Source of the DNA: Planctomycetota bacterium
Lineage (GTDB): Bacteria > Planctomycetota > Planctomycetia > Pirellulales > Lacipirellulaceae
Assembly: GCA_013152205.1 (NCBI GenBank)
Contig: JAADGV010000054.1
Coordinates: 1-64,000, forward strand
Direction of reading: 5' to 3'
DNA: 64,000 bases
The notes under the pieces are model-generated. The model was not told where the DNA came from, did no database searches, and was given only the letters and a program-made list of their open reading frames with translations. This document shows, one piece after another, positions 1-64,000 of the stretch. Numbering within the stretch: the stretch's first letter is position 1; each line of letters opens with the position of its first letter. The position numbers and the translations under genes are program-made.

Positions 1-155
1 TGTCTCGCAGAGACGCAGAGACAGCAGAGAAAACCGGAATGCCACAGTTCTACTGTCTCGGTGTCTTTGCGAGATCCAATTTCCTTGCGGAGCCGCGTGT
101 GAGGGTTTATAAGGATTGTTTTCCGTTCTTTGCGTCTTAGCGCCTTTGCGAGAAT
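1..155. repeat. Dispersed hairpin repeat of the 'cgcagagacgcagag' type
   Basis: Two imperfect inverted arms (ctcgcagagacgcagagac near 4-22, and ctgtctcggtgtctttgcgag near 52-72) are followed by a further arm-like stretch near 130-155 (ttgcgtcttagcgcctttgcgag). The style matches other hairpins in this window built from cac/gag-rich arms. No coding potential is visible. The remainder of the gene-free stretch up to 377 is AT-rich, with one more arm-like string (tgcccttagtgttcttggtgg) at about 331-352. Confidence 0.6.
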
Positions 156-377
156 CCTACTTTTTAATGGCCTAATCAGCCAAAATTTTTTCTCGTAGCG
201 TAAATTTGAATCATTTGTAACACGAAGAAATGAAAATGTTTTTGAATTGCATGACTTTTCCGTCAACCCAAATCACACATTCGACCATTTCTTTCGAGAA
301 GAATCCTGCGCTAGTTTTCGATGCAATCTTTGTGCCCTTAGTGTTCTTGGTGGTAAAACTCCAACGAAGAATCACGA

Positions 378-1820
378 CTACGAAAGCGACTTGCGAAGCT
401 TCGATTTAATTTGCTTCATCTGATCGTTCTCGGGCTTCGACTTGTAGTAATCGTCCAGCGGGTAACAACCCGAGATAAGCCCGTTGCGTGGCGCAGAAGT
501 ACAATCGCTAAACGTCCTACAAATTTTCCGCATGGCTAACGGGCGACCTGCCAACACGTCAGCCGGCATCTCTGGGTACGAAAGCACCATGCGACCTAAC
601 CCAACGAAATCGACATCACCAGCGCGAATCGCCGCTTGCCCGACGTATGGCAACCACTCCTGAAGATAACTATAGCCCGAGCCGACATAAATCAAATTCG
701 GCTGATGTCGCTTTAGCTCTCGCACAATGTCGATGTGTCGGGCAACACCCACCAGCGGATCTTCCGGCGGCTGATACCCATCCGAGGGAGGAAAATAGGC
801 GGGGCGAACGAAATGCGGATTGTAGTAAGGGCTCCCCACCGAAATGCAAAGAAGCTTAATCCCCAGATCGTGGATCATGTCCAACAGCGCAAACGGCTCA
901 GTTAGGTCGGTCCCAACTCCCGTTCCATCGCCACCAAAAGCGTAAGCATAACCATCGCTGACATCACACGGCTCACCTCGCCCGCCTGTCCCAGGATCAA
1001 AGGGCAAAAAGTCAGTCGCGCTGATTCGTACACCAATCAGCATCTCAGGCACACGTTGCCGAATGCCCGAAACAATCTCGCGCAAAAACTGCGTGCGATT
1101 CTCAAGAGTCCCGCCATACGGCCCAGGCCGATCAATGCTGCTAAGCATCTCGTGCCCCAGATACCCGTGGCAGTGCTTGATATCAACAAACTTAAAACCC
1201 GCCTCCGCTGCCAGTTCCGCCGATCGTACAAACGCCTCGACAATGCGTTTGATATCACTGTCTTCCAAGAGAGGCTGCTTAGCATCCAGATGAAACCGTT
1301 GGTCCAGCACCGGATGCCGATAAAGTATCTGGGGTTCCAGCACATGATGATCATTAGGCCTCGCAAACCGCCCTGAATGTGTGAGCTGCAACCCCACCAA
1401 CAGATCGCTGCTGTCGCCCATCGCCTGCTCATGCTGCTGAACAAGCTCCTCGCGCAGCGAAACAAACGCCCGTTTGTTGCTCTCGTTCAACCAGAGCTGA
1501 TTGGGATTGGCCCGCCCCGCGTGTTCAACCGCGACCGCCTCGCCGCCCCAAATGAGCTTTGCACCACTCGCGCCAAATCGTCGCCAGCGTCTGCGGGTAT
1601 TCTCCGAGGGCGTACCATCAAGCTCGCCGTCCCAACCTTCCATCGGCAAAATCGAAAACCGATTGCCAACCGGATGCCCATCGATCTCAAACGAGGCATC
1701 GAGCAACTGCCCCGTATCGACCTCCAGTTGCCGATCACACGGGAGTTGTAGCCCCAGTTCGGCGACATACTCCAAAAAGCTATCCGCTGTTTTCAGACTG
1801 GCAATCCGACGATAGCTCAT
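378..1820 (-). CDS. NADH:flavin oxidoreductase / Old Yellow Enzyme family protein
   Basis: The 480-residue protein has the TIM-barrel layout of FMN-dependent Old Yellow Enzymes. Visible hallmarks are an early FMN-binding strand (NRFSILPMEGWDG, about residues 53-65), GGEAVAVEHAGRANP (about 92-106), HSGRFARP (about 148), the barrel strand KHCHGYLGHEML (about 217-228) and GPYGGTLENR, which is typical of the bacterial 2,4-dienoyl-CoA reductase-like branch. The family reduces activated C=C bonds with NAD(P)H. The C-terminal cysteines (C-x5-C-x10-C near residue 435) are spaced unlike the 4Fe-4S motif of dienoyl-CoA reductase or TMADH, so an iron-sulfur cluster is not assured. Its start codon overlaps the stop of the upstream aldolase gene by 4 bp, so the two are translationally coupled. 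The true substrate is unknown. Confidence 0.88.
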   Translation of the reverse strand: MSYRRIASLKTADSFLEYVAELGLQLPCDRQLEVDTGQLLDASFEIDGHPVGNRFSILPMEGWDGELDGTPSENTRRRWRRFGASGAKLIWGGEAVAVEHAGRANPNQLWLNESNKRAFVSLREELVQQHEQAMGDSSDLLVGLQLTHSGRFARPNDHHVLEPQILYRHPVLDQRFHLDAKQPLLEDSDIKRIVEAFVRSAELAAEAGFKFVDIKHCHGYLGHEMLSSIDRPGPYGGTLENRTQFLREIVSGIRQRVPEMLIGVRISATDFLPFDPGTGGRGEPCDVSDGYAYAFGGDGTGVGTDLTEPFALLDMIHDLGIKLLCISVGSPYYNPHFVRPAYFPPSDGYQPPEDPLVGVARHIDIVRELKRHQPNLIYVGSGYSYLQEWLPYVGQAAIRAGDVDFVGLGRMVLSYPEMPADVLAGRPLAMRKICRTFSDCTSAPRNGLISGCYPLDDYYKSKPENDQMKQIKSKLRKSLS

Positions 1821-2815
1821 CCTATCTCCCCGGTAAGTTCCTCAAGCCGCTGCAAGATTTCTCGAAGCACTGGTATATCTGATTCAGGACGCTCGGCACT
1901 GTCGGGGTGCGTGGCATTGTGGTCGATCCAACCCCGAAGTTTCAGAAACTGAGCCGCACTATGCTTGTAGGCTGACACCGGCTCACGAAAAGCAAAGCAT
2001 CCCAGATACTGCAAGACATCGTTAAGCTCGTAGAATGCCGGGTCTTCCTGTCGCCACAGACGGTCTCGCAGGGCAAAGCTTTCGGGAGCGAAGGTGCTTA
2101 GCCCCAACAAATAATCGCAACCGTACATCACCATGTCGATCGCCAGATCGTTGCCCGTCAGCACCATAAATTCGGGACGGAGCTTATCACGCAACGCCAA
2201 GCGATCCCACTCGGGCTGACGAGACAGCGAAGAATGTTTCGAGCCAATGCAGTTTTCGATCTGCATCATCTTTTGATAAACATCCAGATCGTAAATTTTG
2301 CCAAACGCAGCAAACTTCTGCCCCAGTTCGTGAGTGATAAACTCGTCGCACCATTCAGACAAGTGGTGATAAGACTCGACAATCGCCGCATTCTCTTGAA
2401 ACGCCAAGCCATACGACTGCATCACCACCGGCGTACCACCAAACTCGGCGGTCTGCTCGATCTGCTGACGGTAAGCATCTGCTTGAAAATTGTCGCCCTG
2501 CTCATCGCACACAATGGCCCCAGCGACATACTTGCGTCCTGCCGCTAGTTTTTGAGTTATCTCAAGCACATGCCTACGGTCTGAATTATCAATCAGATTC
2601 ACATACCCAGTGTCCATGTTGACCGCTGGAACTAAGCCTGCCTCGAATGTCCGCGCAACAAGGGCCGTAAACCCGTCCCAATCTGCCGACCCATCAGCCT
2701 GCATCGGCAACAGCGTAGCCGACATCCCGGTGATCGCACGACCCGGGCACAGCTTAGGCTTTGCCGGAAGATCAACCGACGTTTGACTACTCGTCTTTTC
2801 TCTTAGTGTCATCAT
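1817..2815 (-). CDS. DHDPS/NAL-superfamily class I aldolase-like protein
   Basis: The 332-residue protein resembles the dihydrodipicolinate synthase / N-acetylneuraminate lyase superfamily (TIM barrel, Schiff-base aldolases). The opening GMSATLLPMQADGSADWDGF is the usual first strand and helix, and IGSKHSS places a candidate Schiff-base lysine near residue 193. The canonical GTTGE motif of DapA is not present, so lysine biosynthesis is unlikely; a 2-oxo acid or sugar acid lyase or dehydratase role is an inference. The gene lies between an NRAMP-like transporter (3 bp upstream) and an Old Yellow Enzyme gene (4-bp overlap), indicating one transcript that takes up and degrades an unidentified compound. 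Confidence 0.82.
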   Translation of the reverse strand: MMTLREKTSSQTSVDLPAKPKLCPGRAITGMSATLLPMQADGSADWDGFTALVARTFEAGLVPAVNMDTGYVNLIDNSDRRHVLEITQKLAAGRKYVAGAIVCDEQGDNFQADAYRQQIEQTAEFGGTPVVMQSYGLAFQENAAIVESYHHLSEWCDEFITHELGQKFAAFGKIYDLDVYQKMMQIENCIGSKHSSLSRQPEWDRLALRDKLRPEFMVLTGNDLAIDMVMYGCDYLLGLSTFAPESFALRDRLWRQEDPAFYELNDVLQYLGCFAFREPVSAYKHSAAQFLKLRGWIDHNATHPDSAERPESDIPVLREILQRLEELTGEIG

Positions 2816-2818
2816 TTA

Positions 2819-4561
2819 CTACCCTTCTTCTGCCACGACCGACGGCGTTTCCCTACGCCTGAACTGTACCACGAGTGCCAGCCCTAAAAACAAACCGATG
2901 GCCAACATGCCCCACACCCCGGCTTTCAACCACACCATCCAGATACTCGCCGTTGAAGCAATGCCAGCCGAAAGGGCCATCAGCAGGTTCCAAACAACCC
3001 GCTTCCCCCCCCGTGGCAGTTGGTCGCCCAACACCTTCTTTTGATTCATCAGCAGAAAGAACGTCAGGTAGGCAACCGGCAACAGGATTAACCCAAATAC
3101 CGAGGTCGGTACGGCCAAAGCAAACGCCGCTTTGCTCCAAACAAATGGGCCCAAAGCGCCAGCCGCCCCAGCCAAGCTACTCAGTCGAAATGCCCATCCC
3201 TCGGGCTTACAGCCGATCATCTCACAAATCACAAAGCCCGAGATAGTCATCAGCATGGTAATGGTAGAAAGCGCCATTCCTAATACGCCAACACCGAACA
3301 ACAGGTTGGCAACCCGCTTACCTACCAAAGGTGCGATCGTCGATGCCAGGGCACCAGCGTCTCGCTTAACAAGCATCGCCCCCACAAGCCGCTCCTCCTT
3401 CGGAAGCTTTTCAATCTGGGAGTCCACCAAGTCGTAGTTTTTCTCTTTCATCGCAGCAACCAACGACTTGTACTGCTCCTCGCTTACTTCTTGTTTCACC
3501 CGAGAGAGCAAATTTGCGCGAAAGCCGGCCCGCTCCTTATCCGTTGGGACGACAGGCTCGCCCGATTCGGTTTCAGCAGCTTCCACCAGCCCAGGCACGG
3601 GGGTTGTATGAAATTGGCTTGCCGAGGCGATGACCACGCAGCTCGTTGCGAGAAGGAACGGAATCAGCATTCCCGTCGCTAAATCAAAAGCAACAAGACC
3701 CCGAAATTCCTTCGTCCAGCCCCGCTTCAACAGCGAGTACGGGAACAGGAATGTCATATTGATACCAACCGCGGTCGCAGCAGCCGAGATCAGCACGTCT
3801 CGCTGGTTCGACACGATCTTATTAGTCCAAAACGCTCGGTGCTCTTCAGAAATCGCATCGAGATAAGGGATAAACGCGGAAGCGGGTTCAAAAATCTGCC
3901 CCGGATTGGGAATGAAGCCTGCGAAAATCTCGCCCCATTCCAGTGAGTTTCGCAAGGCAAACAGCACCCCCACAAAGCAGAGCACGACCATCGCGACCAG
4001 CAGCTTCAACAGCGCCTCGTACAGTTTGACTCCCAACCCGCGGCTACTGTAACTCCAAGTGACTAAGATCGTCACGACGAGAATGATCGCCGTAATAGCA
4101 ATCTTGTCCGAAGTCGGATCAATCAACGCTTCTCGGCCCAGAAGCTCAGGAAGCAAATTCTGTTGGAGTACCACATTGGCAAGAGAAAACTGGGGCAGGC
4201 ACCACACGATGTTGGCCACCAGGGTAGCCAGCGCCCAGCCCCAGCCTAAAACCGGATTCACATGCTCGTTGATTGCCTGAAAGGGGCGTTTGCCAGTCGA
4301 GAGCGTTACGTAACCAATCGAACTGAGCATGATGATGCCCAACACCATGGCCACCGGCTGCACCCACAACAGCGACATCCCGCCCAGCACGCCAAGATAC
4401 AAGCTACTTGCCAGCGAACCGCCGCCCAACGTCACAGCACTCTGCAGCCAACCAGGACCAGACAACTTGGCGTACGCCATCGTCGTAGCCAACGGGCCGC
4501 GTGCCTGAGCATCCATTAACAATTGGCGATCTGCCTCAACCCCAGAGCTACGCTCTACCAT
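2819..4561 (-). CDS. NRAMP-like (LeuT-fold) membrane transporter, non-canonical
   Basis: The 580-residue protein has about 11 hydrophobic segments and a soluble insert near residues 320-400. The first segment begins GPGWLQSAVTLGGGSLASS, which aligns by position with TM1 of NRAMP-family divalent-metal transporters. The metal-binding DPGN of TM1 and the MPH of TM6 are not visible; the region expected to be TM6 reads INMTFLFPYSLL instead. It is therefore a distant NRAMP-like protein whose cargo may not be Mn2+ or Fe2+. It is the first gene of a compact operon with an aldolase and a flavin oxidoreductase, so uptake of their organic substrate is a reasonable inference. No yybP-ykoY-type riboswitch was recognised upstream. 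Confidence 0.78.
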   Translation of the reverse strand: MVERSSGVEADRQLLMDAQARGPLATTMAYAKLSGPGWLQSAVTLGGGSLASSLYLGVLGGMSLLWVQPVAMVLGIIMLSSIGYVTLSTGKRPFQAINEHVNPVLGWGWALATLVANIVWCLPQFSLANVVLQQNLLPELLGREALIDPTSDKIAITAIILVVTILVTWSYSSRGLGVKLYEALLKLLVAMVVLCFVGVLFALRNSLEWGEIFAGFIPNPGQIFEPASAFIPYLDAISEEHRAFWTNKIVSNQRDVLISAAATAVGINMTFLFPYSLLKRGWTKEFRGLVAFDLATGMLIPFLLATSCVVIASASQFHTTPVPGLVEAAETESGEPVVPTDKERAGFRANLLSRVKQEVSEEQYKSLVAAMKEKNYDLVDSQIEKLPKEERLVGAMLVKRDAGALASTIAPLVGKRVANLLFGVGVLGMALSTITMLMTISGFVICEMIGCKPEGWAFRLSSLAGAAGALGPFVWSKAAFALAVPTSVFGLILLPVAYLTFFLLMNQKKVLGDQLPRGGKRVVWNLLMALSAGIASTASIWMVWLKAGVWGMLAIGLFLGLALVVQFRRRETPSVVAEEG

Positions 4562-4716
4562 CCCTATCTTCCTCGCATGTCGAATTTATCATTCCATTTT
4601 TGGTACGCGGCGTGACGCCACATTCACCACACATGATAACTCGATCTCGAAGCAATGCCGAGGGGGGTAAAAAGCACGCTTTGACGTTGCCGCATGATAT
4701 CTAAAGTTGCTCTCAA

Positions 4717-4968
4717 CTAAACCGATTTTGCTAATACGCCACAAAACGAGGCGATCTTCTCCGCTGAAAACTGGGCGGGGATGAACCCACCCGCCGAGAT
4801 AATCACACGACGTCGATCCGATATCGAATCGTGCAAGCGGGCGACACTCTGGTTAACGTCCGCAGGTGTCCCGGCTGATAGGACGTCACGCGGCGGGATA
4901 TTGCCCAACAAGTCTTCCCACTGCCGATCCGTCATCACCGGTCGTCCGCCATTCGTTCCGTTGAACGT
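4717..4968 (-). pseudogene. Possible 3' remnant of a uroporphyrinogen-decarboxylase-like gene
   Basis: A frame open from about 4968 encodes about 80 residues ending at a TAG at 4717. It reads NGGRPVM, then DVLSAGTPADVNQSV, then RRVIISAGGFIPAQFSAEKI. The pattern 'SAGTPADV ... I-SAGG-I-P ... I' resembles the C-terminal end of URO-D-fold proteins (TGTPEDV ... ggy-i-gp-h-i-p). No start or N-terminal body exists: the frame is closed by a stop just before the HEAT gene end at 4977. It lies 3' of a minus-strand sugar-catabolism operon, where URO-D-like genes are common in planctomycetes. The alternative is a short unrelated gene starting at an internal ATG (4935). Confidence 0.35.
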
Positions 4969-4976
4969 TTCTCAGA

Positions 4977-6815
4977 CTACGACTTGGGCAGCTTGGCTAG
5001 CAAAGCTTTGACTGCGGGTCGGTGACCCTTAACCTTTCTGCCCACCGTCTTAGCAGTCGCACTTGCTGCCTTTTGTAGCTCGGCATCTGCGGCAGCTTCA
5101 ACGGCTACTTTTAGCGTGCCCACGCTCGGATAACGCTCTAGCACTTTCAGTACCAGCATTTTATCCTCGGTGCGTTTGGCCGTTTTCAATGCCGTACGAC
5201 ACATTTTTACTCGCTCTCCGGCAGGCATCGAGAATTGGCGAGCAAGCCGGATGTAGCCCCGGATGCCCCGGATACCGTACTTTGTCTCGCCTTCGTCCTG
5301 AGCAAGTTTGAGCAACACCGCAGCCGCCGAAGTATCAAGCCATTGCCCCAAAGCTTGGGTGGAAAAATCCCGTCGCAGTTCGTCGTCGCCACTAGCACTC
5401 GCAGCAACGGCGGCCAGGGCTTCTGACCCGCCGACATGGCGCAGCTCATCCATCACCACGCGAGTCGTTTCCTCAGACGCACCATCAAAATAGCTGACAA
5501 GTTTTGCAACCGTGGCTGCCCGGTCGGTCATGCGATAGCAGGCGGCGTGCAATGCTTTGCCTGCTGCTTCACGAATTTCTGCCGACTCGTTACCAAGCCG
5601 TTTACCCAGCAGGTCTAAGTCGTCCAGCGAAACGGTTTCGCCTAATGCCAGGATTAGATCGACGTCGCCAGAATTCTCTAACATTTTAACCAACATCGGA
5701 ACCGCAGCAGTAATTCGCCGCCGCCCCACAACCTGGATCGCCGTATCTTTTCGCTGTTCATCCTTAACCATCTCCAGCACAACCCGATCGATATCATCGC
5801 CGGGCAGCGCCACGAGTGTCTCCATGGCAGTTGCAGCGACTGTCTCAGATTTGTCTGCCGCAGCATCCAGCAGCAACGCAACTTGATCGGCACCGCCTAG
5901 ACTTGCAATTGCCTCGAGAGCCGCAACGCGAGATTGCTCGTCCGAGGATTGTGCGACTCCCACCACAGTCGCCAGCGAAGTCGCTTGGCCCAAATCGCCT
6001 AACAGCGTAATCAGCAATGCGGCCTTCGCCGGCTTTGAACTTTTAAGAACTTCGCTTGCAACACGCGAGGCCGCAACGGGGTCGATCAATCGAGCCGTGC
6101 GTAATCCCATGTTTAGCAGCGATTTGTCGTCGGAAGACAATGCTTCTGCAAGAAGCTTAGTCCCCTTGTCGCCTTGCAGTTTGGTCGTGTGAAGCATCGC
6201 AGCGAGGCGAACATACTCAGCGGCATCCTCCTGGCGAAATACTTTCAAAAGCAGGGCAATGGCTGCATCCGCTTGGCCTTGCCGCGCTAACTGCTTTGCG
6301 CAAACCAAACCGGCCGGCGCAAACTCGCCTGACATACGCTTAGACAGTATGCCGCTCGCCGCAGTAGTCCCCAGCCGCCCCAAACAATGAGCGGCGGCTT
6401 TGGCCACCTCTCGGTCGGCATCATCAAGTTTTTTTGCAATCGCCTCGATCGCCGAAGCTTTCCCTCGGTTGCCAAGCGATTGGATCACGCCAATCAGGTG
6501 TCGCCCCTGAACCGTTTCGAGAGCCGCTAACAACACTTTGTCGACTTCGTCCGAAGGAATCGGCTCCAATCCATAACGTGCGTAATGGGATAATTTGTCG
6601 TCGTCGAGCAACCCGGCAAGTACCGGGACTGTCTTCTCGGTACCAACGACGGCCAATCGCTTGCAGGCAGCCGTCTTATCACGAAAGCTGGTGTCGTTAC
6701 TCTTAAGTTTGGCTAAAAGGTCTGCCTCGGTCTCCGCGGCTTGGCAAAAAGTACCCACCGCAAGCATACTCAGAAGGCACAGCCCTACGACCCTGTTTCG
6801 TCTCTCGAAATACAT
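4977..6815 (-). CDS. Exported HEAT-repeat protein
   Basis: The 612-residue protein has an N-terminal signal peptide (RRNRVVGLCLLSMLAVGTFCQAA, cleavage near residue 27), followed almost entirely by alpha-helical HEAT-like repeats such as 'VAKAAAHCLGRLG', 'RVAALEAIASLGG' and 'IREAAGKALHAAC'. HEAT solenoids act as protein-protein scaffolds, and planctomycete versions are usually exported and linked to sugar or glycan catabolism. It starts 44 bp after the Gfo/Idh/MocA gene on the same strand, so it is probably co-transcribed with it. No catalytic motif is visible; a scaffolding role in the periplasm is inferred. Confidence 0.85.
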   Translation of the reverse strand: MYFERRNRVVGLCLLSMLAVGTFCQAAETEADLLAKLKSNDTSFRDKTAACKRLAVVGTEKTVPVLAGLLDDDKLSHYARYGLEPIPSDEVDKVLLAALETVQGRHLIGVIQSLGNRGKASAIEAIAKKLDDADREVAKAAAHCLGRLGTTAASGILSKRMSGEFAPAGLVCAKQLARQGQADAAIALLLKVFRQEDAAEYVRLAAMLHTTKLQGDKGTKLLAEALSSDDKSLLNMGLRTARLIDPVAASRVASEVLKSSKPAKAALLITLLGDLGQATSLATVVGVAQSSDEQSRVAALEAIASLGGADQVALLLDAAADKSETVAATAMETLVALPGDDIDRVVLEMVKDEQRKDTAIQVVGRRRITAAVPMLVKMLENSGDVDLILALGETVSLDDLDLLGKRLGNESAEIREAAGKALHAACYRMTDRAATVAKLVSYFDGASEETTRVVMDELRHVGGSEALAAVAASASGDDELRRDFSTQALGQWLDTSAAAVLLKLAQDEGETKYGIRGIRGYIRLARQFSMPAGERVKMCRTALKTAKRTEDKMLVLKVLERYPSVGTLKVAVEAAADAELQKAASATAKTVGRKVKGHRPAVKALLAKLPKS

Positions 6816-6859
6816 GGGATATCTCCGGCTCTTTCGTTGCTCGATCTGTAGTCAGATAG

Positions 6860-8137
6860 TTAGACGGTCCAAGGTGCTCGCGTTGCGCGGCTCCGCATTC
6901 GGTTTGCCTCTTCGTCGCCGGCGAATTCCTCTTTTACCGGATCAAATTTCAACGTCCGACCAAGTTGCCAAGCAATATAGGCCGCATGGCAAACGATGTG
7001 CGACTGCCCCGCCGCACTTGCGTTGGCACGAGTCAAACGACGCGAACGCACGCAATCTAAGAAGTTGGCCACATGGGTATAGGCCGAGGTGCCAACCCGT
7101 GTGAATACTTTTTTCTCTGAGAGCAGCGAGTCAGGCTCAATTTTCATGGCACCGCTATCGCCGGTTTCGACCCAGCCATCCTCGCCCACAAAGCGAACAC
7201 TGCAAGTGCCCAGCCCAAGCCAATCGTGGTCGCGCATGATGAGCTTGACGCCATTGGCATAGGTGCACGTAACACCCGACTCGTTGGGGACATACTCGAT
7301 AGGGGCCGTGTCGTCAGCCGAATTTGCCAGCTGACAAAGGTCCACGGTATGTGCTCCCCACTCCAAAATTCCGCCGCCATGAAAATCGTAGTGGCCACGC
7401 CAACGACCAGCGACATACTTTGAGTTGTACGGTCTCCACGGCGCTGGCCCCAACCAACGATCCCAATCACATTCCTCCGGGGCTGGCTCAGGCTCCTCGG
7501 GCAACCATTGGGCTGATGTTCCAGGATGCAGCGTGTTAGCATGAACTTCGGTCAGTTTGCCAAGCTTGCCGGTCTGCGCCATTTCGAGCGCCAACATAAA
7601 GTTGCCGATGCTGCGTCGCTGAGTGCCTGCTTGGTAAATTCGCCCATAGAGATTCACATTATCGGCCAACGCGCGACTCTCTTGAATCGTCATCGAGCAA
7701 GGCTTTTCGCAGTAAATATCCTTACCCGCCCGAGCTGCGGTGATTGCCGCCAACGTATGCCAGCGGTCGCCCGTGGCAATCAGCACCGCATCGATATCAT
7801 CTCGCCCCAGCACATCAAACATATCACGATAAGTCACACAGTCTTTCGACTTGTAGTGCTCGTCGACCATGCCCTTGACCTTATCGCGTCTCGAACGCTG
7901 ACAGTCGGCAATGGCAACAAATTGTGCTTGCGGGAACTTGAGAAATTCGCTCAAGACATAACTGCCTCGGGGACCAAGGCCGATGCCGCCGACCACGATT
8001 CGCTCGCTCGGCGCAACCGCCCCATCCGCTCCCATCGCACTACCGGGAATGATAGTCGGCAATGCAAACACGGTGCTTGCTGCCGCCGATTGTTTGAGAA
8101 ATCGTCGTCGAGAAACGGGTTTCTTTTTTTGTGCCAT
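6860..8137 (-). CDS. Gfo/Idh/MocA-family oxidoreductase with Tat leader
   Basis: The 425-residue protein begins with a twin-arginine leader (SRRRFLKQSAAASTVFALP), so it is probably exported folded with its cofactor. The Rossmann fold follows (VGGIGLGPRGSYVL, near residue 48), with the family lysine motif YCEKPCSMT (about 143-151) and a C-terminal alpha/beta domain. Gfo/Idh/MocA enzymes oxidise or reduce sugars and inositols with NAD(P). The start is supported by a strong GGAGGATAA Shine-Dalgarno sequence. It lies between a TIM-barrel 'sugar phosphate isomerase' gene (65 bp upstream) and a HEAT gene (44 bp downstream), a catabolic grouping common in planctomycetes. The exact sugar is unknown. 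Confidence 0.92.
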   Translation of the reverse strand: MAQKKKPVSRRRFLKQSAAASTVFALPTIIPGSAMGADGAVAPSERIVVGGIGLGPRGSYVLSEFLKFPQAQFVAIADCQRSRRDKVKGMVDEHYKSKDCVTYRDMFDVLGRDDIDAVLIATGDRWHTLAAITAARAGKDIYCEKPCSMTIQESRALADNVNLYGRIYQAGTQRRSIGNFMLALEMAQTGKLGKLTEVHANTLHPGTSAQWLPEEPEPAPEECDWDRWLGPAPWRPYNSKYVAGRWRGHYDFHGGGILEWGAHTVDLCQLANSADDTAPIEYVPNESGVTCTYANGVKLIMRDHDWLGLGTCSVRFVGEDGWVETGDSGAMKIEPDSLLSEKKVFTRVGTSAYTHVANFLDCVRSRRLTRANASAAGQSHIVCHAAYIAWQLGRTLKFDPVKEEFAGDEEANRMRSRATRAPWTV

Positions 8138-8202
8138 GTTACTTATCCTCCGCCATGTGTTCGTGGAGATTTCAACTAGCTGTTATTCAAACGGCGTTTT
8201 CT

Positions 8203-9132
8203 CTAACCGTTGGTTGTCAAACCAAATACGCGATCCATGTTATCCGAAATTTCTTTCAGCCGTTCGGGGCCACCGCCGCCAACTTCTGCCGCTGCCCAGC
8301 CGGTGTACTGAATTTCTTCCAAAGCCCGACGAACATCGGCCCAGTCGAGGTCGCCCTCGCCAATCTTCGCCCAGGCATTTTTCTGTCGCGAATAACCTTT
8401 GAGGTCGAGTTTCACAATCCGCGGCCCCAAGGCACGAATCCAATCACCCATGCTGCCGTACTTCCAGTGATTGCCGATATCGAACTGCATGCCAACCCAC
8501 GGGGAATTGAACTCGTCGATGTACTGAACCAATTTGTCAGCGGTTTGGTCGTGCCCGCCATCATGGGTATAGAGGAAATGATTCCAAACATTCTCGACCG
8601 CGATAGACATGCCCAGCTCAGAGGCTAGTGGCAATGCTTTTGAGATATTCTCGATCGAGCGATCCCAGGTTTCTTTTTCAGTGCCATCTTTTCCGTGCCC
8701 TACGACGAGCAAAACGGTATTGCCCCCGACGGCTTTAGTATCGCGTATAGCTTGCTTGAGAATTCCTAACGCTTTTGCACGAATTTCTGCGGAAGGATCG
8801 GTATGACGAACTTCCCAATGCCCGGCACAGACACTGCCGTCCACGATCAACCCGGAGGCGGCAATGGCTGCTTTGGCTCCCTCAACCGAGTCGCCAGGTA
8901 GATTTAATTCGATGCCTTGAAATCCGGCCGCTTTGGCCGCCATGAATTTGTCGGTCAATGAACCATCGACCTTCACCATGCCAATTTTCAGCGTCTTGTA
9001 GAGACGCCCAACCAGATAGCCTGACGAAGGCTCTGCGGCGGTCGTCGCGTTGACTAACCAAGGGCTAGCAACAGCCAAACCAGCCGTTCCTTGTATGAAT
9101 CGACGTCGGGAGAGGCGAGAACCGTGAGACAT
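8203..9132 (-). CDS. Exported sugar phosphate isomerase/epimerase-like TIM-barrel protein
   Basis: The 309-residue protein has a twin-arginine leader (RLSRRRFIQGTAGLAVASP) and an AP-endonuclease-2-like TIM barrel (xylose-isomerase-like superfamily). Metal-site strands are visible: IAVENVWNHF (Glu, about residue 183), VGMQFDIGNHWKYG (Asp/His, about 218-228), KLDLKGYS and a final AAAEVGGGG. Such proteins epimerise or isomerise free sugars or inositol derivatives. A GAGGAG ribosome site precedes the ATG. It is the first gene of a minus-strand transcript with the Gfo/Idh/MocA and HEAT genes; coupling of an isomerase with a dehydrogenase for one unusual sugar is inferred. Confidence 0.88.
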   Translation of the reverse strand: MSHGSRLSRRRFIQGTAGLAVASPWLVNATTAAEPSSGYLVGRLYKTLKIGMVKVDGSLTDKFMAAKAAGFQGIELNLPGDSVEGAKAAIAASGLIVDGSVCAGHWEVRHTDPSAEIRAKALGILKQAIRDTKAVGGNTVLLVVGHGKDGTEKETWDRSIENISKALPLASELGMSIAVENVWNHFLYTHDGGHDQTADKLVQYIDEFNSPWVGMQFDIGNHWKYGSMGDWIRALGPRIVKLDLKGYSRQKNAWAKIGEGDLDWADVRRALEEIQYTGWAAAEVGGGGPERLKEISDNMDRVFGLTTNG

Positions 9133-9224
9133 GCGAAGCTCCTCTTGGGTGGGAATGGCGATAGACCAATGGCAGCAGCCTAAACCGGCACGATGCGACA
9201 GTCAAGGATTTCTAATTTCCATCT

Positions 9225-9399
9225 CTGGACGATTACAAAGTCACAATTGCACGAGATCTATCGCAATAAATTGAACCATAGAGGACACGGAGGGCACAGA
9301 GGAAAGCTGTTTTTCAGGCACTCTGTGCTACTCCGTGTTCTCTGTGGTTATTCTTTTTCCTAAACTTTGGTCGACCGCCCCGACTTTGCAACCCTTCTG
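9225..9399. mobile_element. MITE-like element, copy 1 (hairpin interior type A)
   Basis: The left terminal repeat CTGGACGATTACAAAGTC (9225-9242) is inverted relative to the right one GACTTTGCAACCCTTCTG (9382-9399). The flanks ATTTCCATCT (9215-9224) and TTTTCCATTT (9401-9410) look like an imperfect 10-bp target duplication. The interior holds a hairpin from 'accatagaggacacggagggcacagag' and 'ctctgtgctactccgtgttctctgtggt' arms. It contains no gene. It fills most of the gap between two minus-strand genes. Confidence 0.75.
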
Positions 9400-9475
9400 A
9401 TTTTCCATTTAGGGCTTTTCAGTTTTTCTAGTTGGCAGATGCATGCCACACTATTCATAAAAAGAATCGAGGCTC

Positions 9476-10783
9476 TTATTGCTCAGCCGATAATTCGATA
9501 CAGATACACTCCTGGTCGTTACGCACATACATCCGCCTATTGGCAAAGGCGGGCATGCACCAGACCACGTCTCGGCCGAAAGCCGCATTGGTCGGATCAA
9601 TCACTTTGCAGCGGTCAAGCTCCTCGTAACCTGTCCGCGACAGATTGGCAATAATCAACTCGCCATGTTCGTTGAACAACCAATAACGATCGGCTTGTCT
9701 GACAACAAAAGCGGTGCCTGCGGACGCTCGCCGTTTGCCAAGCGGAGCTGGAGTTTCCCACAGTCGCTTTCCGGTGGGGAATTCAAATGCCAATAGATTG
9801 CCGCTTTGGTCACAACCGTAGGCTACGCCTTGGTCCAAAAATGGTTGGACATTTACGGGCGAGATGCCATAGCCCTTTTTGTCGGCCCACACCACCTTGG
9901 CAGCAGGCGGCCCCGGTGGCAACTTGAGCATCAGGCTTTTGTTATTAAACCCGCCTACGAACAGTTGGCCCTCCCAATAAATGGGCGTCATGATGATCGA
10001 GCCGCTACCTGCCTCATACGGTACCGACCAATACTCGTGCCCCGTTTCAGGATCAACCGAAGTCACCGCATCGGGGCGCATCAAAATCAACTGTCGCTTT
10101 CCTTGAGCTTGGATAATCGCCGGCGGCGAGTACCCCTGTTCGGTCGCAGTAATTGCTCGCCAAATTTCTTCCCCCGTGTCTTTGTCGAACGCAACGGCAT
10201 GGCTCCCTTCGCCACCGACAACACAGACCAACTTTTGCCCGTCGATCAATGGGTGCGAAGCATAACCCCAAGTGGCCGTCTTGTCGGCATACTGTTTGCG
10301 AAACTCTTTCGACCACAAAATCTTGCCAGACTCTGCCGCAAAGCAAAACAGATGGCCCTCGGCTCCAAGGGTATAGACCTTACCCTGGTGAACCGTCGGG
10401 GTACAACGTGGTCCGGCGGGATAGGAAATCGAATACTTGACTCGATATTCATGCTTCCATAGCACCGCACCATTTTTTTCGTCTAAGCAGAGAACTCGCT
10501 CGGTGCCGCTGAACGCCTTTTGCTCGGAGTCTTCGCCCCCAACTTTTTCGTCAGCGAGATAGTCCGCGACAAAGACGAGCCCTCCCACAACAGCCGGCCC
10601 TGCATAGCCTCCCGCGACGGGGGTGCGCCAGACCACTTTCGGTCCCGCATCAGGAAATTGCTTCAACAACCCCTGCTCGTGCCAGACATTGTCGCGAGTC
10701 GGCCCCATCCAATGGGGCCAATCGGCTGCGACTGCAATATTGCTTAGGAACGCACACAACAAAAAAAGTAAAATTGATCTCAT
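9476..10783 (-). CDS. Exported PQQ-like beta-propeller protein
   Basis: The 435-residue protein has a Sec signal peptide (MRSILLFLLCAFLSNIAVAA). The mature part shows repeated propeller blades: VVWRTPVAGGYAGP, RVLCLDEKNGAVLWKHEY, HLFCFAAESGKILWSKEF, HAVAFDKDTGEEIWRA and LLAFEFPTGKRLWETPA. The 'A-D-x-x-T-G-x-x-x-W' signature is shared by BamB and PQQ dehydrogenase propellers. No PQQ-binding disulfide or catalytic Asp is evident, so it is likely a non-enzymatic or uncharacterised periplasmic propeller. It is followed about 90 bp upstream on the same strand by a PQQ-dependent sugar dehydrogenase-like gene. Confidence 0.87.
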   Translation of the reverse strand: MRSILLFLLCAFLSNIAVAADWPHWMGPTRDNVWHEQGLLKQFPDAGPKVVWRTPVAGGYAGPAVVGGLVFVADYLADEKVGGEDSEQKAFSGTERVLCLDEKNGAVLWKHEYRVKYSISYPAGPRCTPTVHQGKVYTLGAEGHLFCFAAESGKILWSKEFRKQYADKTATWGYASHPLIDGQKLVCVVGGEGSHAVAFDKDTGEEIWRAITATEQGYSPPAIIQAQGKRQLILMRPDAVTSVDPETGHEYWSVPYEAGSGSIIMTPIYWEGQLFVGGFNNKSLMLKLPPGPPAAKVVWADKKGYGISPVNVQPFLDQGVAYGCDQSGNLLAFEFPTGKRLWETPAPLGKRRASAGTAFVVRQADRYWLFNEHGELIIANLSRTGYEELDRCKVIDPTNAAFGRDVVWCMPAFANRRMYVRNDQECICIELSAEQ

Positions 10784-10874
10784 GGCGTTACATCGATCCC
10801 TTGAGCTAGAGTTTTGTTAACGCTAAGAATTGGGGCTAATCTGCTCCACTTGAAAATCAAGCGGCGACGCTATA

Positions 10875-12104
10875 CTAGGGCGATTCGAAAGTGAAAATGT
10901 CGCCCTGACGGGTCGAGAAATAGATCTCGCCCCGATCGTCTTCGCCAAAGGTGATGATGGGAATGCCGTTCTTGCGAATCATACGATTTGCTGTCACTTG
11001 GCCAGCCTCTTCGTCGTACCATAAGGCCCAGATTTGGCCAGCCACGTAGTCGGCATAGAGATAGGCCCCCTGAAGTTCCGGGGTGCGACTGCCGCGATAG
11101 ACCGAGCCGCCTATAATCGACTTGCCAACTTCGTGGTGATATTCCCAAATGGGGTCGATCAGTCGGGCTTGCTCCTCAGCTCCCCCAGGCCCGAAGGAGT
11201 GGCGGCCTTCTCGCAAATTCCACCCGTAGTTGCCGCCGCGCTGGATGAGGTTGATTTCCTCCCAGAAGTCTTGGCCAACATCGGCAGCCCAACAGGTGCC
11301 CGTCTTGCGATCGAAACTCAATCGCCAGACGTTGCGAAGGCCATACGCCCAGATCTCATGACGGGCCAGTTTTTGCCCGGCGAATGGGTTGTCTGCTGGA
11401 ATGCCGTACTGAAGGCCTTCGTCCTTGCGATCGACATCGATACGCAAGATCGAGGCGAGCAGCGACTGTAGATTCTGGCCGTTCATGTAAGGATCGCTAC
11501 CACCTCCCCCATCGCCTAGGCAGATGTAGAGGTAGCCATCCGGGCCAAACTCGATCGTTCCACCGTTATGATTCCAGTGCGGCTGAGGGATGCGCAAGAG
11601 AACTTCTTCGCTGTCGGGGTCAGCAACATTGGGATCGGTTTTAGAAACTCGAAAGCGAGAAACAACCGACGTGTGCTGGCCAGCTTCCCCCGGCGTTTTG
11701 GAATAGTAGACAAAAAACTCGCCATTGGTTTTATACTGAGGATGAAAAGCGAAGCCGAGCAATCCCTTTTCATTCTGCTTGGGGTCGTAGACGACGCGAT
11801 CTCGAAGGTCGAGAAACGTGGTGACGCCCTTTGCTTGCGGGTCGTTGGGCATCACATGGATCGAGCCATGCTGCGAGGCGATAAACAGACGATTGGTTCC
11901 ATCCTGGGCGCCAGTGAGTGCTACGGGCAACACTTCGTGGTTGAGGCCCTCTTCCACACCCGTCAGCCAATCGGGCCATTGCAGTTGAGGAAACGCCGAG
12001 ACACAACGGACGTTGAGTGGGCGAATGTCGATCTCGTCGCCGCAGGCCCGGGGCGAACAGATAAGCGTCAGTAGAGCGTAGCAGCCAAAGATTAGCCGTT
12101 GCAT
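10875..12104 (-). CDS. Soluble PQQ-dependent glucose/sorbosone dehydrogenase-like protein
   Basis: The 409-residue exported protein (signal MQRLIFGCYALLTLICSPRACG) matches the six-bladed soluble glucose dehydrogenase / sorbosone dehydrogenase fold. Conserved stretches are GLLGFAFHPQYKTNGEFFVYY (about residues 114-134), HNGGTIEFGPDGYLYICLGDGG (about 179-200, carrying the catalytic His and Ca-site residues), YGLRNVWRLSFD (about 256) and GNYGWNLREG (about 289). Family members oxidise aldoses with PQQ and Ca2+ in the periplasm, although many planctomycete homologues have unknown substrates. AGGAGATACCC precedes the ATG. It is probably part of the exported sugar-oxidation set spanning 5-12 kb. Confidence 0.88.
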   Translation of the reverse strand: MQRLIFGCYALLTLICSPRACGDEIDIRPLNVRCVSAFPQLQWPDWLTGVEEGLNHEVLPVALTGAQDGTNRLFIASQHGSIHVMPNDPQAKGVTTFLDLRDRVVYDPKQNEKGLLGFAFHPQYKTNGEFFVYYSKTPGEAGQHTSVVSRFRVSKTDPNVADPDSEEVLLRIPQPHWNHNGGTIEFGPDGYLYICLGDGGGGSDPYMNGQNLQSLLASILRIDVDRKDEGLQYGIPADNPFAGQKLARHEIWAYGLRNVWRLSFDRKTGTCWAADVGQDFWEEINLIQRGGNYGWNLREGRHSFGPGGAEEQARLIDPIWEYHHEVGKSIIGGSVYRGSRTPELQGAYLYADYVAGQIWALWYDEEAGQVTANRMIRKNGIPIITFGEDDRGEIYFSTRQGDIFTFESP

Positions 12105-12184
12105 GTGGGTATCTCCTAAGTACGTGAGCGAGTTGGTACTTTAGAGAACTCGGGGACGGTCGTCAAATAGTGGCACATCCAGCG

Positions 12185-12283
12185 CAGGACGATAGCAAAG
12201 TCATGCTAGCCGCGAGCGGAAGCCGCGGTCGAATCTGAAAAAACCGCGGCTACTACAGAATCAGCGACTTTGCAATCGTCCTG
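12185..12283. mobile_element. MITE-like element, copy 2 (interior type B) with perfect 10-bp target duplication
   Basis: The 18-bp terminal inverted repeats CAGGACGATAGCAAAGTC (12185-12202) and GACTTTGCAATCGTCCTG (12266-12283) differ at one position. A perfect 10-bp direct repeat ACATCCAGCG flanks the element (12175-12184 and 12284-12293). The 99-bp element has no gene; its interior is a short palindrome (gcggaagccgcgg / ccgcggct). This is the clearest insertion of the family and sits in the promoter-proximal gap between the divergent dehydrogenase and hemB genes. Confidence 0.88.
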
Positions 12284-12326
12284 ACATCCAGCGTATTGCA
12301 CCTCAGAAAGTGGCTGGCCCCCATAG

Positions 12327-13424
<1,098 letters not shown>

Positions 13425-13649
13425 TTTATGATTGTTGATTGTTGATTTGACTGTTGTGGGAGACGATATGGGACAAAATCGGGCTCCTCGGCGCGGGCGG
13501 CCCTGACAACCGCTGACGAGAAAACACCTCATCCGGAATAAAGCAATATCAAGAACGCCGTCTATTTCGGCCATCGTGCTCCATCTACAATGAGGCAAGC
13601 AAACTTTCCTGCGTACTCTTTACGGCTACCTGAGTTTATGCAGAATACA
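13425..13649. other. Gene-free spacer between hemB and the attI-like site
   Basis: It begins with an AT-rich dispersed string (gatttatgattgttgattgttgattt, about 13423-13447) similar to strings at 44240-44270 and 61990-62010. The rest holds no convincing gene. If an integron integrase once stood here it would read on the minus strand from about 13650; only very weak similarity to the intI fragment at 61.3 kb remains (frames are interrupted), so I do not call a gene. Confidence 0.4.
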
Positions 13650-13701
13650 CCCTGGGCGTCGAGTATGTATTGGATAGACGTCGTTATAACGATAGTTAGG
13701 T
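13650..13701 (+). other. attI-like integron recombination site, copy 1
   Basis: This block of about 50 bp ends in the core GTTAGGT (13695-13701), where the first cassette joins. It matches a block at 61276-61329 (other strand) over about 45 bp with few differences, and identity stops at the GTTA of the core in both copies, as expected for a site-specific crossover point. The second copy lies directly before an integron-integrase-like start, which identifies the block as attI rather than attC. An inverse core-like TATAACG lies just upstream of GTTAGGT. No integrase gene is adjacent at this copy. Confidence 0.7.
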
Positions 13702-13735
13702 ACCAATTCTAAACCCAAATAGAAAGACACTCACA

Positions 13736-14182
13736 ATGACTGACTCTAATTCGCCTTGCCAATCCTGTGGCGACGACCAAGCCGTGCGAATCACGGACGA
13801 TGAATGTGTTGCGACGCTTCACACAATTCCCCTGTCACTTGATTTAGCCCTCGTCGCGCTTCAAGTCAAAGACAAAGCCATGATTGTAAATGATAAACTA
13901 CCTGCGGGACACACGGTGAACGAGAAGGACGGCATCATTACCATCGTGATGTTCGAAACCCCATCCGATCCAATTGACTTGTCTGAGGTGATGGTATGCA
14001 CTGAAAAAGCGCGTCATAAGGCTATCGGTGATGGTGGTGTCTGGAATCCGCGAACATTTGGATGCGACAGTCGTACTTGTTCGGTCGATTGTGGGAATGC
14101 AAGTTGCTCATCCATAATGGGCATCTGCAAACGCCGATTCGACTCAGTCTGTACATCAATAATCCGATGCATTAGATGTTAA
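13736..14182 (+). CDS. Cassette 1 product: Cys-rich hypothetical protein
   Basis: The 148-residue protein is of unrecognised family. The N-terminal part has CQSCGDD (about residues 8-14) and a mixed alpha/beta stretch up to about residue 95. The last 50 residues contain nine further cysteines (CDSRTCSVDCGNASC, then CKRRFDSVCTS and CIRC). No signal peptide or membrane segment is obvious. The whole gene lies inside one integron cassette: 35 bp after the attI core and ending 16 bp before the R'' core of its attC. Metal binding is suggested by the cysteines, but no function can be assigned. The Cys-rich tail could also reflect a frame change near codon 100. Confidence 0.6.
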   Translation: MTDSNSPCQSCGDDQAVRITDDECVATLHTIPLSLDLALVALQVKDKAMIVNDKLPAGHTVNEKDGIITIVMFETPSDPIDLSEVMVCTEKARHKAIGDGGVWNPRTFGCDSRTCSVDCGNASCSSIMGICKRRFDSVCTSIIRCIRC

Positions 14183-14198
14183 CGGGCACGCTATTGGT

Positions 14199-14288
14199 AC
14201 CTAACAAAAAAATGCACCCGAGCGGCGAAGTTGGGCGTTTTCAAGTGGACAATCTCTCATCGCCGCCGGGTGATTTTGGTCGTTGGGC
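14199..14288 (+). other. Integron attC site of cassette 1
   Basis: R'' = ACCTAAC (14199-14205) and R' = GTTGGGC (14282-14288) enclose a stem: GCACCCG-A-GCGGCGA pairs with TCGCCGC-CGGGTG, leaving one unpaired A as the typical extrahelical base. Length is 90 bp. R'' is exactly complementary to GTTAGGT, the first bases of this same cassette at 13695, as required for a cassette excised as a circle. Confidence 0.85.
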
Positions 14289-14324
14289 GGACAGGGGATG
14301 CTGTCCACAGAGGTGGTGACTCCA

Positions 14325-14930
14325 ATGGAATGGCTAACTGATCCGGAGCACTGGGCGTACTGGGGTGGTTGGGTGCGAGGGCTTGTCCTTCTCGCCGTGC
14401 CCCTGGCAGGTGCCCTCTTGCTGAAGCTCTTGGCTCGGCTCTGTAGGTCCAAGAAACAGTATCCATTGGTCAATGACTGGTGGGAGTACCACTTTTCAAA
14501 GAAAGACGGCGAACTCTGCGTGCTTGAGAGCAAGATTCGAATCACTCTCGGAATAATAAATGTACTGCGCGTTGGAATTACGCAAGGTGCGGGTCTTTCC
14601 TACGCTGGGTGCGTTCGAGTCGAAAAGGGGACAACCCAGTTCCTTCTTCAGGTGAGGTCGAAGAATCCGGACGTCGACGAGTTCGCCCAATATCGCTACG
14701 AGAACTCCATCGATAGCAGCCCCCAACTATTCATTGGGATAAACACATCGTACGTCCACGAAAGAAATGCATACGCTTCTTCATCGATAATGTCGGCGAT
14801 TCAGCTGGATCTCGACACAGCCGAGACGAAGCTTAAAGAGACTATTCTTGATACCCATGGCCTACCGATCCTGCTGTTGAAGAAACAGTTGCCGGCAGGC
14901 ACTGAGCGCAGTGCGGAGGCAGCCCCGTGA
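14325..14930 (+). CDS. Cassette 2 product: membrane-anchored beta-rich hypothetical protein
   Basis: The protein has 201 residues from ATG 14325, chosen for the GAGGTG Shine-Dalgarno 9 bp upstream; ATG 14298 would add 9 residues. One transmembrane segment (GLVLLAVPLAGALLLKLL) lies near residues 18-40, after WAYWGGWVR. The cytoplasmic part starts WWEYHFSKKDGELCV and alternates predicted strands (RITLGIINVLRVGIT, YAGCVRVEKG, FLLQVRS, LFIGINTSYVH) up to ILLLKKQ. The architecture of a membrane anchor plus a small beta-rich domain resembles some phage-defence effectors (for example Cap15-like), but no family was recognised. Location in an integron cassette fits an accessory or defence role by inference only. 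Confidence 0.6.
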   Translation: MEWLTDPEHWAYWGGWVRGLVLLAVPLAGALLLKLLARLCRSKKQYPLVNDWWEYHFSKKDGELCVLESKIRITLGIINVLRVGITQGAGLSYAGCVRVEKGTTQFLLQVRSKNPDVDEFAQYRYENSIDSSPQLFIGINTSYVHERNAYASSSIMSAIQLDLDTAETKLKETILDTHGLPILLLKKQLPAGTERSAEAAP

Positions 14931-14952
14931 GCCGGAAGGCAAGCTGCTTGCC

Positions 14953-15017
14953 GCCCAACAAGGCGATGCAGACGGACGGCCGCTTCGCGGCCGCCGCTGA
15001 TCGCCGAGGCGTTATGC
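14953..15017 (+). other. Integron attC site of cassette 2
   Basis: R'' = GCCCAAC (14953-14959) and R' = GTTATGC (15011-15017) bracket a 65-bp fold-back: GGCGAT / ATCGCC, CAG / CTG and CGGCCGC / GCGGCCG with a TTC-type tip. R'' is exactly complementary to GTTGGGC, the first bases of cassette 2 at 14282. It starts 22 bp after the stop of the cassette 2 gene. Confidence 0.9.
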
Positions 15018-15030
15018 GACAAGGCACATC

Positions 15031-15726
15031 ATGTCCGATAACAAAACCGAAAAGACCATCTGGGTGATGTGTGCGTCATGCGGACACAACCACCGAAATC
15101 ATCGCGTGCTGCACGAGAAGGTAAAGCGCTACACCGATGAACCGTACGGGGCCGTGATGAGCATCGAATATCACCGGTTCGTCGAATGTATGGGTTGCGA
15201 ATCGCTCAAGTACGTCACGAGCACTCAAGACCCCCTCGAACACGACCCTTACGAAGATGGAGAGCGAGACTTCAAGGTATACTCAGACGCGCCGGGGACC
15301 GTCGCACGCCGCGCCGCAAGTATCTCTTCGGATGACCTTTGTGGTGATGATGGTACACCGCTGATCCCGAAAACCGTATGGAAAATGTACAAAGAAACGC
15401 TCGACGCCCTGAACGGCGGCATTCGTACACTGTCAGCCGGAGGCTTACGTGCAACTGTTGAAGCTATCTGCCTCAATTTGGGAATCACCAACGGAACGCT
15501 GCAGCAGAAGATCGACGAATTGGCCACTCAAAACCTGCTGACTACCCCACAAGCTGCGCTGCTTCACGAAGAAAGGTATCTTGGAAACGCTGCACTTCAC
15601 GAGTTGGAGACACCGTCTAGTCAAGCCATTGAAGACGGGCTCGGTATTGTGGAGGGCCTCATGAATACAATCTATATCTTGCCAAAGAAAGCAGAGCGTT
15701 TGCGAAACCTTCGGCAAGGATCGTAG
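15031..15726 (+). CDS. Cassette 3 product: zinc-ribbon plus DUF4145 protein
   Basis: The 231-residue protein starts at an ATG with AAGG 6 bp upstream, 14 bp after the cassette core. The N-terminal part carries CASCGHN (about residue 14) and ECMGCESLKY (about 53), a two-CxxC zinc ribbon. The C-terminal part (about 130-225) follows the DUF4145 pattern: GGLRATVEAICLNLGI, LQQKIDELATQNLLT, LLHEERYLGNAALHE and GLGIVEGLMNTIYILPKKA. DUF4145 occurs alone or fused to restriction-type endonucleases and is common in mobile defence loci; its molecular role is unknown. Carriage in an integron cassette fits that pattern. Family assignment is fairly confident, function is not. Confidence 0.8.
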   Translation: MSDNKTEKTIWVMCASCGHNHRNHRVLHEKVKRYTDEPYGAVMSIEYHRFVECMGCESLKYVTSTQDPLEHDPYEDGERDFKVYSDAPGTVARRAASISSDDLCGDDGTPLIPKTVWKMYKETLDALNGGIRTLSAGGLRATVEAICLNLGITNGTLQQKIDELATQNLLTTPQAALLHEERYLGNAALHELETPSSQAIEDGLGIVEGLMNTIYILPKKAERLRNLRQGS

Positions 15727-15748
15727 TCTGAATGCTGCGCATAGTGTC

Positions 15749-15795
15749 GCATAACAAATCGGTGCACGGGAGCCGATTCGCCTTCCGGCCAGATT
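15749..15795 (+). other. Truncated attC of cassette 3
   Basis: R'' = GCATAAC (15749-15755) is followed by an L''-like arm (AAATCGGTGCACGGGAGCC), but no matching L'/R' arm or GTTRRRY core follows before the chromosomal gene that ends at 15812. R'' is exactly complementary to GTTATGC, the first bases of cassette 3 at 15011. The array therefore ends in a broken site, and the cassette may be unable to excise. Confidence 0.7.
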
Positions 15796-15811
15796 GCTTG
15801 GTACAACTTGC

Positions 15812-16603
15812 CTAGCGAGATTGGCCGCGGACCAAGTCTTTGCCTGCTCGGACGGCTAGGAAGGCCTCGTTGTCGACTTTTTTGAAGTTGGCCAAGTGGC
15901 GGCGTGCTTCTTCTAGGCGTGCGCGGTCTTCGCGCGAAAGTCGCCAGGAGAAGAGGTGCGTGGCTCGTACTTCGGTGGATTGCGAAGAGACCGTGCGATG
16001 GATTTCGACGGGGACGACCCCGTGTTCTTCCAAAGCGGCATTCAGCTTCAAACGGGGGCCTGGGGGTGGCGCACCGTTCATCATGGTGTTCAGTCGGGTG
16101 TACCAATCGGTGAACTCTCGGTAGCGAGCAAGCGTCTGCCGGTCTTCGGCCTCGACCGTGGCCACTCTGTAGATCCAAGTTTCGCTCGTCAGATTAAGTT
16201 CGCCAGACTCTTTGTTAAATGTTGTTTTGAATTCAGGGTTGGCCGAAAATTTCAGCAGAGGGTCTTCATGGTCGCTCGCCCATTGAGTGAGCTTTTTCAT
16301 GAGGCCAGCGATGCGCTTCGTCGACACCTCGGTGCGTCGTTTCGATTCCAGGTCGAGCAATATAAACTGGCCCTCTCGCGTAGACGTGGGGGGCCTAAAA
16401 ACGGCGATTTGGGCCGGCTTCTCGACAAAGTCGTAGACGGTGCCCGAATCGAACAGCGTCACGGTATGGTTCAACGATTCGGTTTCGTCACCTAGGTACA
16501 CATCCGTTTCGATACGCAGCTCTCCTGCAACCGCGATCGGAGCGAGGCTAAAAGCGACTAACAGGGCAAGGGCGGTTGCCAGGGGAAATCGTTTGGCAAA
16601 CAT
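15812..16603 (-). CDS. Conserved exported hypothetical protein
   Basis: The protein has 263 residues from the ATG at 16603; a longer frame upstream lacks signal-like character. A Sec signal peptide is clear (FPLATALALLVAFSLAPIAVAG). The mature protein begins with a beta-rich segment, then RPPTSTREGQFILLDLESKRRTEV, and ends with a charged helical region (SREDRARLEEARRHLANF). No domain was recognised; the overall feel is of a planctomycete-specific periplasmic protein. Its 3' end directly borders the truncated cassette array, so the array was inserted or decayed up to this gene. It has no operon partner. Confidence 0.7.
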   Translation of the reverse strand: MFAKRFPLATALALLVAFSLAPIAVAGELRIETDVYLGDETESLNHTVTLFDSGTVYDFVEKPAQIAVFRPPTSTREGQFILLDLESKRRTEVSTKRIAGLMKKLTQWASDHEDPLLKFSANPEFKTTFNKESGELNLTSETWIYRVATVEAEDRQTLARYREFTDWYTRLNTMMNGAPPPGPRLKLNAALEEHGVVPVEIHRTVSSQSTEVRATHLFSWRLSREDRARLEEARRHLANFKKVDNEAFLAVRAGKDLVRGQSR

Positions 16604-16834
16604 GGCGAGATTCCTATGCTTTGGGAAGAAATCGACTTCGGGAAGCGGAGAATACGTCCGTACGCGAAGTCTGTAAACGCCGGTTATGGGCAGGGGGGTG
16701 CTAGCACTGGGAGCGGAACGGTTTTGAGTGGTTGCACATTGCACAATACCCAGGGCCATTCACTTTTTCAGGCTAGGCATGGCACATATAACACTAGCCC
16801 GACGCGCTAGCGAATTCACTTGGCTTTGGTTGTG

Positions 16835-18577
16835 TTATTCGTCGGTGCGCCAGTCGGCTAGGTGGATTTCTACTGAAACCCGACCGCGGTAGCGGTTGAT
16901 GACGGGGCGAAAGGCGATCGACATGGGGCCATCGATACGCAAGAGTTCTTCTTCCCAGTCGCCGCCACCAAAAGCGACGGCACGCATTTTCACTCCGTGC
17001 TGATCGAACGTCATCGAGAGATGGCGTCCGGTGGCCCCCATGCGTTTCGGAGTGCCAGAAAGTTTCACTTCGCTAGCACACAAAACAGGGCGGCTGTTGC
17101 CGTGGCCAAAGGGGGCGAGGCTTTCAATTTGCTCGACCGTCTGCCGAGTAAGCATTTGCAGCGAGGCTTCGGCGTCGACATTCAGTTCGGCGACGCGGTC
17201 GAGGTGGCTTAGTTTTTCTTCGGCAACTTGGCAAAACGCTTCTCGAAAAGCCTCGACGTTTTCAGACTTGATTTTCATTCCCGCCGCCGCTGCGTGGCCG
17301 CCGTGGCTTTCCAGCAGGTGGCCACACTCGGCGAATGCTTGATGTAAATTAAAACCTGGAACACTCCGAGCCGAGCCAATTCCCGGTTTCACTCCCAGAG
17401 GGTCGCCAGCGATAATCACCACCGGGCGATGATGTTTTTCTGCGAGCCTGCCGGCAACGATCCCAATTACCCCGGGATGCCAAGCGTGGTCGGTTAAAAC
17501 TAAGGCGGCAGCCGTCTCGAAGTTTGCGATTGCTTTAATTTGCTTGTTGGCTGCAAGGGTGATGCTGCGTTCGATCGATTGCCGTTGGGCATTGAGTTCG
17601 TCGATGTATTGGGCAATGGTGTCGGCCCGTTTTTCGCTATCGGTGGTCAATAGTTCGATAGCTATTTCAGCTTGCCCCATGCGGCCCGCAGCGTTGAGAC
17701 GCGGCCCGATCGTAAAACCGATGTCTTCGCCTTCCAGGTGCGGCTTCTGGTCCAGCTTTGTTTTTCGCATCAAGGCGCTAAGCCCGATCGTTGGTTCGGC
17801 CTTGAGGCTATCGAGGCCAAAGCGGACAAGAATCCGGTTTTCGTCGACAAGTGGGACCACATCGCAAACGGTACCAATCGCCGCAAGCCCGATGGCCTGG
17901 AGGAGAAAAGTCCGTAGGCGGTCGCTAACCCGTTCGCCGTCGCTCGCACATTGGCAAATGGCCCAGGCGAGTTTGAAGGCGACTGCTGCGCCGCAGAGTC
18001 CTGCGAACGGATAATTGGAGTCGGGCAATCCTGGGTGGACGATCGCAGCCGCGTCGGGCAGCCGGTCGGCCATTTGGTGATGGTCGGTGATGATCAGCGT
18101 GAGGCCCAGTTCTTTGGCGACCTGCGCTTCGGCAACACTGGCAACGCCGCAGTCGACGGTAACGACCATTTGAGTTCCCTGGGCAGCCAGTTTGCGTAGG
18201 GCCTCGGCGTTGAGACTATAGCCTTCGTCAATTCGGTTGGGGACATAGAAATCGACATCCGCTTTTAGAAGACGCAAGCATCGCAAAAGAATTGCAGTCG
18301 AGGTCATCCCATCGGCGTCGTAGTCGCCGTAGATGGTGATTTTTTTGCCCGCCCGAATCGCCTCGTAAACCAGCTCGGCTGCCGCCGTAGCGCCGGGCAA
18401 TTCTGCCGGGTCGCGCAGTCCGTTGAGTTTGGGGTCGAGAAACCGCCGAGCATCGCTAGGATCTTGTATTCCGCGCGAGAGAAGCAACTGGGCGACCACC
18501 GACGGTATCCCCGCTTCGCGTTCAAGAGCCGCGACGTTTTGGGGATCGAAGGAGGCAATACGCCAGTGTTTCGGCAT
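16835..18577 (-). CDS. recJ: Single-stranded-DNA-specific exonuclease RecJ
   Basis: The 580-residue protein has the usual RecJ length. It carries the DHH-phosphoesterase motifs: ITIYGDYDADGMTSTA (about residues 78-93), VVTVDCGVAS (about 138), LIITDHHQM (about 161), GLCGAAVAFKLAW (about 190), a DHHA1 region with the SHGGHAAAAGM motif (about 430) and a C-terminal OB-like domain. RecJ degrades ssDNA 5'-3' in recombinational and mismatch repair. It is separated from rpmG by only 84 bp on the same strand, so the two may share a transcript. Confidence 0.96.
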   Translation of the reverse strand: MPKHWRIASFDPQNVAALEREAGIPSVVAQLLLSRGIQDPSDARRFLDPKLNGLRDPAELPGATAAAELVYEAIRAGKKITIYGDYDADGMTSTAILLRCLRLLKADVDFYVPNRIDEGYSLNAEALRKLAAQGTQMVVTVDCGVASVAEAQVAKELGLTLIITDHHQMADRLPDAAAIVHPGLPDSNYPFAGLCGAAVAFKLAWAICQCASDGERVSDRLRTFLLQAIGLAAIGTVCDVVPLVDENRILVRFGLDSLKAEPTIGLSALMRKTKLDQKPHLEGEDIGFTIGPRLNAAGRMGQAEIAIELLTTDSEKRADTIAQYIDELNAQRQSIERSITLAANKQIKAIANFETAAALVLTDHAWHPGVIGIVAGRLAEKHHRPVVIIAGDPLGVKPGIGSARSVPGFNLHQAFAECGHLLESHGGHAAAAGMKIKSENVEAFREAFCQVAEEKLSHLDRVAELNVDAEASLQMLTRQTVEQIESLAPFGHGNSRPVLCASEVKLSGTPKRMGATGRHLSMTFDQHGVKMRAVAFGGGDWEEELLRIDGPMSIAFRPVINRYRGRVSVEIHLADWRTDE

Positions 18578-18661
18578 GTCGTCCGTGAACAGAAAGAGCG
18601 AGGATCGTAAACCGCATCGTCGCTAGACCGAAAGACTGCCAAGGACGAGCCGAGAGAATAA

Positions 18662-18838
18662 TTACTTTTTCTTTTCTACGTGCAGCGTGTGCTTGCGCAA
18701 TCGCGGGCAGTACTTCTTCAGTTTGATTTTTTCGCCACCCATTTTTCGACGGATGGTGTAATTTTGGTCGCCGGTCTCTTCGCAAACCAGAAAGACCGAT
18801 TCGACCTTCTTTTTTCTTTTCCCAGATTTCTTGGCCAT
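18662..18838 (-). CDS. rpmG: 50S ribosomal protein L33
   Basis: The 58-residue basic protein begins [19 protein letters not shown], continues [18 protein letters not shown] and ends [17 protein letters not shown]. The arrangement Y-T-x-R-[RK]-K and [11 protein letters not shown] is diagnostic for L33 of the large subunit. Only single cysteines (19 and 44) stand where zinc-type L33 has CxxC pairs, so it is the zinc-free type. A 130-nt leader with a strong hairpin (cttgggag / ctcccaag, 18925-18960) precedes it. No secE/nusG partner is adjacent. Confidence 0.95.
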
Positions 18839-19154
18839 TTTCTTCGCTCGATAGGTCGATCGTGTATACAGGGCAGTACGTAAAACAATTGCCCCCAGCA
18901 GCGGGTGCTGCGGTGGCTGAGCCTTGGGAGGCCGAACTCTCCGGTTTCTCCCAAGCCCCGGATTCTAGGCATTTTTTCGAGTTTTATCCAGTGGTGAAAT
19001 AACAGACCGTTCGCAGCCTCGTTGGCGGGTTATACTTGGGGCAGGGCCTTAGCCGGCGATTTTGTCGATTTTGAGGGTTTGCTAGGCCTAGTACCTTGGA
19101 ATAGAGCAGAAAACTCGAGTGGCGATGCCGCTCCCTGTCTTGTAGGCACAAGTC
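18839..19154. other. Intergenic leader region between rpmG and the cyclase-like gene
   Basis: This region separates the divergent rpmG and 19155 genes. It contains a GC-rich fold-back (CTTGGGAG at 18925 pairing with CTCCCAAG at 18949) in the rpmG leader. I considered a tRNA here and rejected it because the T-loop and acceptor geometry do not fit. Promoters for both genes must lie here but are not assignable by eye. Confidence 0.4.
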
Positions 19155-20797
19155 GTGAATTCTTTGCCTGCCGAACAACCGACCAGTCTTCCCGAGCCAC
19201 CTGCCGAGGTCTCAACGACCCCGTCGGGCAAGCCGCCTGGGGTCTGCGCCGACCCCGAGCAGCCGCCCCAGCCAGGAAACGGCCCAGAAAAACGCCGCTT
19301 TCAGCCCACGATGATTGCTTCAGCCGTCGAAGCTTGGGTAGTCGCGGGGCGGTCGTCTTCGTTGCTAGCAAGTGCCCTATTGCACACAGGCATTGTGCTG
19401 CTGCTCTCGCTGTTTATTCTCACGCAGCCCCGGATCGGTCCGCCAAGCTGGCTAGAGGGAGCGTTCGAGCCTGATATGGCGGACGAATTCGATCTCAACA
19501 TCAGCGAACTGGATGCAGCCAGTGGGGATATTTCGTCGAGCAAAATACTACGGTCGCCCTACCCGCCCCTGGTGCTTTGGCAACGGTCGGCACGATCCAT
19601 CCTTCGCTCGTCGATTTGCCCACGGCGACCGAGACTCCGCGTGATGCGGGAAGGGCTTTAGAAACGATCGGTCAGCCATTGGCCTCTCGGGGGGGCGGAA
19701 TGGAGGGACGGCATGACTCGAATCGTCGCAGCTTGGCTTTGGGCAATGGCGGGAGCGAAGCCAGCGAGTCGGCCGTCGAGCGAGGTTTGGCTTGGTTGGC
19801 GGCCCATCAGTTTGATGATGGCGGCTGGCGGTTCGATTTGAAATCGTGCCCCCAATGTGGTGGGCAATGCAAAAATTCGGGCGTGATCGAATCGACCACC
19901 GCTTCGACGGGGCTAGCGCTGCTCTGCTTTCTCGGAGCCGGCTACACGCAAGACGAAGGGCCTTATCAAGAGGTGGTGTCAGCCGGGCTTTACTATCTCA
20001 TCGATAAGATGTTGATCACGTCGATGGGGGGCGATCTTCGCGACAATTCACTGTTGGACGAGTTGGTCGAAGGTCAGCCACAATTTCGTAAGAGTGGCGA
20101 CATGTATTCTCACGGCATCGCCACGCTTGCGCTCTGCGAGGCCTACGCGATGACTCGCGACAAGACGCTAGCCGAAGCTGCCCAGCAGGCGGTGAATTTC
20201 ATCGTTTACGCCCAGCACGAGAAAGGGGGCTGGCGATACGCCCCCAAAGAGCCGGGCGACACGACAGTCAGCGGTTGGCAGGTGACTGCGCTGAAAAGCG
20301 CGCTGCTTGCTAAACTCGACGTACCGCGTGGCGTTTGGTATCGAGCGTCAGATTATTTCGATAGCGTCCAGGAAGATCGGGGTGCTACCTATGGTTATCA
20401 GTCACCCGATAAAAATCGGATTTCGACCTCGGTGGTGGGCCTTTTCAGCCGCATGATTTTGGGCTGGCCACGCAATCATCCACCCTTGGCGAAGGGGATG
20501 GCACGAATCGCAAAGCAGTATCCTCATCGGAACCACATGTATTTCAACTACTACGCTAGCCAGGCTTTGTATCACACAGGCGGCCCGGGTTGGGAGCGTT
20601 GGAATCCGCGCATGCGAGAGTACTTGGTAAATCTACAAGCATCGTCGGGTCACGAGTCCGGAAGCTGGTACATCAACGAAAATTGGAGCGACCGAGGTGG
20701 CCGACTCTATACGACCGCTTTGGCAATTCTGACGCTTGAGGTCTATTACCGGTATATGCCGATGTACCAAAAATCGTTTGTGGGAGATTCGCCCTAG
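19155..20797 (+). pseudogene. Squalene-cyclase/prenyltransferase-repeat protein split by a frameshift
   Basis: The first frame (GTG 19155 to about 19543) encodes a Pro-rich leader, a transmembrane segment (SLLASALLHTGIVLLLSLFIL, about residues 67-87) and an acidic stretch ending SGDISSSK. Just after, the reading continues in another frame: NTTVALPAPGALATVGTIHPSL, then a terpenoid-cyclase-type alpha/alpha toroid (SAVERGLAWLAAHQFDDGGW, GIATLALCEAYAMTRD, QHEKGGWRYAPKEPGDTTVSGW, GGRLYTTALAILTLEVYYRYMP) up to 20797. One missing A in the AAAA run at 19542-19545 would restore one protein of about 547 residues. Homologous planctomycete proteins combine the same anchor and toroid. A sequencing error, a real inactivating deletion and programmed slippage are all possible. 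Confidence 0.8.
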
Positions 20798-20964
20798 CGA
20801 GGGCTGAGTATGAAAGAACCGCAGCTTCCGCTTGCGGCTATGACAGACTCTTTGGCTTTGTCGTTTTTTCTTGACTCTCCGATGCTTCTTGTCAGTGGCG
20901 ATTTCTCCCGTTACAATCCCGCTGGCGTTCACTTGGTCGATCAACAACACGAGAGAGAAATGTT

Positions 20965-21522
20965 ATGTCCACGACGGCATTGATTTTAGTTGACTTGCAG
21001 AATGATTATTTCCCGGGCGGAAAATGCGAGCTTGAGGGGACAGAGGCGGCAGCGGCAAATGCGGCGAAGTTTCTCGAAAGTTTTCGCGCAAAGAAGTTGC
21101 CGGTCGTGCATGTTCGCCACGAATTTCCGACCGACGATGCGCCTTTCTTCTTGCCGAATTCAGAGGGCGCAAAGATACACTCGTCCGTACAGAGCCTCGA
21201 AGGTGAGCCGGTCATACTTAAAAATCAGATCAACAGCTTTCGAGATACCAATCTAAAAGAGATCTTGGATGACTTGGGGGTTGAGCGAGTTGTCATAGTT
21301 GGCGCCATGAGCCATGTGTGCATCGATGCCGTCACGCGAGCCGCTTCCGACTTCGGTTATCAATGTGCCCTCGCCCATGATGCTTGTGCAACGATGGGGT
21401 TAGAGTTTAATGGGGTCTCAGTTCCTGCTAGCCAAGTACACGCCGCTTTTATGGCGGCGCTTGGTTTTGCTTATGCCAATGTGGCCTCTACTGAGGAGCT
21501 TCTGGCGACTCTTGATTGTTAG
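20965..21522 (+). CDS. Isochorismatase-family cysteine hydrolase
   Basis: The 185-residue protein has the family length. The triad is visible: Asp in ALILVDLQNDYFPGG (residue 10), Lys in VILKNQINSF (about 83) and Cys in GAMSHVCIDAVTR (about 118), the last preceded by the usual cis-peptide turn. The family hydrolyses isochorismate, nicotinamide or carbamoyl/ureido groups. The short form with SHVCIDA fits amidase-like members, but the substrate cannot be read. A GAGAGA ribosome site precedes the ATG. It stands alone. Confidence 0.9.
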   Translation: MSTTALILVDLQNDYFPGGKCELEGTEAAAANAAKFLESFRAKKLPVVHVRHEFPTDDAPFFLPNSEGAKIHSSVQSLEGEPVILKNQINSFRDTNLKEILDDLGVERVVIVGAMSHVCIDAVTRAASDFGYQCALAHDACATMGLEFNGVSVPASQVHAAFMAALGFAYANVASTEELLATLDC

Positions 21523-21567
21523 TAGAACAGCTTGCCGCTTCCTTACGGGCGCGGTTCTGTGTTGAAA

Positions 21568-22338
21568 CTATTGCCAATTGGGGGTGCGTTTTTCTAGGAA
21601 TGCGGCGATGCCTTCTTGGGCGGCTTGGGTAGTGCAGGAAGTGGCTCGCATGACGGCGCCTGCGGAGAGTTGCGTTTCTAGGTGCTCGCCGATGCTTTCG
21701 TAGAGCAGGCGTTTGGTGAGTTGGATTGCTTCAGGAGCCCCTGCTGCGCATTGCTGGGCAATTTCCACGGCTCGTGCCCAAACTTGGTCGGTCTCGACCA
21801 ATTCGTGAAACAGACCTAGTAGCAGGGCTTCTGGTGCGTCAATCGTTTTTGACGTCAACAATAGCCGAGTGCCGTGGCCTGCTCCTGCGCGATAGCAAAC
21901 CAAGGGGGCCTCGATGCCTGCGATGATTCCATAACGTGGATCAGGCAAACCAAAGCTGGCACTTTTTGCTGCGACAACGATATCGCAAGCAGCTACCAAT
22001 CCAGCACCTCCCGAGAGGGCCGGGCCATTGACGGCTGCGATGATTGGCTTGGTGATCTCTAACATGCGGAGCAACAAGTCGCGAAAATCGGCAGCATCGT
22101 CTCCCCATTGGTCAGCAGATTGGTCGGGGTCTTGCTCGCCAGCTTCTTGAAGATCGACACCTTGGCAGAACGTCTCGCCTGCCCCGGTGATGATAATCGC
22201 ACGAACGGCCTTTTCTAAGTAGAGATCGTCGAGCGCGTCGATTATCTGGCAAACCATCCTGCGAGTTAGCGCGTTCCCATGTTCCGGACGGTTGAGAATG
22301 ATAGTGCCTGCGCACCCGGTTACTTTCACTTCGATCAT
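21568..22338 (-). CDS. Enoyl-CoA hydratase/isomerase family protein
   Basis: The protein has 256 residues from the ATG at 22338 (MIEVKVTGCAGTIILNRPEHGNAL); in-frame codons upstream add an unlikely leader. Crotonase-fold landmarks are RPEHGNALTRRM (about residues 15-26), GAGETFCQGVDLQE (first oxyanion loop, about 60-73) and VNGPALSGGAGLVAACDI (second oxyanion loop, about 103-120). The usual Glu pair of true enoyl-CoA hydratases is not obvious (GLPDPRYGI in place of FGLPEV), so another crotonase activity is possible. It is monocistronic and reads towards the isochorismatase gene. Confidence 0.88.
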   Translation of the reverse strand: MIEVKVTGCAGTIILNRPEHGNALTRRMVCQIIDALDDLYLEKAVRAIIITGAGETFCQGVDLQEAGEQDPDQSADQWGDDAADFRDLLLRMLEITKPIIAAVNGPALSGGAGLVAACDIVVAAKSASFGLPDPRYGIIAGIEAPLVCYRAGAGHGTRLLLTSKTIDAPEALLLGLFHELVETDQVWARAVEIAQQCAAGAPEAIQLTKRLLYESIGEHLETQLSAGAVMRATSCTTQAAQEGIAAFLEKRTPNWQ

Positions 22339-22684
22339 ATCGCTTTGCATGTACATCAGGGTTTTTGTTTGTGAGAAGAAGAGCATCGGCCAGGGTTTTG
22401 TCTGGTTCAACTATAACGGAATTTTTGGTTGTGCTGAGGAGGGTGGTCAAAAGAGTGGGGGCTTGTGATGCACCGAGGCAACGGCGCGAAGAGACGTGTG
22501 GTATTCCGGCAACAAAATTTCTCTACTGCCTTAGTCGAGAACTTGCCTAACTGCAACCGTAAGTTGTTTCCTTGCAATAACTTAGGTTTCTTGCGGTGAT
22601 GTATTGGAGAGGTGCGGCACGGGCTCTGCAATGTCGGGATGTCGAGCAAGTGACCTACTTCGCAGGCCCCCCGAGGAATCAACT

Positions 22685-24241
22685 GTGGCACGCAAGACCA
22701 GCAACACATCGACCAAAAATGGCAAGTCGCAACTTAATGGTTCCGCTAAGGGATTCAACCGTACTAACGGTCATGCTGCGAAATCTGGTTCCCAGCAAGC
22801 CAACCATCAAGAAGAAGCTACCGAAGAGAAAGAGACTGGTGGCAGTGCAGCGATCGACGATCCGGTGCGGATGTATCTCATGCAAATGGGTGAGATTCCG
22901 ATGCTGTCTCGCGATATGGAAATTACCTCGGCAAAACGAATTGAACGTACCCGAACACGTTTTCGTCGGACGCTATTGTCCAACGACTTCATGCTTCACG
23001 GGGCGGTCGATTTACTACAGAAGGTAGCCGATGGCAATCTGCGTTTAGATCGAACGATAGAAATTTCGGTGACCAATATTGAGGAAAAGAAACGAATCCT
23101 AAAGCGTATCGGTCCCAACCTAGAAACGATTCGTCATCTGCTGGCACAAAATCAAGTTGACTATCGTACGGCGGTGAGCCGCCGGGCGACAGATGCTCAA
23201 AAGCGTGATGCGTGGCGTCAACTCGTATACCGCCGCAATAAGGCCGTTCGGTTGGTTGAAGAGTTGAACTTGCGTTTACAACGGCTGTTGCCACTGATGG
23301 AGCAATTGGGCGAAATTTCTGCCCGGATGTGCACGATCAAAGAGCAGCTTGCACATCCAGAGCAGCTTCTTCATTCAGGGCTGCAGAACGAGTTTGCCGA
23401 AGAGCTACGCTATCTGATGCGGATCACCCTAGAAACACCTGCCACGCTCGAGCGTACTACCCGCCGAACAGTGCAACGCAAAGGGTTCTACGACGCGGCG
23501 AAACGCGATCTTTCGGCTGCCAACCTGCGTTTAGTAGTTTCGATTGCCAAACGGTACCGCAATCGCGGCATGAGCTTCCTCGACTTGATTCAAGAAGGCA
23601 ACACCGGTTTGATGCGAGCGGTAGATAAATTTGAACATGCTCGTGGGTATAAATTCTCGACGTATGCTACCTGGTGGATTCGCCAAGCGATCACGCGAGC
23701 GATTGCCGATCAAAGCCGAACGATTCGCTTACCGGTGCACATGATTGACACGATGAGCAAAATTCGCGTCGTGACCGCCGAGTATGTCCAAGAGTTTGGA
23801 CGCGAGCCGAACCCCGAGGAGATTGCCGAGCGAGCGGGGATCTCGATCGAGGACGCCCGATGCGTACATAAAATGACCCGGCAGCCCTTGTCGCTCGACC
23901 AACCGGTTGGCGATCACGAAGATAACCATTTTGGCGAGTTCCTTGAGGAGCAATGCGTCGAAGACCCTCTCTACGACACCAACATCGAAGCGTTGAAGCT
24001 GCGACTCGAGGAAGTGATGGAAGACTTGACCTACCGCGAGCGAGAGATCATCCGGCTGCGATACGGGTTAGCCGACGGCTATACCTACACACTGGAAGAA
24101 GTCGGCAAAATTTTCTCGGTGACTCGCGAGCGAGTTCGCCAAATCGAGTCGAAAGCAGTCCGCAAATTGCAGTCGCCTTACCGCTCTCGTGCCCTAACCG
24201 GTTTCTTGGATGGAGTGGAGCCTGTGCCGCTTGATGCTTAG
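22685..24241 (+). CDS. rpoD: Primary RNA polymerase sigma factor (RpoD/SigA)
   Basis: The protein has 518 residues from a GTG at 22685 with GAGG 8 bp upstream. The N-terminus is a low-complexity Ser/Asn/Lys stretch; region 1.2 follows ([20 protein letters not shown]), then a roughly 200-residue non-conserved helical segment. Region 2 is textbook ([38 protein letters not shown]), region 3 follows, and region 4.2 is [21 protein letters not shown]. The completeness of region 2.4/4.2 and the PVHM linker indicate a group 1, housekeeping sigma-70. It directs core polymerase to most promoters. It stands alone; the nearest gene downstream is convergent. Confidence 0.93.
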
Positions 24242-24285
24242 GGGCCGTGGACCGCGTGGCGGTCCGGCTGCGGAGGCAACTTCTG

Positions 24286-25284
24286 CTACCGTATAGAAAA
24301 GCATTCGATTTCTAGCCGGGTTAGCTCTTCAGCCACGGCTGAAGCCGACTCGGGGCGGCGGAGTGGGTCTTTGGACAATAGCCGATGGACAAGCGACGCA
24401 ACTGGCTTGGGCAGCGTCGGCGCATGATGACGTACGCAGGAAGGTGTCATCTCGCGATGCAGACGCACCAATTCGTCGGGGGCATTGGCCTTGAAGGGCA
24501 ATTCTTGTGAGATCATTTCGTAGAGGGTCACGCCCAGGCTGTAGAGATCGCTGCTGAAATCTGCGGCAAGGCTCGAAGTAACAACCTCGGGGGCAATGTA
24601 GTTAAGCGTGCCGACGACGGGCCTTGAGGTCCAATGACGTGCTTCGGAAGGCGAGTGGGCGAATCCCAAATCGATCAACGTAGCGTGCCCTTCTGGCGAG
24701 ACAAAGATGTTGCTCGGTTTCACATCGGCATGAAGCAACCCCGTCGACTCGTGAAGCGCAGACAGCGCCTCGGCGACTTGGCGAACGATCCAGAGCGTAA
24801 CCGGCAGCGGCAACGGTTCGCTGTTTGCGAGCAAGTCGGCCAGCGACCGCCCTTTGAGCAGGGGCGACACTAAGTAAAACGGTGCTTGCTGTACATTCGC
24901 CGACAAAACAGGCAGCAAGTGTGGGTGCGAAATTTTTCGACCAACCCATGCCGCCCGACGTTGCGTTTCGATGGCTTGAGGATCACGCCACCATTCCTTG
25001 CGCAATACCTTGATTACATAGGTAGCTGGTTGATCGCCAGAAGCCTCGGCAGGCCGGGCAAGATAGACCCTGGCCAGTTCGCTTTCGTTAATCAGGCGCA
25101 CAAGTTGCCACGGGCCGATTCGGCCAACCGCTTTGTGATGTTCCGTCTGGTCTGTGGCGGCGTAGTTTGCGCGTATACCAGCCGAGTGCTCTACAGTTGC
25201 CATGCTAGAAGTTGCGTCGAAAAGGGTCGGGTTCGAGAATGCGGGTATCTCGAGCCGGCGAAGTCGCCAGGCTAATTTATCCAT
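24286..25284 (-). CDS. Serine/threonine protein kinase-like protein, single domain
   Basis: The protein has 332 residues from ATG 25284, with no transmembrane segment. The kinase fold is clear: Lys in YVIKVLRKEW (subdomain II), HADVKPSNIFV (catalytic loop), LIDLGFAHS (DFG position read as DLG), GTLNYIAPEV (activation segment and APE) and DLYSLGVTLYEMI. The glycine-rich loop is replaced by RLINESELARVYLA, which lacks GxGxxG. Key Lys and Asp residues remain, so activity is possible but atypical. It lies downstream of the UvrA/unknown/ThiF run on the same strand, about 100 bp after ThiF, and may belong to that transcript. Confidence 0.88.
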   Translation of the reverse strand: MDKLAWRLRRLEIPAFSNPTLFDATSSMATVEHSAGIRANYAATDQTEHHKAVGRIGPWQLVRLINESELARVYLARPAEASGDQPATYVIKVLRKEWWRDPQAIETQRRAAWVGRKISHPHLLPVLSANVQQAPFYLVSPLLKGRSLADLLANSEPLPLPVTLWIVRQVAEALSALHESTGLLHADVKPSNIFVSPEGHATLIDLGFAHSPSEARHWTSRPVVGTLNYIAPEVVTSSLAADFSSDLYSLGVTLYEMISQELPFKANAPDELVRLHREMTPSCVRHHAPTLPKPVASLVHRLLSKDPLRRPESASAVAEELTRLEIECFSIR

Positions 25285-25381
25285 CGGACACAAACGATGG
25301 CAGGCTCTACGTCTACCGAAGCGAAATTTTTACGCCTCAAGCTATCACTGAGAACCTGGGGGATTCTGGTCGGGTTTACCG

Positions 25382-26422
25382 TCAACTTCCCACATATTTT
25401 GCATGCACTGTGCGCGCAACGGCTGGGTCGTCGGTCCCGCCTACGATCGTTCGCCCGTCTGAAAAGATGGTCAACTGGTAGTCGTCCACCAGCAATCGCA
25501 CCAGAAAAGGGCTGGCCGTCACGTGCCCGACGCTGCCCAGCCTTTCTGCCAATGCTGGCAAGTTGATTGGCTCGGACGAGGTGGGAGAAATCTGCACCGA
25601 GTTACGGCCACAGAGGGTCGTGGTAGCCGAACCACGGTTACCCTCCAACCAACCAAATTCGCGCTGTCCACAGGTGGGGCAATCGTCGACTCGTGCCGCC
25701 GCCATGTCGAGGGGGCGAACCTGGTTGTTCCACAAATCAAAAATCGTCATGGCCGGATTAAGCTGATCGCGGTTGCCGCTGAGCAGCTTGATTGCTTCGA
25801 TAGCTTGGAACGAGGCGATGACGTTGACGATAGGGCCCAGCACCCCAGCGGTTTCGCAGGTGGGCAATGCCGAGGCGGGTGGAGGGGCTGGCATAATGCA
25901 AGCCAAGCAGGGCGTTTCGCCGGGAACGATCGCGAGCGTCTGCCCTTCAGTTCCGACGCACCCACCGAATACCCAAGGAGTGTTCGTTGCCACGGCAAAA
26001 TCGTTGATGAGGTATCGGGTCTCGAAATTGTCGGTTCCGTCAACCACAAGATCAACGTCGGCGGCGAGATTGCGAATGTTGGTTGCATTCACGTCGGCAA
26101 CAACCGGTTCGAGTTCGACCGTAGAATTGACCGTTGCCAGCCGTTGCACAGCGGCAATCGCCTTGGGCATCTGTGCCGCAGCATCTTGTTCGTTGAACAG
26201 CACTTGCCGATGCAGATTGTCGGTTTCGACAAAATCGCGGTCGACAATTCGCAGAAATCCCACGCCCGCTCGCACAAGCGTATCGGCAACAACCGATCCC
26301 AGCGCGCCACAACCACAAATCAACACCCGGCTAGCAAGTAGCCGCCGCTGGCCTTCTTCGCCCAAGGGTGCAAAACGCACCTGTCGGCGATAGCGATCGA
26401 GTTGCGTAGTATCGAGGGTCAT
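25382..26422 (-). CDS. ThiF/MoeB/HesA-family adenylyltransferase
   Basis: The 346-residue protein is an E1-like enzyme that adenylates the C-terminus of a ubiquitin-like sulfur carrier. It has RYRRQVRFAPLGEEGQ, the nucleotide loop CGCGALGSVVADTLVRAG (about residues 36-53), the DRDFVETDNLHRQVLF motif (about 62-77) and two CxxC zinc pairs (CLACIMP near 177 and CPTCGQ near 250). The catalytic-Cys region reads PTCETAGVLGP. The C-terminal about 90 residues may bind partner molecules. It overlaps the upstream gene by 4 bp (ATGA), implying translational coupling. No ThiS or MoaD gene is in the window, so thiamine versus molybdopterin use is open. Confidence 0.9.
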   Translation of the reverse strand: MTLDTTQLDRYRRQVRFAPLGEEGQRRLLASRVLICGCGALGSVVADTLVRAGVGFLRIVDRDFVETDNLHRQVLFNEQDAAAQMPKAIAAVQRLATVNSTVELEPVVADVNATNIRNLAADVDLVVDGTDNFETRYLINDFAVATNTPWVFGGCVGTEGQTLAIVPGETPCLACIMPAPPPASALPTCETAGVLGPIVNVIASFQAIEAIKLLSGNRDQLNPAMTIFDLWNNQVRPLDMAAARVDDCPTCGQREFGWLEGNRGSATTTLCGRNSVQISPTSSEPINLPALAERLGSVGHVTASPFLVRLLVDDYQLTIFSDGRTIVGGTDDPAVARTVHAKYVGS

Positions 26423-27312
26423 GGTGAAACAAAGTATCCTGCAAGGCTAAAGTCCGGAGCCAGCTCGGCCTGTAGCATTTCGCAGCAACGTCGAGGCTCT
26501 TGGAGTTGATCTTCTGAAACATTGCGCCGGAGTGCAATCGTCGGTTGTTCTACACCCGCTAGCCAAGCTGGAGGACGTTCGCCTGCGTTTAATTCTATCG
26601 CAAGCACCTCGGGTTGGGGCTCGCTGATTTCAGAATGTTGCGATTCAGCAGTAAGGCATTGGGCGAGGAGGCATTGCCGGGGCCATGCGGAACTGCCAAT
26701 CTGAGAAAGCTGCTCGGCGTTTACCATCGCGACCATCGCCGAGGGATGCCAATTGAGGCCGTGTATCTGATCGTGAAGCGACTCGCCCGCTTTGCGAAGA
26801 TCGACCACTAAACCTACTCCCAAGCGGTCGGCTGCTTCATAAGCCGTTTGGCCTGCGGGGTCGACAAGCAACGCCGATTCTTGTTGATGTGCCCGTTGGA
26901 TCGTTTCGTCGCACAAATCGTGGCAACGATAGCCACGCAGAACTGTCCTACGAAAACCCAAATAAAAACTCTTTTGTTCGGCGTGCCATTGTCGCATGCC
27001 TACGGTGCCACGATAAGAAATTTCGTGCCCCGATTCTAGCTGTAACTGCAGCTCAACTTTGTAGGTAAACGGCAGCGTCGGGCTCCAGAAACAAGGGTCG
27101 ATAATGAGCGATTCGGCAATACTCTGTTCTCTCGCCGGGTGAGTTGCCAGCTGCACCGAAAATTCAGTCGGCAGAGTCCGTGCGTACTCACAAAAAGGGC
27201 CTGAGAACGTACCCGCGGCTGATACGATCTTTGCACCATCGCGCATGGTGAAATAAACGCTGGCTGCCGAAGGGGAAGTCGTACCAACATGAAACTGTAT
27301 TTGATCGTGCAT
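26419..27312 (-). CDS. Conserved hypothetical protein of the UvrA-ThiF cluster
   Basis: The 297-residue protein is of unrecognised family. The N-terminal half is beta-rich (YFTMRDGAKIVSAAGTFSGP, DPCFWSPTLPFTYKVELQL, YRGTVGMRQWH). That half resembles the sandwich domain before the barrel of glycoside hydrolase family 2, where 'pFWSPe.P.lY.l.v.l' is a hallmark. The second half (residues 120-290) reads like a degenerate TIM barrel (ALLVDPAGQTAYEAADRLGVGLVVDLR). It may therefore be a repurposed, non-catalytic glycosidase relative; this is an inference. It is tightly packed: 18 bp after uvrA and overlapping ThiF by 4 bp. Confidence 0.65.
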   Translation of the reverse strand: MHDQIQFHVGTTSPSAASVYFTMRDGAKIVSAAGTFSGPFCEYARTLPTEFSVQLATHPAREQSIAESLIIDPCFWSPTLPFTYKVELQLQLESGHEISYRGTVGMRQWHAEQKSFYLGFRRTVLRGYRCHDLCDETIQRAHQQESALLVDPAGQTAYEAADRLGVGLVVDLRKAGESLHDQIHGLNWHPSAMVAMVNAEQLSQIGSSAWPRQCLLAQCLTAESQHSEISEPQPEVLAIELNAGERPPAWLAGVEQPTIALRRNVSEDQLQEPRRCCEMLQAELAPDFSLAGYFVSP

Positions 27313-27329
27313 TTTTTCGATTCTGGCGC

Positions 27330-30209
27330 CTATTCAATTTCAGCAAGAGAAGCCGAGTTGCGGCGTAATTCCTGGGCAAGATATTTTCCGGTGGCCGAGT
27401 TGGGATGTTTTGCAATTTCCTCAGGGGTGCCTGCGGCAACTACCTGCCCACCGTTCTCGGCCGCCCCTGGCCCCAAGTCGATAATGTGGTCGGCCGCCTG
27501 CATCATCAGCGAGTTGTGTTCGACCACGACCAGCGAATGCCCCATGGCAATCAGTGAATCGAAACAATCAAGCAGTTGCAACACGTCGGAGTAGTGCAAA
27601 CCCGTGGTTGGCTCGTCGAGGACGAACAGCGTACGCCCACGGCGGGCGGCGGCCACGTACGTTGCCATTTTCAATCGTTGCGCTTCGCCGCCAGAAAGGG
27701 TATTGGCAGGTTGCCCCAGACGCAGGTAGTCGAGCCCGACATCGAGCAGGCATTTGAGTTTGGTGAGAATCTTCCGATGGCCCCGGAAGAAGGAAAATGC
27801 TTCACGAACCGACATGTCGAGCACCTCGGCAATGTTACAGCCGCGGTGTTTAACTTCTAAAACTTCGCGCCGATAGCGACGGCCCTGGCACTCAGCACAA
27901 CGCATGTAAACGTCGGCCATCATGCGCATGTCGATTTGTGTATAGCCTTCGCCCTGGCACGCGTCGCAGCGTCCTCCTTCGACGTTGAAGCTGAAGTGGC
28001 TTGCTTTGAAGCCGCGTGCTTGGGCCTCGTTGGTTTCAGCGAACAACGTGCGAATGGGGTCGAAAGCTTTGATGTAGGTCACCGGGTTCGAGCGGGGCGT
28101 CCGACCGATTGGGCTTTGATCGATAAGGATCGCATCCTCGACCTGAGCTGCCCCGTGAATTTCGTCGAATGGCTCGGGGCGTTCGGCTTCCATACGAAGT
28201 GCGTTGGCTACTGCCGGGAAGAGCGTTTTTTGTACCAAGGTGCTTTTGCCCGCGCCGCTGACTCCCGTGACGACGCAGAGAACGCTTAGGGGAAATTCAA
28301 CCGTCGCATTCCGCAAGTTGTTCCCTTGGGTGCCTACCAGACGGATCCAACCATACTTGGTTTGACGCCTGCGTTCAGGCAGCCCAAACACCCGCCGCCC
28401 GGCTAGCCAATCGCCTGTGGGACTTTCCTTCGATTCAACCATTTCGCTGGGAGTGCCTTGAAAGACAATCCGCCCGCCAAACTCCCCTGCCCCGGGGCCT
28501 AGCTCGACGACCTGATCCGCAGCTTGGATTAACGCCGGGGCGTGCTCCACAACGGCGACGGTGTTGCCCCGGTCGCGAAGTTCGTGGATCGCTTCGACCA
28601 GTCGGGGCATATCCGCCGGGTGCAGGCCAACGCAGGGTTCGTCCAGCACATACAACATGCCAACCAAGTTCGATCCAAGTGCGGAGGTGAGGGCCACTCG
28701 CTGAGCTTCGCCTCCGCTAAGCGTACGCAAGGGCCGTTCGAGAGACAGATGGCCCACACCCACACGGTCGAGATACGTAAGCCGAGCCACCACTTGTTCA
28801 AGCAGCAGATGCCCAACCCGTCGCTGCCACGGCGGAAGCTCGGTCGTTTTCAGCCAAGCCAGGGCGTCTTGGATATTTAGGGCCGAGAGATCCGCAATGC
28901 TTGAACCGGCGATCCGAACCGCCAAGGCCGAAGGGTTCAATCGCGTCCCGCCGCAATCTTCGCAAGGATAGTAGTTTCGCCAGCGGCTGAGAAAAACCCG
29001 CAAGTGCATCTTGTATTTGCGACGTTCCAACCAATTGAAAAAACCATCGAGCCCGCCGAAGTCATGCTCCGATACGCCTTCGTTCAGTAGCCGAAGATGT
29101 TCAGGCTGTAATTCATGAAATGGAATATCGACGGGCAATTGATAGTCGTCGGCCAGGGCGAGCAACTCTTCTAGCTCGTGGGCGTATGCCGGAGTGTTCC
29201 ACGGCGCGATCGCTCCTTCTCGCAGCGATTTATCGCGGTCGGGCACGACTCGATCCATATCCACGCGGATCACATTGCCAAAACCTTCGCAGGTGGGGCA
29301 AGCTCCCAACGGGTTGTTGAAGTTCAGTAACTGCGGCTCGGGCGTCGGATAGTCGATATGGCAAGCTTCGCAGCGGAAGAACTGGCTATATCGCCTACGC
29401 TGCCAACGGCGGCCATCGATCTCCAGAAGTTTGGCCCCTGGGAGCGACGCAGTCGGATCGTCGACCGTCTCACCGTTTTCGGCTGCCCAAACGATACACG
29501 AGCCACGGCCAGCTTCGAGCGCCGTTTCTAGCGAGTCGCGCAGACGCGTGAGTATTTCAGGCGATACGACCAGTCGATCGAGTACCACATCAAGCTCATC
29601 AAGGCCAGCTAACTCGTGGAGTGCCGCGGGAGAGAGGTCGAAGGTACGATCTTGCTTGACACAACGACGGTAACCCAATGCAATGAGATCGGCCAGCCAA
29701 ATGTCGTCGGCCCGTTCGACGCCACGACCAGACGGAAACCCAACCATAAGCCGGGTGCCTTCGGGCAATCGCGAGAGAACATCGGCAGCCGACTCTGCAG
29801 ATTCCTGACTGACCCGATTGCCACAGCTATGGCAAACCACCTGTCCGATGCGAGCAAACAGTAACTGAAGATGTTCGTTGATTTGGGTGGCGCTGCCAAC
29901 CGTAGCCCGGTTCGATCGACTCACATCTTGGCGAGTGACCGCAATCGAAGGCGGAATGCCCTCGATGCTCTCAGCTTCCGGCTTGTCGAGCTGTTGAAGG
30001 AACTGGCGAGTGTAGGTCGAGAAACTCTCGATATATCGCCGCTGACCTTCTGCATAGAGCGTGTCGAGCGCAAGGCTCGTCTTCCCGCTCCCGCTGACGC
30101 CACAAAAGGCAATCAACTGGCGGTGCGGCAGGTCGAGGTCGACGTGGCGGAGGTTATTTACCGCCACTTTGCGAAGGCGAATCGTCGAGGTAGTCAAGTC
30201 GCAAGGCAT
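27330..30209 (-). CDS. uvrA: UvrA-family excinuclease ATPase
   Basis: The 959-residue protein has two ABC modules. Module 1 has Walker A GVSGSGKTSLALDTLYAEGQ (residues 37-56) and an ABC signature LRTLSGGEAQRVAL; module 2 has GVSGAGKSTLVQKT and NTLSGGEAQRLKM. Zinc pairs are present: CHSC, CEACH/CPTC, CEDC and CDAC/CAEC. UvrA scans DNA for bulky lesions and loads UvrB. The linker FFNWLERRKYKMHLRVFLSRW and the SIAVTRQDVSRSNRATVG loop differ from E. coli-type UvrA, so it may be a UvrA paralogue with another partner rather than the sole repair UvrA. It heads a minus-strand run of uvrA, an unknown gene, thiF and possibly a kinase gene. Confidence 0.9.
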   Translation of the reverse strand: MPCDLTTSTIRLRKVAVNNLRHVDLDLPHRQLIAFCGVSGSGKTSLALDTLYAEGQRRYIESFSTYTRQFLQQLDKPEAESIEGIPPSIAVTRQDVSRSNRATVGSATQINEHLQLLFARIGQVVCHSCGNRVSQESAESAADVLSRLPEGTRLMVGFPSGRGVERADDIWLADLIALGYRRCVKQDRTFDLSPAALHELAGLDELDVVLDRLVVSPEILTRLRDSLETALEAGRGSCIVWAAENGETVDDPTASLPGAKLLEIDGRRWQRRRYSQFFRCEACHIDYPTPEPQLLNFNNPLGACPTCEGFGNVIRVDMDRVVPDRDKSLREGAIAPWNTPAYAHELEELLALADDYQLPVDIPFHELQPEHLRLLNEGVSEHDFGGLDGFFNWLERRKYKMHLRVFLSRWRNYYPCEDCGGTRLNPSALAVRIAGSSIADLSALNIQDALAWLKTTELPPWQRRVGHLLLEQVVARLTYLDRVGVGHLSLERPLRTLSGGEAQRVALTSALGSNLVGMLYVLDEPCVGLHPADMPRLVEAIHELRDRGNTVAVVEHAPALIQAADQVVELGPGAGEFGGRIVFQGTPSEMVESKESPTGDWLAGRRVFGLPERRRQTKYGWIRLVGTQGNNLRNATVEFPLSVLCVVTGVSGAGKSTLVQKTLFPAVANALRMEAERPEPFDEIHGAAQVEDAILIDQSPIGRTPRSNPVTYIKAFDPIRTLFAETNEAQARGFKASHFSFNVEGGRCDACQGEGYTQIDMRMMADVYMRCAECQGRRYRREVLEVKHRGCNIAEVLDMSVREAFSFFRGHRKILTKLKCLLDVGLDYLRLGQPANTLSGGEAQRLKMATYVAAARRGRTLFVLDEPTTGLHYSDVLQLLDCFDSLIAMGHSLVVVEHNSLMMQAADHIIDLGPGAAENGGQVVAAGTPEEIAKHPNSATGKYLAQELRRNSASLAEIE

Positions 30210-30293
30210 CCAGCAGGGTCCGTCGGGCTGTAACCAAACTCCCCATCCTACCGGAAACAGGTCGGTCTGTGCCAGAGGCTGAGCAGAGGGCAG

Positions 30294-30402
30294 CAGGATT
30301 GCAAAGTCACTGATTTTTGTAGTAGCTGCGGGCGGAAGCCGCAGTTTTTTCAGATTCGACCGCAGCTTCCGCCTGCGGCTATAACGGAACCAATCCTCCT
30401 AA
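30294..30402. mobile_element. MITE-like element, copy 3 (interior type B, opposite orientation to copy 2)
   Basis: The left end reads CAGGATTGCAAAGTC, the family end minus a few bases. The interior is the reverse complement of copy 2 (gattcgaccgcagcttccgc versus gcggaagccgcggtcgaatc), with about 10 extra bases. The right end is degenerate (CCAATCCTCCT). CAGAGG lies on both sides (30284 and 30403), possibly a decayed target duplication. No gene is inside. The rest of the gene-free gap, 30403-30682, shows nothing recognisable. Confidence 0.65.
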
Positions 30403-30682
30403 CAGAGGCCCAGCCGATTGCCACGTCACCCTGGGGTGGCCTTCCCCCGACGCCAAAAATCACCGCAATTTCTGCTAGCAATCTTCTGCGAACCCGAATC
30501 ACGACGCAAAAGCGTTCCTGCCCCCCGCCGAAAATCCGGGCTAGCAGCGTATGCCTTGTGGGGATATCAGAATTCCCCTACGATTCGCGCGATTTTTCAG
30601 CGAAGTGACCACGTTTAAAATGTGTCCGTGCAATGCGCACTAGGCCTCATCAGATTCCCCTCACAAATTGTCGGCAAAGACA

Positions 30683-31210
30683 ATGTTGCTAGATTTTGAA
30701 GTTCGTAGCTGTAGTCGTCGTTGTGTTACGACAGAACAAGCCCTACAGCCAGGCGACGTTTATTTTTCTGTTCTCGAAGAGCAGGAGACCGGGTTGCAAC
30801 GTCTTGATTACTGTGTCGAGGCGTGGCAGGGGCCTCCAGAGATATGCGTTGGATGGTGGCGTTCTCGGGTGCCTGGCAAAGATGGCGGGAAGCCAAAGCT
30901 GGCCCCGACCGAGGTGATGCTGAATTTGTTTGCTGCGTTGGCCAAGCGGCCAGAAGATCAGGAGTTTCGCTATCTACTTAGTCTGCTGTTGTTGCGCCGA
31001 CGCATCTTACGACGCGAAGAAGTCAAGCAAAACGAGGAGGGAATCGAAGTACACATACTGTTTTGCCCCCGACGCGACGAACAATTCGAAGTCGTTGCCG
31101 CAGAGCCTGACGCCGAGCAAGCAACGCTAGTGCAACAACGCATGATCGATCTGTTATACGGAGATGGCGAGGCACCTACGTCGACCAATGCAAAGGTGGC
31201 TAGTAATTAA
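30683..31210 (+). CDS. Conserved hypothetical protein (planctomycete-type)
   Basis: The protein has 175 residues from the ATG at 30683 (MLLDFEVRSCSRRCVTTEQ). It is a soluble acidic/basic mixed protein. It contains a segment typical of a conserved short family: LQPGDVYFSVLEEQ, then CVEAWQGPPEICVGWWRSRVP and LLSLLLLRRRILRREEV near residues 95-115. Cys9 and Cys13 may form part of a metal or regulatory site. No function can be given. It sits about 175 bp before a lipoprotein-like gene on the same strand with a repeat element between, so an operon is unlikely. Confidence 0.75.
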   Translation: MLLDFEVRSCSRRCVTTEQALQPGDVYFSVLEEQETGLQRLDYCVEAWQGPPEICVGWWRSRVPGKDGGKPKLAPTEVMLNLFAALAKRPEDQEFRYLLSLLLLRRRILRREEVKQNEEGIEVHILFCPRRDEQFEVVAAEPDAEQATLVQQRMIDLLYGDGEAPTSTNAKVASN

Positions 31211-31226
31211 CTCGAAGTGAAAAAAA

Positions 31227-31347
31227 TTAACCACAGGGCCACGGAGAACACTGAGAAAACAATCACAAATTCCAATTTTGTAGTAGGGTACGATTCGGAG
31301 TTCTTTCGACTCAAATAATACTCAGTGTCCCCCGTGACTCCGTGGTG
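31227..31347. repeat. Dispersed hairpin of the 'ccacgg-agaacac-tgag' type
   Basis: The left arm (31227-31255, starting ttaaccacagggccacgg) and right arm (31321-31347, ending gactccgtggtg) are inverted copies around an AT-rich loop. It is related to the interior of the MITE copies at 9.2 and 33.2 kb, but lacks their terminal repeats. Confidence 0.65.
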
Positions 31348-31385
31348 AAATTCATTCCTTGTTTTCAGTTTGAATAATTAACTCA

Positions 31386-32480
31386 ATGCAATCGCAACAC
31401 ACAACCAACTCGAAATTCGTTTGGCCAACCAAGGGCTTGTTGTTGCTGTTGGTTGTCTTTTGCGGGACTGGGGCGACGTGCTCTCGGTCATTCCGCAATC
31501 CATTCGCCTCGCTAGGACCGCCTGCGCCCGAGGTACTTCCGCTCGGGGCCTCCTTAGAGCAAATCATTGCTGCGGTGAATCAAAATTCGGGGCGGGTGCA
31601 GAGCTACCAGACCAACAACGCATCGATCACGGTGCCAGGAATGCCAGCCATCCCGCTGCTTCGCGGCAATATCGCCGTTCAGAAGCCGGGACGATTGCGG
31701 CTGCAAGCATCCACCGCCCTTACGGGAGCCGAGGTCGATTTGGGCAGCAACGAAGAACTGTTCTGGTTTTGGGTAAAGCGAAACGAGCCGCCCGCGTTGT
31801 ACTTTGCCAGACACAACCAGTTTGCCGGCAGTTCGGCCCAGCAAATGTTGCCCATCGATCCGCAATGGCTAATCAATGCGGTTGGGCTCTCTCGGTTTTC
31901 GCCCACAGATCGGCACGAACCGCCGGTGCAACGTGGCGATGGGACGGTCGAAATACGTTCGCAAATTCAAACTCGAGCTGGCACGATGACCAAAAATACG
32001 GTGGTCGATGCCCGACGGGCCTGGATTCTCGAACAGCACATCTACAACAACCAGGGGACATTGGTCGCCAGCTCGCGAGCACTTTCGCATCGCTACTATC
32101 CAACGATGGGGGTCTCGCTGCCGCAACAGATCGAGCTGAATCTACCCGCTGCGCAGTTGGCGTTAACCATCGATGTTGGCGCGGTCATATTGAACCAAGC
32201 AGGCAGCAGCCCAGAGCTTTGGAGATTGCCCGCAATCAGCGGCTATCCTCAGGTAGATCTAGGAACCGCCTTGCCAGGGACCGTTTTCGGGACGGGTACA
32301 GTCGCACCGATACCTACGAACGTGGTCCCGCAAGTACCCCCTGGACAAACGGTTACACCGCCACCCGTGACACTGCCACTCAGCCAGTTCAACCCAACGC
32401 ACACCTCTGCATTCCAGCAACCGATGGCACACCAGTTACCCCCGGGCGGAATCCCTGCCAACGCCGGCCAGGTGCGCTAG
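31386..32480 (+). CDS. Exported LolA-like hypothetical protein / possible lipoprotein
   Basis: The 364-residue protein begins with a basic leader and hydrophobic core (KGLLLLLVVFCGTGATCS), a signal peptide that could end at a lipidated Cys although the box is not canonical. The mature part has LEQIIAAVNQNSGRVQSYQTNNASI, then GNIAVQKPGRLRLQAS, a beta-strand series reminiscent of LolA/LppX-like half-barrels that bind lipid. The C-terminal about 90 residues are Pro/Thr-rich and low in complexity. A role in outer-membrane lipoprotein or lipid handling is inferred from fold resemblance only. It is monocistronic. Confidence 0.7.
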   Translation: MQSQHTTNSKFVWPTKGLLLLLVVFCGTGATCSRSFRNPFASLGPPAPEVLPLGASLEQIIAAVNQNSGRVQSYQTNNASITVPGMPAIPLLRGNIAVQKPGRLRLQASTALTGAEVDLGSNEELFWFWVKRNEPPALYFARHNQFAGSSAQQMLPIDPQWLINAVGLSRFSPTDRHEPPVQRGDGTVEIRSQIQTRAGTMTKNTVVDARRAWILEQHIYNNQGTLVASSRALSHRYYPTMGVSLPQQIELNLPAAQLALTIDVGAVILNQAGSSPELWRLPAISGYPQVDLGTALPGTVFGTGTVAPIPTNVVPQVPPGQTVTPPPVTLPLSQFNPTHTSAFQQPMAHQLPPGGIPANAGQVR

Positions 32481-32521
32481 AGCTTTGTCAAAGCTTAATT
32501 TTGGGATTAGCCCCAATGCGG

Positions 32522-32581
32522 ATTCGTTAGCGGTGTCGGCCACGACATCCTCCCGCAGAACACTCTTGCGAACAGAAAAAG
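32522..32581. repeat. 60-bp dispersed repeat, copy 1
   Basis: It begins attcgttagcggtgtcggcc and ends gaacagaaaaag, and is repeated with only two or so differences at 36519-36578. It lies just after the stop codon of the 31386 gene. It has no coding role that I can support. Confidence 0.8.
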
Positions 32582-32591
32582 GCACGAAGCT

Positions 32592-32897
32592 CTAGTTCTT
32601 GCTGAAATTTAGGTGATGCGCAGTCGCACGTCCAAGCGGATTTTTGACATAGCGCTGACGGCATTCGCTACAAAGATCGTAGCGAGCGTGGTGATACACC
32701 TCATCGCAAACTTGATCGTCCTCGGCACCATCCAAGCTCTCTAAGATCTCTTGGATTTCTAACAGATGATCTCGATCCGAGTTCAAGTCTTCTTCGACCG
32801 GATCAAGCGAGGCGTAAACTTCGAGGCGGACGATATAACGTACGCTGTTCTCGGCATCAATCGAACGTTTGCAACAATCGCAAGTGTAGTGAACCAT
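32592..32897 (-). CDS. Small Cys-rich zinc-binding-type hypothetical protein
   Basis: The protein has 101 residues from the ATG at 32897, chosen because AAGGAA lies 8 bp upstream. It begins MVHYTCDCCKRSIDAE, carries an acidic middle (LDPVEEDLNSDRDHLLEIQEI) and ends with LCSECRQRYVKNPLG. The two CxxC pairs at residues 6-9 and about 80-83 suggest a zinc ribbon. It resembles short conserved planctomycete proteins of unknown role. It is isolated, with a MITE copy upstream. Confidence 0.75.
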   Translation of the reverse strand: MVHYTCDCCKRSIDAENSVRYIVRLEVYASLDPVEEDLNSDRDHLLEIQEILESLDGAEDDQVCDEVYHHARYDLCSECRQRYVKNPLGRATAHHLNFSKN

Positions 32898-33189
32898 TGC
32901 GCGGTTCCTTTTGGGATGAAAATTCCATTTTGCATTTGAGACGCCAAATCGTATTCGACGTTGGTCGCCATTTTCATCGTAGCGAGAAACAACCGTGGCA
33001 AGCAAGATAATCTTTCAAGGTTTCTCAGTTGTAGCTTTTTGAAACACTCCTCTTCCCGGGAGAGGAACAAAGCTCGCAGGGCAAATTGCGTGCCGTGCCG
33101 TGGCGAAGAGTTGTTAAAGACAAGCTTCCTTTTCGGAAATCAGCCCGATATCAGTTCATTTGAGGCTGCGAACCTGCTCAATGTGGAGT

Positions 33190-33367
33190 CAGGGGAACGG
33201 CAAAGTCACAAATTCACAAAAATAAACCGCAACAATTTGAACCACAGAGGACACGGAGGGCACGGAGAAAATCTATTTTTTAAGGCACTCTGTGCTACTC
33301 CGTGTCCTCGGTGGTTATTCTTTTTTCCTAAACTTTGGTCGATCGTACCGACTTTGCAGTTGTCCTG
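33190..33367. mobile_element. MITE-like element, copy 4 (hairpin interior type A)
   Basis: The left terminal repeat is CAGGGGAACGGCAAAGTC (33190-33207) and the right one GACTTTGCAGTTGTCCTG (33350-33367). The flanking direct repeats AATGTGGAGT (33180-33189) and GATGTGGAGT (33368-33377) match at 9 of 10 positions. The interior is nearly the same as copy 1 (ttgaaccacagaggacacgg ... ctactccgtgtcctc ... ttcctaaactttggtcga). No gene is inside. The remaining bases up to 33672 hold no recognised feature. Confidence 0.85.
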
Positions 33368-33672
33368 GATGTGGAGTTTGTCCGGTGGTTTTGTGGACTG
33401 ATGCTCGTTAAAATAGAACTGCGGGGACGTGTTGGGCGAAACCCTAAGGTTCGCCTGAAAATGCGTCACGTTGCATCCCGCCTAGTGGTCCGTCAGACTT
33501 GCATTGAGGGATTCGGCGGGGTGCCACTGTCTGGCTTCTAGGGTAAGTTGGGCCTAACGCTGAATTCGTAGCCATTACGCAGAAAAGAGAGTCGAGACCA
33601 AATAGCAGGCAAGTAAATCGTTTGTAGATCGGACCACACGTATTCGTAGATTGGCCGGAAGGAAAACGAGGA

Positions 33673-34311
33673 ATGTCGAACGCTCAGGCAAGTGGACTCA
33701 ATGCGAGTGTCTTGGTACTCAACCGCCAGTACATGGCAGTACACGTGGTAGGCGTACGGCGAGCCTTTGGGCTGTTACTCAACCAATTGGCCGAAGTCAT
33801 CCACGTCGAAGATGGCCAGTACGGAAATTACGACTTTCATTCTTGGCGAGAAATCAGCGAACTCAAAGCGGAGTTCAAAGAAAAAGAGCCCGATCAGGAT
33901 TGGGTGCAAAGTGTGAATTTCGAGGTCTGTGTGCCCCGTGTCGTTCGACTGCTGTATTACGACCGGCAGCCGAAGCAACGAGTTCGACTAAACCGGCGCA
34001 ATATCTTTGCCCGCGACGCCAACCGTTGCCAATACTGCGGAAAGCGATTTACGACAAGCGAATTGAGTCTCGACCACGTCGTGCCCAGTTGCCTAGGAGG
34101 CGAGACTACGTGGGAGAACCTGGTTTGCGCATGCGTGAAGTGCAATGTGCGCAAAGGCGGCAGGACACCTAAACAGGCAGGGATGAAGCTGTTTTGCAAA
34201 CCAGTCCGACCAAAACGCAGCCCGCTGCTAACGGTCAAGTTGGGCAATCCAAAGTATGCCAGTTGGAAGACATTCCTGGACGCTGCGTACTGGTCTGTCG
34301 ATTTGAAGTGA
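33673..34311 (+). CDS. HNH endonuclease-domain protein
   Basis: The 212-residue protein starts at an ATG preceded by GAGGA. The N-terminal half (residues 10-100) is conserved in chromosomal HNH proteins of planctomycetes and relatives (SVLVLNRQYMAVHVVGVRRAF, VPRVVRLLYYDRQPK). The HNH module spans about 120-175: CQYCGKRF, then LSLDHVVPSCLGG, then WENLVCACVKCNVRKGG, giving two CxxC zinc pairs and the catalytic DH. This family acts on DNA, but these chromosomal single-copy versions have no proven target. No methylase or phage gene is nearby, so it is not a restriction system here. Confidence 0.88.
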   Translation: MSNAQASGLNASVLVLNRQYMAVHVVGVRRAFGLLLNQLAEVIHVEDGQYGNYDFHSWREISELKAEFKEKEPDQDWVQSVNFEVCVPRVVRLLYYDRQPKQRVRLNRRNIFARDANRCQYCGKRFTTSELSLDHVVPSCLGGETTWENLVCACVKCNVRKGGRTPKQAGMKLFCKPVRPKRSPLLTVKLGNPKYASWKTFLDAAYWSVDLK

Positions 34312-34387
34312 AAGACCATCCCACAGGCTTGTCGAAGCACAAGGCCTCAGCAAGTTTTGCAAAATAATCGTTCGTCCTACCAACCGC

Positions 34388-34666
34388 TCAAGAATCGACG
34401 AGCGGTTCTTTTTTCTCGGTAAGGACCGGGCACTGGGTGGCCATCTCAGCATTTAGCTCGGTGAAGGCAGTCCACTCTTCGGGCACATTGTCTTCGTGGA
34501 AAATCGCTTCCACGGGACACTCCGGCACGCAAGCTTCGCAGTCGATGCACTCATCCGGGTGAATGTAAAGAATTTGCTCGCCTTCGTAAAAACACTCGAC
34601 GGGGCAAACTACGACACAATCGGTGTATTTGCAGGCAAAACACGGTTCGCAAACAACATGGGTCAT
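34388..34666 (-). CDS. fdxA: 7Fe ferredoxin (3Fe-4S/4Fe-4S)
   Basis: The 92-residue protein has the length and pattern of FdxA-type seven-iron ferredoxins. Cys9, Cys17 and Cys50 fit the 3Fe-4S cluster; Cys21, Cys40, Cys43 and Cys46 fit the 4Fe-4S cluster. Flanking text such as [18 protein letters not shown] and [20 protein letters not shown] is nearly invariant in the family. It carries electrons at low potential in the cytoplasm. It stands alone with a 480-bp upstream gap (34667-35150) in which I see no further feature. Confidence 0.96.
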
Positions 34667-35150
34667 TTCAAAAAATCTCCTTCTACCGCGGCAAACTTGG
34701 CAAGTAACGCCTCTGGGGCGGCCACAAGCGGCCTACTCTCATCCTGTATTTGGGAATGATACCTGTATCGGCAGCCCGAAGGCAAGTATTTACTCGGGAA
34801 GGGCTTTTGGCCCCTCAAACCGCTACTGGATGGCCAATATATAAGCATCGTCGCCCGTTTTTGTCAAGCAGTATGGGTTAACGAAACTTGGGGGGCTTGC
34901 TGAAACTGCGAAATAAGGGCCCTCACGCTCGTCTTGCTCCGTTGACAGCCGCTATTTAGAATAGGGGTATGCCAGATGTTGGTTTCTTCTATCAGTTTGC
35001 GGGCTGGGGCCTGCCCTGCGGTGCTGGTAGTAGATGCTGAGGTCGGACGAGGTATCGTCTGGCCTGGGCACGACACTTTTCCCATAACCCTTGATAAGGC
35101 CCCTCGGTGGCCTGCTCGTTTGCGTAGTCACCTCTTAAGGCAGTAAATTC

Positions 35151-35711
35151 GTGGCGCTATCTGAGATCGACCGTAGTTTACTTGAACGATGCATCGCCAA
35201 TCGGCCTCGTGCATGGGAGGACTTTGTTGACCGATTTATGGGCTTGGTGATCCATGTGATTAACCATACGGCCCAATGCCGGTCGATCTTGTTGACCTCC
35301 CCAGATCGCGAAGACTTGGCCGCCGAGGTGATGGTCACTCTGGTGCAAGACGACTTTGCCGTACTACGCCGATTTCATGGCAAGAGTAGCTTAGCCACTT
35401 ACCTGACCGTGATCGCTCGCCGAGTCGTCGTCAGGCAGTTGCTAGCGAACCGCACTGCAATGCCCCTGTCCGCAGCAGCCGAGGATTCGCTCGCAAGCAC
35501 CTCGGATGTCGAACAGCGAATCACCGACCACGAGGAAGTTGAACGGCTATTGCAACGGCTGGATGGCCCCGAAGAGAATGTGATGCGGATGTATCACCTC
35601 GAGGGCCGAACCTATCAAGAGATCAGCCGAAGCACAGGCATGCCCACCAACAGCGTCGGCCCAATGCTCACACGCCTACGAGTGCGGCTACGCGGCCAAG
35701 CAAAAGCGTAG
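35151..35711 (+). CDS. RNA polymerase sigma-70 family (ECF-like) sigma factor
   Basis: The 186-residue protein starts at a GTG. Region 2 spans about residues 18-100 (WEDFVDRFMGLVIHVIN, DREDLAAEVMVTLVQDDFAVLRRFHGKSSLATYLTVIARRVV). Region 4 spans about 125-182 (LLQRLDGPEENVMRMYHLEGRTYQEISRSTGMPTNSVGPMLTRLR). It lacks regions 1 and 3, as in extracytoplasmic-function sigmas. No anti-sigma gene follows; the next gene is convergent (GNAT). ECF factors without adjacent anti-sigma genes are frequent in planctomycetes. Confidence 0.9.
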   Translation: MALSEIDRSLLERCIANRPRAWEDFVDRFMGLVIHVINHTAQCRSILLTSPDREDLAAEVMVTLVQDDFAVLRRFHGKSSLATYLTVIARRVVVRQLLANRTAMPLSAAAEDSLASTSDVEQRITDHEEVERLLQRLDGPEENVMRMYHLEGRTYQEISRSTGMPTNSVGPMLTRLRVRLRGQAKA

Positions 35712-35731
35712 CGGCTTTCAAAAAAGCTGCT

Positions 35732-36295
35732 CTAGTACCCCGGCCCGCGTAGGTCGATCTCGCCCCCGGGCCAATTGCCGCTGCCTGGGTAACGCATGAT
35801 TTCTTTGTCCCAGAACGGGGAGCCATGGGCATCTTTTTCGAGCGAATTGATGATGGGGTTCTCGATGATGGTAGCACCGAGTTTTTCGTAGAACGGCCGA
35901 ACTTCTAGAGTGGTTTGAAAGAGCGAGAAGGGAAATGTCCCATCATCAACAAGCTCGAAGACCGCTCGAACGACAATTTCGCCTAAACCGCGTCCACGTT
36001 GTTCTGGAGCCGTACAAACGCGAGTCAACCCCGCGATAACCATGTCGCCTGCCGCGGTGCCAATTGTCCGGGGCAAAACGGCCGCATGGGCAATGATCTG
36101 GCCATTTTCGCGGATGAAAAGCGATCGCGGGGCCTGGGCTTCAAGGCCCGCGTAGTGGTCGCCCAAGGCAAGCAACTGTTCATGCCGAACCGCCACGGTC
36201 TTTACGGATTTAGGCCATACACTCACCAATAGCTCAGCGATTTCGGTCGCTTGGGCATTAGGCAGTGTTCTTATATCTAGAGTTTCGACCTGCAT
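35732..36295 (-). CDS. GNAT-family N-acetyltransferase
   Basis: The 187-residue protein shows the GNAT core: SLFIRENGQIIAHAAVLPRTI (strands 2-4), MVIAGLTRVCTAPEQRGRGLGEIVVRAVFEL (motif A with the RGRGLG pyrophosphate loop, about residues 84-115) and YEKLGATII (motif B, about 150). The family moves an acetyl group from acetyl-CoA to an amine; the acceptor is unknown. It converges with the sigma factor gene 20 bp away. Confidence 0.88.
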   Translation of the reverse strand: MQVETLDIRTLPNAQATEIAELLVSVWPKSVKTVAVRHEQLLALGDHYAGLEAQAPRSLFIRENGQIIAHAAVLPRTIGTAAGDMVIAGLTRVCTAPEQRGRGLGEIVVRAVFELVDDGTFPFSLFQTTLEVRPFYEKLGATIIENPIINSLEKDAHGSPFWDKEIMRYPGSGNWPGGEIDLRGPGY

Positions 36296-36518
36296 CTCGC
36301 AGTCCTTTCAAAGTGGCAAGGTGCCACGTTAGCAAAGAACCCGCCGAACGAAAAGTCGACCCTCGAAATAAGGGAGCCCTCAACCAAGCCAACCAGCCTC
36401 CTATTGAGGTATGCGCCAGGAAAACGACAGGCCGACCAACGGGAGTGCCGGATTTAGCAAGTGAGTGCTTGGAGCAAGTAAAGTTTCTGGCGCATACCTT
36501 AATAAAAGTCCAAAGTGC

Positions 36519-36578
36519 ATTCGTTAGCGGTGTCGGCCACGACATCCTCCCGCAGAACACTCCTGCAAACAGAAAAAG
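36519..36578. repeat. 60-bp dispersed repeat, copy 2
   Basis: A near-identical copy of 32522-32581 in the same orientation, ending just before the stop codon of the DUF1501 gene at 36584. It begins attcgttagcggtgtcggcc. Confidence 0.8.
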
Positions 36579-36583
36579 CCGCC

Positions 36584-38035
36584 CTAGGCCAACAACTCTT
36601 TAATCACCCGAGAAGGCAAGACGCCCGTAAGCCTCTGGTCGAGCCCTTGGTACTTGAAAGAGAGCCGTTCGTGGTCGTATCCCATCTGATGGAGAACCGT
36701 GGCGTGGAAGTCGCGGATATGCACGGGATTGTTCACGATGTTGTACGAGAAATCGTCGGTTTCGCCGTAGATCGTGCCGCCCTTCATGCCGCCGCCAGCC
36801 ATCCACATGGTGAAGCAACGCGGATGGTGGTCTCGCCCGTAGTTCGTTCTAGACAACCCACCTTGCGAGTAGATGGTACGCCCAAACTCGCCGCCCCAAA
36901 TAATCAAGGTGCTATCGAACAGCCCCCGTTGTTTGAGATCGTTAATCAGCGCGTAGGTCGCTTGGTCGATGTCGCGGCATTGGTCAGGCAGTCGCCCAGC
37001 CACGTTGCTGTGTGCGTCCCAATTGTTGTGGTAAATCTGGACAAAACGTACGCCCCGTTCGACCATCCGACGGGCCAACAGCACAGTGTTCGTAAAGCTA
37101 CCTGCCTTGAGGGCCTGGTCGCCATACAAATCGAGGGTCGACTGCGGTTCCGACTTCAGATCGGTCAGTTCAGGAACGCTGGCCTGCATGCGGTAGGCAA
37201 GTTCGAACTGCTGGATTCTTGTATGAGTCTCGGGATCTCCTGTACGAGCAAAGTTCAACTCATTGAGTTCCCTTAAACCATCGAGAGTAGCCCGGCGTAT
37301 TTTCCTTGGAACACCATCCGGGTTATTGATAAACAGGATGGGATCTCCGCTAGTTCGGAACGAAGTCGCCCCATATTCCCCCGGCAAGTAGCCCGAAGAC
37401 CAGAGCCGCGCAGAGATTGCCTGCACCTGCTCGGTATTCGTCGGCTTGGCGATCATTACGACAAAGGTGGGCAGATTCTCGTTAAGCGAACCGAGGCCGT
37501 ACGACGCCCATGCGCCGAGACAAGGACGTCCGGTGATTTGGTTGCCCGTTTGAATGTAACTGATAGCCGGTTCGTGATTGATCGCCTCGGTGTGCATGCT
37601 ACGGATAAAGACCATCTCATCGACAACCTTCTTGGTCCACGGCAAGAGTTCGCTCACCCACATGCCGCACTTCCCGGCTCGCTCGAACTTGTACATCGAA
37701 GGGGCGATCGGAAAACGCGATTGTCCCGACGTCATCGTAGTCAGACGCTGGCCGTTGCGCACCGACTCCGGCAAATCTTTGTCGTACCACTCCTCCATGG
37801 CCGGCTTGTAGTCATACATATCCAACTGCGGAGGTCCACCGACCATGTGCAGATAGATGATGTTTTTAACTTTAGGGCCGAAATGCGGCGGAATCACGCC
37901 CCCGCCGCCAGAAGCCGCCTGTGCCGCCGGCATCCCCGTCAACGTAGCGAGAGCAGCTCCGCCCAAAAGGTGTGAGCCTTGCGAGAAGAAATGCCTACGA
38001 GTGATGTTACGCTTAAATTCTTCAAAAGGAACCAT
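36584..38035 (-). CDS. DUF1501 protein with Tat-like leader
   Basis: The 483-residue protein has a leader ITRRHFFSQGSHLLGGAALATL resembling a twin-arginine signal. The body follows DUF1501, an alkaline-phosphatase/sulfatase-fold family: NIIYLHMVGGPPQLDMYDYKP near residue 58, FIRSMHTEAINHEPA near 138, FVQIYHNNWDAHS near 330, TLIIWGGEFGRTIYSQ near 375, GRDHHPRCFTMWMAGGG near 400, and DFHATVLHQMG near 450. It is encoded 39 bp after a DUF1549/DUF1553 gene on the same strand. This pair is a planctomycete signature and is thought to act in periplasmic degradation of complex polymers, with the exact reaction unknown. Confidence 0.93.
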   Translation of the reverse strand: MVPFEEFKRNITRRHFFSQGSHLLGGAALATLTGMPAAQAASGGGGVIPPHFGPKVKNIIYLHMVGGPPQLDMYDYKPAMEEWYDKDLPESVRNGQRLTTMTSGQSRFPIAPSMYKFERAGKCGMWVSELLPWTKKVVDEMVFIRSMHTEAINHEPAISYIQTGNQITGRPCLGAWASYGLGSLNENLPTFVVMIAKPTNTEQVQAISARLWSSGYLPGEYGATSFRTSGDPILFINNPDGVPRKIRRATLDGLRELNELNFARTGDPETHTRIQQFELAYRMQASVPELTDLKSEPQSTLDLYGDQALKAGSFTNTVLLARRMVERGVRFVQIYHNNWDAHSNVAGRLPDQCRDIDQATYALINDLKQRGLFDSTLIIWGGEFGRTIYSQGGLSRTNYGRDHHPRCFTMWMAGGGMKGGTIYGETDDFSYNIVNNPVHIRDFHATVLHQMGYDHERLSFKYQGLDQRLTGVLPSRVIKELLA

Positions 38036-38074
38036 CGTCTACTCCGCTTGTTATATCGCGACGTCGTTCGGCTG

Positions 38075-41000
38075 TTACTTGTTTAACACTTCATCAAGAT
38101 TCATTAACTGATTGACCAGCATTGTCCAAGCCGCCAGTTCAGCTGGCGGAATATTCTCGTCGGCCAACGTTTCGCCGACGGCCAACAGCTTTCGAGCGTC
38201 ATCCAGATTGCCCTCGTAGTACGAAAGTATTTCTTGCAACGAGTTTTCGAGAATGACGATCTCTTCTGGCATAAAGTCGCGGGCAAGTAGCCGGTTACCG
38301 ATCAAATGAAGGCGACTATTCGTTTCCGCGTCTCCGGCGAGGATTGCCCGTTGTGCCATCTGCCTGGCCGCTTCGACGAACTGCTCGTCGTTGAGCGTCA
38401 CCAAAGCCTGTAAGGGGGTATTCGTACGCTCACGACGCACTGTGCAGAACTCGCGGTTCGGGGCGTTGAAAATATCCATCGACGCCGGCGGGGCCATCCG
38501 TTTAACAAACGTATAGAGACTACGCCGATAAAGACTCTCGCCCGTGTCTCGCTGATATTTCGCCGTATTGCTGCTATCCATCGCGATTGCTTCCCAGACA
38601 CCGGGCGGCTGGTAAGGTTTCACACTCGGGCCACCAAGTTTGGTAGCAAGTAGCCCGCTCACGGCGAGAGCGTAATCCCGTACCATTTCGGCATCCATAC
38701 GAAAGCGGGGCCCACGGGCATAAAAATGGTTCGACGGGTCGCGTTCGAGCTTCTCGGGCGTAGTAACCGCAGCTTGCCGATAGGTGGCCGACATGACCAT
38801 CAGCTTGAAAAAATGTTTGATATCCCAACCCGATTCGCGAAATTCAACGGCCAACCAGTCGAGCAACTTAGGATGTGAGGGAAGTTCTCCCGAGACGCCA
38901 ATATCGTTTGCCGTGCGTACCAGTCCCGTTCCAAACACTTCTTGCCAGTAACGATTCACGGTCACGCGGCTTGTAGTAGGATGCTCAGGGCTCAACAACC
39001 ATTGAGCAAACCCAAGCCGGTTTCTCGGCGCGTCAGCAGGAAAAGGGGGAAGGACGGCAGGAGTGTCGGGAGAGACTTGATCGAGTCGTTGATCGTATTC
39101 TCCACGATTCAAAACGAAGGCAATCGCCGGCTCGTCTTTTTCTTGCATCACATGCGTCGTCGCACCGCGGCTGCGGATGTCGTCTCGCTCACGCTCAGCC
39201 GTTGCGAGCTTCGAGGAACGGCTCTTGTACTCTTCATCAATCGAACTGAGCCAGTAAGTGTAGATGTCGTTGACCTCGGCCTCAGTACGCGTTTCAGGGG
39301 CCTTGGCTAGCGTGGCAAGCGATTGCCGATGGCTACCCATCACAGCGACCTCAGCGGGGCTGAGCACGCGGGTGTAAAGGCGAATATCCTGCAACCCACC
39401 ATGAAATGGACTGCCCGGATGGCGGGAGCCGATATGAAACGGCGCGTCAGTTCGAATCGAGGAGTCGTCGAGCTTGTCATTTTCGACACTGGTTGCCTGT
39501 GGTTTGCCATCGTAGTAGATTTTCACCCCCGCAGCTTTTCGCGAACCATCGTACGTAACAACCACATGAACCCAACGGTTGGCATCCACTTGTGGCTTAG
39601 CAACAACCTTCAGGCCACGATCCGACCACGAGCTAATAACGTGCATACCAACCTGGCGTTTCTGCATCCAAAAATCCCACCCGCGATGAGAGTCGGCAAC
39701 ATCCATGCGAGAAAAGATGGCCCCCATGGTGTCGTTCGCTGGGATGTTGATCCAGGCAGAGCAGCTTATGGGCTGATCGGCTTCAAAGTCGCCTACGTCA
39801 GCAAATTCAGCCACCGAGCCTTGAACGGCCAACGCTTTACCACCAATTCCATCTCGCCAACTGGCCGATTCGTTCAACGAAGTTTCTACCGGCGCCCCTG
39901 CGACAAGAATTTGGGCCGTCCGTCCGTCACCTTCGTCGAATTTAGCTTGAAAGTGAAGTTCGTTTGAAGAAACTGGCGGAGCAAACGATTCCCGAGTTGC
40001 ACTGGCCAACCACTTATCAAAGTCGGGTCGCGCTTCTTGACGGCGGCCTTCGGTGTGCTTCTTGGCCTTCTCGACAATCGTTTGAATCTCTACCCAACGG
40101 GCTCGGTCTGCTTCAGCAGGCACGACGATAATGGGAGGCGGATCTTTGATATTTTGGTCCCGCACCTTCTGCGTCGAGTTATTAAAGAACGCCGCCATTT
40201 GGTAAAACTCTTTTTGGCTCAACGGATCAAACTTATGGCTGTGGCAAACAGCGCAGTTAGCCGTTAACCCAAGCCAAATCTGAGCGACCGTCTCGGTACG
40301 ATCACGGGTGTAGAGCACATCGTATTCCTCATCGATAATGCCCCCTTCGTTGGTCGTCATGTTGCAACGGTTAAAGCCCGAGGCAATTCGCTGATCGAGG
40401 GTGGCATTTGGTAGCAGGTCGCCGGCCAAGTTTTCGATGGTGAACTGATCGTAAGGCATGTTAGCATTGAAAGCTTTGATCACCCAATCGCGGTAGGCCC
40501 ACATCTCGCGGTAGTTATCAAAGTGGATGCCGTGCGTGTCGGCATAGCGTGCATAGTCGAGCCAATAGCGGCCCCGATGCTCGCCCCAAGACGACGAGGC
40601 CAACAGCCGATCAACGAGTTGCTCATAAGCGTCGGGCGACTGATCCGCGACAAATTCTTCGACCAGCTTGGGCTCAGGGGGCAAACCCGTAAGGTCGAGG
40701 CTAACCCGACGAGCCAAAGTTCGACGGTCGGCTTCAGAAGCCGGTGTCAGGCCGAGTGGTAACATCTGGGCGAGTACGAAGTCGTCGATCGGATTTAGCG
40801 GCCAGCTTTGAATGGCAGAACGATTTTCCGGCTTAAGGTCTTGTTCTGCCAGCAAAGCAGCAAGGTCGGGCTTCTCGGGACGCGTGGGGGCCAAATACGA
40901 CCAATGCAGCTCATACTCCGCCCCCTCGTTCACCCATTGGCGAAGAGTTTCGATTTGCTCCGCCGTAAGCTGCTTCTTGGTTGCCGGCGGCGGCATGATT

Positions 41001-41269
41001 TCGTCGGGGTCGTCAGAAAGAAGCCGACGAATCATCTCGCTCTCGTCAGCCTTGCCCGGCACAAGAGCACCAAAGTCAATGACGGCTTCGCGTTGGTCGA
41101 GGCGAAGATCAGCCTCTCGAGACGCGCTGTCCGCCCCATGGCAGGCAAAGCATTTTGCGACAAGGATGGGCCGGATGTCGCGATTGTACTGCAACTCAGC
41201 CTGGACAAGCGAAGTCGAGGCCAACGCTGAGAACAAACCAACAACGAAGAGCGAGAGCTTGACAGTCAA
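38075..41269 (-). CDS. PSCyt1-DUF1549-LamG-DUF1553 multidomain exported protein
   Basis: The protein has about 1064 residues from a TTG at 41269 with AAGGAGC upstream; a signal peptide is visible (LSLFVVGLFSALASTSLVQA). Order: a cytochrome-c-like PSCyt1 module with haem motif CFACHG (about residue 40), DUF1549 (WPLNPIDDFVLAQM onward, about 135-350, with a second CAVCHSH near 340), a LamG/concanavalin-like domain (SCSAWINIPANDTMGAIFSRM, near 510-650) and DUF1553 (FAQWLLSPEHPTTSRVTVNRYWQEVFG, about 760-1010). It is probably a periplasmic c-type haem protein binding polysaccharide and working with the DUF1501 partner downstream. The LamG insertion suggests carbohydrate contact (inferred). Confidence 0.93.
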   Translation of the reverse strand: MTVKLSLFVVGLFSALASTSLVQAELQYNRDIRPILVAKCFACHGADSASREADLRLDQREAVIDFGALVPGKADESEMIRRLLSDDPDEIMPPPATKKQLTAEQIETLRQWVNEGAEYELHWSYLAPTRPEKPDLAALLAEQDLKPENRSAIQSWPLNPIDDFVLAQMLPLGLTPASEADRRTLARRVSLDLTGLPPEPKLVEEFVADQSPDAYEQLVDRLLASSSWGEHRGRYWLDYARYADTHGIHFDNYREMWAYRDWVIKAFNANMPYDQFTIENLAGDLLPNATLDQRIASGFNRCNMTTNEGGIIDEEYDVLYTRDRTETVAQIWLGLTANCAVCHSHKFDPLSQKEFYQMAAFFNNSTQKVRDQNIKDPPPIIVVPAEADRARWVEIQTIVEKAKKHTEGRRQEARPDFDKWLASATRESFAPPVSSNELHFQAKFDEGDGRTAQILVAGAPVETSLNESASWRDGIGGKALAVQGSVAEFADVGDFEADQPISCSAWINIPANDTMGAIFSRMDVADSHRGWDFWMQKRQVGMHVISSWSDRGLKVVAKPQVDANRWVHVVVTYDGSRKAAGVKIYYDGKPQATSVENDKLDDSSIRTDAPFHIGSRHPGSPFHGGLQDIRLYTRVLSPAEVAVMGSHRQSLATLAKAPETRTEAEVNDIYTYWLSSIDEEYKSRSSKLATAERERDDIRSRGATTHVMQEKDEPAIAFVLNRGEYDQRLDQVSPDTPAVLPPFPADAPRNRLGFAQWLLSPEHPTTSRVTVNRYWQEVFGTGLVRTANDIGVSGELPSHPKLLDWLAVEFRESGWDIKHFFKLMVMSATYRQAAVTTPEKLERDPSNHFYARGPRFRMDAEMVRDYALAVSGLLATKLGGPSVKPYQPPGVWEAIAMDSSNTAKYQRDTGESLYRRSLYTFVKRMAPPASMDIFNAPNREFCTVRRERTNTPLQALVTLNDEQFVEAARQMAQRAILAGDAETNSRLHLIGNRLLARDFMPEEIVILENSLQEILSYYEGNLDDARKLLAVGETLADENIPPAELAAWTMLVNQLMNLDEVLNK

Positions 41270-41322
41270 CTTGATTGCTCCTTGCAAACACGGTTACAGA
41301 ATTGGGTTCTTCAGGTATTTTA

Positions 41323-41430
41323 GTGGCTGAACATTGCTTAGTGGCTGAACATTGCTTAGTGGCTGAACATTGCTTAGTGGCTGAACATTGCTTAGTGGCT
41401 GAACATCGCTTAGTGGCTGAACATCGCATC
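41323..41430. repeat. Six tandem copies of an 18-bp unit
   Basis: The unit gtggctgaacattgctta is repeated head-to-tail: four identical copies (41323-41394), then one with atc for att (41395-41412), then a last one ending catc (41413-41430). It lies 5' of the DUF1553 gene, within its leader or promoter. There are no spacers, so it is not a CRISPR array. The count of repeats is probably variable between strains. Confidence 0.95.
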
Positions 41431-41770
41431 GAAGCAGCAAAGCTGCTTCTGCCCCAAAGGGGCAAAACATCATAGCCTGGGGCAAGGCAAGCGAGCATCG
41501 CGAGGCTTGCCGCCGCCCTAGGTTAATTTGCGTCAATGCCTTCGGCCGAGTTTCAGTTCGGCCAACTCACCGGCACGCAGCCGAGGCCGAAACTCATCCG
41601 CGGCTTGATTTCGTCCTCGGCAACGCTCCGTTGTTAAATCACGCTGTCCTCTCGGACAATTGTTCGGTTGCTTACTAACCCAGGGCGACGCCAACCTTTG
41701 CTGCGCTTCGGTTGGCTCTGCCCTGGGCTTTCATATTTTGCCCTTTTCAGGGCATTTGGTCCCCTAGCCA
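41431..41770. repeat. Composite palindromic non-coding repeat region
   Basis: This gene-free stretch is made of small palindromes: gcagcaaagctgc, gccccaaaggggc, ggccgagtttcagttcggcc, and a long fold-back in which CCCAGGGC and CCAACC (41680-41696) pair with GGTTGG and GCCCTGGG (41710-41730). It ends with gcccttttcagggc. Such REP-like composites occur in many planctomycete and Bacteroidetes intergenic regions. No transposase is present. Confidence 0.6.
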
Positions 41771-41922
41771 CCAAAACTCCGGAAGAATCCAGAATGGCGG
41801 AAACCACCAGGCAGCCATAATTCAAGATACACAGGTCCTATTATTACTTCTACTACCTTATTATTACAATCGGAAAGCCAAATCTCTTGCAAATTCAGCG
41901 CATGTTTTTGTATATTAACCGC

Positions 41923-42693
41923 ATGAAAGACCCCGCTGCAGACCCCGCTGCAGAATTTGGAGCTTGGCAAGATCGCTTTTTTGGCAATCTGGCCAATCCG
42001 GGAGCATTGCTCGATTTATTCGATTATTTGCCCGGCGTATACATGTACGTCAAAGACATTCAGGGGCAATTTGTACGTGCCAATCGGGTGGTTTGCGAGG
42101 TGGTGGGGGTCGCGTCGCCATCGGAGGTGATCGGAAAAACCGATTTCGACTTTTTCCCGCCCGCAATTGCTGCCCAATACGTCGAGGAAGATCAGCGCGT
42201 GATTTCCTCGGGCAAACCGCTGACCGATCAGGTTTGGCTGGTCCCTGGGCCAAACGGTTTGCCTCATTGGTATCTGTGCAACAAAATTCCTCTTTACGAT
42301 CGCGAACAGTCGGTGGTCGGCATTGCCGGAATCAAACGCCCCTATGAAAGCGGGGGAGGAAACGCTACAGGCTACGGTCGTTTGTTAAGTGTTGTCGAGT
42401 ATGTCTCAGAAAAGTATGGCGAGGAAATCGAAGTATCGGATCTTGCTGCCCACACCCATCTATCCGTTAGCCAACTGCAACGAGAGTTTTCACGCCTATT
42501 TGGGATTACCCCAGTACGATATATCCGCGAAGTACGCATCGGCGTTGCACGTCACCAAATGGCGACCAGCGACGACAGTTTGGCAACGATTGCAAACCAT
42601 TGCGGATTCTACGACCAAAGCCACTTCACACGACAGTTCAAAAATTCCACCGGCATGACGCCGATGGAATATCGCAAACGCTTTCAAGTGTAG
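41923..42693 (+). CDS. PAS-domain AraC-family transcriptional regulator
   Basis: The protein has 256 residues from ATG 41923 (MKDPAADPAAEF); ATG 41902 is also possible. A PAS fold spans about residues 35-140 (LFDYLPGVYMYVKDIQGQFVRAN, VIGKTDFDFFPPAIAAQYVEED, WYLCNKIPLYDREQSVVGIAGI). An AraC/XylS double helix-turn-helix follows (about 155-256): IEVSDLAAHTHLSVSQLQREF and SLATIANHCGFYDQSHFTRQFKN, ending TGMTPMEYRKRF. It likely senses a small molecule through PAS and activates sugar-catabolic genes. The start includes a tandem DNA duplication (gaccccgctgca twice) that yields PAADPAAE. It may control the upstream DUF1553 operon (inferred). Confidence 0.92.
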   Translation: MKDPAADPAAEFGAWQDRFFGNLANPGALLDLFDYLPGVYMYVKDIQGQFVRANRVVCEVVGVASPSEVIGKTDFDFFPPAIAAQYVEEDQRVISSGKPLTDQVWLVPGPNGLPHWYLCNKIPLYDREQSVVGIAGIKRPYESGGGNATGYGRLLSVVEYVSEKYGEEIEVSDLAAHTHLSVSQLQREFSRLFGITPVRYIREVRIGVARHQMATSDDSLATIANHCGFYDQSHFTRQFKNSTGMTPMEYRKRFQV

Positions 42694-42712
42694 AGGCCGA
42701 GCACACGACCCG

Positions 42713-43543
42713 TTAGCGTTGGCGGCCACGCCAACCTCCAAGAAGGGCCAAGCCGCCAATGCCGAAGAGGGCCAAGCTGGCAGGCTCAGGGACGATAACC
42801 AACCCATCTCCCGAAACGTCGATTTGAACGCCTTTCTTTTTGATCAAAGCACTGCTGAACAGGTCAGCAGCAGTAAGCAAGGTGTTATCAAAGAGCAAGC
42901 TGACTTTAGTGGCATCGCCCACAATAAGATTCGCGTCCAGATACCCAGCAACATCGATTTGTGCGTAGCCTTCCCAGGGAGTAGCAATGCCATCATCGAT
43001 CGAGCGCTCGTAGATGCCGCCATTGGGACCGCCGCCCGTGGTAACGATCAACGGTTGGGTTTGCATCGGTAGACTGACAGCCACGCCATCGACTTCCAAA
43101 ACCTGCCAGAAAAACGAGGCACCAACCTGAGCAGTTGCCAAGCTACCTGGCAGTCCGCCTAAGGTAAAATCGCCGAATTCGCTAATCAAGATATCGTCGA
43201 TCGAGTAGCTAGGACCAACCATCAGAGTCGTCGAAAATTCGCTATCAATTGCGTCAGACCCATTGGTAGCCTGAGAAAGAAAATTCTGTGGATCGAGAAT
43301 CAACGAATTCCCAACCGCATTTGGGCTACCAGAGCCAGGCATCGGGGCGAACAGTGAAGTCGGTAGGGCATTGTCTTCTTCGACATCGAGGAACACGACA
43401 TTGCCGCCCGGATCGCTTAGATCTCCCCAGTTGAAGACCCCGGCGGAAACAAGGGCGGGGTGGGCTGCAAACGCAAAAATCGCTAACAAAGTAGCAGCAG
43501 GGAGCGCGCGCAAAGGCTGCGCAATAAATTTCGGGTGTCTCAT
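42713..43543 (-). CDS. PEP-CTERM sorting-domain protein
   Basis: The 276-residue protein has a Sec signal peptide (ALPAATLLAIFAFAAHPALVSA) and a secreted beta-rich body (GVFNWGDLSDPGGNVVFLDVEED). A C-terminal sorting signal follows: VPEPASLALFGIGGLALLGG, then the basic tail WRGRQR. PEP-CTERM signals are recognised by exosortase and hold proteins at or near the outer surface. No exosortase gene is in the window. AGGAGAGG precedes the ATG. The cargo function is unknown; such proteins are typical of biofilm-forming planctomycetes. Confidence 0.93.
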   Translation of the reverse strand: MRHPKFIAQPLRALPAATLLAIFAFAAHPALVSAGVFNWGDLSDPGGNVVFLDVEEDNALPTSLFAPMPGSGSPNAVGNSLILDPQNFLSQATNGSDAIDSEFSTTLMVGPSYSIDDILISEFGDFTLGGLPGSLATAQVGASFFWQVLEVDGVAVSLPMQTQPLIVTTGGGPNGGIYERSIDDGIATPWEGYAQIDVAGYLDANLIVGDATKVSLLFDNTLLTAADLFSSALIKKKGVQIDVSGDGLVIVPEPASLALFGIGGLALLGGWRGRQR

Positions 43544-43954
43544 CGGCCTCTCCTAATACGGTATGTGCTTCTCTTCGGGTGGGACGGACTGCTCTTAGCA
43601 ACCCGTTGAAGGCTAGCCATTTGCGAGTCCCGGCCAGAAAAAGGCCTTATAGATACGAGCAGCAGTTCCGCGTGCTATCTCGCTTCGGTACCCGCAGCCT
43701 CCGCCAGTCGTGCAGCTAACATTTCCGAAGAAATTCCTCTGCGGCGGTGCCTACAACTTCCACTATGCTTGCAAAAAATGGCGTTGCAAGCAATTTTGCA
43801 AAAAATCAACGGCAATCCATAGGCCCTGGCATTCGCGGGCGTCTCAAAAAAGGCTCTCAGAGCCCAAAAACAATGTTCCTACCCGCCCCCGACGCCACAT
43901 TTGTGCCGTAACGGCCAGCTGGCGAACAATATGCCTGAAGCACCAAAATTCTCA
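43544..43954. other. Gene-free region upstream of the PEP-CTERM gene
   Basis: It contains the promoter side of the PEP-CTERM gene and TTGCAA-rich short repeats (cttgcaaaaaatgg, gttgcaagcaattttgcaaaaaatc at about 43768-43806). No coding frame looks real and no RNA gene was recognised. Confidence 0.4.
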
Positions 43955-44048
43955 GTTGAAATTGTGCCACCACATCTGGGAGAATAGCGATCAGATTTTA
44001 GCCGTGAGCGATCAGCTTTTTCGTCATTCGTCATTCAGATTTCGTCAT
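43955..44048 (+). repeat. About 95-bp dispersed repeat, copy 1
   Basis: Starting gttgaaattgtgccaccaca and ending ttcgtcatt, this block matches 61590-61682 on the same strand at roughly 85-90 percent identity by eye (ccaccac-tctggga-aatagcg-tcag-ttttagccgt). Beyond it, both sites continue with similar AT-rich 'tccgcattccgaa', 'aaatcaaaaatc' style text until a gene end or start (hemH here, lpxA there). Confidence 0.85.
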
Positions 44049-44290
44049 TGATAACGCCCAAATGGACAATATTTTTCCCTTCCGCACTCCGATTTCCGCA
44101 TTCCGAACTCCCTTTTGTCCACCTCAATGCGTTTTCCCCGCGTTTCGTGCCAAAACTAACCCACCAAACACTACGATACCAGCACCAACCCACACAATTT
44201 TGTCCAATAAAGTCCCCCCAGCCGCTCGCGGCTTAGCCAAATCAAAAATCTTAAATCAACAATCAAACATCCCCCACTCCCCCCAATGCC

Positions 44291-45322
44291 GTGTCTGAAA
44301 ACTACGACGCCATACTATTCCTGTCATTCGGTGGCCCCGAAAGCATGGACGACGTAATCCCGTTTCTAGAAAACGTGCTGCGCGGCAAAAACGTCCCACG
44401 CGAGCGAATGCTCGAAGTGGCCGAACACTATAAGCAATTCGATGGCATCAGCCCCATCAACGAACAGAATCGGCGGCTGATCGCAGCCCTAGAAGCTGAA
44501 CTCGCCGCCCACGGCCCTGCCCTGCCCGTCTATTGGGGAAATCGAAATTGGCACCCCCTACTGCCTGATACTTTGCAGCAAATGGCCAACGATGGTGTCC
44601 GGCGGGCACTCGCGTTTTACACCAGTGCTTTCAGTTCCTACTCCGGTTGTCGGCAATACCACGAAGACGTTGCCCGAGCCCAACAGCCGCTTGGCCCCAC
44701 CGCCCTCAAGGTCGACAAGCTACGTGCCTTCTTCAACCACCCAGGTTTTATCGAGCCGATGGTCGAATCGGTAAGCCAATGCCTCGAACAAATCGCCGAC
44801 GCCAAACGCGATGAAACGCTCCTCCTGTTCACCGCCCACAGCATCCCGTTGGCCATGTCGGAAACCTGCCAATACGTTGCCCAGTTGAAAGAAGCGTGTC
44901 GATTGGTTGCCGAAGGCACAGGCCATTCGCACTGGGAGCTGGCCTACCAAAGCCGTAGCGGCCCCCCCCAGCAACCCTGGCTCGAACCCGACGTTTGCGA
45001 CCGCATCAACCAACTCCACGAACAAAAGCCGATAAAAGACCTCGTGATCCTACCGATCGGCTTCATCTCCGATCACCTCGAGGTGCTGTACGACATTGAT
45101 ACCGAAGCACGTCAACTTTGCGAGCAGCACGGCATCAAGATGCACCGCGCTGCAACCGTTGGCAAACATCCTCGATTCGTCCAAATGATTCGCGAGCTTA
45201 TCGTCGAACGCACCAGCGGATCGCCCGAGCGCACAGCGATGGGCGAAATGCCCCCCAGTCACGACGTATGCCCCGCCGACTGTTGCACCTACACACCCCG
45301 CCGACCATCACACACCACGTAA
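44291..45322 (+). CDS. hemH: Ferrochelatase
   Basis: The 343-residue protein starts at a GTG (VSENYDAILFLSFGGPE). It inserts Fe2+ into protoporphyrin IX, the last step of haem synthesis. Landmarks are the N-terminal LFLSFGGPE (about residues 9-17), YWGNRNWHPLLPDTLQQM (about 81-98), SYSGCRQYHED (about 118), FTAHSIP (about 180, the signature with the active-site His), YQSRSGPPQQPWLEPDV (about 219-235) and LPIGFISDHLEVLYDID (about 255-271, with the family Glu). The C-terminal CPADCCTY adds Cys residues seen in some [2Fe-2S] ferrochelatases. The promoter region is crowded by dispersed repeat sequence. Confidence 0.96.
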   Translation: MSENYDAILFLSFGGPESMDDVIPFLENVLRGKNVPRERMLEVAEHYKQFDGISPINEQNRRLIAALEAELAAHGPALPVYWGNRNWHPLLPDTLQQMANDGVRRALAFYTSAFSSYSGCRQYHEDVARAQQPLGPTALKVDKLRAFFNHPGFIEPMVESVSQCLEQIADAKRDETLLLFTAHSIPLAMSETCQYVAQLKEACRLVAEGTGHSHWELAYQSRSGPPQQPWLEPDVCDRINQLHEQKPIKDLVILPIGFISDHLEVLYDIDTEARQLCEQHGIKMHRAATVGKHPRFVQMIRELIVERTSGSPERTAMGEMPPSHDVCPADCCTYTPRRPSHTT

Positions 45323-45363
45323 CATCGCCGGAAACCTTCGCCACCGCACAAAGGATAAACTTA

Positions 45364-46350
45364 GTGGATCAGCCAACTGGCATATCGCACCGATCTCTTG
45401 GAACCAGCGACCTTACGGTCTCGCCGGTCTCGCTTGGCACATGGCCGATGGCTGGGGTGACGTCGCTGGGTGTCAACGATTCAGATAGCATCGCTACACT
45501 ACGAACCTGTGCCGAACTTGGCATCAACTTTATCGACACGGCCTATTGCTACGGTCCAAACGGCGAAAGCGAAAACCTCATCCGCCTTGCACTCGCTGAA
45601 AGCCGCGATCAGTTTATCCTCGCCACCAAATGCGGCATTCACTACGACGACAATGGAGAACAAACGAACGATGCTCGACCCGAAACGATCCTCCAGGAGT
45701 GCGACGAAAGCCTCCGACGGCTAGGCACAGACCGCATCGAACTTTACTACCTCCATTCACCCGATCCCACCGTACCGGTCACCGAATCCGCAGGCGCGAT
45801 TCGCGAACTTATCGCCCTCGGCAAAGTTCGCTACGCAGGCGCTTCCAACTGCTCGCTGCAACAGATTCAAGAATTTCACCGTGAGTGTCCACTGATCGCG
45901 GTGCAACTACCCTACAACATGCTGCAACGCGACATCGAGCAACAAACGATCCCCTGGTGCCGCGAGAACCACATTTCTGTGGTCGTCTACTGGGCACTCA
46001 TGAAAGGCCTCTTAGCGGGCCGACTCACCGACCAAAACCAACTCGATCAAAGCGACTCACGCCGAAAATACCCCATGTACCAAGGCGAAGAATGGGAGAA
46101 GAACCAAGCGTTTATTAACGAGCTTCGCAAAATCGCCACCGAATGCGGCCGAACCGTGGCACAAGTCGTTGTGAATTGGACCCTCCAACAGCCCGGCATC
46201 ACCGTAGCACTCTGCGGAGCCAAACATCCTTGGCAACTCGAAGAAACCGCCACCGCGATGAACTGGCAACTGACGTCCAATGAAATGAAAAAAATCGAAT
46301 CCGCCATCAAAGCCCGAGGCAAAGCAGCTGCGAATCGTGTTTTTTCGTAG
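45364..46350 (+). CDS. Aldo/keto reductase
   Basis: The protein has 328 residues from a GTG at 45364 with AAAGGA 9 bp upstream; it opens VDQPTGISHRSLGTSDLTVSP. It has an (alpha/beta)8 barrel with the Asp-Tyr-Lys-His tetrad: FIDTAYCYGPNGESE (Asp and Tyr, about residues 58-72), FILATKCGIH (Lys, about 89) and LYYLHSPDP (His, about 127). The C-terminal NADPH-binding portion is VVNWTLQQPGITVALCGAK. It reduces an unknown carbonyl substrate. It starts about 40 bp after hemH on the same strand and may be co-transcribed with it. Confidence 0.92.
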   Translation: MDQPTGISHRSLGTSDLTVSPVSLGTWPMAGVTSLGVNDSDSIATLRTCAELGINFIDTAYCYGPNGESENLIRLALAESRDQFILATKCGIHYDDNGEQTNDARPETILQECDESLRRLGTDRIELYYLHSPDPTVPVTESAGAIRELIALGKVRYAGASNCSLQQIQEFHRECPLIAVQLPYNMLQRDIEQQTIPWCRENHISVVVYWALMKGLLAGRLTDQNQLDQSDSRRKYPMYQGEEWEKNQAFINELRKIATECGRTVAQVVVNWTLQQPGITVALCGAKHPWQLEETATAMNWQLTSNEMKKIESAIKARGKAAANRVFS

Positions 46351-46385
46351 CGTACCTTGCCCTAGCCCACATTTCTACCTTGGCT

Positions 46386-46549
46386 TTAACCACAAAGAAC
46401 ACCAAGGCCACAAAGTTAACATCCAAAAACCAGCAAAGAAAAAGGGGGGGGTCACAATGTGTTCCAGTTGAGTAGGAAAAACACCTGCAGTATGCCGAAG
46501 AACTCAACGAGTTCTTCATTCCTTAGTGTTCTTTGTGTCCTTTGTGGTG
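46386..46549. repeat. Dispersed hairpin of the 'ccacaaagaacaccaag' type
   Basis: The left arm (46386-46415, ttaaccacaaagaacaccaa...) and right arm (46521-46549, ccttagtgttctttgtgtcc...) are inverted copies around about 105 bp. It is the same style as the hairpins at 1-155 and 31227. It separates the convergent aldo/keto reductase and thioredoxin-like genes. Confidence 0.7.
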
Positions 46550-46573
46550 AGAAATTCACCCTGCGATGTACCA

Positions 46574-47077
46574 CTAACGCCCAGCCGGCTGCTTCGAGAC
46601 CGCTGCCCCATAGGCCTCGATGCTACCTTGAGATTCTTCTTTGGCCAACAACGGGCCCACGCGTTGCACAAAGGCACGAGGTTCCACAAACCCTTCCATC
46701 AGATCCAATACCTCGCCCTGGTGCGAAACAACCAGCGTGGTAGGAAAGCCCCTGATCCCCATTCGCTTTGCAAGCTCTCCATATTCGTTGGCATGAGCCA
46801 ACACGCTCTCGGTGCGACCTGCTAACATCTTGCGGACGGCCGGATTGCCATACGTTTCTGCCAGCATCTTGCGACAGTAAACGCAATTGTCCGAAGTAAA
46901 CATCACCAGCAACGGCTTCTTGGCTGCAATGGCGGCCTCCCAAGCTTGTTCGACTCGGGCATGATTGAACAAACGATCTTGCCCCCGACTGCTCCGCTGA
47001 CCGCTCTGGGCCAAAGACGCCGTACTCGAACAAAACAAGATTAGTAGCGAAAGCAACGGTAACAAGGCGAGTTTCAT
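46574..47077 (-). CDS. Exported thioredoxin-like protein
   Basis: The protein has 167 residues from ATG 47077, with a Sec signal (MKLALLPLLSLLILFCSSTASLAQ). The thioredoxin fold shows KPLLVMFTSDNCVYCRKM with a CVYC redox pair (about residues 61-64), and RGFPTTLVVSHQGEVLDLMEG, where the cis-Pro follows GF. It is probably a periplasmic disulfide reductase or a cytochrome-maturation-type factor. It is a paralogue of the next upstream gene (47248-47715), about 170 bp away on the same strand. Confidence 0.88.
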   Translation of the reverse strand: MKLALLPLLSLLILFCSSTASLAQSGQRSSRGQDRLFNHARVEQAWEAAIAAKKPLLVMFTSDNCVYCRKMLAETYGNPAVRKMLAGRTESVLAHANEYGELAKRMGIRGFPTTLVVSHQGEVLDLMEGFVEPRAFVQRVGPLLAKEESQGSIEAYGAAVSKQPAGR

Positions 47078-47247
47078 GATGGCGATTCCTGCGGAACGAG
47101 TTAGAACCTTAGTGGGTACAAGTATTGAGCCACTCACGACCAGTGACTATCACTATTTTCGGTACCACACAGCAAAGAATCTGTAAGAAGGCCAACACTA
47201 CTCAAAAACTTTGCACGTCAGTTCTGTATCCCATCTAACAGAAAAGC

Positions 47248-47715
47248 CTAGCGAGTCTGCGAGTCTGTCCCCGCTGCCGCTAAACCCGTTTGAAGATGTC
47301 GCTTAAACTTTGCCGCATCAACATAGCCCTCGATCACGTCGAGTACTTTGTTATTCGGGCTTACCAGCACGGTCGTCGGATACCACTTCACACTCAATTT
47401 TTTAACCAGCTCGGCATGTGTGTATCGGCCAGCATAAACCGTTTCGAAAGACCCCGATACCAAATTTTTGATCGATCGACGCTCGAAGGTTTTATGAACC
47501 ATCTTTTCGCAGTGTGGACACTGGGGCATCGATACATAGATAAGAATCGGTCGATTGCTCTCTTGCGCAGCCGTCCAAGCTGCTGGGTACGTACTATGAC
47601 GAAACAATGATGCTTCTTTTTTCGCCTGGCTGACGGTTTCAGCATACGCAACCCCTTGGCATAAAATTGCCACGGCGACCAGCCAGTTCGTCGTCTGAAA
47701 AAGGTATCTGCGCAT
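47248..47715 (-). CDS. Exported thioredoxin-like protein (paralogue)
   Basis: The 155-residue protein has a signal peptide (NWLVAVAILCQGVAYAE). The redox motif is MPQCPHCEKMV (CPHC, about residues 62-65), and the cis-Pro region is VKWYPTTVLVSPNNKVLDVIEGYVDA. The 'VLDVIEGYV' tail matches 'VLDLMEGFV' in the neighbouring protein, showing a tandem duplication with divergence. It is likely periplasmic; its partner protein is unknown. Confidence 0.88.
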   Translation of the reverse strand: MRRYLFQTTNWLVAVAILCQGVAYAETVSQAKKEASLFRHSTYPAAWTAAQESNRPILIYVSMPQCPHCEKMVHKTFERRSIKNLVSGSFETVYAGRYTHAELVKKLSVKWYPTTVLVSPNNKVLDVIEGYVDAAKFKRHLQTGLAAAGTDSQTR

Positions 47716-47946
47716 GCCGACCTGCCTCCAACCAAGTACTCACTAACTCGTCAGACTCTCTGCTAGCTATGAGTATCGGCGCAGCACCACACTAGAACGG
47801 GGAGGATTTTTTTTTGGGCAGAGATTCCGCACTTCTACCATAGGCAGGTCGTCCCGCAGCCGGAACGTGGCCGTTACAATCGGAACACAACTCCCCCGAG
47901 GGTAGACACGCGGCGCAACGTAAGAAAAAGCTTGCCACCAAAGGCT

Positions 47947-48495
47947 TTAGACGGCGACGCCCGCTTCGCGAGCCTGTTGCACACCGACGTATCCTTGGTG
48001 AGCTTTCAAGCAAGTTCGCTTGAAGGCTTCTGGGTGAGGTACCCCAAGTAATCGGAAAGTCTCGATCTGGCCTTTGCGGAAAACCAGATCGCCGGCAGGA
48101 TACCACTCTTGCCCCGGTACGACTTCGGTCTCGATCGAATCGAACCGATCGAGCGACACGCCCTGCTGCTCACCGCCGCCATAGCCGTGTTCGACCAGCA
48201 CACGACGATTTGTAAGCCGATACCGTTGGCACCAAGGATTGGTGATTCCAAAAATGACGAACGGAAACTTTGGCAGCAGCATGAGAAAGTAGAGAGGCAG
48301 GATAAACGGGATCGACACCAACGCGAGCAAACGCCCCACCGTGATCGGCAACCCAAACAGCGTGATACCAATCTCGTTGGCAAACCGCCGTCCCCACCAA
48401 CGTCCGAACGCCGAAGCCGCGATCGTCGGCCAGACGGTCATCACCGTAACTTCCCTTTCAGTGTCAGGCACGACACCAGCAATGGCTTGGGACAT
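47947..48495 (-). CDS. Membrane protein with bacterial PH-like (bPH2/DUF304) domain
   Basis: The 182-residue protein has two adjacent hydrophobic segments (EIGITLFGLPITVGRLLALV and IPFILPLYFLMLLPKFPFVIFG, about residues 42-82). The PH-like strand set follows (CQRYRLTNRRVLVEHGYGGGEQQGVSLDRFDSIET ... GDLVFRKGQIETFRLLGVPHPEAFKRTC). The pattern 'Y.LTnRRv.v..G' with a later 'f.l.gV.hPe.f' is typical of bPH2 domains. The function is unknown, possibly membrane-stress related. Confidence 0.8.
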   Translation of the reverse strand: MSQAIAGVVPDTEREVTVMTVWPTIAASAFGRWWGRRFANEIGITLFGLPITVGRLLALVSIPFILPLYFLMLLPKFPFVIFGITNPWCQRYRLTNRRVLVEHGYGGGEQQGVSLDRFDSIETEVVPGQEWYPAGDLVFRKGQIETFRLLGVPHPEAFKRTCLKAHQGYVGVQQAREAGVAV

Positions 48496-48648
48496 CTTTT
48501 CTTACCTACTCTGGAATAATTGGGGAAACGCCCTGAAATGTGCGTCGACTAGACGCCCAAAAGCGTAGCAAACCCCAAGCTAGTTGGCTAGGGAGTCCGC
48601 CTCGGGGAAACAGGGTGATTGCGAAGTCGCCTCCCACAGGCACAATAT

Positions 48649-49122
48649 CTAGGCCAGCGGGGCTTCGTGTCGTTCGACCAAGGCACTCAGGTAGAGAAGC
48701 GACGACTCGGTCGCTCGATCTGGCGAATGCCGTAGCAAATCCATCGAGGCTCGCAGCACGTCGCGTCGGCTGACTTGCCCCAGTAGCCGCCCGTCTTCGA
48801 TCACCGGCAACCGGCGGTAGGAGGTCAGTAGGAACACTTGGGCAATCGACAGCAGATGCGTATCAGGCTCGATCGTCTTCGCGTCAGTGTCCATAAACAC
48901 CCGAACCTGATTGCTCGGCAATTGCTCGTACGCGGCATCAAGCAACACGTGCATCGAACACTTCTCTGAAAATACACCAAGGTACATACCATCGGCATCA
49001 ACAACTGGCGCACCCGAAATCCGATTTTTCAATAGGCGCTGAACCGCATCGATCACATCCATTTCAGGACGCAAGGTAACGAGTCTGGTGACCATGAAGT
49101 CACGGGCAGTAATCTGAGACAT
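48649..49122 (-). CDS. Tandem CBS-domain protein
   Basis: The protein has 157 residues from ATG 49122 (MSQITARDFMVTRLVTL). Two CBS motifs are present: residues about 7-70 (DVIDAVQRLLKNRISGAPVVDADGMYLGVFSE) and about 85-140 (DTHLLSIAQVFLLTSYRRLPVIEDGRLLGQVSRRDVLRA). CBS pairs bind adenosine nucleotides and sense energy state or regulate partners. No catalytic domain is attached. A pair of CRP/FNR-type palindromes lies about 190-230 bp upstream of its start and could control it. Confidence 0.9.
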   Translation of the reverse strand: MSQITARDFMVTRLVTLRPEMDVIDAVQRLLKNRISGAPVVDADGMYLGVFSEKCSMHVLLDAAYEQLPSNQVRVFMDTDAKTIEPDTHLLSIAQVFLLTSYRRLPVIEDGRLLGQVSRRDVLRASMDLLRHSPDRATESSLLYLSALVERHEAPLA

Positions 49123-49307
49123 GACAATCACTCCCTCTAAGCACATGCGCCGCCGATGGCCAAACGCAACATACCTAGAAAACTGAACAGCAAGAAAGAA
49201 AAGAGCGGCCGACTGTCGTTCCCCCTGGACCTATGACAGCCTCGACATGCTATTAAGGATACCACCAAACCGTAGCAAATTGCTAGTTCATGTAAACAAA
49301 AAATGCT

Positions 49308-49349
49308 TGTGAAATTTTTCACAACGTAAAGTTCGTGAAACTTTTCACG
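49308..49349. promoter_or_regulatory. Two tandem CRP/FNR-type operator palindromes
   Basis: Site 1 is TGTGA-N6-TCACA (49308-49323), a perfect match to the CRP-type consensus. Site 2 is CGTGA-N6-TCACG (49334-49349). Their centres are 26 bp apart, about 2.5 helical turns. They lie in the gap between the divergent CBS-protein gene (start 49122) and the 49522 membrane-protein gene, so either could be regulated. Confidence 0.7.
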
Positions 49350-49521
49350 CACTCTCCTTAACCAGGGGTCGTAACTACCGAGCCGCGACCGTCAGCGAGC
49401 GACCAAGGGCCCCCCACGCGAAAAAGATTTTCAAACACGTTCTAAAAACAAGGCTTGCCAACGCCTTTGCCCTAGCTAAAAGTAGGTACTCGAACTCCCC
49501 TCTCAAAACAGCATCCAATAC

Positions 49522-51207
49522 ATGGAAATTACACACGTCATCGATGCGATATCAGCCGCGTTCTTCGCTTTGCTAGGAATCTGGTCAGCCGTAGGCCAAC
49601 GGCATTGGTTCTTGCGTACGACCGTGGTTGCCGCGTTCTTGCTGGTTTGCCTCTTGGTCCCCGCCTACGAAGTGGTAATCGAGTATGGTTTGGCGATCAT
49701 TCTCATCACAATCGGCGTCTGGATTGCCCGAGGTGAGAAAACTTGGCGGCTTAGGTTTTCTATGCGAACGCTGTTGCTGCTCATGGTCGTAGCAGCCGTG
49801 GTTAGTGCCGTCTTATCATCGGCGCCCGATTTTCATTACAAAAGATGGCTCTGGTTGGTCGGCATAGGTACCTTGGTGGCATCGATTGCATTGATTTGCC
49901 TATGGATCGTTTTCGGTAAGAATCTCAGGTGGTGGCGACGAGTATTAGTAGGACTGCTCGGTTTCGCCTTGCTTGCCGCGTTCCCCAGCACTCTGAGCGC
50001 CTTAGAATGGGTTGCAGCAGGTGCCAGTTGGCAGGCTGCGTTTTCCCAACTTTTTTCATGGTATGAGATACAGCTGTGGTTCGAGAACGGTTTTACCGTT
50101 TTCGGGTTGGGCGTTTCGATTATCATCGCCGTTCTGTTACTTGCTCGTGACAGTCGTTGGTTTGATTCTCGCCCCAGCGGTCCACCGATTCGTGCAAACT
50201 GGAAGACAATCGCGAGTCGTTCAGGTTTGGTAACGCTGATGCTTGCCATTTTTTTGCCGCTTTTTTACATCGGCTATCGATTGGCGACACCGACGCCGAT
50301 TCCGGTCGTAGAAGTACCAGAACCGAATGGTCACGACGACCTGCTCGCGGCAGGCAATATGCTTACCGATAGTATCTTCGCAACGGCGCAAGCCGCAGGC
50401 ACACTGGCAATACCCAAGCTAGAAGCCGAAAGAAATAACTTGGCAAAGGTTATCGAACGAGTTGACCTGGGTCTGAAGAAAAAGTGTTTGAGTCTCAGTC
50501 CGTTTCCACCTCGTGGAGACGACTACGCACTAGCTCAAAGAGCTTTGTACAGAGTTCGGTCGGCCATCGTTATCGACATAATTTACCTCGAGCGAACGGG
50601 GCAAACCGCCGCCCACACGCAGGCTTGTCTTCGCCTCATTCGATTTGAAGAAGAGGCCGATCGCGGGCAAGGCTTGCAAACTGCTTTGATAGGCAACGGA
50701 AGGGAAGTAGGGCAATTTCAAAAAATCCTTGAAAAACTCTCGCCAGCGGAATGCCGCGAGTTGGCGCAAGAGCTAATGTCGATAGATTCCAGCCGCGAGC
50801 CGATTCCTGTCCGCATGGCACGGCAGCGGATCATTGATCAGCACCGAGGTTGGATGAGACACATGCGGCGACTTCTCAAAGATTGGTCCGGCGAAGATGC
50901 TCCGCACCACGCGGAGATCTACATGTTAGCCAGTTTGAGGATACTCATTGCTGAATTGGGCGCCCACGCATACCTGGGTGATACCGGCGAGTTGCCGGCG
51001 GCTTTGGATGACTTGGTGCCGAAGTATCTACCGCGTGTCCCCGACGATCCGCTCGGAGACGGGCCGATCAACTACCTTGTTGAAAATGGTCGCTACAAGA
51101 TTTACAGCTTCGGTTGGGATCGCGACGACGATCTCGGGGAGCCGGTACAGCCGCCCGATGAGGAAGATGGCGATATTGTCTTCTCCGGTCCTGCGAAACC
51201 GCTTTGA
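49522..51207 (+). CDS. Large membrane-anchored hypothetical protein (planctomycete RFSxRTLL type)
   Basis: The 561-residue protein has several hydrophobic helices over about residues 1-260. The motif LRFSMRTLLLLMVVAAVVSAVL (about 76-97) is a recurrent planctomycete membrane signature. The C-terminal half (about 270-561) is soluble with helical character (LAKVIERVDLGLKKKCLSLSPFP), ending in LGDTGELPAALDDLVPKYLPRVPDDPLGDGPINY. That tail resembles those of planctomycete secretin/pseudopilin-like or DUF-type exported proteins. No catalytic motif was recognised. It has no operon partner. Confidence 0.65.
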   Translation: MEITHVIDAISAAFFALLGIWSAVGQRHWFLRTTVVAAFLLVCLLVPAYEVVIEYGLAIILITIGVWIARGEKTWRLRFSMRTLLLLMVVAAVVSAVLSSAPDFHYKRWLWLVGIGTLVASIALICLWIVFGKNLRWWRRVLVGLLGFALLAAFPSTLSALEWVAAGASWQAAFSQLFSWYEIQLWFENGFTVFGLGVSIIIAVLLLARDSRWFDSRPSGPPIRANWKTIASRSGLVTLMLAIFLPLFYIGYRLATPTPIPVVEVPEPNGHDDLLAAGNMLTDSIFATAQAAGTLAIPKLEAERNNLAKVIERVDLGLKKKCLSLSPFPPRGDDYALAQRALYRVRSAIVIDIIYLERTGQTAAHTQACLRLIRFEEEADRGQGLQTALIGNGREVGQFQKILEKLSPAECRELAQELMSIDSSREPIPVRMARQRIIDQHRGWMRHMRRLLKDWSGEDAPHHAEIYMLASLRILIAELGAHAYLGDTGELPAALDDLVPKYLPRVPDDPLGDGPINYLVENGRYKIYSFGWDRDDDLGEPVQPPDEEDGDIVFSGPAKPL

Positions 51208-51272
51208 GTTGATTTTGTGTGAGGGGGCTCTCCGGCGATCTGTAAGATCGCGGCTGTTTTTGCGTTAAAGCG

Positions 51273-52385
51273 TTAGAGGCCGGTGTTGAGTCCCTGCAAA
51301 TCCTTGGGTAGGAAAAAACCATCTTCGCGAATCAACTCGTCGTCGAACCATATTTTGCCACCGCCGTAGTCCTCGCGTTGGATGAGTACCAGATCCCAAT
51401 GGATGCGGCTGCGGTTGCCGTTATCGGCATCCTCATACGCTTCGCCGGGTGTCAGATGAAAGCTGCCGCCGATCTTTTCGTCGAATAGTGTGTCGAGCAT
51501 CGGGTGTCGGACATGGTTGTTTGTGCCCAACGACCATTCGCCACAGTACCGTGCGCCCTCGTCCGAATCGAGAATGGCGTTGAGCTTCTCCGTCTCGTTC
51601 GCTTCGGCACGCACAATCTTTCCGTCTTTGAATTCGAACTCGATGTTTTCGAACACGGTGCCCTGATAACGCGACTGGGTGTTGTACCGAATCACTCCGT
51701 TGATACTGTCACGCACCGGGGCGGTAAACACTTCGCCATCCGGGATATTCCGTTCGCCGTTGCAGGGGATGACGGGGATATCTTTGATCGAAAACTCAAG
51801 CTCGGTGCCTGGGGCAATAATCCGCACACGGTCTGCTGCCTGCATTCTCGCAACTAATGGTTCTTGTGCCTTGCCCATCGCCGCATAGTCTGCCGTGCAA
51901 ACCTCAAAGTAAAACTCCTCGAAGGCTGCTGTACTCATATTTGCCGCCTGGGCGAACGAATCCGTGGGATACCGCAAAACCACCCATTTGGTGTCTGGCA
52001 CCCGAATCGAGCCATGCACGGGTTTCCACCAATGCTTTTGAAATAGATCCATTCGCTCGTGTGGCACATCGGCGAATTGGCTACTGTTTGCCGACCCGCG
52101 AATACCGATGTATGCGTCGGCTGCCTGCATCCGGTCTTTCTCGAATTGAGCCGCCAATTTCATGCTTTCCTCGGTCGCCGTCCGATACAGCGACCGTAGC
52201 ACCGCGTTGCTCTTCCAACTCACCAGCGGCACACACCCACGTTCTGCCGCCCCCTCAACCAACGCAGCCACTAAATTCGCCTCAGGCAAGTCAAAGGCCT
52301 CAATCAGCACCTTTTCGCCCTGCTTCAGTTCACAACTGTGATCGAGCAAGAGATTTGCCAGTTTATCTATTCGTGGATCGTGCAT
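51273..52385 (-). CDS. M29-family metallo-aminopeptidase (AmpS/aminopeptidase T type)
   Basis: The protein has 370 residues from the ATG at 52385 (MHDPRIDKLANLLLDHSCEL). It has the M29 two-domain layout: N-terminal Rossmann-like lobe GEKVLIEAFDLPEANLVAAL, and a C-terminal metal site with IRAEANETEK-like segments, GEWSLGTNNHVRHPMLDTLFDEKIGGSFHLTPGEAY and RIHWDLVLIQ, supplying Glu, His and Asp ligands. M29 enzymes release N-terminal residues from peptides using a co-catalytic pair of Zn/Co ions. It is cytoplasmic and monocistronic. Confidence 0.9.
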   Translation of the reverse strand: MHDPRIDKLANLLLDHSCELKQGEKVLIEAFDLPEANLVAALVEGAAERGCVPLVSWKSNAVLRSLYRTATEESMKLAAQFEKDRMQAADAYIGIRGSANSSQFADVPHERMDLFQKHWWKPVHGSIRVPDTKWVVLRYPTDSFAQAANMSTAAFEEFYFEVCTADYAAMGKAQEPLVARMQAADRVRIIAPGTELEFSIKDIPVIPCNGERNIPDGEVFTAPVRDSINGVIRYNTQSRYQGTVFENIEFEFKDGKIVRAEANETEKLNAILDSDEGARYCGEWSLGTNNHVRHPMLDTLFDEKIGGSFHLTPGEAYEDADNGNRSRIHWDLVLIQREDYGGGKIWFDDELIREDGFFLPKDLQGLNTGL

Positions 52386-52579
52386 GGTGCGTGTCTTTGC
52401 CTGATGGTGATGTGAACAGCCGCAAGCCAATCGCTTGCGGGATAGCGCAAGGTAATATCCCAGAAATGAACAAAAGTCTTACTGATTAATGGCAAGTTAG
52501 TGAATGGTGTCAACGGGCAGTGTATGATAAAAACAGTGAAACACGCTACCTGATTTGTAACCTACCAAACGAGAGATAA

Positions 52580-54496
52580 ATGGCCACCGAAACTTCAAAC
52601 CGTCCTGATACCGATCAAGAAGCTTCATTCGCTGAAACCGCCTTGAAGCTAGGTGGTAAGAGCGACGAAGAAGCCCGCCGCACAGGCGCCATCGACAAGG
52701 CGGATGATCAGGTCGAATCGCTCTTCGCAGCGCAGTATCAAACCGTCAATAGCCCCGCCCACGTTGCTGTCTGGAATCGTGACATTCCGATTGAACTCTT
52801 TCAGAGTACCGATGTCACGCCCTCAGCCGAAGTCCAAAAGGTAATGGACGATTCGCTCGACGTCGTGCGACGACATCTGTCGGCTGGCACATTGATGGAC
52901 GACGAGAAGAAGATCACCGAAGAGGTGTTTGGCGATTTAGGAGCTGTCGGTTATTGGGGGCTTTTGGTCGACAAAGAATACGGAGGGGCCGGTTCGCCTT
53001 TCGGCGCGTTCGCACCCTTTGAAACCAAAATGGCTATGCTCGATCCAACCGTCGCCGGCTTGGCTTCGGTCCACGGCTGCATTGGCGCGGTCGACCCCGT
53101 GCGAACCTTTGGCAACGCGGAACAGAAAAAAAGGTTTCTACCGAGACTTGCCGATGGTTCGAGCCTCAGTGCCTTTGCTCTTACCGAACCCTGTGCTGGC
53201 AGCGATCTTACTCAGCTAAAAACCGAAGCCGTACTCGATGGCGACCACTACGTTGTCAATGGCGAAAAGCTCTTCATTACGAACATCCGACCGGGCCGTA
53301 CCGTCGGCCTCGTTTGCATGATCGAAGGAAAGCCAGCGGTCTTGATCGCCGATCTCCCTGACGAAGAGAACGAACAATTCCAGATTGTCCGCTACGGCAT
53401 TTGGGCTTTGAAGCATACGCACAACGTCGGCATGAAATTCAAAGATTTCCGCGTGCCGGCAGAGAACTTACTCATCCCGCCACGCGGCGACGGATTAACC
53501 ATTGCCTACCATGGCTTGAATCTCGGTCGGGTTTCGGTCGCGGCAAATGCTTCAGGCGTGATGCGTACGATGATGGCTAGCATGATTCCTTGGGCACAGT
53601 TCCGTGTGACTTACGGTGCAGAAATCGCCTCACGAGAACTTGTTCAAAGAAGGCTCGGGCGGCTTGCCGGACTTATCGTCGGTTGCGACGCCCTTGTTGC
53701 CTGGTGCGGTGGCCTGATCGACAAAGGATATCGGGGTGAAATGGAGTGTACCATCGCAAAAATCTTCGGCGGTGCCGCTCTGACCGAAGCAGCGATCGAT
53801 CTCTTTATGAAGACACACGGGGGCCGGTCCTTCCTACACGGCCATCTCTTTGGAGACCATGTCTGCGAGTATCTCGCGCCAAGCATTTACGAAGGCGAGG
53901 GAGAAATGCTCGCGATGGGATTCTTCAAATCGCTTGTCAAAGACCATGGCAAAACCTACTTCGAGCCAGTCGGCAAAGCGCTTGCTGCCGCAGGCATCAA
54001 GAAGCCCAACCCGCTCAACCCGGCTCATGCCTGGGCTCTCAAAAGCGTGGCCATGCCTTACCTCAAATGGCTCGCGGGACGGCGTCTATCGTCTATCACC
54101 AAGCCGCAGTTGCCCAACATGCCGTCGGAGATGCGCAAGCACGCCGAGTTTGCCTCCGAAAATCTGCAAAAAATGGCCCTGGAAATCTCCAGCACCATGG
54201 GCAAGTTCCAGCTCTCGCTCGCCGATCGGCAATGTCGCATGGCTGAACTTTCTGGTCGGTGCCAAGATCTTATCACGATCCTATGCACCAGCCTCTACGG
54301 AGCACGCCAAACGGACGAGGTCATCCGTGCCTCGGCCGATATTCTCTGCCAGGGGCTTACCCAGAAATACACAGGCAAACGGCCAAGCAATCGCTACTTC
54401 CGCCAGCTCACCGAACTCGGCGGATCTATCGCCAATGGTTCATTCAAGAGCATCGCCGGCATTGAGCCTGACGAAATCTTGATGCGATACGAATAG
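52580..54496 (+). CDS. Acyl-CoA dehydrogenase family protein
   Basis: The 638-residue protein is longer than the typical 380-400-residue enzymes because of extra N- and C-terminal segments. The dehydrogenase core shows FGDLGAVGYWGLLVDKEYGGAG (about residues 117-138), FALTEPCAGSDLTQLKTEA (FAD/substrate region, about 205-223), LFITNIRPG, and the helical domain ending IYEGEGEMLAMGF with a Glu where many family members carry the catalytic base (about 437). It probably oxidises an acyl-CoA and feeds electrons to ETF; chain preference is unclear. AGAGATAA precedes the ATG. It is monocistronic. Confidence 0.9.
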   Translation: MATETSNRPDTDQEASFAETALKLGGKSDEEARRTGAIDKADDQVESLFAAQYQTVNSPAHVAVWNRDIPIELFQSTDVTPSAEVQKVMDDSLDVVRRHLSAGTLMDDEKKITEEVFGDLGAVGYWGLLVDKEYGGAGSPFGAFAPFETKMAMLDPTVAGLASVHGCIGAVDPVRTFGNAEQKKRFLPRLADGSSLSAFALTEPCAGSDLTQLKTEAVLDGDHYVVNGEKLFITNIRPGRTVGLVCMIEGKPAVLIADLPDEENEQFQIVRYGIWALKHTHNVGMKFKDFRVPAENLLIPPRGDGLTIAYHGLNLGRVSVAANASGVMRTMMASMIPWAQFRVTYGAEIASRELVQRRLGRLAGLIVGCDALVAWCGGLIDKGYRGEMECTIAKIFGGAALTEAAIDLFMKTHGGRSFLHGHLFGDHVCEYLAPSIYEGEGEMLAMGFFKSLVKDHGKTYFEPVGKALAAAGIKKPNPLNPAHAWALKSVAMPYLKWLAGRRLSSITKPQLPNMPSEMRKHAEFASENLQKMALEISSTMGKFQLSLADRQCRMAELSGRCQDLITILCTSLYGARQTDEVIRASADILCQGLTQKYTGKRPSNRYFRQLTELGGSIANGSFKSIAGIEPDEILMRYE

Positions 54497-54623
54497 CCTA
54501 CGGCCATTTTCAAGCAATTTTATTGCACCAGGAATTTTTTGCGGCCAGGGGCTTGCATAAAAATCCGTAGTAACGCAGAATACTGAACAAACGTACATTT
54601 CCTTAACCGAGGCGATTACGATT

Positions 54624-56159
54624 GTGCTTGCAAAACTGCGTACGTTTTCGTTGCTGGGTATCGACGCCTTGCCGGTAGAGGTCGAGGTCGACGTCTCGCC
54701 GGCTGCGATGCCGAAGGTTCTGCTGGTGGGATTGCCCGAGGCGGCCGTCAAAGAGAGTACCCACCGTATCGAACGGGCATTGGCCAATAGCGGCTACGTT
54801 CGGCCAGAGAATCGCGTGGTTATCAACCTCGCCCCGGCCGAGTTGCCCAAGCAGGCCGCGTCGTTCGATCTGCCAATTGCCTTGGGACTGCTAGCCGCCA
54901 GCGGGCAGCTCGATTCTGACCTCTTCGATCAATACGCGGCTGTTGGCGAATTGGCCCTCTCTGGCAACACCCGTCCGACCAAGGGCGGTCTGTCGATGGC
55001 TATTGCGGCTGCCCAAAACGGTGCCCGAGGGATTGTCGTCCCTGCCGCCAATGCAGCCGAGGCTGCGGTCGTCGAAGGTTTAGAAGTGATCGCCGTGGAA
55101 AGCCTCACCCAGGCGGTCGCTTTTTTTGCTGGGCAGTTGCCTATCGATCCCACCCCTTCGCGTCTGACTGAGCTATTCGAAGAACTTGGCGGCTACGACG
55201 TCGACTTCTCCGATGTGCGCGGCCAAGAGATGGCAAAGCGAGCGCTTACCTTGGCAGCGGCAGGAGGCCATAATCTGTTAATGGTTGGGCCGCCCGGTTC
55301 AGGCAAAACCATGCTTGCGAAACGGGTACCTTCGATCCTCGTGGGCCTGAGCCCCAAAGAATCTATCGAAACCTCTCGCATTTACAGCGTCTTAGGAAAA
55401 CTCCCCAAAGGCAAGCCGCTGCTAGCGCGACGCCCCTATCGTGCCCCGCATCACACCATCAGCAACGCCGGGCTGGTCGGCGGCGGATCGATTCCCGCGC
55501 CAGGAGAGATTAGCCTTGCTCACAACGGAGTGCTGTTTCTCGACGAGTTGCCTGAATTCAATCGCCAGACACTCGAAGTGCTTCGCCAACCGTTGGAAGA
55601 CGGCTCGGTTTCGATCAGCCGAGCACTGTGCTCAACAGACTTTCCGGCCAACTTCATGTTAATCGCATCGCTCAACCCCTGCCCCTGCGGCTACCGCAAC
55701 GACCCTCGCCGCGACTGCCATTGCAGCTTGCCACAAGTTGAGCGATATATGGCAAAAATCAGCGGCCCACTGCTGGATCGGATCGATCTGCATATCGAGG
55801 TGCCTGCCGTGCCATTCAACGAATTGTCGGCCGCTGCCGATGGCACCGACAGCCGGTCGATGCGAGAGATGGTAACCACCGCTCGGGCACGACAGTCAGA
55901 ACGATTTGCAAGCTCTACCACACGCACCAATGCCCAGATGACAACGCGCGAATTACGGCAATTGTGCAAAGTGGACGCCCCTTGCCATAAGATGCTTGAA
56001 CAGAGCGTCGATCAACTTGGCCTCTCCGCTCGGGCACACGATAAAGTCCTGCGCGTAGCCCGAACGATCGCTGACGTCGACGGTGCCGAATCGCTCAACC
56101 TCGAACACATCAGCGAAGCCATCAACTACCGCATGCTAGACCGCCAATTCTGGGGCTAA
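54624..56159 (+). CDS. YifB/ComM-family Mg-chelatase-like AAA ATPase
   Basis: The 511-residue protein starts at a GTG. The N-terminal Lon-protease-like fold spans about residues 1-170 (DVSPAAMPKVLLVGLPEAAVKES, GLSMAIAAAQNGARGIVVPAAN). The AAA module follows with Walker A MVGPPGSGKTMLAKRVPSI (about 221-239), the insert RAPHHTISNAGLVGGGSIPAPGEISLAHNGVLFLDELPEF containing Walker B, and a zinc-like CPCGYRNDPRRDCHC. ComM proteins promote branch migration during natural transformation. The flanks give no competence genes. Confidence 0.93.
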   Translation: MLAKLRTFSLLGIDALPVEVEVDVSPAAMPKVLLVGLPEAAVKESTHRIERALANSGYVRPENRVVINLAPAELPKQAASFDLPIALGLLAASGQLDSDLFDQYAAVGELALSGNTRPTKGGLSMAIAAAQNGARGIVVPAANAAEAAVVEGLEVIAVESLTQAVAFFAGQLPIDPTPSRLTELFEELGGYDVDFSDVRGQEMAKRALTLAAAGGHNLLMVGPPGSGKTMLAKRVPSILVGLSPKESIETSRIYSVLGKLPKGKPLLARRPYRAPHHTISNAGLVGGGSIPAPGEISLAHNGVLFLDELPEFNRQTLEVLRQPLEDGSVSISRALCSTDFPANFMLIASLNPCPCGYRNDPRRDCHCSLPQVERYMAKISGPLLDRIDLHIEVPAVPFNELSAAADGTDSRSMREMVTTARARQSERFASSTTRTNAQMTTRELRQLCKVDAPCHKMLEQSVDQLGLSARAHDKVLRVARTIADVDGAESLNLEHISEAINYRMLDRQFWG

Positions 56160-56249
56160 CCAGCCGTATTGCCACGCAATACACGGCGCATCGCGAAAAA
56201 CGTAACCTAAGCGATAACACGATGCGCCGTGCGATGCGTGGCATCGCGG

Positions 56250-58217
56250 CTAGCGCCGTTTACGATTGTGCACCGCATTTTCTGCCTGCCCTGTCATTTC
56301 AAAGAGAAATCGGCTGGGGACTGTGTCGCGGGTTTTGCCCCATTTCCTGCGTGTCAGGGCAATGCTGAGTGTGAGCTGCTCTTGGGCTCGGGTCACTCCG
56401 ACATAACAAAGTCGACGTTCCTCATCGATTGCATCCCCGTCAGCAGTAATCGATCGTTTGTGTGGCAAGATCCCCTCTTCCATCCCCACCATATAGACGT
56501 AGGGAAATTCCAAACCTTTGGCCGAGTGGAGCGTCATCAACGCGATGGCATTGCTTTTCAACTGATTCTCTTTCTCGTCGGGCGTATCCTGCCCCCCGAG
56601 GGCGACTTCGTCGAGAAACCCCTGCAAGTTAGGCTCTTTCGATTGCCCTTGGTAATTTGCCGCTGCATTGATCACCTCTTCTAATGAGGCATTGCGTGCG
56701 TCGCGATCGTTGGGATCGGGGTAAATGCGGCTGAGTTCATTGCGATAATTGGCTTTTTCGATCACCAACGAAGCTAAGTCTTGCAGTTTGCAGTTAGGAG
56801 CAATTTCTCGAATCGATTCGATCAAGGTGTGAAACTTTTTGACCGATTGTGCTGCGGCGGGGGCCAGTATTCCCTCTTCGCCAGCAGTTGATAGAAAATC
56901 CCAAACGTGCCCCCCATGCGAAGTTGCAGCAGCGACTAGCGACTTCACCGTCGAGTTCCCAATGCCTCGGGCCGGCGTATTGATGATCCGCAGCAGCGAG
57001 ACTTCGTCGTGCGGATTTTCGATGACTTTCAGATAAGCCAATAGGTCGCGAACTTCCTTGCGGTCGAAAAAGCTCATGCCTCCGACCAAAATATACGGAA
57101 GCTTAGCCTTGCGAAGCTCGGTTTCAAAGCTACGGGGTTGTTCGTTCGTACGACAGAGGATGGCAAAGTCGCGTGCTGCAACGCCGGGCTGACTCAGCAG
57201 GTGCTGAATATCAGCAACTACCTTTTCAGCTTCTTGGTTTTCGTCAGGAAGTTGCAAGACGCGTGGCCGAGCCCCGCCGGCGCGAGCAGCACGAAGCACC
57301 TTGTCGTGGCGCACTCGATTGAAAGCGATCAGCGTATTGGCGTAATTAAGAATCGCCGAGGTCGAGCGGTAGTTGTCCTCAAGCCGAACGACTTTGGCGT
57401 CGGGCCAGTCTTTTTCAAAACGTAGGATGTGCTCAACTTCAGCACCCCGCCAACCATAGATCGACTGATCGTCGTCGCCCACCACGCACAAATTCCGATG
57501 GCCCATCGCCAAGCCTCGAACTATCTGATACTGGCTCTGATTGGTGTCTTGATATTCGTCGATCAACACATGGTCGAACCGCGAAGCTTCCTCGCGACGG
57601 ACGGCCGCATTTTCTGAAAACAATTGCTGCACCAGCAACAGCAAGTCATCAAAATCGACCACCCCTTTCGTTTTGAGATTGTTCTGATAGCGGCGATAGG
57701 CTGCTGCAGCCAGATGCTCTTTGTCGGTTTCAGCAACCGAAGCAGCCCGCGCGGGGCCGATCGAACGTGTCTTCCAGCCACCGATAATGGCGATCAAGTC
57801 GCCGGGCCGCAGAGACTCGTTGGGGCAACGGATTTCGCGAAGCGCTGCTCGTGCTTCCGACTCCTGGTCGCCTCGGTCGCAAATGCTGAACTTGGCCGGG
57901 TAGCCGAGTTTAGCAATATGCCGTCGGAGTATTCTTACGCATTGCGAATGAAAGGTCGAAATCTGGGGCCGCATCTGCTTGCGGCCTTTGCCTTTGGTAC
58001 GCAGCAAAGCTGAGGCCCGCTGCAACATCTCGCCAGCAGCTTTGCGGGTAAAAGTGACCGCGAGAATCCGCTCGGGGGGAGTCCCATGGCGGATCAATTC
58101 GGCGATACGATGGGTGACCACCCGAGTTTTCCCAGTCCCAGCCCCGGCAAGAACCAATAGCGGCCCGCTCAGGGTACGTACCGCTTCGCGTTGGGGGGAA
58201 TTCAGCTTGGCGGACAT
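56250..58217 (-). CDS. UvrD/PcrA/Rep-type superfamily I DNA helicase
   Basis: The protein has 655 residues from ATG 58217 (MSAKLNSPQREAVRTL). Motif I/Q region: QREAV and VLAGAGTGKTRVVTHRI (about residues 22-38); IIb/III: DHVLIDEYQDTNQSQ, VVGDDDQSIYGWRGA; IV-VI: VVRLEDNYRST, ALMTLHSAKGLEFPYVYMVG (about 560) and EERRLCYVGVTRA (about 590). It unwinds DNA 3'-5' in repair and replication-fork restart. The C-terminus is short, lacking the long UvrD tail, so Rep- or PcrA-like activity is equally likely. Convergent with YifB. Confidence 0.94.
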   Translation of the reverse strand: MSAKLNSPQREAVRTLSGPLLVLAGAGTGKTRVVTHRIAELIRHGTPPERILAVTFTRKAAGEMLQRASALLRTKGKGRKQMRPQISTFHSQCVRILRRHIAKLGYPAKFSICDRGDQESEARAALREIRCPNESLRPGDLIAIIGGWKTRSIGPARAASVAETDKEHLAAAAYRRYQNNLKTKGVVDFDDLLLLVQQLFSENAAVRREEASRFDHVLIDEYQDTNQSQYQIVRGLAMGHRNLCVVGDDDQSIYGWRGAEVEHILRFEKDWPDAKVVRLEDNYRSTSAILNYANTLIAFNRVRHDKVLRAARAGGARPRVLQLPDENQEAEKVVADIQHLLSQPGVAARDFAILCRTNEQPRSFETELRKAKLPYILVGGMSFFDRKEVRDLLAYLKVIENPHDEVSLLRIINTPARGIGNSTVKSLVAAATSHGGHVWDFLSTAGEEGILAPAAAQSVKKFHTLIESIREIAPNCKLQDLASLVIEKANYRNELSRIYPDPNDRDARNASLEEVINAAANYQGQSKEPNLQGFLDEVALGGQDTPDEKENQLKSNAIALMTLHSAKGLEFPYVYMVGMEEGILPHKRSITADGDAIDEERRLCYVGVTRAQEQLTLSIALTRRKWGKTRDTVPSRFLFEMTGQAENAVHNRKRR

Positions 58218-58471
58218 GAAGGGCAGGGGGGGGCTAATATTTTTTGGGGTTCTTGTCAGTACAAGCCCTGGATCGTAGTGGGCGGCTGCCGCTGTGGAAA
58301 GGACTTGACTTCGAGGACCTTTCGGTCCGTGAGAGAGGGGTCTCAAACTAGGTCCACCTTGACGCTAACCCTTGGCGAGCCTTACACTTCGGAGACCGGA
58401 TTTAGCATGCTGCACTCGTTGCTACGGGTGAGGCTGCGCGGATACCTACCCAAGCCCAAAGAACTGTAATT

Positions 58472-59430
58472 ATGAAGAGCGAACGACGTCACGACTTAGA
58501 ATCCAACGAATTAGTGGTTTGGCTTGATAAGTTCCGACCATACACGGGACAGGCCACGGCTGTGGTTGCTGTGGTGGTATCGGTTCTGGCTATCGGTTCG
58601 ATATGGAATAGCGGCTCGGAAGCGAAGCAAGAAGCCGCATGGGATGCCTTTGCGCTGGCGAATGACACAAGCGATCCAGAGCTTATGGCTCTGTTGAGTG
58701 CGGCAGATAACGAGGAATACGCAGGTACTTCGATGCCAGAATGGGCCCATGTTACCTGGGCCGATCGTCAACTTCTATTGGCGGGCCACGCATATTTGGC
58801 AGATCGCTCGGCGGCTCGCAGTCGCTTGAAAAAAGTCGAAGGCATCTATAGCACCTTGGCCGCCGGGGCCAGTGACAGCGAAGTCAAGAATCGCGCCCGA
58901 TTTGGCTTAGCTCGCGTTTTTGAATTGCAAAACAAGTTGGACGAAGCCAAAGAACAATATGCGATGGTGCAGGGCGATCTGGAGTCGTTGGCTAGCGAGC
59001 GGGCCACACAGCTTGACCTGCCCGAAGTTCGAGAAGCCTGTGCTTGGCTGGCGACTGCCGATTTGCCACTTCCGGCCAGCAGTGGTGCTCATCAGGGGCA
59101 ACCCAATTTCGATGTTGAGTTTCCTGCAACCGATAGCGGCGAGTTCAATACCAAGACGCTGGAAGATTTGCTAGAAAACCTCACAAAGCAAAGCGGGAAA
59201 ACCGAAAAACGCTACAGCGAAGACGACGAAGAAAAGGCCACCGAAGAAGAAACTGCCGCACCGGAAGACTCGGCTGCCGCCGAGCAATCGCCAGCTGACG
59301 ACAAGCCTGCCGAGCAAGAGGCGAAACCAGAAACCGAAGCCCCGGTTGAACCGGCGAGCGAAAAGCCTGCTGCGGAAGCGAGCGAGGCGGAAGCTACCGA
59401 GGCCTCAGCAGAAACAGCTGCTGAAGGGCA

Positions 59431-59434
<4 letters not shown>
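58472..59434 (+). CDS. Membrane-anchored hypothetical protein with TPR-like helices and acidic Ala/Glu tail
   Basis: The 320-residue protein has a single transmembrane segment near residues 30-48 (TAVVAVVVSVLAIGSIW) and then helical pairs of TPR character (ADRQLLLAGHAYLADRSAARSRLKK, ARFGLARVFELQNKLDEAKEQY). The C-terminal about 80 residues are of low complexity, rich in Glu, Ala and Pro. The layout resembles YfgM-like periplasmic-facing chaperone partners. It overlaps rluD by 4 bp (ATGA), so they are co-translated. The function is unknown; a cell-envelope role is inferred. Confidence 0.75.
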
Positions 59435-60423
<989 letters not shown>

Positions 60424-60595
60424 CAATTCTTTCGTCTGACAATTACTCTCTGGCAAGAGCACTTCGGGAGACGCCAACGGGGCATGAAGAATTGGAGACG
60501 AGAAACTCTATTTTCGACCAAAAACGTATCCGTGTTAATACATTCCAACTCGGATGCTCAGCATAAAGGCTTGATCGACAACGGGTTAGGTAAAG

Positions 60596-60637
60596 TGGAG
60601 GATAGCGGGCTCGAACCGCTGACCTTTTGGCTGCCAG
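60596..60637 (-). tRNA. 3'-half fragment of a tRNA-Ala (GGC), attachment-site-like
   Basis: Reading the minus strand there is an anticodon loop CTGGCAG (anticodon GGC), then 3' anticodon-stem CCAAA, variable loop AGGTC, T-arm AGCGG-TTCGAGC-CCGCT and acceptor 3' side ATCCTCC-A. No matching 5' half (D-arm, 5' acceptor, TTTGG anticodon stem) is present upstream of it; foreign sequence begins at 60638. A tRNA 3' half alone is the usual scar of an integrative element's attachment site. It cannot be a functional tRNA. Confidence 0.8.
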
Positions 60638-60978
60638 ACGCCTAGAAAACAAGGGGTTTTTTGATGTTTTCTGCTTTATTTAGGCACTCTAATGCAACCA
60701 ACCAAAGAATGCAACCTGTTTCATTCAATTGCAATATTTTTCGAAGAATACGGGTAGTTTGAGAATTGCCAAAATCGCAAGCGGGTACAATACCCGCTTG
60801 GCCTAATAAGTGTTCACCCCAACTGCATGACGCAAACACGCCCAATCAATAACGCTAGCCGATTTGAAGCAGCCATGTTGCCCTCTGACTTACCCTAAAC
60901 CCGTTCGATTCTGGGGGGGGATCCTAGGTTGGGTTGAATGCTCCGCGCTCGTTACAGCCCATCCTGTGGCTGCCATTG
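60638..60978. other. Gene-free scar region beside the tRNA fragment
   Basis: No coding frame looks real. A perfect 8-bp hairpin AAGCGGGT-acaat-ACCCGCTT (60779-60799) could be a terminator or a decayed repeat, but no clean T-run follows. The stretch is AT-rich compared with its neighbours, which suggests imported or decaying DNA. Confidence 0.4.
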
Positions 60979-61000
60979 CAGGTGGAAACGTTTCCACCTG
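60979..61000. promoter_or_regulatory. 22-bp perfect palindrome, LacI-family operator-like
   Basis: The half-site CAGGTGGAAAC is followed immediately by its exact reverse complement. The core TGGAAACGTTTCCA with a central CG is the shape of LacI/GalR-family operators. No regulator or regulated gene is adjacent, so it may be a relic of a lost operon or a chance palindrome; the length argues against chance. Confidence 0.45.
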
Positions 61001-61006
61001 AGAATA

Positions 61007-61035
61007 GGTTGTGGCGAATTCGTCACAACCTTTTT
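61007..61035 (+). terminator. Intrinsic terminator
   Basis: GGTTGTG (61007-61013) pairs with CACAACC (61024-61030), enclosing CGAATTCG, and TTTTT follows at once. The fold and U-tract are those of a rho-independent terminator on the plus strand. No clear plus-strand gene precedes it within 500 bp; rluD read-through is the only candidate. Confidence 0.7.
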
Positions 61036-61088
61036 CTGCGATCGCTAAACACCGACCGCCCCACTGCGAGACGGTCGGCTGTGTCGTT

Positions 61089-61281
61089 CCTAAACTCCGG
61101 TCAGCATCCGTTCTGAGAATACCGGCGGCTTCCAACCGCCGAGCCTTTCTTCATCCCAAGTCGATTGAATTTCCTTGCAGAGTTCTGCAATCTCTTCGAG
61201 CGTGGGCAAGTAGACGACCCGGCTGCCTCTGTTGCCCGGGGTGCGCCTACTAGATAGTCGTCCCTGATGTTGAGGGCATAA
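61089..61281 (-). pseudogene. Remnant of a small conserved planctomycete gene next to attI copy 2
   Basis: An open frame without any start codon runs from the attI core to a TAG at 61089. Its meaningful part reads TPGNRGSRVVYLPTLEEI, then ELCKEIQSTWDEERLGGW, ending FSERMLTGV. 'RVVYLPTxEEI...C..IQ..W' resembles a family of about 60-residue planctomycete hypothetical proteins. It may be a first cassette or chromosomal DNA joined at the core. It lacks a start and is probably dead. Confidence 0.5.
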
Positions 61282-61329
61282 CTATAATTATAACGACGTC
61301 TATCCAATACATACTGGACGCCCTGGGGG
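61276..61329 (-). other. attI-like integron recombination site, copy 2
   Basis: On the minus strand, a block ending in the core GTTATGC (61276-61282) matches the 13650-13698 block over about 45 bp; the shared region includes gtatgtattggatagacg and tcgttataa. Homology ends at GTTA, as at a recombination crossover. On its other side, six bases away, a divergent integron-integrase-like reading frame starts, which is the standard intI/attI geometry. Confidence 0.75.
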
Positions 61330-61334
61330 AAAGC

Positions 61335-61448
61335 ATGTCAGCAATGTACAGCAACTTGGGAAAGAGGGCAAATTTTGCCAAACCACCTCGACTATTGGAC
61401 CGAATGCGGCAAGTGTTACACACAAGACACTGCAAGACAAACCCGTAA
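61335..61448 (+). pseudogene. intI: N-terminal fragment of an integron integrase gene (intI)
   Basis: From ATG 61335 the frame encodes 37 residues: MSAMYSNLGKRANFA, then KPPRLLDRMRQVLHTRHCK, then TNP and a stop. 'KPPRLLDRMRQVLHTRHC' matches the start of integron integrases (consensus about KP.LLDRVREAIR.RHYS.RTE.AYV). The catalytic tyrosine-recombinase domain and the IntI-specific insert are absent; after the stop the sequence turns into AT-rich repeats. The gene has thus been truncated to its head. Its divergent position from the attI-like block is diagnostic. Confidence 0.7.
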
Positions 61449-61486
61449 AAGCTTGTTTTCTTGACACAATTTTTTGAAAGAAGCGA

Positions 61487-61575
61487 ACCGCTAATCAACG
61501 CGGATAATCGCTAATCGCAGGTCGGTTTTTCACATTTCGTTCACCTATTAGCGTGTATTAGCGCTGATTAGCGGT
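61487..61575. repeat. Dispersed hairpin of the 'cgctaatcaacgc' type
   Basis: The arms accgctaatcaacgcggata (from 61487) and attagcgctgattagcggt (to 61575) are inverted copies with further gctaat/attagc strings between them. Its architecture is the same as the other intergenic hairpins of the window, with a different arm sequence. Confidence 0.7.
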
Positions 61576-61589
61576 CCCCTTTTTTTGTT

Positions 61590-61682
61590 GTTGAAATTGG
61601 GCCACCACTTCTGGGACAATAGCGGTCAGCTTTTAGCCGTTAGCCATCAGATTCCGTCATTCGTCATTCGGATTTCGACATT
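61590..61682 (+). repeat. About 95-bp dispersed repeat, copy 2
   Basis: The partner of 43955-44048: gttgaaattgggccaccact ... cgtcattcgtcattcgga. It differs by scattered substitutions and one gap. It sits directly after the 61487 hairpin and before a 340-bp gene-free AT/CA-rich tract (61683-62017) that ends at the lpxA stop. Confidence 0.85.
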
Positions 61683-62017
61683 TCCCAGCGCCTAGCGCCC
61701 AGCAACTACCAACCCAAAAACGACAAAACCCCAACGTCATCCATCCACCCACATCCCAGCAAAGTACGGAATTTATAGAGCCAAAGACGAACCACGCCAA
61801 AAAAACGAAACGGGTTTTGTCCCGATCAATGCGTTTCTCGCCTTTTCGCGACAAAAACAACCACGCCAAAGACGCCTAAACACTGCAATAGAAGCAGCTA
61901 ACGCTCAGAGGAGCAAAGAATTTTGTCCATTTTCGACCCAAAATCGGAGGAAAAACAGTCAAAATGAGGGGTAGCACTCAGCTTACAAATCAGCAATCAA
62001 AAATCAAACATTTCACA

Positions 62018-62872
62018 TCACCCCGCCATCCGACGAACCTCAGAAACTTCCTCTTCGTCAATGGTCGGATGCACACGTAAGGTTACCTGCGGCGGGCTAC
62101 GTCGCTCTTGCACAAACCCTCGCTGGCCTCCACTAAAGAACGTTGCATACTCAGCCGCCACTCCTACCGAGAATTGCGATTCCAAAGCGGTAACCATTTC
62201 CTTGAACGGCAACCCTTCGCGATAGATCAATCGATAAGCAGCCTTCAATTCAGCGACTTCCTTATGAAGAAAACCAGCACGACGCAAACCTACCTTGTTC
62301 AGCCCAACGATCATCGCGGTCGTTCCATCCGTAAGCAAAAACGGAGGCACATCGCGCACCAATTTTGTGCAGCCACCAATCATCGCTAAGCGTCCAATCC
62401 GAGTGAATTGATGCACTGCCACATTACCACCTAAGCAAGACCGATTCCCAACCTCGACATGGCCGCCCAACATAACCCCATTGGTAAGAATCACATGATT
62501 CCCGAGACGACAATCATGAGCCACATGCGAACCCACCATCAACATGCAATCGTCGCCAATCTCGGTCGTTGCGCTAGCCGTCATCGCTCGATGGATGGTC
62601 ACATGCTCGCGTATCGAATTCCTGGCACCAACGACCAACGTGCCCGGATTGTCTGGAGCCTGAGTATGCTGAGGCAGACCCCCCAACACAGCACCCTCAC
62701 AAACCGTAGTCTCTGGCCCAATGGTTGTCCCTTCGCAAATATTCACCTGAGCCGCCAAGCGACACCCATCACCAATCCGCACTCCCGACTCAACAATACA
62801 GTAAGGGCCAATCTCTACCGCCGAGCCAATTTCTGCCTGGGAACTTACAATCGCAGTCGGGTGGATAATCAC
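62018..62872 (-). CDS. lpxA: Acyl-ACP--UDP-N-acetylglucosamine O-acyltransferase
   Basis: The 284-residue protein starts MIIHPTAIVSSQAEIGSAVEIGPYCIV. It is a left-handed beta-helix of hexapeptide repeats ([IV]-G-x-x repeats over residues 1-190) with the catalytic His segment VGSHVAHDCRLGNHV (about residues 119-133) and NSIREHVTIHRAM near 87. A C-terminal helical domain follows (about 195-260: HKEVAELKAAYRLIYREGLPF). LpxA performs the first lipid A step, consistent with LPS-type outer membranes reported in planctomycetes. No lpxD, fabZ or lpxB is adjacent. The 380-bp gap upstream (62873-63252) shows nothing else. Confidence 0.94.
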   Translation of the reverse strand: MIIHPTAIVSSQAEIGSAVEIGPYCIVESGVRIGDGCRLAAQVNICEGTTIGPETTVCEGAVLGGLPQHTQAPDNPGTLVVGARNSIREHVTIHRAMTASATTEIGDDCMLMVGSHVAHDCRLGNHVILTNGVMLGGHVEVGNRSCLGGNVAVHQFTRIGRLAMIGGCTKLVRDVPPFLLTDGTTAMIVGLNKVGLRRAGFLHKEVAELKAAYRLIYREGLPFKEMVTALESQFSVGVAAEYATFFSGGQRGFVQERRSPPQVTLRVHPTIDEEEVSEVRRMAG

Positions 62873-63252
62873 GGTGGGTCCTCACGTGTCGGTAAGCTCA
62901 ATGAGCAGCAGCACGCACCAGCTCGTCGGTAGAAGAGACCAATGCAAGCGTCGAATACTTCAGCGGGGCGGGAACTCCGCTAGCGATAGTATCGGTTACC
63001 CCGGTTGTGCCGTCTTAACGATTGGCTATCGAATTGTGCCAAATCGCCCTGCTTACTTCATTTAACACCTGCTAGCATTGCCGTTCTCGACAGAAAGTCG
63101 TTTGCCAGAAACCACTTACCTCGACCGTGCTACCCCCTGGGCGAACACGGCCAACGTGCGGTAGACTCGCCTTTCTGAACACTCAATCCGAACCAAACCC
63201 CCGAAAATCCCAGCGACCGATGCTCGCTGGCATATCCTAAGGAGCCTAGACC

Positions 63253-63594
63253 ATGTCCGACGTAGTCACTCTGTACGACGAAGCCGACAAGCTAAAAGAT
63301 GCTGGCAAACTTGAAGAGGCCGTTGCCAAACTTAATGAAGCACTCGCAATCGACGAAAACTATGCCTTGGCCCATTCAGCCCTAGCAGTCGTCCAGCAAC
63401 GCCTGGAAAAGCACGAGGAAGCCGTCCAGCACGCACAGCGGGCCGCCGAACTCGAACCCGACGACCCGTTCAGCTTTACCGCCCTGAGCGTAACATTCCA
63501 ACGTGCCTATGCTGGCACCAACAACATGGACTACATCCGCCTCGCCGAAGACGCCATGGAGCGCAGCCGCCAACTCAGCCAGGGCAGGGGGTAG
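63253..63594 (+). CDS. Small tetratricopeptide-repeat protein
   Basis: The 113-residue cytoplasmic protein has about two and a half TPR units: AGKLEEAVAKLNEALAIDENYALAHSALAVVQQRLEKHEEAVQHAQRAAELEPDD with the canonical small and large positions, then a final region FTALSVTFQRAYAGTNNMDYIRLAEDAMERSRQL. TPRs mediate protein-protein contacts. An AAGGAG site lies before the ATG (aaggagcctagacc). Homologues appear widely in planctomycetes as stand-alone genes; the role is unknown. Confidence 0.88.
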   Translation: MSDVVTLYDEADKLKDAGKLEEAVAKLNEALAIDENYALAHSALAVVQQRLEKHEEAVQHAQRAAELEPDDPFSFTALSVTFQRAYAGTNNMDYIRLAEDAMERSRQLSQGRG

Positions 63595-63634
63595 CCTTCT
63601 TTAGGGTGGCGTTCTCGCGACCGCAGGCGAAGCC

Positions 63635-63988
63635 CTACGACTGCTGAGGCTTACCAATCACTCGCTTCTGCACATCGGTCTCGAGCACGCCAAATGCCTG
63701 CTCGTGCCGCTGCACCGAAAGATGCAAGGCATGCAGCATCCGCTTAGCTGTGAAGTAGTTTGTCACAATTCGTTGCGAAACACGAACCGGCTCTGTCGGA
63801 ACGCCGAACGGTTGGGCGTTGAGTCCGAAATCGATGATTAACTCCTCAGGAGTGCCCGTCACTCGGCAAAAGTTTGCATAGGAACAAATCGCATCCGATT
63901 CATCAACCTTCACCCGATTCGCTTGTTGCTGGGCCTGCTGCCCCTGGTTCTCACCACTCGAACCCTCAGCACGTTTTTCCTCGTTCAC
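63635..63988 (-). CDS. DUF3467-domain protein, 5' end possibly beyond the window
   Basis: 117 residues are visible from a GTG at 63988; the frame stays open to the edge (KTEVVNEEK), so a start further upstream is possible. After a Gln/Gly-rich leader, DUF3467 spans about residues 26-105: DAICSYANFCRVTGTPEELIIDFGLN, VRVSQRIVTNYFTAKRMLHALHLSVQRHEQAFG. DUF3467 proteins are short, widespread in planctomycetes and other bacteria, and of unknown function. Confidence 0.85.
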   Translation of the reverse strand: MNEEKRAEGSSGENQGQQAQQQANRVKVDESDAICSYANFCRVTGTPEELIIDFGLNAQPFGVPTEPVRVSQRIVTNYFTAKRMLHALHLSVQRHEQAFGVLETDVQKRVIGKPQQS

Positions 63989-64000
63989 TACTTCAGTCTT

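Follow-up and report, generated by a model that had tools for sequence, protein, structure and literature searches.

Unrelated palindromic interiors between ISAs1-type ends in a family of putative MITEs from Planctomycetes and Chloroflexi

The DNA analysed here (the window) is a stretch of 64,000 nucleotides, contig C89:1-64000 of a planctomycete assembly of 4.6 Mb in 130 contigs. A short repeated element, hereafter element B, lies in the intergenic region upstream of a gene that is presumably hemB. The features of the locus are as follows.

10875-12104, minus strand: divergent upstream neighbour, which we take from its translation to encode a PQQ-dependent sugar dehydrogenase-like protein
12175-12184, no strand: left copy of the target duplication ACATCCAGCG, read from the sequence
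12185-12202, plus strand: left terminal inverted repeat CAGGACGATAGCAAAGTC, with one mismatch to the family consensus CAGGACGATTGCAAAGTC
12203-12265, plus strand: interior of element B, GC-rich palindrome TAGCCGCGAGCGGAAGCCGCGG / TCGAATCTGAAAAAA / CCGCGGCTACTACA, 13 bp shorter in one arm than in the 112-bp siblings
12266-12283, plus strand: right terminal inverted repeat GACTTTGCAATCGTCCTG, identical to the consensus
12284-12293, no strand: right copy of the target duplication ACATCCAGCG, read from the sequence
12412-13424, plus strand: downstream neighbour, presumably hemB (delta-aminolevulinate dehydratase), assigned from its translation and not by a family search; the ORF as listed begins at TTG, 12369

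Element B measures 99 bp (12185-12283); its 18-bp inverted ends match at 17 of 18 positions and an exact 10/10 duplication stands on either side, as the first-pass annotation had described. It encodes no transposase: every ORF of at least 100 aa at the locus is that of a neighbouring gene. Comparison with siblings (e.g., L244:17358-17469) identifies it as the local 112-bp type minus 13 bp of one arm, the gap being placed between CGCGGCT repeats. Both forms fold strongly (z = -7.3 for element B and -10.9 for the 112-bp type); trimmed of its ends, the interior of element B (L272) yields a z of -1.2, which is not exceptional because one arm has been lost. The insertion had also been called recent, a dating reached by inference: the perfect duplication and the near-perfect ends speak for it, the 13-bp internal deletion and the lack of any active transposase in view speak against it. 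Downstream of the element, a motif at 12323-12355 (GATTTTACGG..GATAATGGAAGTC in relatives) is conserved upstream of hemB across the genus and looks like a promoter; the insertion lies ∼40 bp upstream of it.

The window contains seven end-like sites, versus 0.05 expected from shuffled sequences. Besides element B, the window contains three related elements.

9225-9399, plus strand: related MITE with the same ends (2 and 3 mismatches), a CACAGAGGACACGGAG palindrome interior and a 9/11 duplication
30291-30401, minus strand: decayed sibling of element B with the same GC-rich palindrome; the right boundary is approximate
33190-33367, plus strand: related MITE with the same ends (5 and 2 mismatches), a CACAGAGGACACGGAG palindrome interior and a 9/10 duplication (AATGTGGAGT / GATGTGGAGT)

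The elements at 9.2 and 33.2 kb bear out the earlier observation that they share their ends with element B and differ from it in their interior. The decayed sibling, which had been overlooked, retains an intact end at 30291-30308; its other end is damaged and a clean duplication is absent.

Other repeats were noted in the window. A dispersed 69-nt repeat, GCGGTGTCGGCCACGACATCCTCCCGCAGAACACTC, occurs at 32513-32581 and 36510-36578, and a further copy adjoins a AGAGCATTTC element near 15.2 kb of L243. A tandem repeat of an 18-bp unit, TTAGTGGCTGAACATTGC, a multiple of three bases, spans 41302-41445 in ∼6 copies, and 13650-13698 and 61279-61327 form an inverted repeat pair of 49 nt, 92% complementary and 47 kb apart, with TATGTATTGGATAGACGTCGTTATAACGA.

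Genome-wide (4.6 Mb), half-sites resembling the ends with at most 3 mismatches number 262 (141 + 121), compared to 2 (1 + 1) for a reversed-pattern control. BLAST with element B gave 85 matches at E≤10, a figure that includes matches of the palindrome to itself, at about 40 distinct places. In an 862-kb genome sample, made of long contigs picked irrespective of matches, clean duplications of 10-11 bp flank 9 of 18 end pairs (50%), versus 0.3% when the flanks are shuffled, a result that supports the first-pass assignment of the element to the MITEs; about half of the end pairs have no duplication, which fits decay. Over all loci of the genome, 28 elements have an acceptable duplication, 17 of 10 bp and 7 of 11 bp. 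All species compared together, duplications of 10 bp (46 cases) outnumber those of 11 bp (14) and 9 bp (6). The duplicated sequence varies from copy to copy: the 46 ten-bp duplications lack a strong consensus, with few Ts at position 1 and few As at position 10. All copies examined look intergenic. When 392 genomes sampled in the phylum were searched for exact end pairs 80-110 bp apart, only the genome of the window was positive; exact pairs being rare elsewhere, the distribution is patchy.

The first-pass annotation had proposed empty sites as a check of the boundaries. At the element B locus, none of 13 same-genus genomes provided an orthologous empty site: relatives do have the hemB region, but hemB identity is at most 80% within the genus and the upstream DNA is unalignable, so that the empty site is not recoverable. 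Disrupted genes yielded no clear case either. Such sites were however found within the same genome for two sibling insertions (L006, C104:4070-4180, and L019, C100:33728-33838), which interrupt a dispersed palindromic repeat. The uninterrupted target repeat (L269:16175-16238) carries a single CCCCGGAGGCAAGTGTGCCTCC, where the L006 counterpart reads CGGAGGCAAG, the element, and then CGGAGGCCAG. This uninterrupted copy confirms the boundaries of the family and the duplication.

We then turn to the transposase. Among the matches listed, the exact 18-mer occurs in Dehalococcoidia, other Chloroflexi, several planctomycete groups and isolated other lineages. End pairs 1,221-1,243 bp apart were identified in Dehalococcoidia (L096, L098, L109, L134, L146, L152 and L155) and in Tautonia sociabilis (L099). 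The duplications around these 1.2-kb elements are mostly of 9-11 bp, and the genes they contain reach 85-98 bits with the NF033564 ISAs1 transposase profile (cut-off 70) and match PF13808 as well. These are full-length insertion sequences with the ends of element B, such as the first-pass annotation had suggested seeking: exactly the same 18-mers bound the ISAs1 elements of L096, L098, L109, L146, L152 and L155, and the left-end variant of L099 (GATAGC) is that of element B. Within the same genus (G008), the left end of an internally deleted ISAs1 element (L214:1864-2460) is exact and its right end deviates at 4 positions; the element keeps N- and C-terminal parts of the transposase, the middle being absent. 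A second relic (L215) has one recognisable end, and in a same-family genome (G029, L211) an exact end is followed by decayed PF13808 sequence. An independent search for inverted ends and duplications around ISAs1 genes showed that the ends of other ISAs1 elements of the order are of the related form CAGG...TGC (CAGGGCAATCGCATCTAA, CAGGGCGATTGCGCCATA and CAGGAGAACTGCAAAGTC), with duplications of 9-11 bp. Given the full elements, the relics and the related ends in the order, the assignment to the ISAs1 family is firm.

PF13808 and NF033564 profile searches of the window's own assembly detected no ISAs1 transposase, and the elements look orphaned. Multi-copy insertion sequences are often missing from draft assemblies; as this one is 93% complete, the parent was either lost or left out of the draft. 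The same orphan pattern is seen in G045, a genome of the same order and another family, in which 170 end-like sites were counted and no ISAs1 transposase was detected.

At several loci (L096:3191-4347, L109, L146, L155, L099, L205 and L206) the coding sequence of the ISAs1 transposase is divided between two frames, a layout unlike the usual single ORF of ISAs1. The two frames meet at a run of As followed by a G (e.g., GAAAAAAAGCGGGG), and this junction resembles a site of translational frameshifting conserved in this ISAs1 subgroup.

When the interiors of elements with duplications were clustered, the cores that share these ends proved unrelated to one another. The GC-rich palindrome and the CACAGAGGACACGGAG palindrome occur in the genome of the window and its relatives, and a GGCGTCTCCCGACGCC type has six copies in the own genome; a further type is CCGCCAAGACGCC, and Chloroflexi contribute the types TCATTCTGAGCGAAGCGAAG and CATCCTGAGCTTGTCGAAGG. 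The largest cluster joins the GC-rich and CACAGAGGACACGGAG types by single linkage, partly via composite elements, and the two sequences are distinct. At least six unrelated palindromes are thus found between the same ends in Planctomycetes and Chloroflexi, and the first-pass proposal of one set of ends with different cargo holds more broadly, over two phyla, than it had been made. With the ends removed, the fold z lies below -3 in 82% of 60 interiors (median -5.8), compared to 11% of flanking pieces (median -0.3). No similarity was detected at E 1e-3 between the interiors and 12 ISAs1 sequences, so the elements are not simple deletion derivatives. An interior derived from the parent insertion sequence is typical of such derivatives and is not required of all MITEs.

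The association between palindromes and ends was also inspected from the side of the palindromes. The 862-kb sample contains 17 copies of the GC-rich palindrome, and an ISAs1-type end could be recognised on one or both sides of 15 of them. For the CACAGAG-type motif, 21 of 31 matches in the own genome lie more than 160 bp from any such end; some of these are decayed copies, and several lie in another repeat with the ends AGAGCATTTCCT...AGGAACTGCTCT. Since the CACAGAG-type palindrome occurs in both repeats, a similar palindrome is borne by two kinds of ends. Copies of the AGAGCATTTCCT..AGGAACTGCTCT repeat are located at L243:15311, L271:17263, L242:13106, L247:1689 and L258:13516; those with both ends (L243 and L271) apparently lie between TA dinucleotides. 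Finally, a composite (L262:612-1060) holds a GC-rich element and a CACAGAG element within one outer 10/11 duplication, which suggests that cargo could change when the outer ends of two adjoining elements are used.

On this evidence, element B is very probably a MITE, a non-autonomous DNA transposon, that belongs to the ISAs1 family and has a GC-rich hairpin interior. The first-pass annotation had named an IS4-like parent, and a MITE moved by an IS4-type or other DDE_Tnp_1 transposase would also leave duplications of this size, as some IS4 subgroups produce duplications of 9-12 bp; the genome moreover has nine DDE_Tnp_1 (PF01609) matches. However, no DDE_Tnp_1 transposase of the genome is bounded by the ends at up to 4 mismatches, and the two end sites near DDE_Tnp_1 genes form no pair around a transposase. 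As the transposases encoded by full elements with identical ends are of the ISAs1 family, and a decayed ISAs1 copy is present in the same genus, the parent is corrected to ISAs1 and we regard IS4-type mobilisation as very improbable.

An equally slim chance is left to the proposal that RAYT (Y1) transposases have dispersed the sequence as a REP/BIME-type palindrome, its inverted ends being the outer stem. The interior does contain GC-rich stem-loops starting with GTAG, like the GTAG REPs, a super-family reported in Planctomycetes (PMC3733652), and six Y1_Tnp genes are present in the genome. But no such palindrome lies within 1.5 kb of five of these six and the one near the sixth belongs to an end-bounded element, the 10-bp duplications and the empty sites are unexpected for REPs, and at least one ISAs1-type end accompanies most copies of the palindrome in the sample (the 15 of 17 given above). 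The very strong folding and the intergenic position of all copies examined could also befit a conserved regulatory or structural hairpin, such as a terminator or an RNA element, copied by recombination and not by transposition. Here the duplications that vary by copy, the uninterrupted target repeats and the transposase genes bounded by identical ends all weigh against it, and neither an Rfam match nor a terminator-like site was found; this reading is the least probable of all, close to negligible.

For the ISAs1-family MITE, a plausible course of events can be outlined. A DDE transposase of the ISAs1 family, acting in trans, would bind the inverted ends of 18 bp and cut there. Once the element had entered a staggered 10-bp cut in the intergenic DNA ahead of hemB, filling of the gaps would yield the ACATCCAGCG duplication. 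In element B one arm of the hairpin is 13 bp short, which slippage between the two CGCGGCT repeats probably caused. Interiors would be exchanged between ISAs1-type ends, possibly in the manner suggested by the composite. It is conceivable, although on balance doubtful, that the long palindromes are interchangeable cargo modules, the ISAs1-type ends having repeatedly taken up unrelated, lineage-specific hairpins; at least one palindrome type, CCACAGAG..ACACCGAGG, is also found between unrelated ends with an apparent TA duplication (AGAGCATTTCCT).

Several known systems resemble parts of this arrangement. Element B has the identical or related CAGG... 18-bp ends and the 9-11-bp duplications of the ISAs1 family (NF033564 / PF13808); it differs from it by lacking a transposase gene and by an interior dissimilar to the ISAs1 elements tested. 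With bacterial MITEs such as NEMIS/Correia, Nezha, RUP and ERIC (PMC3733652) the family shares a length of 70-300 bp, inverted ends of 15-30 bp, a non-coding and intergenic nature and a strong hairpin, whereas here one end set encloses at least six unrelated palindromic cores in two phyla. TIMEs and mosaic non-autonomous Tn3 elements (PMC4133298) are likewise short and non-autonomous, with ends able to mobilise different DNA; they use Tn3-family ends and transposition, and are neither ISAs1-related nor palindrome-based. The GTAG REP palindromes (PMC3733652), reported in the group to which Planctomycetes belong, have GTAG-tagged GC-rich stem-loops resembling the interior of element B, but here ISAs1-type ends and target duplications enclose the palindrome and RAYT genes are not associated with it. 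In the literature searched, we found no paper on ISAs1 MITEs and no paper on bacterial repeats that prints these palindromes.

ISAs1 MITEs are ordinary in principle, and the interest of this family lies in its interchangeable hairpin core. A large and apparently undescribed repeat family of a planctomycete can be attributed to a definite family of transposases, and natural empty sites prove its boundaries. If the palindromes are indeed cargo modules, several widespread palindromic repeats of bacteria would be hitch-hikers of transposon ends, and hairpin cargo may be favoured since it aids transposition or shields neighbouring genes. The question raised is why the cargo is almost always a palindrome. 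The finding of different hairpins between one set of ISAs1 ends, in Planctomycetes as in Chloroflexi, provides an explanation, open to testing, of the spread of some common intergenic palindromes.

Follow-up and report, generated by a model that had tools for sequence, protein, structure and literature searches.

The attI site and the intI head at 61.3 kb

The window (the whole stretch of 64,000 nucleotides that was analysed, part of contig C89 of the assembly) carries a putative attI site, which we call type A, at 61279–61327 on the minus strand. Within the window, this block on the plus strand is identical at 45 of 49 positions to 13698–13650 on the minus strand (E ~1e-14), and the two inverted arms are 47,580 nt apart, in agreement with an earlier reading of the DNA from its letters only, which had placed an inverted recurrence of the block 47 kb away. 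Across the genome assembly, which totals 4.6 Mb in 130 contigs and is 93.4% complete, the block is found only at 13.65 kb, at 61.3 kb and at C127:37563–37713. These three copies have three different first neighbours; the block runs on into GTTATGCC on the minus strand at 61 kb, into GTTAGGTACC at 13.7 kb and into GTTATGTTG on C127. A DNA search of plasmids returned no match. The core of the 61-kb site, GTTATGCC, lies at 61275–61282 on the minus strand and the same core is present on C127; crossover would be expected between 61282 and 61281 and a cassette array would run leftwards from there. As had been proposed, the block is probably an attI site, because a similar block precedes the intact intI of the related genome G023 (score of 39 against a shuffle maximum of 26) and true attC sites follow the copy at 13.65 kb.

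An ATG at 61335 starts 8 nt past the block and reads away from the would-be cassette side. The attI thus directly adjoins intI, with the block of G023 and the type-B core of G017 as parallels. The type-B heads have about 100 nt more between attI and ATG, and the spacer missing at 61 kb should be the part that carries the intI promoter. The open reading frame extends from this ATG to a TAA at 61446–61448 (37 codons, MSAMYSNLGKRANFAKPPRLLDRMRQVLHTRHCKTNP). The stop after 37 codons seen by the sequence-only reading is real, but only codons 1–32 (33) derive from an integrase: the CKTNP tail and the stop codon belong to a dispersed repeat that begins at about 61433, inside codon 33. The intI head itself (MSAMYSNLGKRANFAKPPRLLDRMRQVLHTRH, 61335–61430, plus strand) is homologous to heads in G008 and G001, to those on C86 and C127 of the same genome and to the intact IntI of G017.

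The window peptide alone (33–37 aa) has no matches among the NCBIfam and Pfam models, being too short for any model to score, and its identity was therefore compared via longer sister heads. Sister species supply its closest relatives, attI-linked intI heads with which it shares 74% of residues over 34 aa (E 1e-10). One of them, the 49-aa head of G008:C53, matches only two of the 18,950 NCBIfam models, both of them 'integron integrase' models (E 1e-5), and has Phage_int_SAM_4 as its Pfam match. The more distant, full-length relatives of this head found in a scan of prokaryote genomes are, outside the genus, genuine IntI proteins of Lacipirellula limnantheis, betaproteobacteria, Phormidesmis and Shewanella; three of them, together with the IntI of G017, score 438–470 bits against TIGR02249. 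The G017 protein (438 bits) begins with MASIYRAPEAGAIIAQPPRLLDAVREALRAKHYAYRSEQAY and is matched by the window peptide. Since the sister head matches integron-integrase models only, the window head can be regarded as a remnant of IntI and not of another tyrosine recombinase, which bears out its earlier identification as the N-terminus of an integron integrase.

Two matches from Acidobacteria to PPRLLDRMRQV were rejected: they are unrelated WYL-type proteins, and the 12-residue stretch that they share, EPPRLLDRMRQV, is attributed to chance.

The repeat that interrupts intI and the surrounding DNA

The intI gene is truncated by a repeat (61433..61589, plus strand) that starts with AAGACAAACCCGTAAAAGCTTG and here lacks its own 3' hairpin (GCGGCCAAAGGCCGC). 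This repeat of ~160 bp has ~30 copies in the genome, spread over some 30 contigs, which were aligned; most of them sit after a CTCTG-like (C-N-CTG-like) sequence, and full copies end in GCGGCCAAAGGCCGCGCTG. Judging from its copies and ends, it appears to be MITE-like. Like dispersed repeats of the MITE type, it is short and non-coding, is present in ~30 copies, bears a 3' hairpin and is inserted after a C-N-CTG-like sequence in other repeats. Members of the family have a common 5' end, a variable palindromic middle with ATTAGCG motifs and the 3' hairpin, and are often nested in another repeat, CCACAGAGGACACGGAG. Elsewhere in the window, an 18-bp unit (TTAGTGGCTGAACATTGC) is tandemly repeated five to six times at 41302–41445.

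The MITE-like repeat is followed by a second dispersed repeat (GTTGAAATTGGGCCACCACTTCTGGG..., 61590–61682, plus strand), an 86% match to 43955–44049, which is also found after the C127 head. A remainder of intI downstream of the MITE-like repeat was considered and rejected: none follows in the window, and an intact IntI used as query matches only residues 1–33 at C127, where DNA other than intI comes after the repeat. The loss of intI is not accounted for by insertion alone, and deletion or recombination between repeat copies would have had to follow it at 61 kb.

On the cassette side, the attI core adjoins debris (61090–61274, minus strand) that holds the C-terminal part of a small ORF (..VYLPTLEEIAELCKEIQSTWDEERLGGWKPPVFSERMLTGV) and no attC; a fuller copy of this ORF, with a 95% DNA match over part of it, lies on C20. 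No attC was detected at the 61-kb locus by cmsearch with R1, a covariance model built from six attC sites of the same genome, and no promoter-like site reading leftwards, toward the cassette side, was found within the attI/head segment. Of the complete intI, with its IntI-specific patch and catalytic domain, that a functional integron requires, only codons 1–32 are left. The locus is dead as an integron, and the loss of its integrase had been correctly recognised from the letters.

Further left, 60558–60637 (minus strand) resembles the 3' half of a tRNA gene and has counterparts at three places next to tyrosine-recombinase genes; ARAGORN found no complete tRNA to the left of the block.

The attI site and cassette array at 13.7 kb

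The other type-A attI of the window (13650–13698, plus strand; core GTTAGGTA at 13695–13702) has no intI and is followed by cassettes on its right. The first cassette carries an ORF of 148 aa (13736–14182, plus strand), cysteine-rich and without a Pfam match, and is followed by an attC site at 14199–14288 (plus strand), which scores 110.2 bits and is among the six used to build R1. The second cassette encodes 215 aa (14283–14930, plus strand; listed with a TTG start, a later start being likely) and its attC, at 14953–15017 (plus strand), is of a short type that was not used to build the model (21.7 bits, E 0.0012). The ORF of the third cassette (231 aa, 15031–15726, plus strand) encodes a DUF4145 protein (Pfam PF13643, E 4e-12). 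The array ends at 15748–15780 (plus strand) with what appears to be a truncated third attC, its left part (CATAACAAATCGGTGCACGGGAGCCG), that was recognised by eye and not reported by cmsearch. The model also finds at least five attC sites, with scores of up to 95.5 bits, next to the intact intI of G017, although no sequence of that genome went into its construction. At 13.7 kb as well as on C127, attC sites follow attI in the right orientation. With at least two attC sites and no neighbouring intI, the 13.7-kb array qualifies as a CALIN; the 61-kb locus does not.

Other integron loci of the genome

The genome contains at least six attI sites (C89:13650, C89:61279, C127:37563, C86:11962, C115:27339 and C65:34630) and five truncated intI heads of three types (61 kb, C127, C86, C115 and a degenerate one on C111). 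The C111 head (IKLFDQVRQKLRAGHNA*RTEQSYVR) resembles yet another IntI type. Arrays of attC sites with no located attI are present on C23 and C35. No IntI above cut-off was found in the 93.4%-complete assembly, only Xer-like and other tyrosine recombinases, although an intact intI could be missing from its 130 contigs, which tend to break at integrons. Matches to TIGR02249 in this genome were examined and rejected as IntI, since the two best fall on the XerC/XerD-like genes and all the rest are weak tyrosine recombinases.

The 61-kb and C127 loci are 92–93% identical in DNA over a stretch that starts at the attI core, spans the ORF and enters the repeat, and they have the same MITE junction. 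The 61-kb head is a duplicate of the C127 head, and a duplicated attI, the second of two origins that had been offered for the pair of blocks, is the correct one.

On either side of the C86 integron, ~110 bp from the 3' end of a host gene are present as a direct duplication (L010, near 5330–5200 and 3105–2985). One family of cassette proteins (~160 aa), which by eye looks PIN-domain-like, is found repeatedly in different arrays of this genome and of G008 (L162:7658–8137, L163:10778–11104, L165:7854–8339 and L168:4817–5299).

Integrons in related genomes

Two complete integrons serve as references for the attI types: that of G023 (L062) for type A and that of G017 (L060/L173) for type B. G017, which belongs to the same family, has an intact IntI, a type-B attI core upstream of intI and attC sites of up to 95.5 bits. 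Among 44 genomes of the family, 26 matches to heads were found, 18 of them in frames of at most 176 aa, some of which may be cut by contig ends, and the other 8 in frames of at least 304 aa. In G008, G001, G012, G002 and G011, the codon at which the head breaks off varies, as does the DNA that it runs into. Among the 14 genomes of the genus, no intact intI with exactly the head type of the window was found, though the heads look recently functional.

C65, with a bare attI and one cassette, and G008:C53, with an attI, a head of ~50 codons and several attC sites, have common flanking genes (54–80% aa identity). As they lie between the same flanking genes, they represent one ancestral integron at two stages of erosion. 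The intact integron of G006 is present in two copies of 3,884 bp, 99.2% identical and ~2 Mb apart, so integron platforms do duplicate.

The G006:C1 copies are located at L171:8254–12134 and L172:14890–18770 (~2.048 and 4.117 Mb), and sequences around TGATGCAACCGC at the two ends of the unit are related, so that the unit may have moved when dispersed repeats recombined. G012 contains four bare attI-like sites without a head (C437:4767, C128:8028, C137:6254 and C214:968), three of which are followed downstream by a motif resembling ATTGTAGCAAAATC, as if the attI belonged to a longer conserved unit. A recurring feature of type-B heads (e.g. L080, L079 and L078) is a palindrome-like stretch (GTATACATGCGTACAT and variants) 40–60 nt upstream of the intI start that is absent at 61 kb and C127 and could be a regulatory operator.

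Origin of the 61-kb locus

The feature at 61 kb is most probably the head of a dead chromosomal integron, consisting of an attI site and 32 codons of intI cut by a MITE-like repeat, with debris on its cassette side; on the sequence comparisons made here, we give this reading a probability of roughly 0.87. It is best read as one of several integron platforms of this Pirellulales (Lacipirellulaceae-like) genome that were duplicated and have each lost the integrase. The dN/dS ratios are 0.04–0.18 between heads of different integrons and ~0.5 for the two recent duplicates, one of which has a stop codon, these estimates being rough as they come from 32–41 codons only. This pattern fits an intI that was under selection until recently and then decayed.

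It is unlikely that such heads are still of use: the attI and the start of intI could hold a cassette promoter or serve as a landing pad for an integrase acting in trans from a plasmid or an unassembled locus, and would then be retained although the cell can do without the remainder of intI. Most attI loci still carry cassettes with good attC sites, the three type-A copies differ in their first neighbours, cassette ORFs related to one another are found in separate arrays of this genome and in G008, and the heads show conservation of the coding type. Recent loss of a once-functional intI explains this conservation equally well. Moreover, headless bare attI loci (C65 and 13.65 kb) also keep cassettes, the 61-kb locus has none and its attI/head segment has no promoter-like site reading leftwards. 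More speculatively still, the family might keep dispersed attI platforms without integrase on which cassettes land in common, with one integrase or a few, perhaps on a plasmid or in unassembled DNA, acting on them in trans and the head being retained for the cassette promoter. If this were true, the integron of this genome would be distributed over many places and would not be a single array.

The sequence-only reading had also considered that an old integron was split by rearrangement. A single inversion between the two attI copies would have left the cassettes at 13.7 kb and the intI head at 61.3 kb. This proposal accounts for two inverted copies 47.6 kb apart, one with cassettes only and the other with intI only, and the region has indeed been rearranged among species, since genes located at 35–36 kb in the window are next to hemB in G001, G004 and G006. 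However, rluD would lie within the inversion and hemB beyond it, yet their orientation to each other is unchanged in two outgroups, G006 and G004, which makes a single inversion between the attI sites of the window unlikely. Furthermore, another contig bears a copy of the 61-kb head that is 93% identical and has the same MITE, the genome contains at least four more attI loci, and the 13.65-kb attI continues past the shared 49 bp into a short stretch, ATTCTGCATAA, which matches the attI flank of G023 and not the head. The split has therefore been abandoned as very improbable.

It is hardly credible that the head recurs on C127 and C89 only as an artefact of assembling a genome from a metagenome: the assembly is a draft of 130 contigs and repeats often break assemblies, but the copies differ by ~7%, have different insertions and flanks, and the same is seen across the genus, the single-contig genome G006 included. 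The chance placement of a dispersed repeat beside a random short ORF, to which the mere 37 codons, the end within a repeat and the 12 residues shared with WYL-type proteins of Acidobacteria could lend some colour, is practically negligible: over 34 aa the peptide is 74% identical to heads reaching into the SAM-like domain of IntI, several species have the head at this same place beside attI, and the matches have E of 1e-10 to 1e-30.

Returning to a dead integron head among duplicated platforms, its history may be pictured as follows. Sequence comparison shows the starting point, a complete intI-attI-cassette platform, as still seen in G017, and the multiplication of platforms by duplication, as in the two 3.9-kb copies of G006 with their 99.2% identity. 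At each locus, intI would then be lost independently through insertion of dispersed repeats and recombination between them, attI and useful cassettes persisting longer; such recombination may have removed what remained of intI, and the cost of an integrase may have led selection to act against it. The end states, which comparison likewise shows and which are both found in this genome, are a bare attI with cassettes (13.65 kb and C65) or an attI and a stub without cassettes (61.3 kb).

The genus offers a natural series of stages (intact, recently duplicated, beheaded and bare attI), with one locus at two stages in two species, which makes it possible to ask how fast integrases are lost, which events bring this about and whether cassettes remain mobile once the integrase has gone.

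Comparison with known systems

Integron remnants in Planctomycetota are under-counted, as stubs and bare attI sites go unseen by standard tools, which look for intact intI and attC. IntegronFinder 2.0 does not detect attI outside class 1 (PMC9024848), so stubs like the one at 61 kb are easily missed. In its scheme, the arrays at 13.7 kb and on C23, C65, C111 and C115 resemble CALIN in bearing attC sites without a functional integrase, but those at 13.7 kb and on C65, C86, C115 and C127 keep a recognisable attI. The 61-kb locus, with an attI and no attC, is neither a CALIN nor an In0.

The complete integron of G017 shows what such a locus may once have been. It has likewise an attI core (AACTTGTTATTA), the same leader at the N-terminus of IntI (MASIYRAPEAGAIIAQPPRLLD versus MSAVYRNLGEGANPAKPPRLLD) and attC sites of the same type; unlike at 61 kb, its intI is intact and is then followed by five or more cassettes.

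The closest known situation is that of pseudo-integrons. According to published work, roughly a third of intI genes are pseudogenes, multiple intI genes occur in 20% of the bacteria that have integrons, and some pseudo-integrons arose by intragenomic duplication (PMC2426708); recurrent loss of intI has been described in Xanthomonas (PMC12444791). As in the genome studied here, related lineages lose intI independently, through stops, frameshifts or large deletions, while attI and cassettes stay (Nemergut et al. 2008, PMC2426708; PMC12444791), and several intI genes may occur per genome, with duplication as one source (PMC2426708; PMC12444791). A paper on the multi-locus pattern in Pirellulales was not found in the limited literature looked at. 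The present case differs from described pseudo-integrons in that one genome has, at five loci, N-terminal stubs that are very short and belong to three IntI types, in addition to bare attI sites, and this in Planctomycetota. Taken together, the pattern is best read as one of a known kind that is unusually numerous in Pirellulales.
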